Positions 1-21,138 of a stretch of DNA of 21,138 bases are shown in pieces. Source of the DNA: a virus; the IMG/VR virus record IMGVR_UViG_3300021963_000774, positions 1-21,138 of that record. One strand, 5' to 3'. The stretch's first letter is position 1. The number at the start of each line of letters is the position of its first letter. The position numbers and the translations under genes are program-made. The notes beneath the pieces are model-generated. The model did not search any database. It was given only the letters and a program-made list of their open reading frames with translations, and was not told the DNA's origin.

Positions 1-67
1 CTCCGCAGGGGTGACCCGTCGTGTTCGGCTCGTGACAGTAGGGGCAGCAGTTACGATCCTCTGGCAT
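1..67 (-). CDS. CxxC-containing protein, N-terminal fragment (runs off window)
   Basis: Only the first 22 codons lie inside the window. The start is an ATG whose first base is 67, preceded by a strong ribosome-binding site (AAGGAGATGAGCA before the ATG). It overlaps the 3' end of the gene ending at 51, as expected for a translationally coupled operon. The visible peptide begins MPEDRNCCPYCHEPNTTGH, with a C-P-Y-C knuckle and further His/Cys that suggest a zinc-binding protein. The function cannot be judged from this fragment. Confidence 0.6.
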   Translation of the reverse strand, partial: MPEDRNCCPYCHEPNTTGHPCG

Positions 68-440
68 TGCTCATCTCCTTCTGCATTGATCTCCACACCT
101 CAAGGACTTCTGCAGGCTTGACTTTGGCCTGCACAGCAACAGTTTCTACGAGGCTGGGAAGGGTTTTTGTGTCTGCGTTGTGCGCGTCAAGAGTGACGAG
201 CATAGTGTAGATCTTCCTGCGCCCAGCGTCGTCTGGGGCGTAGGGGTCAGGCGCACTCCACTTCGGGAGACGACGCTCCAGTGAGTGGTCGCGCATTTTG
301 TCGCGGGCCCTCGCTGTAAGGCTCCTGTGCTCCTTCACACACCTGGGGTGCCCGCAGGTCGCGTAGTTTGGAGCCTTGCGGAAGTCCTGACTGCAATACA
401 GGCACCTCCGCACAGGCCAGCGTGATCCTGTGTTAGCCAA
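51..440 (-). CDS. Small zinc-finger protein, function unknown
   Basis: This is a 129-residue protein if the TTG at 440 is the start. A longer open frame exists back to 587, but it lies entirely within the Rpf-like gene and is probably not translated. A GGAGGT lies just upstream of the TTG, with short spacing. Near the N-terminus are C13-x2-C16-x12-C29-x4-C34, a zinc-knuckle arrangement also seen in HNH-type or zinc-ribbon phage proteins. No HNH catalytic residues are evident. The rest is charged and predicted helical. It overlaps the end of the Rpf-like gene by 8 nt and the next gene by 17 nt, so it belongs to the same leftward operon. The start codon is uncertain; GTG alternatives exist nearby. 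Confidence 0.6.
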   Translation of the reverse strand: MANTGSRWPVRRCLYCSQDFRKAPNYATCGHPRCVKEHRSLTARARDKMRDHSLERRLPKWSAPDPYAPDDAGRRKIYTMLVTLDAHNADTKTLPSLVETVAVQAKVKPAEVLEVWRSMQKEMSNARGS

Positions 441-813
441 AGCACCTCCAGGCACCCCATGCCGTGATACCGAAACGGTCCCGAATGGCGTCAGCGACGA
501 GGATGGTCTCGGGAATGGAACCACTCCACAGGCGATAGGGCGAACCTGCGGCATACCAGGTACTCTTGTAGATGCCGAGGCCCCCACCCCATGTGGGACC
601 AGGGTGCGACCAGTTCACTCCCCACTTGCCGTTGCCTGGCTGCTCACAGCGGCCAAGACGCACGAACCCATACCAGTCCGGAACACGCTTCTTCACGTCC
701 TCCATGGTCGGATTCTTTGGGAAGCGGACCTTGTCCCTGGGTGCTGCAACAACAGAGTTACATGTAATACTCGCTCCGAGTATACATGTGAGTATAACGA
801 GGGGTGTACGCAC
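433..813 (-). CDS. Secreted Rpf-like / transglycosylase-like protein
   Basis: This is a 126-residue protein with a GTG start preceded by AAAGG at 7-nt spacing. The N-terminus is a signal peptide: hydrophobic residues 4-23 ending in VVAA|P. The mature part matches the resuscitation-promoting factor/transglycosylase-like fold. It has the catalytic-type Glu57 in R-C56-E57, then a W-G-G-G-L-G-I-Y-K-S-T-W segment (about 75-86), and a C-terminal W-G-A-W-x-C (119-124), as in actinobacterial Rpf domains. Such domains cleave the glycan backbone of peptidoglycan. In a phage, this could be a secreted lysin or a wall-degrading accessory factor. It follows a 30-residue membrane peptide, which could make a small lysis pair; that is inference. 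The domain call is fairly secure, the biological role is not. Confidence 0.75.
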   Translation of the reverse strand: MRTPLVILTCILGASITCNSVVAAPRDKVRFPKNPTMEDVKKRVPDWYGFVRLGRCEQPGNGKWGVNWSHPGPTWGGGLGIYKSTWYAAGSPYRLWSGSIPETILVADAIRDRFGITAWGAWRCFG

Positions 814-831
814 AACTTAACCTTTGTCCGT

Positions 832-924
832 TTACAGAATCGCCGGAATGACCACGACGAAGAGGAGGTACAGAAAGTAGATGTACCCTAGAACGCATGC
901 TAGAGTTGCAGCGCCTTTAAGCAC
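832..924 (-). CDS. 30-residue single-pass membrane peptide
   Basis: The short gene runs from GTG at 924, overlapping the stop of the AbrB-like gene, to a TAA just before the Rpf-like gene. The product begins VLKGAATLACVLGYIYF and stays hydrophobic to its end, so nearly all of it is one membrane-spanning helix with a single Lys near the N-terminus. Longer in-frame versions exist upstream but overlap the AbrB-like gene completely and read as low-complexity Ser/Arg. The ribosome-binding site is weak, so translation probably depends on coupling to the upstream gene. Its position directly before a secreted muralytic protein makes a holin-like or membrane-anchor role possible, but nothing in the sequence proves that. 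Confidence 0.45.
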   Translation of the reverse strand: MLKGAATLACVLGYIYFLYLLFVVVIPAIL

Positions 925-1168
925 CTGCGTCGAACATCTTAGCAAGGGCAATTGCCTCGGGAGCAGGCTCGATCTCGGGAGTCGACTCCTCGCCCGGAAA
1001 GTGCGGCGTGAGGATGATGTCTGTGCCCGAGATCGAGACACGGAACTTGCGCCCGGCAAGGGGCCCGCCGATCTCGGGAGGCAGGCCGATTGAGTAAGAC
1101 ACCTGCCGGTTGGTCGTCGTCTTGCGGACCTTGTAGACCCCGTAGGTCTTGTAGTTACTCGCGCTCAT
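917..1168 (-). CDS. AbrB/SpoVT-like small protein (possible regulator)
   Basis: This is an 83-residue protein starting at an ATG with a good ribosome-binding site (AGAAAGGACACACC before ATG). Residues about 13-55 read K-V-R-K-T-x-x-N-R-Q-V-S-Y-S-I-G-L-P-P-E-I, then G-x-x-F-R-V-S-I-S-G-T-D-I-I-L-T-P. This resembles the swapped-hairpin AbrB/MazE-type DNA-binding domain, in which a beta strand ending in LP is followed by a small hairpin. The C-terminal 25 residues are acidic and Pro-rich, unlike the core. It is the first gene of the leftward operon and faces the winged-helix gene across a 377-bp control region, so an autoregulatory role is plausible. The similarity is short and could be coincidental. 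Confidence 0.55.
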   Translation of the reverse strand: MSASNYKTYGVYKVRKTTTNRQVSYSIGLPPEIGGPLAGRKFRVSISGTDIILTPHFPGEESTPEIEPAPEAIALAKMFDAGA

Positions 1169-1371
1169 GGTGTGTCCTTTCTGTGCGCGGTTTATGTTGT
1201 AGGATCACATTAGACGCCCATGGGCGGAAATACAAATGAGGATATGTAAATTTTGCACGGGGCGGGTGTGGCGTGACCAGGGTGATAATGCAGGATGGGT
1301 AGGGTGGTTGGTAGGTGGAAACAGCGGGTGGTTGCTACCGTCGCCAGGGTCTACGGAGCACACCTTGGTTG

Positions 1372-1407
1372 GTGGGGGGTGGCTCTGTGCGTAGCACAGC
1401 CCCCCAC
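1372..1407. other. Strong G/C hairpin in control region
   Basis: GTGGGGGG (1372-1379) pairs with CCCCCCAC (1400-1407), and CTGTGC (1385-1390) pairs with GCACAG (1394-1399) around a GTA loop. A 5-nt bulge at 1380-1384 separates the two stems. There is no T-run, so it is not an obvious intrinsic terminator. It could be an RNA or DNA structural element. Confidence 0.5.
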
Positions 1408-1475
1408 TCACCAGGGTGGGTGACCCAAGGTTGGGAGGGGGGTAGAAGATGGGGCGGGGGAAAAAAATTTGAGGA

Positions 1476-1502
1476 GGGGGGTTGATTCGGGAAGGGGGTG
1501 GG
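1476..1502 (+). other. G-quadruplex-type motif
   Basis: Four G runs, GGGGGG / GGG / GGGGG / GGG, are separated by loops of 7, 2 and 1 nt. This fits the usual G3+N1-7 rule. A further pair of G-runs lies just upstream (1433-1460). The motif sits 44 bp before the winged-helix start codon. Confidence 0.5.
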
Positions 1503-1545
1503 TGTACGATGCGAGACAGGAGACACGGGCACGGGAGTTGATCGA

Positions 1546-1782
1546 GTGACGGCAGTGGCACAGATCAAGGGGAAGACGGAGCAGCGGGTAGAGGCCGTTG
1601 TCCAGGTTCTGCAGGATGCGTCTGTGCCTCTTGGGTATGGGGAGTTGAGGGAGGCGACAGGAGCCTCGTATGACTCGCTGCTCTACATCCTGGCGACCCT
1701 CGAGGAGATCGGTCGAGTGAAGAGGACGACCGTGTCCATGGGCCCAGGGCGCCCGAAGGTTTATTTCGAGTGGGTTATGTAA
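1546..1782 (+). CDS. Small winged-helix DNA-binding protein
   Basis: This is a 78-residue protein. I chose GTG 1546 because GGGAG lies 8 nt upstream; the longer frame from 1498 begins inside the G-rich region and has no ribosome-binding site. After a short basic start, residues about 12-70 form a compact winged-helix pattern. A first helix (Q-R-V-E-A-V-V-Q-V-L) precedes the recognition pair L-G-Y-G-E-L-R-E-A-T-G-A-S-Y-D-S-L-L-Y-I-L-A-T-L-E, and then the wing G-R-V-K-R-T. This resembles MarR/TrmB/replication-control type winged helices. It stands alone between the divergent control region and the structured region starting at 1783, so a regulator of one or both neighbouring transcription units is the likeliest role. 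The target is unknown. Confidence 0.65.
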   Translation: MTAVAQIKGKTEQRVEAVVQVLQDASVPLGYGELREATGASYDSLLYILATLEEIGRVKRTTVSMGPGRPKVYFEWVM

Positions 1783-1796
1783 GTTAGTTGGGACTG

Positions 1797-1899
1797 GGTT
1801 TTAATTAACCCAGGGGCATGTATGTAACTCTTTTCCTTGGTGGGTTACATGCAATTAACTGTCACTTTGCCGTACAGTGCTCCTGGGTTAATTAAAACC
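1797..1899. repeat. Perfect 18-bp inverted repeat with 67-bp spacer
   Basis: GGTTTTAATTAACCCAGG (1797-1814) has its exact reverse complement at 1882-1899. Inside the spacer, a second stem pairs 1822-1828 (ATGTAAC) with 1844-1850 (GTTACAT). The arms lie immediately after the winged-helix gene. The right arm shares five bases (1895-1899) with the left arm of a different stem (1895-1905/1956-1966), so the two folds exclude each other. Confidence 0.7.
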
Positions 1900-1966
1900 T
1901 AGAGTGGGAGTGGGGCACAGAGGTTTCTTCGTCGTTACTCTGTGTCGTGTCTGGAACTCTAGGTTT
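1895..1966 (+). ncRNA. Candidate structured RNA element (nested stems, TTCGTCGTT loop)
   Basis: The outer stem is AAACCTAGAGT (1895-1905) with ACTCTAGGTTT (1956-1966), a perfect 11 bp. The inner stem GGCACAGAG (1914-1922) pairs with CTCTGTGTC (1938-1946), including one G-U pair, around a loop containing TTCTTCGTCGTTA. The inner hairpin recurs at 4461-4508 with paired base changes and the same loop core, which supports conservation as RNA. A strong terminator follows at 2007. It could be a small RNA, an attenuator-like leader, or only a terminator relic. Confidence 0.45.
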
Positions 1967-2006
1967 GGCGCCTGACTCGCTTTGCTCTTGCCGAGCAGGT
2001 AGCCGC

Positions 2007-2058
2007 AAAGGCAGGCAGATCTTCTTACCTCCGAGATCTGTCTGCCTTTTGCTTTTTT
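2007..2058 (+). terminator. Strong intrinsic terminator
   Basis: A 16-bp stem pairs 2007-2022 (begins AAAGGCAGGCAG) with 2034-2049, with one G-U pair and an 11-nt loop. It is followed by TTTTGCTTTTTT. It ends any transcript from the winged-helix gene and the structured region. The A-run at the foot of the left arm may let it work in both directions. Confidence 0.85.
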
Positions 2059-2080
2059 CCGCCTGGGCCCGGAAAAAATA

Positions 2081-2100
2081 CTAGACCTCTCTGTGCCACG
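2081..2100 (+). repeat. 20-bp intergenic element, copy A
   Basis: CTAGACCTCTCTGTGCCACG. Near-identical copies occur at 4615-4634 and 6123-6142, each downstream of a terminator and upstream of the next small-gene transcription unit. All share CTAGACCTC at the left end and CCACG at the right end. The function is unknown. Confidence 0.7.
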
Positions 2101-2274
2101 CAATTTGGGCGGGCGGGGTCGTGCGCGTCGGGGGACAGTTAGGGGAGTGCGATCTGGTGCTCTGAGTGCGAGGGGTAACAAAGAGAAGTGTAAGAGTGTG
2201 CATAGGGTAGCACGGGGTTGTCACCTCGGTTTTACATACGGCTTACATGGGGCACAACATACTCTGTTGTGTTT

Positions 2275-2294
2275 TGATATGATTATCATATACA
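2275..2294 (+). promoter_or_regulatory. Extended -10 promoter with overlapping operator
   Basis: TGATATGAT (2275-2283) is an extended -10 (TGN plus TATGAT, five of six matches to TATAAT). The inverted repeat ATATGAT-T-ATCATAT (2277-2291) overlaps it, and TTTGAT/ATCAAA flank it at 2273-2278 and 2296-2301. It lies just before the first gene of the small-gene cluster. The sequence CATATACACA (2287-2296) recurs at 6363-6372 before another gene of the cluster. A repressor site covering a promoter is the simplest reading. Confidence 0.5.
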
Positions 2295-2316
2295 CATCAA
2301 ATTGGAGATGTCAAAC

Positions 2317-2496
2317 ATGAATCCGGAGCGTATCACCGTAGAGCAGATCCTGAACGCCCTCCAGAGGGCAGGCGTTGTCGGGGCCTGGGAAATAGAGTAT
2401 GACGGGGCGTTGTTCATTCGCGGAGTTGCGGAGTTTGAGGGCGACCCGGACATCTGGTCCGTGACTCTGGACGTGACTGGGGAGGTTATGGAGTAA
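2317..2496 (+). CDS. Small acidic protein, first member of a paralogous family
   Basis: This 59-residue protein starts at ATG 2317 with GGAG nine bases upstream; an ATG at 2308 in frame is possible but lacks a site. The core reads V-E-Q-I-L-N-A-L-Q-R-A-G-V-V-G-A-W-E-I, a helix then a strand with a conserved Trp. The same pattern is seen in the genes at 3722 (L-Q-A-L-Y-R-S-G-V-I-A-S-W-D) and, more loosely, at 3247. The N-terminal N-P-E-R-I-x-V also resembles T-P-E-N-I-I-V in the gene at 4919. It is acidic overall, has no membrane segment and is coupled by a 1-nt overlap to the next gene. The function is unknown; it is probably an early or accessory phage protein. Confidence 0.7.
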   Translation: MNPERITVEQILNALQRAGVVGAWEIEYDGALFIRGVAEFEGDPDIWSVTLDVTGEVME

Positions 2497-2798
2497 TGCC
2501 GTACATGGAGACAATTACTGAGGGTCAGGCGATTGTGATTGCCGAGGCTCTGCTTGACAAGGGAATTATTCACCCTGCGATGATCTCGGGGCGAAGGCAG
2601 GTGGTGGACATCATCATTGACGCGGGGCGCGTTGAGATAGGGCAGGTGTTCATTCCGGCGGGGGACTACGAGGACTGGTTCGAGGACATCCCGCCCAAGA
2701 GCGAGGACGTGCAAGAGTTTCGGTATGTGTCGCCCGCAGAGAAGCAGTTCGGGGACGCGCTGCTCAGGGCGATTGACGAGTCGAAGGGAGGTGGGTGA
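2496..2798 (+). CDS. Small acidic hypothetical protein
   Basis: This is a 100-residue protein whose ATG shares the A of the upstream TAA; an in-frame ATG at 2505 has better spacing to GGAG and is the alternative start. The beginning, M-E-T-I-T-E-G-Q-A-I-V-I-A-E-A-L-L-D-K, resembles M-E-N-I-T-T-D-Q-A-L-R-I-T-E-K-V-M-E-K of the gene at 5149. Its upstream neighbour is likewise related to the gene before 5149. That suggests a duplicated two-gene unit. The rest is acidic with several Trp, Phe and Tyr and ends in S-K-G-G-G. No known domain is recognised. Confidence 0.7.
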   Translation: MPYMETITEGQAIVIAEALLDKGIIHPAMISGRRQVVDIIIDAGRVEIGQVFIPAGDYEDWFEDIPPKSEDVQEFRYVSPAEKQFGDALLRAIDESKGGG

Positions 2799-2902
2799 TG
2801 GAGGAGAAGGACGAGAGTGTGGAGTACATTGAGTGGCTCAAGATGAGTCAGTTCAGGGATATTACGGAGGAGGTGAGGGCAAAGTTCGACGCGCAGAAGT
2901 AA
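2798..2902 (+). CDS. 34-residue acidic peptide
   Basis: ATG 2798 overlaps the upstream TGA (ATGA), and GGGAGG lies about 7 nt before it, a strong signal for such a short gene. The peptide starts MEEKDESVEYIEWLKMSQF and is rich in Glu and Lys, probably a single amphipathic helix. It is the last gene before the small hairpin GACGGT-TTGCG-ACCGTC at 2909-2925 and the promoter/leader at 2945. The function is unknown. Confidence 0.6.
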   Translation: MEEKDESVEYIEWLKMSQFRDITEEVRAKFDAQK

Positions 2903-2944
2903 CAAAGAGACGGTTTGCGACCGTCCAGGGATGTATTACATTCG

Positions 2945-2974
2945 ATATATGAATCAACGACGAAGGGAATTGTT
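2945..2974 (+). promoter_or_regulatory. Candidate promoter and CAACGACGAA leader, copy 1
   Basis: TATGAA (2948-2953) fits a -10 box. It is followed by TCAACGACGAAGGGAATTGTT and then the GTG start at 2975. Related leaders occur before the starts at 4919, 5649 and 6393, each with CAACGACGRA. GAAGGG within the leader is the likely ribosome-binding site. No clear -35 is seen here. Confidence 0.45.
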
Positions 2975-3250
2975 GTGAACATCCGCAGGGGCATTTTGAT
3001 TGCGACAGGGGCGATTGCATCAATCGCTCTCGTCGCTGGCGTAGGGCGCGTGACTGACGGGCCAACGCCGTCAGAGGAGCGCGCGTCCGTTGTCACAGAG
3101 ACGTTGCGTGCGGACGGAGTTGACGTTCGCGGGGCATATTGCGAGGTAGGGCGTTGCTGGGTCACGCTCACCACAGGGGACGTGCGAATCGTGCGTCTGA
3201 CAGAGTACGAGGATGGGTCGTACACGATCAAGAGCGAGGACAGGCCATGA
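2975..3250 (+). CDS. Membrane-anchored small protein
   Basis: This is a 91-residue protein. GTG 2975 is preferred over a TTG at 2915 because it follows GAAGGG in the shared CAACGACGAA leader. Residues about 5-24 (G-I-L-I-A-T-G-A-I-A-S-I-A-L-V-A-G-V-G) form an N-terminal signal anchor after the basic N-I-R-R. The soluble part contains E-T-L-R-A-D-G-V-D-V, then C-E-V-G-R-C-W-V-T-L-T-T-G-D, loosely like the helix-then-W-strand core of the gene at 3247. Two Cys lie four residues apart and could form a disulfide outside the membrane. The last codons overlap the next ATG (ATGA). The function is unknown. Confidence 0.65.
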   Translation: MNIRRGILIATGAIASIALVAGVGRVTDGPTPSEERASVVTETLRADGVDVRGAYCEVGRCWVTLTTGDVRIVRLTEYEDGSYTIKSEDRP

Positions 3251-3561
3251 CCACAGAGAAGCAGACGATGCGTTACTCAGTAGAGGGCGTGCGTGACATC
3301 CTCTCTGCGATGCAAGAGATGGGGCACATTACGGACTGGTACATCGCGGACCGTACCAGGTGGGTGAACGTCACGTTCCCCTCTGGGTCGGACTACGATT
3401 TCTGCTTGGACTGGTTCAGGGAGGAACTCGCAAAGGTGGACCCGCAGGTTCCGGAGACGCGGGCTGAGTACCAGGTGCTCTGGTTCAGCCACAGGTACGA
3501 GGAGTTGTTCATGATCTTGCAGGGCAAGTACATGCAGCACGTCTCAGAGGAGCAGGCATGA
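3247..3561 (+). CDS. Small hypothetical protein of the cluster family
   Basis: This 104-residue protein starts at an ATG overlapping the upstream TGA; a longer in-frame stretch to 3139 lies within the upstream gene and is rejected. The N-terminal part, Y-S-V-E-G-V-R-D-I-L-S-A-M-Q-E-M-G-H-I-T-D-W-Y-I, matches the helix plus Trp-strand pattern of the 2317 and 3722 proteins. It is followed by W-V-N-V-T-F-P-S-G. The C-terminal half is rich in aromatic and charged residues (F-R-E-E-L-A-K-V-D, F-S-H-R-Y-E-E-L-F). No catalytic motif is visible. It is coupled to the next gene by another ATGA overlap. Confidence 0.7.
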   Translation: MTTEKQTMRYSVEGVRDILSAMQEMGHITDWYIADRTRWVNVTFPSGSDYDFCLDWFREELAKVDPQVPETRAEYQVLWFSHRYEELFMILQGKYMQHVSEEQA

Positions 3562-3722
3562 GTCAGTCAGAGCCCACTAGAGAAGACATCAAGTATCTTG
3601 AGAGCGTTGTCGGCGCACTCTATGCGGAGGACGTTGCGTGGGTGCTCTTTGACACAGGTAACTCAGTCCGTGACGACGCGGCAGTGTCAGAGGCACTTGC
3701 CCTGATTGGGGAGGTTGGGTGA
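3558..3722 (+). CDS. 54-residue acidic hypothetical protein
   Basis: This gene runs from an ATG overlapping the upstream TGA to a TGA whose last base is the A of the next ATG. The product starts MSQSEPTREDIKYLESVVGA and continues L-Y-A-E-D-V-A-W-V-L-F-D-T-G-N. The helix-then-W pattern is a shorter echo of the neighbouring family. The tight coupling on both sides is the main reason to accept it. The function is unknown. Confidence 0.6.
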   Translation: MSQSEPTREDIKYLESVVGALYAEDVAWVLFDTGNSVRDDAAVSEALALIGEVG

Positions 3723-3904
3723 TGGATCTTCCAGAGACACTGCAGGCACTCTACAGGTCGGGGGTGATCGCGTCATGGGACACCCTGCGATTGACCGGAG
3801 AGAATGCGTATTGGGTTGTCGGTCAGGGCGCAGACATGCCGGAGGTTGTCTTGACGGAGTCGGGCTCTGTCTTCACGCCCATAGGGCAGGAAGTTGTTGA
3901 TTAG
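3722..3904 (+). CDS. Small hypothetical protein, paralogue of the 2317 gene
   Basis: This is a 60-residue protein; ATG 3722 is favoured, with GGGGAGG 7 nt upstream, and GTG 3719 is possible. It aligns along its length with the 2317 protein: L-Q-A-L-Y-R-S-G-V-I-A-S-W-D against L-N-A-L-Q-R-A-G-V-V-G-A-W-E. It has a similar hydrophobic strand pattern afterwards and a final G-Q-E-V-V-D against G-E-V-M-E. It closes the first run of coupled genes. The function is unknown. Confidence 0.7.
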   Translation: MDLPETLQALYRSGVIASWDTLRLTGENAYWVVGQGADMPEVVLTESGSVFTPIGQEVVD

Positions 3905-3911
3905 AAAGTTA

Positions 3912-3936
3912 CATGGAGTCGGTTGTTTACTCCATG
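3912..3936 (+). other. Hairpin after first small-gene run
   Basis: CATGGAG (3912-3918) pairs with CTCCATG (3930-3936) around an 11-nt loop, 8 bp past the stop at 3904. No T-run follows, so it may be an RNA-stability hairpin or a weak or factor-dependent terminator. GTTACATG spans its left edge (3908-3915). Confidence 0.4.
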
Positions 3937-4023
3937 CTGCTGTGTAATGATTCATCTGTCACCCGAACACGCGGGGGCAAAATCAACCCGGGGCGGGTAT
4001 TCGTTCCGGAGGGGGTAATTATC

Positions 4024-4449
4024 ATGGGGAAGGCACACGACCCGGAGACGTTTGTCGCAGAGTTCGCGGCGACTGAGGGCGACGTTGAGTCCGGAGACGC
4101 GAAGCGATGCACGAAGCACGGTTGCCCCTGTGGCAACGTGCCCCTGATGATGGATGCGTTCTACAGGGACAAGAGTCAGAAGACGGGTAGGGCGTCCTGG
4201 TGCAAGTTGGGTGAGGCGGAGTACAACAAGCCTTACAACAAGGCGCTCAAGGAGCAGGGCGCGCTTCGCAAGAGGGACCTCGCGCCTGAGCAGGTTGCGG
4301 AGTTCGAGAGCGTGATGGCGCCCCAGCGCAAGCCTCGCGTTCCCGGAGTCGAGGTTCAGGTGGCGACCACGGAGAAGGTCGCGCCCAAGAAGAGTGCGCC
4401 GCGCAAGCGCACTCCGCGCAAGAAGGCTGCTGCGACCGCAAAGGCGTAG
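4024..4449 (+). CDS. Endonuclease VII-like zinc-ribbon protein with basic tail
   Basis: This is a 141-residue protein. ATG 4024 follows GGAGGGGG; the longer frame from 3913 is Ser/Arg-rich and covers a hairpin. Residues about 28-70 read K-R-C-T-x-x-x-C-x-C, then D-A-F-Y-R-D-K-S, then S-W-C and E-Y-N-K-P-Y-N-K-A-L. This is the CxxC...F.rd...WCxxC...YN.aY pattern of endonuclease VII/HNH-type phage zinc ribbons, except that the last Cys is Gly here. The C-terminus is histone-like (K-K-S-A-P-R-K-R-T-P-R-K-K-A-A-A), a likely nucleic-acid-binding tail. It has a paralogue at 6393 written in a completely different nucleotide composition. Nuclease activity is not shown. A strong terminator follows directly. 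Confidence 0.7.
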   Translation: MGKAHDPETFVAEFAATEGDVESGDAKRCTKHGCPCGNVPLMMDAFYRDKSQKTGRASWCKLGEAEYNKPYNKALKEQGALRKRDLAPEQVAEFESVMAPQRKPRVPGVEVQVATTEKVAPKKSAPRKRTPRKKAAATAKA

Positions 4450-4460
4450 TAGTCCAAACA

Positions 4461-4516
4461 GAGGCCTGGCACAGGGTTTACTTCGTCGTTGTCCCTGTGT
4501 CAGGTCTCTTGTTTTA
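4461..4516 (+). terminator. Intrinsic terminator with conserved TTCGTCGTT loop
   Basis: A 16-bp stem pairs 4461-4476 (GAGGCCTGGCACAGGG) with 4493-4508, with two G-U pairs. The loop contains TTTACTTCGTCGTTGT, and TTGTTTT follows. It ends the 4024 gene. The inner part matches the hairpin at 1914-1946 with paired changes (AGAG/CTCT there, AGGG/CCCT here). Confidence 0.8.
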
Positions 4517-4529
4517 CGGTTGCCTTCTC

Positions 4530-4588
4530 TTGGGGCAGGACTTCGCCTCCGAGTCCAGAGAGCAGTACCCCAAAAAGAGTAGGCTCTT
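4530..4588 (+). other. Structured non-coding stretch with competing stems
   Basis: TTGGGG (4530-4535) pairs with CCCCAA (4568-4573), enclosing GGACT/AGTCC (4538-4542/4552-4556). AAGAG (4575-4579) pairs with CTCTT (4584-4588) around TAGG. It lies in the 469-bp gap between 4449 and 4919, which also holds the terminator, the 20-bp element, CCCTNAGGG sites and a promoter. I see no gene in the gap; the frame open from 4733 lacks a ribosome-binding site until 4919. Confidence 0.4.
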
Positions 4589-4597
4589 GGAGGATTT

Positions 4598-4692
4598 CCC
4601 TCGGGGCAAAACCACTAGACCTCTGTGCGCCACGACTACTCTCAGGGAATATAAAGGCCCTCAGGGCGACTGCAAGTAAGGTTCCCTCAGGG
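4598..4692. repeat. CCCTNAGGG palindrome cluster 1
   Basis: There are exact CCCTCAGGG copies at 4658-4666 and 4684-4692, and one-mismatch copies CCCTCGGGG (4598-4606) and CTCTCAGGG (4639-4647). Several are preceded by TT or followed by C/A. The same palindrome recurs at 5517, 5552, 6052, 6080 and 6188, and I found it only in intergenic DNA of this cluster. Candidate regulator-binding sites. Confidence 0.65.
4615..4634 (+). repeat. 20-bp intergenic element, copy B
   Basis: CTAGACCTCTGTGCGCCACG, followed by ACTACTCT, which also follows copy C closely (GCTACTCT). It sits between two CCCTNAGGG-type sites. Confidence 0.7.
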
Positions 4693-4870
4693 CCTCCTGC
4701 TGTCGCGTGCTGTCGCCTGCTCATGCGCGACCGTGCGTGTGACGCATCAAAACCCGCCTAAATCGCACGCCCTTGCGTTGCAGGTGTCATACATCAAACG
4801 CGAAAAGGGAACCGCGTATATCGCGTCTCGTGACGTTTACACGATGCGTACAAAGGGCGCTTGCATTGCG

Positions 4871-4899
4871 TTCGGAGATATTGCAATATGCATTATGAA
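4871..4899 (+). promoter_or_regulatory. Promoter with ATATTGCAATAT palindrome in spacer, copy 1
   Basis: TTCGGA (4871-4876), 17-bp spacer, TATGAA (4894-4899). The spacer carries the perfect palindrome ATATTGCAATAT (4878-4889). A nearly identical arrangement is found at 5601-5629. The predicted transcript starts in ATCAACGACGGAGC, the shared leader, whose GGAG serves the GTG at 4919. Confidence 0.6.
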
Positions 4900-4918
4900 A
4901 ATCAACGACGGAGCAATC

Positions 4919-5149
4919 GTGAACGACGACAACGATATGACCCCAGAGAACATCATCGTGCGAAACACAATGCAGAGAATTTTCGATGTGATGGAGCCAG
5001 AGGGATTGTTCATCATTGACGAAATCCTCGGCCCGTTTCCCTACGACGACAACGGACCAGAAGTCTTCAGGGTGCGTGTCGTGCGTAACGACGACGACGA
5101 CACCTCGGACTTCGCATTTTACGTTCACGCAGAGGGAGGAACCCTGTAA
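4919..5149 (+). CDS. Small acidic hypothetical protein
   Basis: This is a 76-residue protein from GTG 4919, with GGAG five bases upstream in the CAACGACG leader. An ATG at 4937 would align better with the 2317 paralogue and is the alternative. The segment M-T-P-E-N-I-I-V-x-x-T-M-Q-R-I-F-D-V resembles M-N-P-E-R-I-T-V-x-x-I-L-N-A-L of the 2317 protein. Strands follow (F-I-I-D-E-I-L, V-F-R-V-R-V-V). An N-D-D-D-D run is encoded by a short GAC repeat. The next gene is coupled by TAATG, and that pair mirrors the 2317/2496 pair. The function is unknown. Confidence 0.65.
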   Translation: MNDDNDMTPENIIVRNTMQRIFDVMEPEGLFIIDEILGPFPYDDNGPEVFRVRVVRNDDDDTSDFAFYVHAEGGTL

Positions 5150-5451
5150 TGGAGAACATCACGACGGACCAGGCGCTCCGTATCACGGAGAAGGTTATGG
5201 AGAAGTTCGGAGACGCAATCGGAGGGAACCCGCAAATCGTAGAGCGCATCATGTTCGGAGTCATTGACTCGGCCTGCGAAAACGACGACGACGACGACGG
5301 GGAGGTGTTTCAGGGCCTTGACCCTGCGATTGCGGGCAGAGTCGCACGCATGATTGTCCAGTACAGGGACGATTGCGAAATCAACCTGAACACGTTAGGG
5401 TGGCGAGGTTGGACCGTGTTGTTGTGTGAGAGCGACATTGAGGTAGAGTAG
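5149..5451 (+). CDS. Small acidic hypothetical protein, likely paralogue of the 2496 gene
   Basis: This 100-residue protein has an ATG sharing the final A of the upstream TAA, with GGGAGGAA 8-9 nt before it. The start M-E-N-I-T-T-D-Q-A-L-R-I-T-E-K-V-M-E-K resembles that of the 2496 protein, which is also 100 residues long. A run of Asp (N-D-D-D-D-D-G, about 45-51) comes from a GAC repeat. Then follow D-P-A-I-A-G-R-V-A-R-M-I-V-Q-Y and a Trp-rich end. The protein is strongly acidic, which would fit a DNA-mimic or inhibitor role, but that is only a thought. No terminator is obvious after it. Confidence 0.7.
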   Translation: MENITTDQALRITEKVMEKFGDAIGGNPQIVERIMFGVIDSACENDDDDDGEVFQGLDPAIAGRVARMIVQYRDDCEINLNTLGWRGWTVLLCESDIEVE

Positions 5452-5516
5452 GGTAAACGTGTACGGGGTACGCAACATGCACGCGGGGTCAAAACAAGGG
5501 AAGGGGGGTACAAGTT

Positions 5517-5560
5517 CCCTAAGGGGGTTCAGGTGATAGGGGTGGGGTATGCCCTCAGGG
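5517..5560. repeat. CCCTNAGGG palindrome cluster 2
   Basis: CCCTAAGGG (5517-5525) and CCCTCAGGG (5552-5560) lie in the 197-bp gap between 5451 and 5649. They are 41-84 bp upstream of the TTCAGA box of the next promoter. The rest of the gap is G-rich with no gene. Confidence 0.65.
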
Positions 5561-5600
5561 TACCGGGATGCGATGTTTTACAAAGAGCGGCACATACACG

Positions 5601-5629
5601 TTCAGAGATATTGTAATATAAATTATGAA
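5601..5629 (+). promoter_or_regulatory. Promoter with ATATTGTAATAT palindrome in spacer, copy 2
   Basis: TTCAGA (5601-5606), 17-bp spacer with ATATTGTAATAT (5608-5619), TATGAA (5624-5629). It matches the copy at 4871-4899 in spacing and sequence. The leader CAACGACGAAAGGGAAACA follows and ends at ATG 5649. Confidence 0.6.
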
Positions 5630-5648
5630 CAACGACGAAAGGGAAACA

Positions 5649-5993
5649 ATGTCAATGCCTGTCACGCACATCGCTCTTGACGCTCACGACATCCTGGTCC
5701 GCAGGCAAATGTGCCCCGTGATGAAAACGATCACCGCGGACTACATCGTGTTCGAAACGCTCCCCTTCCTGGACTACTACCTGGGTTGGTCCATGGTCCG
5801 CTGGCACATCACCCTGCTCGATGACCCCGACGACAATGCGTGCATCGGCGTAGAGCAGTGGGGTAGCACGACGCCCGCGGGGGACACGTTCACAGAGGAC
5901 AAAGACATGCGCGGAGATCACGAGTTTGAGTCCCTGCACGCCGCACTCCGCTGGGTGTTCACAGAGCGCGAGAGCATCATCAACAACCCGTAG
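5649..5993 (+). CDS. Hypothetical protein
   Basis: This is a 114-residue protein. ATG 5649 is favoured because GAAAGGG lies 6 nt upstream in the shared leader. An ATG at 5625 is in frame but falls inside the predicted -10 box, so it would lie upstream of the transcript start. The sequence has H-I-A-L-D-A-H-D-I-L-V-R-R, then Y-I-V-F-E-T-L-P-F-L-D-Y-Y-L-G-W-S-M-V-R-W-H-I-T-L-L-D-D, and ends F-E-S-L-H-A-A-L-R-W-V-F-T-E-R-E. It is acidic and soluble, with several Trp and Tyr. No family is recognised. It is a single-gene transcription unit with its own promoter and terminator. Confidence 0.7.
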   Translation: MSMPVTHIALDAHDILVRRQMCPVMKTITADYIVFETLPFLDYYLGWSMVRWHITLLDDPDDNACIGVEQWGSTTPAGDTFTEDKDMRGDHEFESLHAALRWVFTERESIINNP

Positions 5994-6007
5994 GGTTCAC
6001 GAGATCA

Positions 6008-6038
6008 GGGCGAGGCGACGTTTGCCTCGCTCTTTTCT
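6008..6038 (+). terminator. Intrinsic terminator
   Basis: GGGCGAGGC (6008-6016) pairs with GCCTCGCTC (6024-6032), with one G-U pair, around GACGTTT. TTTTCTT follows. It lies 14 bp after the stop at 5993. Confidence 0.8.
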
Positions 6039-6051
6039 TGTCGCACTTTTT

Positions 6052-6196
6052 CCCTCAGGGAACTGGGCACACACTTTTTCCCTTAGGGCAAAATTTCTTC
6101 TCTCCTCGGGGCCCCCAGAGTGCTAGACCTCCCTGTCCCACGGCTACTCTAAGCCCGTTGCATCCTCAATTGTTGCGTGTGCAAATTCCCTCAGGG
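6052..6196. repeat. CCCTNAGGG palindrome cluster 3
   Basis: CCCTCAGGG (6052-6060), CCCTTAGGG (6080-6088) and CCCTCAGGG (6188-6196), plus a one-off TCCTCGGGG (6103-6111). The central base varies (C, T, and A elsewhere) while the arms are constant, as expected for a dyad recognised by a dimer. Confidence 0.65.
6123..6142 (+). repeat. 20-bp intergenic element, copy C
   Basis: CTAGACCTCCCTGTCCCACG, followed by GCTACTCT. It sits after the terminator at 6008 and between CCCTNAGGG sites, the same order as copy B. Confidence 0.7.
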
Positions 6197-6255
6197 CGCG
6201 AAAAGGGAAAAAAGAGAAAGAGATTGGAGATTTTGGAATTAGGGACAGGGCCCAA

Positions 6256-6310
6256 TATTTACAAAAAATTTACAAATGGGTATTTACATTTTTCATACAT
6301 TTCGTTTACA
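6256..6310 (+). repeat. Four TTTACA repeats in AT-rich DNA
   Basis: TTTACA occurs at 6258-6263, 6269-6274, 6283-6288 and 6305-6310; TATTTACA is exact at 6256 and 6281. These could be -35-like boxes or short iterons. The last lies 20 bp before a perfect TATAAT at 6331-6336. Confidence 0.4.
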
Positions 6311-6330
6311 AAATCCACACATATACAAAT

Positions 6331-6370
6331 TATAATACACGCATACACACAAACATGTGTGTCATATACA
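6331..6370 (+). promoter_or_regulatory. Candidate promoter region for the RG-free gene
   Basis: A perfect TATAAT (6331-6336) lies 20 bp after TTTACA, which is a long spacing. A second -10-like TATACA (6365-6370) sits in CATATACACA, which is shared with 2287-2296. Between them is the hairpin ACACACA-AACA-TGTGTGT (6345-6362). Which box is used is unclear. Confidence 0.4.
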
Positions 6371-6392
6371 CAACGACGAAACGAATATAACA

Positions 6393-6776
6393 ATGTCAAA
6401 TGCACGTGTATCACAAATGAATGACGCAACGTTTATGAAAACGTTTCGCGCAACACGTAACGACGTAAAAAACAACAACGCGAAAATGTGTACGAACGAA
6501 ACGTGCGTATCACATAACACGAATGACATGTTGCGACACGATGCGTTCGCACGTGACAACGCACAACGCGATAACATGTGTGTGTGGTGTCGTCGTTGCG
6601 AATCGATATACAATCGCGCATACGCGCGTGCGTTGCGCGAATGTAACGTGCGCACGCGACGCGAAATCAACGACATTATCGACGACGACGCACGCAACGC
6701 GATGCACGACAAATTCGACACGATCATGCGCGAATGTAACGTGCGATCGCGTCGATACACACGACGTAATTCGTAA
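6393..6776 (+). CDS. RG-free paralogue of the 4024 zinc-ribbon protein
   Basis: This is a 127-residue protein from ATG 6393. The leader ACAACGACGAAACGAATATA has no Shine-Dalgarno, which cannot exist here without AG/GG. It aligns with the 4024 protein: A-T-F-M-K-T-F-R-A-T-R-N-D-V against E-T-F-V-A-E-F-A-A-T-E-G-D-V, a shared C-T-x-x-x-C, D-A-F-x-R-D, V-W-C-x-x-C, and Y-N-R-A-Y-A-R-A-L. The full W-C-R-R-C pair is kept here (Cys33, 38, 63, 66, 69), so zinc binding is more likely than in the paralogue. There is no Gly and no Pro. Lys is always AAA, Glu GAA, Gln CAA, Leu TTG and Arg CGN. R-E-C-N-V-R-x-R-R occurs twice (82-90, 113-121). It is very basic, so nucleic-acid binding is plausible; its activity is unknown. 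Confidence 0.75.
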   Translation: MSNARVSQMNDATFMKTFRATRNDVKNNNAKMCTNETCVSHNTNDMLRHDAFARDNAQRDNMCVWCRRCESIYNRAYARALRECNVRTRREINDIIDDDARNAMHDKFDTIMRECNVRSRRYTRRNS

Positions 6777-6859
6777 CATGTAACAACGCGCACGCGCACA
6801 TACACAACATATGTATGTGCGCGTGCGTGTTACATGTAACAAAAACATAAATTTTTTTT
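6776..6859 (+). terminator. Long hairpin and T-runs after the RG-free gene
   Basis: ACATGTAACA (6776-6785) pairs with 6828-6837, and CGCACGCGCACATAC (6789-6803) pairs with 6813-6827. The stem is 25 bp with a 3-nt bulge. It starts on the last base of the stop codon. The T8 run (6852-6859) is 14 bp beyond the stem, farther than usual, so termination is likely but not textbook. The arm is alternating purine-pyrimidine (CGCGCACGCGCACA), a Z-DNA-prone pattern. Confidence 0.6.
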
Positions 6860-7015
6860 ATCATTTTTTTATTCATATTTTTTATGACACGTATCAAACC
6901 GGCTTATGCAAATTTCGATATCGGAGACTAGAGCTGCAGCTAGCGCAAAACATAAAAGGAGGGTGGTTAGAAAAGGGATTTACATGCGCTGGAAAGAGTT
7001 GTTATCATCCACGCC
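6860..7015. other. AT-rich gap before the structural operon
   Basis: This gap has T-runs at 6864-6870 and about 6878-6883, then an abrupt return to normal composition at 6899. AGCTGCAGCT (6932-6941) is a perfect 10-bp palindrome flanked by CTAG-type bases. AAAGGAGG ends near 6961 but is about 54 nt from the TerS ATG. A promoter for the structural genes would be expected here, but I cannot point to one with confidence. Confidence 0.3.
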
Positions 7016-7573
7016 ATGGCACAAAAGAAGCATCCAGCAAAAACACCAGGCAAGCCTACCATCTGGGGTAAATACAACCAGGCACGCCACACTACTATTG
7101 TGGAGGCGATCAGGTCAGGCAATTCCAAGTCAAACGCCTTCCGCCTTGCAGGCATCTCTATTGACACAGGCACGGAGTGGCTCAGGTACGGACGTGAGAG
7201 GCCTGAGGAGTACCCATACTACGCCAAGTTGTACGAGGAAGTAGAGCAGGCGCTTGCTGAGTACGAGGCAACCCGCGTCTCTCTGGTCACGACAGCAGCA
7301 GACACCGGAACCTGGCAAGCAGCCGCATGGTGGCTTGAGAGGCGTAACCCAGACGAGTGGGGTAGGCATGATCGGGTCAAGCATGAAGTCAATAATCGTC
7401 CAACCGTCCAACTCAACCAGGTGATCCTGGAAGATGCCTCAGCAAGAGAACTTTCCCGCAACCTCCTCCGTCAGTTGGCCTCAAATCGCGCAGATGTCAC
7501 CCTCGGGCCTGGCCATGTACGCGAACTTGCCGAAAACGGAGAAGACGGACGGGACACCGTACACGCCAGCTGA
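7016..7573 (+). CDS. terS: Terminase small subunit
   Basis: This 185-residue protein lies immediately before the large terminase. The N-terminal part after a basic start (K-K-H-P-A-K-T) carries a helix-turn-helix, A-F-R-L-A-G-I-S-I-D-T-G-T-E-W-L-R-Y-G (about 42-60). A helical oligomerisation region follows, then W-Q-A-A-A-W-W-L-E-R-R-N-P-D-E-W-G (about 100-116), typical of actinophage small terminases. It recognises the packaging site and loads the genome on the large subunit. ATG 7016 is the only plausible start after the in-frame TAG at 6968; its ribosome-binding site is weak. The C-terminal 47 codons overlap the annotated start of TerL in another frame, so either a long overlap is real or TerL starts later. 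Confidence 0.75.
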   Translation: MAQKKHPAKTPGKPTIWGKYNQARHTTIVEAIRSGNSKSNAFRLAGISIDTGTEWLRYGRERPEEYPYYAKLYEEVEQALAEYEATRVSLVTTAADTGTWQAAAWWLERRNPDEWGRHDRVKHEVNNRPTVQLNQVILEDASARELSRNLLRQLASNRADVTLGPGHVRELAENGEDGRDTVHAS

Positions 7574-8960
7574 ATCTCGCTGGATCCACGCTCGTCACGT
7601 TGACTACCTTGACCAGATTCTGGTTGATCTTTATGCTGGTGTGTACCGTGAACTTGGTTACGTCGGGGTCATTGTCGAAGAACCTCCCCGGCACGGAAAA
7701 TCCGAACTCTGTTCGCACTACAACCCGGCGTGGTATCTCGGCACGCGGCCGGACGACAGGATCATTCTGGCATCCTATGAAGCGACCTTTGCTGCGACGT
7801 GGGGGCGCAAAGCGCGAGACACCCTGACCGAATACGGCAAGGACGTGTTCGGAATCGAGATCAGTCCTAGGTCGTCTGCGATGGACGCTTGGGACATTAA
7901 GGGTCACAAGGGCGGCATGTTCACCGCAGGCGCAGGTGGTGCGATCACTGGTAAGGGCGCGAACGTGCTGATCGCCGACGACCTGATTAAGAACGCGCAA
8001 GAAGCATCCTCTGACCTCATGCGAGAAAGGTTGTGGGAGTGGTGGAAGACGACGTTCCGAACGCGCCTCGAGCCAAATGGAGTGATCTTCGTGATCGGTA
8101 CCCGCTGGCACGAGGACGACGTAATCGGGCGCCTTCTTGCTGTTCAGGGCGATTCCCGTGAGGGCAAGAATCACCACCTTTACGACCCGGATGGAGATCG
8201 CTACATTCGTGTTCGCCTACCTGCTATTGCAGAGGAACCCGACGACGAGTTTCCGGATCCTGATCCCCTCGGTCGAAAGCCAGGCGAACCCCTCTTCCCG
8301 GAACGCTGGCCTGTCCAGGCACTCAGGCCCCTCATGGGATCATCCACCTGGGCAGCGCTGTATCAGCAGAGGCCTGTGCCCAAGGAGGGTGGCCTATTTA
8401 ACTCGAAGAACTTTCCGCTCGTTCCAGTCCCGCCAGGGCGGTTCAAGAAACTCGTGAGACGGTTTGACCTCGCGGCAACCGAGAAGCGCCCGGGCGAGGA
8501 TCCTGACTACACAGTAGGACTTCTCATGGGACAGCACGAGGACGGGAACTTCTATGTCTTGGACCTCGTGCGGGATCGCGTGTCTCCTGAAGGCGTTGAG
8601 AACATTCTGAAGCGAACGCTGCGCGAGGACCGCATGAAGTACGGGTCCATGGTGAAGTTCACGGTAGAACGTGAACCGGGATCGCAGGGCAAGTTGTATG
8701 CTCGCCATTTGGCAACTAGAATTTTTCGGGGTTCAAACTTCCGAGCCATTCCGTCCACAGGATCTAAGATGCTGCGCGCTGATACAGTTGCGGCAGCAAG
8801 TGAGCGGGAAGAGGTGCGCCTTGTGAGGGCACCGTGGAATAGAGAATTTCTACACGAGGTACAGCATTTCCCCTTCGGCAAGCATGACGATCAAGTGGAT
8901 GCCCTGTCTGGTGCCTACCAGGACCTCACGCAACGGGGCGGAAAATTCGTTACCTGGTAA
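7434..8960 (+). CDS. terL: Terminase large subunit (packaging ATPase and nuclease)
   Basis: This is a 508-residue protein of normal length for the family. The ATPase domain has the Walker A-type P85-R-H-G-K-S90 and Walker B V-L-I-A-D182-D183-L. The RNase H-like nuclease domain has D345 (R-F-D-L-A-A-T), E412/E414 (V-E-R-E-P-G) and the final K-H-D485-D486-Q-V-D489-A-L. It cuts concatemers and drives DNA into the procapsid through the portal. Starts at 7434, 7494 and 7515 are all possible and none has a strong ribosome-binding site. Clear homology begins near residue 45 (Y-T-P-A-E-S-R-W-I), so the true N-terminus is uncertain. Confidence 0.92.
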   Translation: MPQQENFPATSSVSWPQIAQMSPSGLAMYANLPKTEKTDGTPYTPAESRWIHARHVDYLDQILVDLYAGVYRELGYVGVIVEEPPRHGKSELCSHYNPAWYLGTRPDDRIILASYEATFAATWGRKARDTLTEYGKDVFGIEISPRSSAMDAWDIKGHKGGMFTAGAGGAITGKGANVLIADDLIKNAQEASSDLMRERLWEWWKTTFRTRLEPNGVIFVIGTRWHEDDVIGRLLAVQGDSREGKNHHLYDPDGDRYIRVRLPAIAEEPDDEFPDPDPLGRKPGEPLFPERWPVQALRPLMGSSTWAALYQQRPVPKEGGLFNSKNFPLVPVPPGRFKKLVRRFDLAATEKRPGEDPDYTVGLLMGQHEDGNFYVLDLVRDRVSPEGVENILKRTLREDRMKYGSMVKFTVEREPGSQGKLYARHLATRIFRGSNFRAIPSTGSKMLRADTVAAASEREEVRLVRAPWNREFLHEVQHFPFGKHDDQVDALSGAYQDLTQRGGKFVTW

Positions 8961-8971
8961 AGTGAGGATTC

Positions 8972-10471
8972 ATGGCTGATATGGACGTTGAGTGGGCGGT
9001 CTCGCAGTTTAAGGAGTCAGAGCGTCTGCGGAAGTATTCGCTCTACTGGAATTATTACGAGGGCAACCAGCGCCTCGCGTTTGCGACGGAGAAGTTTAAG
9101 GAGTCGTTCGGCAACCTGTTCCGCGAGTTTGCGGAGAACGCTTGTCCTGCAGTAGTTGACTCTCTTGTTGATCGTCTTAAGTTGATTGGGTTCCGCTCGA
9201 ACCTCGCAACCCAGAGGACAATCGAGATCCCGTCTCTTGTCCCGGGTTCGCCTCCGCGTAAGCGCATCTCAACTTCTGACCCAATGGGGCAGAAGGCGTG
9301 GGACATCTGGGAGTCGAACTACATGGACCTGCGCTCGAAGGAAGTGCATCGAGAGGCATCTATGATGGGTGACTCCTATGTGATCGTGTGGCCAAACGAG
9401 GATGGCGATCCAGAAATCTGGCCGCAGATCGCCAACGAGATGTCTGTCCAGTACAACCCAAACAAGCAGGGAGAGATTCACCGTGCCTGCAAGAGGTGGT
9501 TCGACCCAATTGCCGGCGTCTGGCGCCTTAACGTATTCACGCAAGATGCTGTCTACAAGTACGCCAGCAAAAAGACAACGCGCTCTTTTCCTGACCAGGC
9601 ATCTGACTTCATCCTCGAGGATACTCTTGCCAATCCGTATTCCAGAATTCCTGTGTTCCACTTCTCTCGAGGTGCAGAAAACAGGTTCGGACGTTCGGAT
9701 CTAAAGGACGTCATCCCGATCCAGGACGCTCTCAACAAGGCAGTCATGGACATGCTGATTGCGATGGAGTTTGCATCGTTTAAGCAGAGGTACATCATCG
9801 GCATGGAGGTGGATCTGGACGAGGAGACGGGTCAGCCGCGTGATGCGACCATGCGAAACTACGGTGCTGATCGCATGATGGCCATTCCGAATGAGGATGC
9901 CAAGGTCGGGCAGTTCGACGCTACCGATCTCGGGCAGTTTCTCCGCGTTCAGGAGAAGTTCTGGGCGTCAATCGCCCGGGTTTCTGGTACGCCACTCCAC
10001 TATTTCTTCATCACCCAGGGCGATTTCCCGTCTGGTGAGGCCCAGAAGGCGGCAGAGGCAAGGTTCTCCACCCGCATCGAGGATTCCCAGGTTGGTTTTG
10101 GGAACGTCTGGGAAGCAGTCGTTAAGTTCGCCATTGAGATTGCTGGTGATTCCGAGGCAGAAGACCTCAAGTTTACCTCAATCTGGTCGAACGCCACCCC
10201 GCGCTCGGAAGCTGAACTCGCAGATACAGCGATCAAGAAGAAGTCAATCGGCTTCTCACGCTCGTATCTCCTCAAGGAGTTCGGTTTGTCCGACAAGGAG
10301 GTGGATGAGATGCTCGCCGAAACAGATGCTGAGGCGATGCAGAAGGTTTCTCTTGATCTAATGAGTAAGTCTCAGGAAGGCACTCAGAATCAGGAGAACG
10401 CGGGCGCTGGAAATACCATCCAGTCACGCAATCAGCCCACTGGCGAAAACACCAGGGGCGTTAGGCAGTAA
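8972..10471 (+). CDS. Portal protein (SPP1 gp6-like)
   Basis: This is a 499-residue protein. ATG 8972 has a GAGGA site, 11 bp after TerL. The features are those of actinophage portals: Y-Y-E-G-N-Q-R-L-A-F-A (about 28-38), N-A-C-P-A-V-V-D-S-L-V-D-R-L (about 56-69), and G-D-S-Y-V-I-V-W-P-N-E-D-G (about 132-144). Next come the D-V-I-P-I-Q-D-A-L-N-K-A-V-M-D-M-L-I-A-M-E-F helix (about 246-267) and the crown-side C-terminus rich in Gln/Asn. Twelve copies form the channel for DNA and the docking site for terminase and connectors. There is no fused MuF domain, and a separate scaffold follows. Confidence 0.9.
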   Translation: MADMDVEWAVSQFKESERLRKYSLYWNYYEGNQRLAFATEKFKESFGNLFREFAENACPAVVDSLVDRLKLIGFRSNLATQRTIEIPSLVPGSPPRKRISTSDPMGQKAWDIWESNYMDLRSKEVHREASMMGDSYVIVWPNEDGDPEIWPQIANEMSVQYNPNKQGEIHRACKRWFDPIAGVWRLNVFTQDAVYKYASKKTTRSFPDQASDFILEDTLANPYSRIPVFHFSRGAENRFGRSDLKDVIPIQDALNKAVMDMLIAMEFASFKQRYIIGMEVDLDEETGQPRDATMRNYGADRMMAIPNEDAKVGQFDATDLGQFLRVQEKFWASIARVSGTPLHYFFITQGDFPSGEAQKAAEARFSTRIEDSQVGFGNVWEAVVKFAIEIAGDSEAEDLKFTSIWSNATPRSEAELADTAIKKKSIGFSRSYLLKEFGLSDKEVDEMLAETDAEAMQKVSLDLMSKSQEGTQNQENAGAGNTIQSRNQPTGENTRGVRQ

Positions 10472-10505
10472 TCTATCTTGACATCTCTAGAGGAGATACT
10501 CTAAT

Positions 10506-11048
10506 ATGAACTCTGACGTAAGTTCCGGCGAAGAAATCCAGGACGATTTCTCCACGTCGGCGCCCCCGGAGGGCACGCAGGATTCCCAGGCGGACACTGC
10601 GAGTCATGAGCCGAATCCTGAGCTTAGTCGCCTTCGTCAGGAGGCCGCAAAGTATCGCACTGAGCGGAACGACCTGAAGAAGCGACTGGAAGAGCTCGAA
10701 GGCGCTGGTAAGACGGAGATCGAAAAGTTGACTGGAAAGGTGTCTGAGTACGAGCGGTCGCTCGCCTCTATTGAGGACACCAACCGACGTCTCCGTGCTC
10801 AGGTTTTGGGTGCCAAGGTTGGCATCACGCCCGAGGCCCGCGCAGATGCTGCTGCTCTTCTTGACTGGTCCAAGATTGAGGACCCGAACTCAGACGATCA
10901 GGTAGAGTCTGCTCTTAAGAAGCTTGTCAAGGAGAAGCCTTACCTCTCTGGTAAGTCTAGTTCCGGTGTGGATGCGGGACGAGGTGGGTCTCGTGAAACC
11001 GGTCAGGATATGAATAGCCTGCTCCGCTCTGCTGCGGGTAGGGAATAA
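10506..11048 (+). CDS. Capsid scaffolding protein
   Basis: This 180-residue protein sits between portal and capsid, the usual place for a scaffold. AGGAG lies 10 nt upstream of the ATG. The first 35 residues are acidic and disordered (S, D, E, P, Q). Residues about 38-95 are a heptad-like coiled coil (L-S-R-L-R-Q-E-A-A-K-Y-R-T-E-R-N-D-L-K-K-R-L-E). The C-terminal tail is basic and Gly/Ser-rich and ends L-L-R-S-A-A-G-R-E. This matches GP20-type minor structural/scaffold proteins that guide capsid assembly and leave before packaging. No protease gene is seen nearby, so removal may be by exit. Confidence 0.8.
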   Translation: MNSDVSSGEEIQDDFSTSAPPEGTQDSQADTASHEPNPELSRLRQEAAKYRTERNDLKKRLEELEGAGKTEIEKLTGKVSEYERSLASIEDTNRRLRAQVLGAKVGITPEARADAAALLDWSKIEDPNSDDQVESALKKLVKEKPYLSGKSSSGVDAGRGGSRETGQDMNSLLRSAAGRE

Positions 11049-11063
11049 CCGAAAGGAAATCAG

Positions 11064-12005
11064 TTGCCTTACAATTCGATTCTTAGCCGGTCGAATGTCC
11101 AGTCGCTCATCCCTGAGGAAGTGTCTGCTGGCATTATCGAGTCGGCGACGACTGCGTCCGCTGCGCTGTCGCTTTTCCCGCGGGTTCAGATGTCTTCGAA
11201 CCAGACCCGCATGCCGGCCCTTGCCGCGCTCCCGACTGCTTACTTCGTGTCTGGTGACACGGGTCTCAAGCAGACGACGGAGATGGCGTGGGAGAACAAG
11301 TTCCTGAACGTCGAGGAGATCGCCGCAATCGTGCCGATCCCGGAGGCAGTCCTTGATGACTCCTCGTTCGACGTGTGGGGTACGATCCAGCCGCGCCTTG
11401 CTGAGTCGATTGGTCGCGCCATTGACGCTGCCATCTTCTTTGGTACGAACAAGCCCTCGTCGTGGCCCTCGGACGTGGTTGCTGCTGCAACTGCTGCCTC
11501 GAACACCTACGCCCGTGGCACGAACGCTGCTGCCGCTGGTGGCATCGCCGAGGACCTGAACCAGACGATGGCGCTTGTCGAGGCCGACGGCTTTGACGTC
11601 AATGGTTGGGTGTCGAAGACGACCTTTAAGGCCCGTCTCCGCGGTGCCCGCGCCACTGACGGCCAGAAGCTCCTCGATGTGTCGAACAACACCATTGAGG
11701 GTTCGCCTCTGTACTACGTCATGCCGGGCCTGTGGCCGACTGGCCTCAGCTCTGCTGAGGTGATTACGGGTGACTGGTCGCAGATGATTCTTGGTATGCG
11801 CCAGGACATTACCTACAAGATCCTCGACCAGGCTGTGATTCAGGATGGGTCGGGTGCGATCCAGTACAACCTGGCGCAGCAGGATATGGTCGCCCTCCGC
11901 GTGGTCATGCGCCTCGCCTGGGAGATCGCTAACCCGATCAACTACGAGAACCAGACCGAGGCGACTCGTTACCCGTTCTCTGTCCTGCTCTCGCCGGCCT
12001 CGTAA
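11064..12005 (+). CDS. Major capsid protein (HK97 fold)
   Basis: This is a 313-residue protein. The start is TTG 11064, with GAAAGGAA 5-6 nt upstream; no better in-frame start exists. It has the HK97-type layout: an N-arm (S-L-I-P-E-E-V-S-A-G-I-I-E-S), an E-loop-like region, and I-V-P-I-P-E-A-V-L-D-D-S (about 92-103). The P-domain helix is A-E-S-I-G-R-A-I-D-A-A-I-F-F-G (about 113-127). The A-domain contains G-W-V-S-K-T-T-F-K-A-R-L-R and, near the end, R-L-A-W-E-I-A-N-P. Codon use strongly favours TCG, ACG, CTC and GTC, more than its neighbours, as expected for the most abundant protein. Confidence 0.92.
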   Translation: MPYNSILSRSNVQSLIPEEVSAGIIESATTASAALSLFPRVQMSSNQTRMPALAALPTAYFVSGDTGLKQTTEMAWENKFLNVEEIAAIVPIPEAVLDDSSFDVWGTIQPRLAESIGRAIDAAIFFGTNKPSSWPSDVVAAATAASNTYARGTNAAAAGGIAEDLNQTMALVEADGFDVNGWVSKTTFKARLRGARATDGQKLLDVSNNTIEGSPLYYVMPGLWPTGLSSAEVITGDWSQMILGMRQDITYKILDQAVIQDGSGAIQYNLAQQDMVALRVVMRLAWEIANPINYENQTEATRYPFSVLLSPAS

Positions 12006-12033
12006 TCTAATTTAGCCAGGAAGGAGAATATCT

Positions 12034-12270
12034 ATGGCTAACGTGAATGTTGTGGTGGCGAACCCGACCGGTACCGCTGTCACCTCGGGAGCTCTCACGG
12101 CTGCACCTCGCACCGTGACGAAGCTCGTCTTCAGCGACTCCTCGGCGACTGCGCCGTTCGCTTTCCTCGCCGCTGGGTGCGCCATTGGTCCGCACTCTGG
12201 CGGGAACTTCCGGACGCGCCAGCGTGCTGGTTACCTTCTGCACATGCTGCAGGGTCAGGTCGCCTCGTAG
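12034..12270 (+). CDS. Small head protein, first of a tandem pair (possible decoration protein)
   Basis: This is a 78-residue protein with a strong ribosome-binding site (AAGGAGAATATCT before ATG), directly after the capsid gene. It shares the N-terminal V-V-V-A-N-P-T-G-x-x-V-T-S-G and the C-terminal G-C-A-I-G-P-H-S-G-G-N-F-R-x-R-Q-R-A-G-Y-L-L-H-M-L-Q-G with the next gene. The predicted fold is mostly beta. Position and size fit a capsid decoration or auxiliary protein, but I recognise no specific family. Capsid-like codon use suggests strong expression. Confidence 0.7.
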   Translation: MANVNVVVANPTGTAVTSGALTAAPRTVTKLVFSDSSATAPFAFLAAGCAIGPHSGGNFRTRQRAGYLLHMLQGQVAS

Positions 12271-12273
12271 TAA

Positions 12274-12513
12274 ATGCCCCAGGACTACCACATAGTCGTC
12301 TCGAATCCCACAGGGCAACCTGTGACTTCGGGCGACCATGTGGTGCCTGGGCGCAGTGTCCGGATTCTTCATATCAACTCTGCCACTTCTTCCCACTACA
12401 AGGATTTTCTGGATTCTGGGTGTTCTATTGGCCCGTATTCAGGAGGAACTATGCGTGAGAGGCAGCAGGGTGGATACCTACTGCACATGCTGCAAGGAAG
12501 GACAAACCTATAA
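12274..12513 (+). CDS. Small head protein, second of a tandem pair
   Basis: This is a 79-residue paralogue of the previous gene: I-V-V-S-N-P-T-G-Q-P-V-T-S-G at the start, and G-C-S-I-G-P-Y-S-G-G-T-M-R-E-R-Q-Q-G-G-Y-L-L-H-M-L-Q-G at the end. The middle is more diverged. It starts 3 bp after the upstream stop, with only a weak ribosome-binding site, so expression is probably lower and coupled. Codon use is less capsid-like than in the first copy. The pair probably arose by tandem duplication and may have split roles, such as major and minor decoration or head-tail accessory. Confidence 0.7.
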   Translation: MPQDYHIVVSNPTGQPVTSGDHVVPGRSVRILHINSATSSHYKDFLDSGCSIGPYSGGTMRERQQGGYLLHMLQGRTNL

Positions 12514-12554
12514 TGGGTATGGGTAAGAAGGGTAAGGGCGGTCGCAAGAAGTGA
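12513..12554 (+). CDS. 13-residue basic micropeptide
   Basis: ATG 12513 shares the A of the upstream TAA, and AAGGAAGGA lies about 10 nt upstream. The product MGMGKKGKGGRKK is all Gly, Lys and Arg apart from Met. Its TGA overlaps the next GTG (GTGA). It may be a real micropeptide or a coupling device that delivers ribosomes to the next start, which lacks a good site of its own. Confidence 0.4.
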   Translation: MGMGKKGKGGRKK

Positions 12555-12814
12555 CCCCTGAGGAGCAGAGAGCGCTTGACTGGCAGGATGCGCGGCGTAG
12601 GCGGCGTGAGTTCAAGCGCTCTCTGCAAACTCATCTCACCGCACCTGGTGGGAATAAGGTAGAACTCGAAAAGGACTGGGATCCTCTCAAGAATCGCCAG
12701 TACGCAATCGAGTTCTATGACGAGTGGGAGTTGGAGGACATTGAGTATGAACAGAGCCACAGCGTTGTCGCGTCTTACCTTGCTCGGCGAGACAGCGACA
12801 GAACCCGTTATTAG
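12551..12814 (+). CDS. Small head-region protein, function unknown
   Basis: This is an 87-residue protein from GTG 12551, overlapping the TGA of the micropeptide. The N-terminus is acidic then strongly basic (D-A-R-R-R-R-R-E-F-K-R). The rest has N-K-V-E-L-E-K-D-W-D-P and E-F-Y-D-E-W-E-L-E-D-I-E. Its last 68 nt overlap the next gene in another frame. Its place between capsid and connector genes suggests a virion-assembly role. No domain is recognised. Confidence 0.6.
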   Translation: MTPEEQRALDWQDARRRRREFKRSLQTHLTAPGGNKVELEKDWDPLKNRQYAIEFYDEWELEDIEYEQSHSVVASYLARRDSDRTRY

Positions 12815-13124
12815 TTCTCCTGAGAAGGACACTCTCCTCGATATGGCAAAGACCGCCGACAAGTACGGCGTCTGGCCAACTGATGCTTCGTGGACGCAGA
12901 CCTACGACGTGAACTTCGCTATTGCTCAGGCATGGCTCCTCAAGGCGTCACGCCTCGCTCCACGTTACCTGTTCATGTCTGGTGGCAAGATGCTCTCCCG
13001 CAACCAGTACTACGATCACTGCATTAAGCAGTACAAGATCTACTCCATGAAGGCGGGAATCCGGTCCCAGAAGTTGAGTCCCACGTCGCTGGGTCTTGAC
13101 CCGATCCCCAACAACACTTTCTAG
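12747..13124 (+). CDS. Head-tail connector (adaptor-like) protein
   Basis: This 125-residue protein begins at ATG 12747, with GGAGG nine bases upstream; the frame opens earlier (12717) but that part lacks a site. It is mainly helical: K-D-T-L-L-D-M-A-K-T-A-D-K-Y-G, N-F-A-I-A-Q-A-W-L-L-K-A-S-R-L-A, Y-Y-D-H-C-I-K-Q-Y-K-I-Y. It occupies the slot where the first connector (gp6/gp15-type adaptor) sits after the capsid genes. The role is inferred from position and helical content. It ends with TAG overlapping the next GTG. Confidence 0.6.
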   Translation: MNRATALSRLTLLGETATEPVISSPEKDTLLDMAKTADKYGVWPTDASWTQTYDVNFAIAQAWLLKASRLAPRYLFMSGGKMLSRNQYYDHCIKQYKIYSMKAGIRSQKLSPTSLGLDPIPNNTF

Positions 13125-13519
13125 TGCCTGAGGACGTCCTCACCGCAGTCGAACTTGCTGACCTTCGGGGTGCGATCAATTCGTGGAACCCTGATCGAGC
13201 GACGATCTCACGCAAGGGCGCAGACACGAATGATGACTACGGTGGGTACGGCAATACAGGCGCGTACTCTACTGTAGCGTCGAACATCGCTGTCACGCTT
13301 GATTCTTCTCCAAAGAATGACCAGGAGAGGACGATCTACTCCTTGGTCGGTGACACCCACGCTTACTTCATTATGTTTCCTGCCCTGACTGACGTTCGGA
13401 TTGACGACAAGGTGGTAATCACTACCCAGTCAAATCTTACTCTGCGAGTGACTGCTGTGATCGCTCCTGAGTCCTACGAACTAGAGCGCCGGGTTCTCGC
13501 TACAACTTTGGGAGTGTGA
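13124..13519 (+). CDS. Head closure / stopper-like protein
   Basis: This 131-residue protein starts at GTG 13124, sharing the G of the upstream TAG. After N-P-D-R-A-T-I-S-R-K-G comes a mostly beta protein, with V-A-S-N-I-A-V-T-L-D-S-S, then I-D-D-K-V-V-I-T-T-Q-S-N-L-T-L-R-V-T-A-V. Small beta-barrel stopper proteins of the SPP1 gp16 type lie in this position and share the D-x-V-x-x-x-x-x-x-x-L-x-V-x-x-V pattern. The fold call rests on synteny and strand pattern. Confidence 0.65.
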   Translation: MPEDVLTAVELADLRGAINSWNPDRATISRKGADTNDDYGGYGNTGAYSTVASNIAVTLDSSPKNDQERTIYSLVGDTHAYFIMFPALTDVRIDDKVVITTQSNLTLRVTAVIAPESYELERRVLATTLGV

Positions 13520-13521
13520 TT

Positions 13522-13866
13522 ATGGCACGAGGTGCTATGACAATCACAGTTGACTTTGACTACATTCCCTACATCATTGCTAGAGTTGAGGCTGAAAGTC
13601 GCTCTATTCCCAAGAAGGTTGCTGACAGGATTGTGGCAACTGCAAAGCGCATTGTTCCAGTAGACACAGGTGCACTCCAGGACAGCATTATGGCTGAAAG
13701 TGTGCGAACTGGTAAGCAGGCAGATATTCTTGTCCTGGCACCTTACTCTGCCTACGTTGAGTACGGAACTTACAAGATGGCAGCACAGCCATTTCTTGGG
13801 CCTGCGATTGAGCAACACGCCTCTGAGTTTTATGCTGAGATCCTCGGATCAGTGAGTTTGGGGTAA
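13522..13866 (+). CDS. HK97 gp10-like neck / tail-component protein
   Basis: This is a 114-residue protein. ATG 13522 has GGGAG seven bases upstream; GTG 13516 is the alternative. The family signature is clear: A-K-R-I-V-P-V-D-T-G-A-L-Q-D-S-I (about 48-63), then A-P-Y-S-A-Y-V-E-Y-G-T (about 78-88) and A-Q-P-F-L-G-P-A-I (about 92-100). These proteins lie at the head-tail interface in siphoviruses. They are commonly followed by the tail terminator, as here. Confidence 0.85.
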   Translation: MARGAMTITVDFDYIPYIIARVEAESRSIPKKVADRIVATAKRIVPVDTGALQDSIMAESVRTGKQADILVLAPYSAYVEYGTYKMAAQPFLGPAIEQHASEFYAEILGSVSLG

Positions 13867-13869
13867 TTG

Positions 13870-14286
13870 ATGCAGAATAGCAACGAGGTACTCATAGCCT
13901 CTAAGTGGTTGCGTTCGACTATCGGGACACTGAGTGGAACGGTTGCGGGCGCTTACCTTGATCTTATCCCAGAAGGTGTGTCACTGCCTGCTGTTCGCTA
14001 TAATGTGAGGCTTGCAACTGACACTATGCCAATTGATGGCACAAGGATTCTTGTCCAGATTGATTGGCTAGTTGTAGTCGTGAGGGAAGGCCTTGAGGTT
14101 GCCCCTCTCGTCCCGATTGCGAACGCACTAGATGGTGCGCTTCACGGTGCAACGGGAACCACTGATAACCTGAGGATTGTCTGCACTCGCAGAGAGCCTT
14201 TTGGGATGATCGAGCCCGACGATAAGACAGGAAGCCACTTCCGTCACGTCGGAGGCATTTATCGTACTGTTATTGGATCTAGTTAG
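13870..14286 (+). CDS. Tail terminator-like protein
   Basis: This is a 138-residue protein. ATG 13870 follows GGGG; an adjacent TTG is also possible. It has an N-terminal helix (N-E-V-L-I-A-S-K-W-L-R-S-T-I), P-E-G-V-S-L-P-A-V-R-Y-N-V, a strand I-D-W-L-V-V-V-V-R-E-G, and a second helix L-V-P-I-A-N-A-L-D-G-A-L-H-G. It ends R-H-V-G-G-I-Y-R-T-V-I. This order fits the tail-terminator fold that caps the tail tube, and the gene lies just before the major tail protein. The call is by pattern and synteny. Confidence 0.7.
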   Translation: MQNSNEVLIASKWLRSTIGTLSGTVAGAYLDLIPEGVSLPAVRYNVRLATDTMPIDGTRILVQIDWLVVVVREGLEVAPLVPIANALDGALHGATGTTDNLRIVCTRREPFGMIEPDDKTGSHFRHVGGIYRTVIGSS

Positions 14287-14294
14287 GAGACACT

Positions 14295-15284
14295 ATGCCT
14301 GAGAGGGCTACTCTTACGCAGGGCGTACAGCTTGGGGTTGAGAGTACCCCTGGCACTAGCGTCGCTGCTAACAAGAAGCTTCTGTCCACCAGCATCGAGA
14401 CGAAGGTCATGGCGGAGATTAACTCCTTCCGCCCGATGGGGACGAAGTACGCTACGACCGAGATTCTCGGCAAGGAGTGGTCGGAGTTTAGCATTGAGGG
14501 TCAGGGGTCCTACCAGGACACCTCCTACCTTCTGTCGTCGTGCCTTGCCTATGCTGCTCCGACGCAGATTGCAACGTCTGGCGCCTACACCTGGACGTTT
14601 GCCCCGTCGTCTACTGCTGACGACACCGTGAAGACCTACACCGTGGAGCACGGGTCGGCAGTTCGCGCCCACAAGCTCACGAACGCTCTCATTAGTGAGA
14701 TCGAGTACGACTTCACCCGAGATGGCGTTGAGGTCAAGGGTTCAGGTATTGGCCAGAAGGTGACGGACGGGATTACCCTGACGTCTTCGCCGACTTCTAT
14801 TGCTGAGAAGCCAATTCTTCCGACGGACGTGGATGTCTACATTGACAGCACCTCTGCAGGACTTGGGACGACTAAGCTCACCCGCGCTCTGAACGTGAAC
14901 ATCAAGGTGTCTGACCGTTTCGGTCCCGTCTGGGTCCTGAACTCGGCCAACTCCTCGTTTGTGTCCACGATTGAGACTGAGCCGTCTGCTGAGATTACGC
15001 TTCTCGTTGAGGCGGACTCGCAGGGTATGGGTCTGCTCAGTGATATGCGTTCGACCGCGACGAAGTTCCTCCGTGTGTCGGCACTGTCTGCTGACAACGC
15101 AGGTTCCTCTGGTACTAACAAGTACGAGTTGGACTGGGACGCTGCTGTGAAGGTCAAGGAGGTCGGTGACTTCTCTGACGAGGACGGCATCTACGCTATC
15201 GAGTGGACGTTTGATATGGTCCACGACCCGGCCTGGGGTAAGGCGTACACCGTGTCCTGCGTGAACTCCCTGAGCGCGCTGTAG
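14295..15284 (+). CDS. Major tail (tube) protein
   Basis: This is a 329-residue protein. TAGGAGACACT precedes ATG 14295. The start E-R-A-T-L-T-Q-G-V-Q-L-G-V-E-S-T-P-G-T is the hallmark of actinophage major tail proteins. It is beta-rich throughout and ends F-S-D-E-D-G-I-Y-A-I-E-W-T-F-D-M-V-H-D and W-G-K-A-Y-T-V. Capsid-like codon choice (ACG, TCG, CTC, GTC) is consistent with high expression. It polymerises around the tape measure to form the tail tube. Confidence 0.85.
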   Translation: MPERATLTQGVQLGVESTPGTSVAANKKLLSTSIETKVMAEINSFRPMGTKYATTEILGKEWSEFSIEGQGSYQDTSYLLSSCLAYAAPTQIATSGAYTWTFAPSSTADDTVKTYTVEHGSAVRAHKLTNALISEIEYDFTRDGVEVKGSGIGQKVTDGITLTSSPTSIAEKPILPTDVDVYIDSTSAGLGTTKLTRALNVNIKVSDRFGPVWVLNSANSSFVSTIETEPSAEITLLVEADSQGMGLLSDMRSTATKFLRVSALSADNAGSSGTNKYELDWDAAVKVKEVGDFSDEDGIYAIEWTFDMVHDPAWGKAYTVSCVNSLSAL

Positions 15285-15294
15285 GAGGTGTGTA

Positions 15295-15429
15295 ATGAGT
15301 GACAAGTACGATCCCAAGAAGGACTTCGGGCCTCCTAGGCCTGAGGATCAGATTGCCCCTGTGCAGAAGGCTCCTGCAGTTGATAGTATTAAGCCAGGGT
15401 CAGACGAGGAGTCTGGCGAGGCAAAGTAG
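15295..15429 (+). CDS. 44-residue Pro/Lys/Glu-rich protein
   Basis: ATG 15295 has a very good ribosome-binding site (GGAGGTGTGTA). The product begins MSDKYDPKKDFGPPRPEDQ and ends G-S-D-E-E-S-G-E-A-K. It is low-complexity and probably disordered. Its placement between the major tail protein and the chaperones suggests a tail-assembly accessory, but nothing is known from its sequence. Confidence 0.6.
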   Translation: MSDKYDPKKDFGPPRPEDQIAPVQKAPAVDSIKPGSDEESGEAK

Positions 15430-15441
15430 TCAGGAGTCAAT

Positions 15442-15894
15442 GTGAAGGTATCTACTCTTAAGAGTAGGACCCACAGGATCTGGATTGAGATCCCCGGGGA
15501 CGAGGCTAACCCGCCTGAGAAGATTTGGGTTGACTACCGCCCCGGGGAACTCACTCTTGCTGTAACCGAGAAGATCCGTCAGGCGATGGAGACGGGTTTT
15601 GAGTCGGATGTTATCTTTGTTGTCCTCTCAACTGTTCTTGCTGCCTGGGACCTGCAGGTAGATGTTCTGGATGAGTTTGGGATGCCCACCGGTGAGTTCA
15701 GGCAGTTGGGCAACAGTGAGGAAGACATCAAGAGTGTCCCGCTCTCGTTCCTGGGAGAGGTTCTTGCTGCTATTGAGGCAGGTGCCCGCCCAAACCCACA
15801 GAGGGACGTGACCTTGGACGATGGCTCGCCACAGGTGGAGCAGTCGGTGACGTCCCAGACTGGTACCTCCTCCTTCGCGCCGCAGACAGATTAA
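15442..15894 (+). CDS. Tail assembly chaperone, short form (gpG-like)
   Basis: This 150-residue protein starts at GTG 15442, with AGGAG five bases upstream. It lies between major tail protein and tape measure, where lambda gpG-type chaperones are found. The middle is helical (T-E-K-I-R-Q-A-M-E-T-G-F, V-L-S-T-V-L-A-A-W-D-L-Q-V). The last 35 residues are Ser/Thr/Gln-rich. The slippery heptamer at 15789 lets a fraction of ribosomes shift to a longer form. The chaperone coats and folds the tape measure during tail assembly. Confidence 0.82.
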   Translation: MKVSTLKSRTHRIWIEIPGDEANPPEKIWVDYRPGELTLAVTEKIRQAMETGFESDVIFVVLSTVLAAWDLQVDVLDEFGMPTGEFRQLGNSEEDIKSVPLSFLGEVLAAIEAGARPNPQRDVTLDDGSPQVEQSVTSQTGTSSFAPQTD

Positions 15895-16007
15895 ACTGTA
15901 AGCCCTGGGAACTCCTAGAGCAACCAGCAGCGTTTTTTGATATGGCGCTTATGGCGTTGTCTGCTGAGAATCACGCAGAAAAGCAGAGAAACAAGCGTAA
16001 CAAGTAG
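15442..16007 (+). CDS. Tail assembly chaperone, -1 frameshift form (gpGT-like)
   Basis: The product is 188 residues if ribosomes slip at 15789-15795. They read 118 codons in frame 0, then resume at 15795 in the -1 frame and run to TAG 16005-16007. The -1 extension includes D-V-P-D-W-Y-L-L-L-R and ends in P-W-E-L-L-E-Q-P-A-A-F-F-D-M-A-L-M-A-L-S and K-Q-R-N-K-R-N-K. This P-W-x-x-L-x-x-x-P-x-x-F-F-D-x-A pattern and basic end are what gpT-type extensions look like. There is no separate start for this segment. Confidence 0.8.
15789..15795 (+). promoter_or_regulatory. Programmed -1 ribosomal frameshift site CCCAAAC
   Basis: It is a perfect X-XXY-YYZ heptamer read as C-CCA-AAC in frame 0; CCA begins at 15790, a multiple of three from 15442. 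The -1 frame is open from the slip point to 16007. I did not identify a clear downstream pseudoknot. Confidence 0.8.
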
Positions 16008-16024
16008 AAAGTTAGAGGTAGCAG

Positions 16025-19000
16025 ATGGCTCTCACAGTTGCACAGCTTACTGCGCGCCTTACTGCAGACACTTCTAACTTCTACAAGAGTATGGCGATTG
16101 CGGATGCTTCTCTTTTCCGCACGGGTTCTATCGCTAGGCGGGTGGGCGCAGGTACAGCTATTGCTGTGGGTGCTATGGGAGTCATGGCGCTTAAGACAGC
16201 GGGTGACTTCGAGGAGAGCATGCACATCCTCGGTGCTGTGTCAGGTGCCACTACCGCGGATATGAAGAAGATGCAGGACCAGGCCATCGCGCTTGGCAAG
16301 GATATGAAGTTGCCGAATGTGTCAGCAAAGGACGCCGCTGACGCGATGACTGAACTGTCCAAGGCAGGCCTCTCTGTCAAGGACATTATGGGCGCTACCC
16401 GAGGTGTCCTGCAGCTTGGTGTTGCTGGTAACATGAAGTTTGCAGAGTCGGCGACGATTGTTGCTCGCGCACTCACCTCGTTCCGTATGGAAGGCAGTCA
16501 GGCAACTCGTGTTGCTGACCTTCTTACTGCTACTGCAAATAGGACCACAGCAGACGTCAATGATATGGCACTGGGTATTCAGATGGCATCTGCCCAGTTC
16601 CATGCTGCAGGGTATGACATTGACGACCTGACTACCTCTCTGGGCCTCATGGCAAACGCTGGTATTGCTGGTTCAGATGCTGGTACCTCGCTTAAGACGA
16701 TGATGAACCGCCTTACTGCTCCGACAGACAAGGCAAAGGAACTGATGCAGAAGTTTGGCATCTCTGTCTATGACTCGTCTGGTCAGGTTAAGAAGATGCC
16801 GCAGTTGATCCAGACGTTTAACAATGCACTTAGGAATCAGTCAAACGAGACACGCAACGCTGCTCTTTACACTATTTTCGGTTCTGACGCTATCCGTGCT
16901 GCTCGTGTGCAACTTGCTGCTGGTGCACAAGGCTGGTATGAACTTAATACTGCAACTACAAAGGGCGGAGAAGCACAGGCGTTTGCAGAAGCACGCACTA
17001 AGGGATTTAATGGCGCTGTAAAGGGATTTATCTCTCAGGTTGAGACTCTCGCAGTTGAGATTGGCCTTAAAATGCTCCCGGCAGCAACAGACGCAGCGCG
17101 CGCTCTTGCAAATTTTGTTGGGAGCCTTGACGCTAATAAAATCACTGGGTTCTTTGGAGCAATTGGTAACGTCGTTGGACCCATCGTGCGCCTGATCGCA
17201 TCTAGTGAAGCAGCAAGAGGCCTCATCCTTGCTCTTGGTGCAGCGTTTCTCGCAACTAAGTTGATTATCAATCCGCTTATCGGATTGTTTAGTTCTCTGT
17301 CTACTGCTGTAGCAGGAGCAAGTGCAGCGTTTGCCTTCCTGGCTGCAAACCCGTTTGTTGCTCTTGCTGTTGGAGTTGCTGCTGTTACTATAGGCATGAA
17401 CATGCTCACGGCCGCACTCCGTGATACCGCTGTGACTGCGGATATGGTTGCGAGTTCGCTGCAGCGTGCGAAGGATGCCTCACTTGCTCTTGAGAACGCT
17501 ACCCACGGGGTGCGCGGCGCAGAACTGAACCTCAAGGCAGCACGACTTGAGCAGAAGGCAGCTGCTGCAGGACTCAGGCAGGTTGAGAGAGACATTGACT
17601 CAGGACGCCTTAGGGGTGCTGCTGCAACTAACGCTAAGCAGCAGGCAGAGTTGCGACTTGAGAGAGCACAGTTGGGTGTGAAGCAGTCGTCTACTGCACT
17701 CAAGGGAGCAATCTCTGACGAGAAGAAGGCAGTGACAGAAAGCGTCAAGGCCAACGAAGACAGCATTAAGACATCGCGTGAGCAGACAGCTCAGTTGCAG
17801 CGCAAGAGACAGTATTTCGGTCCTGCTGTTGTCTCTGAGAAGGAACTGCAGAACGCGATCAAGCAGCGCAACGAAGCAGAAAAGACAGCGACGAAGGATG
17901 GCGTAAACCACGAAAAGGCGATCAAGGCAGTCGCTGCTCAGGGTGGGCCTGCATCTAAGGCGATGGGCGAGATCGGCAAGAGTTTCGAGAAGGTCAATGC
18001 AAAGCGCGCCATTGATAAGCTCAGGGACGTTGTACCCGGCATCAAGAGTGTAAGTGGAACTGCTAAAGCAGCAGCAACTGTTGTGGGTAATGGTGTCTCC
18101 GCAGGTATTGCTGCCGGTATCGTTGCTGCTCCTGCTGTAACAGCAGCAGTCAATGTAGTGGAAAGAGCAATCGCTGCTGCAAAGAGTGCTGCAAAGATCA
18201 AGTCACCATCCCAGGTCGCTGCTGCTGAGATTGGTTCACCAATTGCCTCTGGTATTGCTCAGGGAATCAACGTCGCTGCTCCTCAGGTCAATGCTGCACT
18301 CATGAAGTCAATCCTTAAGCCTATTCCTCTTGTCGGTGCATACGCTGCAGGCGCTGCTAAGAACATCGCTAAGAAGTACACTGACGCCCAACTTCTTGCT
18401 TTCGTCACGGGTTCCCAGTCGCTGCCTGAGAAGATGGGGGCATCGCTCAAGAGGATGATTAACAGGCAGAAGTCGATTCTTGACGCTGCAAAGCCAATGT
18501 TCGACAAGTGGTTCTCACGTCTGCAGGATCGCGCTATGCGAGCGTTTGATGCTGTAACTGCTGCTACAAAGACGCCTTCTGAGATCGCACTCGGTGGCAA
18601 GACAGCGTCTGAGAAGATGCTTGAGAACGAAACAGCAGCGCGTGATACTGCTGCTCTCCAGAAGCAGGAAAATGATGCTAAGAGGATTATCAATGGAGCA
18701 GCGGCGAGGCGTGCAGCAATTGTCAAGAAGGAGGGCGAATCTGAAACTGACTTCCTTGAGCGCAAGGCAGAGGAAGAAAAGCAGATTGCCCAAGAAGTAG
18801 AATCAGCAAAAGAAGTTATCACTAATGTTGCCTGGGAGAGGCGTCGTGCAACTCTTGAGACTAACGCTGCAAACGAGCGTAAGCTTCTAGAGGAAAATGC
18901 AGCACAGGAGCGCCTTGACTGGGAGTCGCGCCGGGAGAACGAGCGCATCGCCCTTGAGGATCGCATTACCAAGTTGCAGGAGAACCTCCTCAAGGGCAAG

Positions 19001-19465
19001 ATCACAATGCAGAAGGCAAACTCTGAGATCAATGGAATTATGAAGGACGCCGGAGTAGATATGTCAAACTCCGGCAAGCTCCTTGGGCGTGAATTCGCAG
19101 CAGGCCTTGCTGCGACTCGCGGCCAGGTTCTCAGGCAGGCCCGCATGATCGCAGCAGCAGTTAAGCGCATCTTGCAGCTTAACTCTCCTGCTAAGGAAGG
19201 ACCCCTGTCTACTCTTGACACCTGGTGGGATGCGTTCGTGCCCACCCTGACCTCGGGCCTTGACACACGCGGACTCAGTAGTGCAGTGTCGTCTGCTGTT
19301 GCACCCCCGTTGCTTAGCAGCATTGGTTCAGGTAGGGGTCAAGGTACTACAATTAACCTTACTGTCTCAGATCAGACATTCGCTGGTATGAGTCGTGAGC
19401 AGGCAGACAGGGTTGCACGAGACATCAAGGCAGCACTTGACCGTCAGGTGAGTTACACTATCTAA
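16025..19465 (+). CDS. Tape measure protein
   Basis: This is a 1146-residue protein with GAGG six bases before ATG 16025. The N-terminal third (about 60-280) is the TP901-type tape-measure core: D-F-E-E-S-M, L-S-K-A-G-L-S, T-A-T-A-N-R-T-T-A-D-V-N-D-M, G-I-A-G-S-D-A-G-T-S-L-K. Hydrophobic segments follow at about 390-470, then a coiled coil at about 490-620. An Ala/Val-rich stretch has the S-P-S-Q-V...G-S-P-I-A-S-G-I-A-Q-G-I motif (about 720-745). A second highly charged coiled coil spans about 870-1010, and a second S-P-A-K segment lies near 1055. It sets tail length and may help DNA cross the membrane. Confidence 0.93.
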   Translation: MALTVAQLTARLTADTSNFYKSMAIADASLFRTGSIARRVGAGTAIAVGAMGVMALKTAGDFEESMHILGAVSGATTADMKKMQDQAIALGKDMKLPNVSAKDAADAMTELSKAGLSVKDIMGATRGVLQLGVAGNMKFAESATIVARALTSFRMEGSQATRVADLLTATANRTTADVNDMALGIQMASAQFHAAGYDIDDLTTSLGLMANAGIAGSDAGTSLKTMMNRLTAPTDKAKELMQKFGISVYDSSGQVKKMPQLIQTFNNALRNQSNETRNAALYTIFGSDAIRAARVQLAAGAQGWYELNTATTKGGEAQAFAEARTKGFNGAVKGFISQVETLAVEIGLKMLPAATDAARALANFVGSLDANKITGFFGAIGNVVGPIVRLIASSEAARGLILALGAAFLATKLIINPLIGLFSSLSTAVAGASAAFAFLAANPFVALAVGVAAVTIGMNMLTAALRDTAVTADMVASSLQRAKDASLALENATHGVRGAELNLKAARLEQKAAAAGLRQVERDIDSGRLRGAAATNAKQQAELRLERAQLGVKQSSTALKGAISDEKKAVTESVKANEDSIKTSREQTAQLQRKRQYFGPAVVSEKELQNAIKQRNEAEKTATKDGVNHEKAIKAVAAQGGPASKAMGEIGKSFEKVNAKRAIDKLRDVVPGIKSVSGTAKAAATVVGNGVSAGIAAGIVAAPAVTAAVNVVERAIAAAKSAAKIKSPSQVAAAEIGSPIASGIAQGINVAAPQVNAALMKSILKPIPLVGAYAAGAAKNIAKKYTDAQLLAFVTGSQSLPEKMGASLKRMINRQKSILDAAKPMFDKWFSRLQDRAMRAFDAVTAATKTPSEIALGGKTASEKMLENETAARDTAALQKQENDAKRIINGAAARRAAIVKKEGESETDFLERKAEEEKQIAQEVESAKEVITNVAWERRRATLETNAANERKLLEENAAQERLDWESRRENERIALEDRITKLQENLLKGKITMQKANSEINGIMKDAGVDMSNSGKLLGREFAAGLAATRGQVLRQARMIAAAVKRILQLNSPAKEGPLSTLDTWWDAFVPTLTSGLDTRGLSSAVSSAVAPPLLSSIGSGRGQGTTINLTVSDQTFAGMSREQADRVARDIKAALDRQVSYTI

Positions 19466-20733
19466 TGCCAGAAGTTCAGCAAGACATTACCTACAAGGTT
19501 CGTGCTGTCTGGGAGGATGCCCAGTCAACCTCTGTGCAGTTTGATATTTCTCTCTTTAATGGAACTGATGAATTCGCTGATCCTCTTGCTGCTGACTTTA
19601 ATGATCTTGACCCAGCAGTAGAAACAATCCAGAATGTAGAATCTGTTTCTATCCGCAGAGGTCGTGACGACAACCTAGAGTCGTTTACGATGGGCACAGC
19701 AGTTATCACTATTGTGGACGAGGACGGAAGGTACAATCCCTCTAACGAGTCAGGACCTCTCTACGGGAAACTGCGCCCAATGCGCCAGGTTCTGGTTACT
19801 GCAGAAGTAGACGGGTATTCAGAGGTACCCCTGTTTCGGGGATACATCAGGAACATTGATTACGAGTATTACTCTAATCAGGGCAAGGCCAAGATTACTA
19901 TCAATGACCTGTTCCTGTACCTCAACAAGAGTAAGCCTACCTTCGAGTCAATCGGCAGAGACACTACCACTGGTGAGGTCCTCGGGCAGATCCTTACCAG
20001 TGTGGGGTGGACAGACACGTCACTTCTGTCACTTGACCAGGGGGACGTTATCCCGTCACCTGGGCCTTCTAACACATCAGCAGACACTAATGCACTGTCC
20101 AAGGTTCAGGAACTCCTCGAGGTTGAGAGAGGAGCATTCTACATTGCTGCTGATGGTGCAGTAGTATTTGTAGACAGAAACTCTCAGGTCACCAAGACAA
20201 CCTTTGCCACGTTCACAAACGTCTCAGGCTCTGCTATTATTACCTCTGACCTTGACAGAGTAAAGAATAGGGCAACCGTTGTACGGGACCTGCCTGACCC
20301 AACTCCTGACTCAACAAGTATCTGGAGTGATGGTGAAAGTGTCTCTAATTATGGTGTGCAGGATTTTTCCTCTATCACCTCAGACATTATTTACGATGAT
20401 ACTCAAGCACTCAGTTTGGCGCAGTGGCTTGTTGCCCAGAGGAAGAACCCACTTGTTCCGTTCAGGTCTATCTCTATTGTCCTGAACACCCTGACCCATG
20501 CAGAAGCAAATAATGTTCTTCTCACAGACCTCACTGAAAGAGTTGAGGTTGGGAATACCTCACTTGGGCAAAGTACTGCACCCTACTATGTTGAGGCCAT
20601 CAGTCACGATATCCGGGTTGGGCAGCATACAGTTACTTTTTCTCTTCTGCCTGTTACACAGGTAATGATTCTGAATGACGCTGTGCCAACTTGGCCAGAT
20701 TCTGTTCTCGATTCTGCAGTTCTAGCGTACTAA
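19465..20733 (+). CDS. Minor tail protein (distal tail / baseplate-like)
   Basis: This 422-residue protein has an ATG sharing the A of the tape-measure stop. After a short strand region comes V-S-I-R-R-G-R-D-D-N-L-E-S-F-T-M-G-T-A-V-I-T-I-V-D-E-D-G-R-Y-N-P, a pattern common in the first minor tail protein after the tape measure in actinophages. L-F-R-G-Y-I follows (about 130), and then a beta-rich body. It probably forms the tail tip that joins tube and adhesin. Assignment as Dit or hub cannot be settled from the sequence alone. Confidence 0.75.
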   Translation: MPEVQQDITYKVRAVWEDAQSTSVQFDISLFNGTDEFADPLAADFNDLDPAVETIQNVESVSIRRGRDDNLESFTMGTAVITIVDEDGRYNPSNESGPLYGKLRPMRQVLVTAEVDGYSEVPLFRGYIRNIDYEYYSNQGKAKITINDLFLYLNKSKPTFESIGRDTTTGEVLGQILTSVGWTDTSLLSLDQGDVIPSPGPSNTSADTNALSKVQELLEVERGAFYIAADGAVVFVDRNSQVTKTTFATFTNVSGSAIITSDLDRVKNRATVVRDLPDPTPDSTSIWSDGESVSNYGVQDFSSITSDIIYDDTQALSLAQWLVAQRKNPLVPFRSISIVLNTLTHAEANNVLLTDLTERVEVGNTSLGQSTAPYYVEAISHDIRVGQHTVTFSLLPVTQVMILNDAVPTWPDSVLDSAVLAY

Positions 20734-20741
20734 GGAACGCC

Positions 20742-21138
20742 ATGCCGTACACACCACCATCAACTGTCACAGGTTCAGACGTTCTCACTGCCGCGTTGTG
20801 GAACACGCAGGTGAAGGACAACCTCAATACGCTCTACAAGCCGCCCGCGTGTCTTGTCCGTAGGACGACGCAACTCACACCGTTCACGAGCGGAACAGCA
20901 GTCACATGGGAAGGCGCGATCTACGACACCACCGGCCCCGGCAGCCCGATGTTCTCACTCGCATCACCCACGCGAGTCACGATTCAGGTCACAGGCTTGT
21001 ACCTCATTGATGCTTACATCATCATCAATAGCACGAGCACAATCACGGTTCCCACCGGGCTCGTGATTGCGGTGAACGGCACGACAAAGTTCAACACGCT
21101 CCTAGCCATCTCCGGGTTGCTCCCAACTGCCAATCAGT
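20742..21138 (+). CDS. Minor tail / tip protein, N-terminal part (runs off window)
   Basis: ATG 20742 has AAGGA at good spacing, 9 bp after the previous stop. The frame stays open to the end of the window (132 codons). It begins MPYTPPSTVTGSDVLTAALW, followed by N-T-Q-V-K-D-N-L-N-T-L-Y, the start seen in phage minor tail or fibre proteins. Then comes a beta-sandwich-like region (F-T-S-G-T-A-V-T-W-E-G-A-I-Y-D-T, and Y-L-I-D-A-Y-I-I-I-N-S) resembling C1q/TNF-like trimer domains of receptor-binding tips. It is a candidate adhesin; the host-contact part is outside the window. Confidence 0.65.
   Translation, partial: MPYTPPSTVTGSDVLTAALWNTQVKDNLNTLYKPPACLVRRTTQLTPFTSGTAVTWEGAIYDTTGPGSPMFSLASPTRVTIQVTGLYLIDAYIIINSTSTITVPTGLVIAVNGTTKFNTLLAISGLLPTANQ

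Follow-up and report, generated by a model that had tools for sequence, protein, structure and literature searches.

A 618-bp transcription unit of an uncultured phage is almost entirely free of G preceded by a purine (RG, which reads CY on the other strand), and this ban is maintained by selection on double-stranded DNA. The unit lies in the window, i.e., the whole stretch of 21,138 nucleotides that was analyzed (IMG/VR record IMGVR_UViG_3300021963_000774). The dinucleotide count of positions 6281-6898 gave 0 AG, 0 CT, one CC (at 6315), and one GG (at 6586), and the first violations beyond the unit are a GG at 6278-6279 on the left and a CC at 6899 on the right. The ban had been described in an initial annotation made from the sequence alone, and our recount returned exactly its coordinates and counts.

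In 5,000 mononucleotide shuffles of the unit, 128.3 RG/CY steps were expected (sd 8.0, minimum 97). Resampling the synonymous codons of its open reading frame (ORF) with the codon usage of the phage's own structural genes gave an expectation of 52 ± 6, with one seen. Even when codons were swapped within amino acids, keeping the exact codon counts and the protein (a shuffle that the initial annotation had called for), 9.3 ± 2.1 were expected and 0 of 5,000 shuffles was as low as the ORF, which means that the codon junctions are under selection too. The non-coding flanks obey the rule separately: the 112-bp 5′ part has one RG/CY step out of 15.7 expected, the 122-bp 3′ part none out of 19.5. Thus, chance, codon bias, and amino-acid bias are ruled out as causes by the shuffles. 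The initial annotation was right that the rule spans codon junctions, upstream region, and hairpin, that it is not codon bias, and that the depletion is strand-symmetric and so acts on double-stranded DNA. Once RG/CY was excluded, no constraint above the dinucleotide level was found, every legal tetranucleotide with an expectation >2 being present; G and C are shifted into CG, GC, AC, and GT steps (CG odds 2.66).

The rule overrides the protein code. Gly and Pro codons necessarily contain GG or CC, and both residues are missing from the encoded protein (P about 3e-7) and from its homolog in the nearest relative, the IMG/VR contig L003 (P about 1e-7). The sole GG sits within the TGG codon for Trp65, as already proposed, a residue that all seven aligned family members share. 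The Shine-Dalgarno sequence is lost in the purged leader, which shows the strength of the constraint.

In the remainder of the window RG/CY steps are normal (odds AG 1.04, GG 0.92, CC 0.81, CT 1.12), with on the order of 150 sites per 600 bp elsewhere in the genome, and AG is only slightly reduced in the other early ORFs. Across 1.8 Mb of fetched phage DNA, the lowest observed/expected value of any 300-bp stretch outside the two RG-free units was 0.43, against about 0.02 in the unit. As in restriction-site avoidance, selection has cleared both strands of a short motif at the expense of codon choice. Known cases of that kind, however, purge the whole genome, whereas here one unit is purged and the genome-wide depletion that marks them was not found in the rest of the window.

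L003 was the one close relative found in IMG/VR (TerL 85% identical). At the corresponding place upstream of the terminase small subunit gene (terS), it has a 596-bp unit that is free of RG/CY except for ACCTGG at the equivalent Trp codon and is bounded by the same edges (Table 1). The homolog thus keeps the ban, while the initial annotation had held that one of normal composition would refute it, and the recurrence in an independent contig rules out an assembly artifact. The two RG-free proteins are only about 40% identical, and the ORFs differ at 169 nucleotides over 121 aligned codons, with third codon positions most diverged (identity 0.45 versus 0.58); of all point changes possible, about half would violate the rule. 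An equal ban at an equal locus despite such protein divergence indicates that it is kept by selection on double-stranded DNA and not by import, and the comparison shows that this selection is strong and continuing. The strict RG-free units known are these two, from two fragment contigs.

Table 1. Features of the window and motif-poor blocks of related contigs
Feature	Contig	Position	Strand	Remarks
Paralog, normal composition, Endo VII zinc-ribbon-like	Window	4024..4449	+	phrog_1035, E 1.4e-5; L003 has one too
Three CCCTNAGGG palindromes (6052, 6080, 6188)	Window	6052..6196	+	RG-rich, just outside the RG-free unit
21-bp non-coding block GCTAGACCTCCCTGTCCCACG	Window	6122..6142	+	Identical in L003; repeat family placed ahead of early units
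RG-free autonomous transcription unit	Window	6281..6898	+	Edges GGGTATT (left) and ACCGGC (right), conserved in L003
Tentative promoter	Window	6305..6336	+	TTTACA 6305-6310, TATAAT 6331-6336; spacing 20, not ideal; weak consensus match
Leader CAACGACGAAACGA..	Window	6371..6392	+	Purged copy of common phage leader CAACGACGAAAGGG..; repeat family D6
ORF, 127 aa, basic zinc-ribbon-like protein without Gly or Pro	Window	6393..6776	+	Trp65 codon holds the GG
Very stable 3′ hairpin, then T-rich DNA	Window	6770..6843	+	MFE -43.6 kcal/mol, z -7.2
Terminase small subunit (synteny anchor)	Window	7016..7573	+	phrog_4102, E 7e-30
AGH-poor block	L018	4663-7143
AGH-poor block	G001 (contig of L013)	25428-27943		= L165 5428-7943
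AGH-poor block	G002 (contig of L022)	19340-21287		= L167 19340-20000 + L168 1-1287
AGH-poor block	G003	217-2451		L170
AGA-only-poor block	G025	258-2950		L175

The unit is built from the phage's own parts. The early units of the window phage share a leader (CAACGACGAAAGGG..ATG), the ACAAAGAG element, and upstream CCCTNAGGG palindromes. The tentative promoter overlaps a purged copy of the ACAAAGAG element, common to the other early units, which takes the form ACAAAATC in the window and ACAAAATG in L003. These purged copies of leader and element, together with the synteny in L003 and the resident paralog, led us to reject a foreign origin. The earlier suggestion of import from a genome under such a rule is contradicted by the reuse of own leader elements in purged form and by the L003 unit at the same locus. 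The 3′ hairpins (6770-6843 in the window, 4543-4612 in L003) are about 28-33 bp long, far longer than the other terminators here; both phages retain the hairpin although its sequence differs, and a T-tract follows it in the window only. The window holds further CCCTNAGGG copies at 4658, 4684, 5517, and 5552, giving 7 found versus 0.26 expected. These palindromes, of which L003 has 11, and a CTAGACCTCNCTGTCNCACGG repeat precede early units (window 4658-6196; L003 1652-3851) and look like operators of one regulator.

The encoded protein did not match phrog_1035, the phage endonuclease VII family that its paralogs match in the window and in L003 (E 2.2e-6 for the latter). Ten positions are invariant across seven aligned members (M1, C33, F52, D55, W65, Y73, L81, M112, R118, and R121 in first-sequence numbering); no His or Asn is among them, unlike the catalytic HNH residues of endonuclease VII. 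No nuclease or known DNA-binding domain was recognized in the product, and its AlphaFold model (pLDDT 79) had no PDB match. Searches of INPHARED phages found no homolog of the RG-free protein or of its paralog. The RG-free protein searched alone in viral contigs returned nothing, a two-sequence profile search returned L003 only, and a DNA pattern derived from the protein motif returned L003 only in viral contigs and nothing in genome contigs. The window terminase had only distant matches in genome contigs.

Narrower bans of the same kind occur in more distant relatives. The fetched loci (about 1.8 Mb) were scanned, and L018, G001/L013, G002/L022, and G003 each have a sharply bounded AG/CT-poor block of 1.9-2.5 kb (Table 1). 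These blocks lie in the syntenic early module, which has a helix-turn-helix gene on one side and terS on the other. AGA, AGC, and AGT are depleted in these blocks while AGG is mostly tolerated, and their scores are 62-90, whereas none of the 88 control loci scored above 12. The AGA-only block of G025 is weaker, but its score of 32 is above its own shuffle null and all controls (best 24, L030). CGN and TGN are undepleted in every block. The avoided steps are therefore nested, AGA (G025) within AGH (L018, G001, G002, G003) within RGN (window, L003), and every block, G025's included, lies in the same early module and avoids G where a purine comes before it. In all blocks open to checking, a zinc-ribbon gene is present.

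Other stretches were less clear. In L030, a 29-kb contig without a QueC match, AGA and GAA are scarce in a stretch ahead of the terminase (6536-8364), which may reflect composition or another weak block. In phage 9g (L163), a region of small early-looking genes (24413-28241) is AGA-poor (ratio 0.47, score 21); as a comparable block it is unconvincing, other motifs scoring equally high in that genome. GA-poor regions in CAjan and Dp-1 were discarded because they looked repeat- or composition-driven.

The relatives with blocks also carry genes for guanine modification. The near-complete G001, G002, G003, and G025 encode FolE, QueD, QueE, and QueC, as well as a DpdA2-like protein beside DNA polymerase A, i.e., the pathway of the 7-deazaguanine (dPreQ0/dG+) phages 9g, CAjan, Iggy, and Rosebush, which have DpdA together with these four proteins. 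Compared with the annotated DNA guanine transglycosylase of Flavobacterium phage immuto, the DpdA2-like protein shows 26% identity (E 2e-10). These proteins were missed by the TGT Pfam model, and an hhalign profile comparison to 9g/CAjan DpdA was negative; 9g DpdA as a query is reported not to detect DpdA2 (Hutinet et al. 2019, PMC6884629). We noticed no amidotransferase in the set of predicted proteins, and on the basis of the same paper dPreQ0 would be the simplest modification product. The share of G that falls within the motif is 6% for AGA, 19.5% for AGH, and 48% for RG; phage deazaguanines known so far replace about 25-32% of G. A phrog_16018 protein is conserved beside the DpdA2-like gene in G001, G002, and G003 (L164 4667-5479, minus strand; L169 7939-8700, minus strand) and is a possible partner of the modification pathway.

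QueC was present in 5 of 32 contigs tested, namely, the four above and G022. The latter, a remote relative (L173, L174), has QueC, FolE, and QueD-like and QueE-like matches, with no block and no detectable DpdA2-like gene. No AG block was seen in the loci of the 27 contigs without QueC, which reach no further than about 10 kb to either side. Among deazaguanine-pathway phages, no comparable block was found in CAjan, 9g, Dp-1, Hedgerow, PAJD-1, R7M, Sour, or the available part of immuto, and the trait is thus no general property of deazaguanine phages. No dpd gene is visible in the window contig itself; the window and L003 contigs are fragments without the replication region, and dpd genes were seen in relatives only. 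The other pre-replicative genes, dpd genes included, are not purged.

Our leading explanation, which we hold tentatively and rate somewhat short of an even chance, is that the early cassette was purged of RG so as to stay free of the phage's own DNA modification. The phage would make preQ0, and DpdA would swap G for 7-deazaguanine at a short motif of purine plus G, which would be RG in the clade of the window and AGH or AGA in its relatives. Virion DNA would then enter the cell modified almost everywhere, leaving the RG-free cassette unmodified and readable at once by unmodified host machinery; the zinc-ribbon product could assist the onset of expression from modified DNA or take over the host in another way. 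With a shade more caution, the clade as a whole may keep its first-expressed operon free of the motif recognized by its DNA-modifying enzyme, the virion being marked nearly everywhere but in one readable start cassette. In favor are the nested purine-G bans in one early module and the deazaguanine genes in the four near-complete relatives with a block; these points are not independent, as a single clade supplies both the blocks and the dpd genes. Because RG stays abundant in the rest of the genome, the phage must tolerate whatever acts there, as would suit a mark of its own making. The identity of the avoided motif with that of DpdA, and with it the link to this enzyme, is suggested by circumstantial evidence; a dpdA gene in the window phage is likewise only presumed, as are the early expression of the unit and the reason for its staying unmodified. 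DNA modification normally protects against restriction, so leaving an early cassette unprotected must bring a benefit. The simplest benefit would be that host RNA polymerase or an early regulator has to read the cassette immediately, the rest of the virion DNA being modified. Hutinet et al. 2019 (PMC6884629) note that 7-deazaguanines might block sigma and transcription factors. Of the causes put forward in the initial annotation, avoidance of a modification now has the strongest support, given that nested motifs are purged from the same operon in relatives with deazaguanine DNA-modification genes.

Some other double-stranded DNA constraint tied to the early module, e.g., DNA shape or RNA polymerase pausing, would agree with the several deazaguanine phages that do not have the feature, but it would make the nested purine-G series with dpd genes a coincidence, and we consider it rather doubtful. 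Still less probable is that the unit is exempt from an RG-acting double-stranded DNA binder or nicker (silencer, terminator, nickase, or nuclease), perhaps encoded by the zinc-ribbon gene itself, and stays active during shutdown. This would suit a strand-symmetric ban that covers presumed promoter, ORF, and hairpin, and a small basic zinc-ribbon-like product from a unit with its own leader and terminator-like hairpin. However, a nuclease would destroy a phage whose remaining genome is RG-dense, the product has no recognized domain of the relevant kinds, and nested motifs together with deazaguanine genes in relatives are not what such an activity predicts. A removal of primase sites, by which a DnaG-type primase starting with RG (template 5′-CY) lays no primers in the early module or in an origin within it, appears very unlikely. 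DnaG primases do make purine-first primers on CT-containing templates, and a primase-like protein is encoded near the early module in G001, G002, and G003; yet there is no known reason for keeping exactly one transcription unit primer-free, block edges track gene edges, and the co-occurrence with dpd genes is left unexplained.

The avoided steps AG and GG equal the NRG PAM set, and the unit might evade a nuclease, restriction system, or CRISPR effector of the host that reads an NRG-like motif; the initial annotation had proposed escape from a nuclease or CRISPR effector. We give this reading hardly any credit, since one cut at any site would be lethal for the phage and its remaining genome shows no RG depletion (AG 1.04, GG 0.92), while the relatives tolerate GG. 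The least credible reading is a mutational one, in which a base-changing process such as deamination targets RG/CY in the unit until its sites are exhausted. Dinucleotide specificity and fast protein divergence could be expected from such a process, but composition led us to reject it: GC content stays high (46-60% across windows of the L003 unit), G and C moved into the permitted steps rather than being lost, and the ban edges match the unit edges, so that a spectrum creating CpG and GpC would be needed.

A near-absolute 2-bp rule over about 600 bp, with nested recurrence across a phage clade, is not a pattern that we can match to any known system. Iggy offers a short G-centered motif, a single GA motif according to the title of Olsen 2023 as cited in PMC11008142, whereas the motif avoided here is purine-G. 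In T4, Alc and host shut-off systems let the modification state decide which DNA is transcribed. Discrimination based on modification is shared as an idea, with no sequence relation, and here it would be built in by motif avoidance. In the open-license literature we found no precedent for modification-motif-free early genes, which is a weak sign that none exists. If the deazaguanine reading is true, the avoided motif reveals the DpdA specificity of uncultured phages from sequence alone, and base modification hinders early gene expression; if the clade-wide reading is true, the window of early gene expression is set by a dinucleotide motif. The sole hint of a host is a weak match (E 0.12) of window positions 433-813, minus strand, to the transglycosylase family PF06737, which we take to be associated with actinobacteria.
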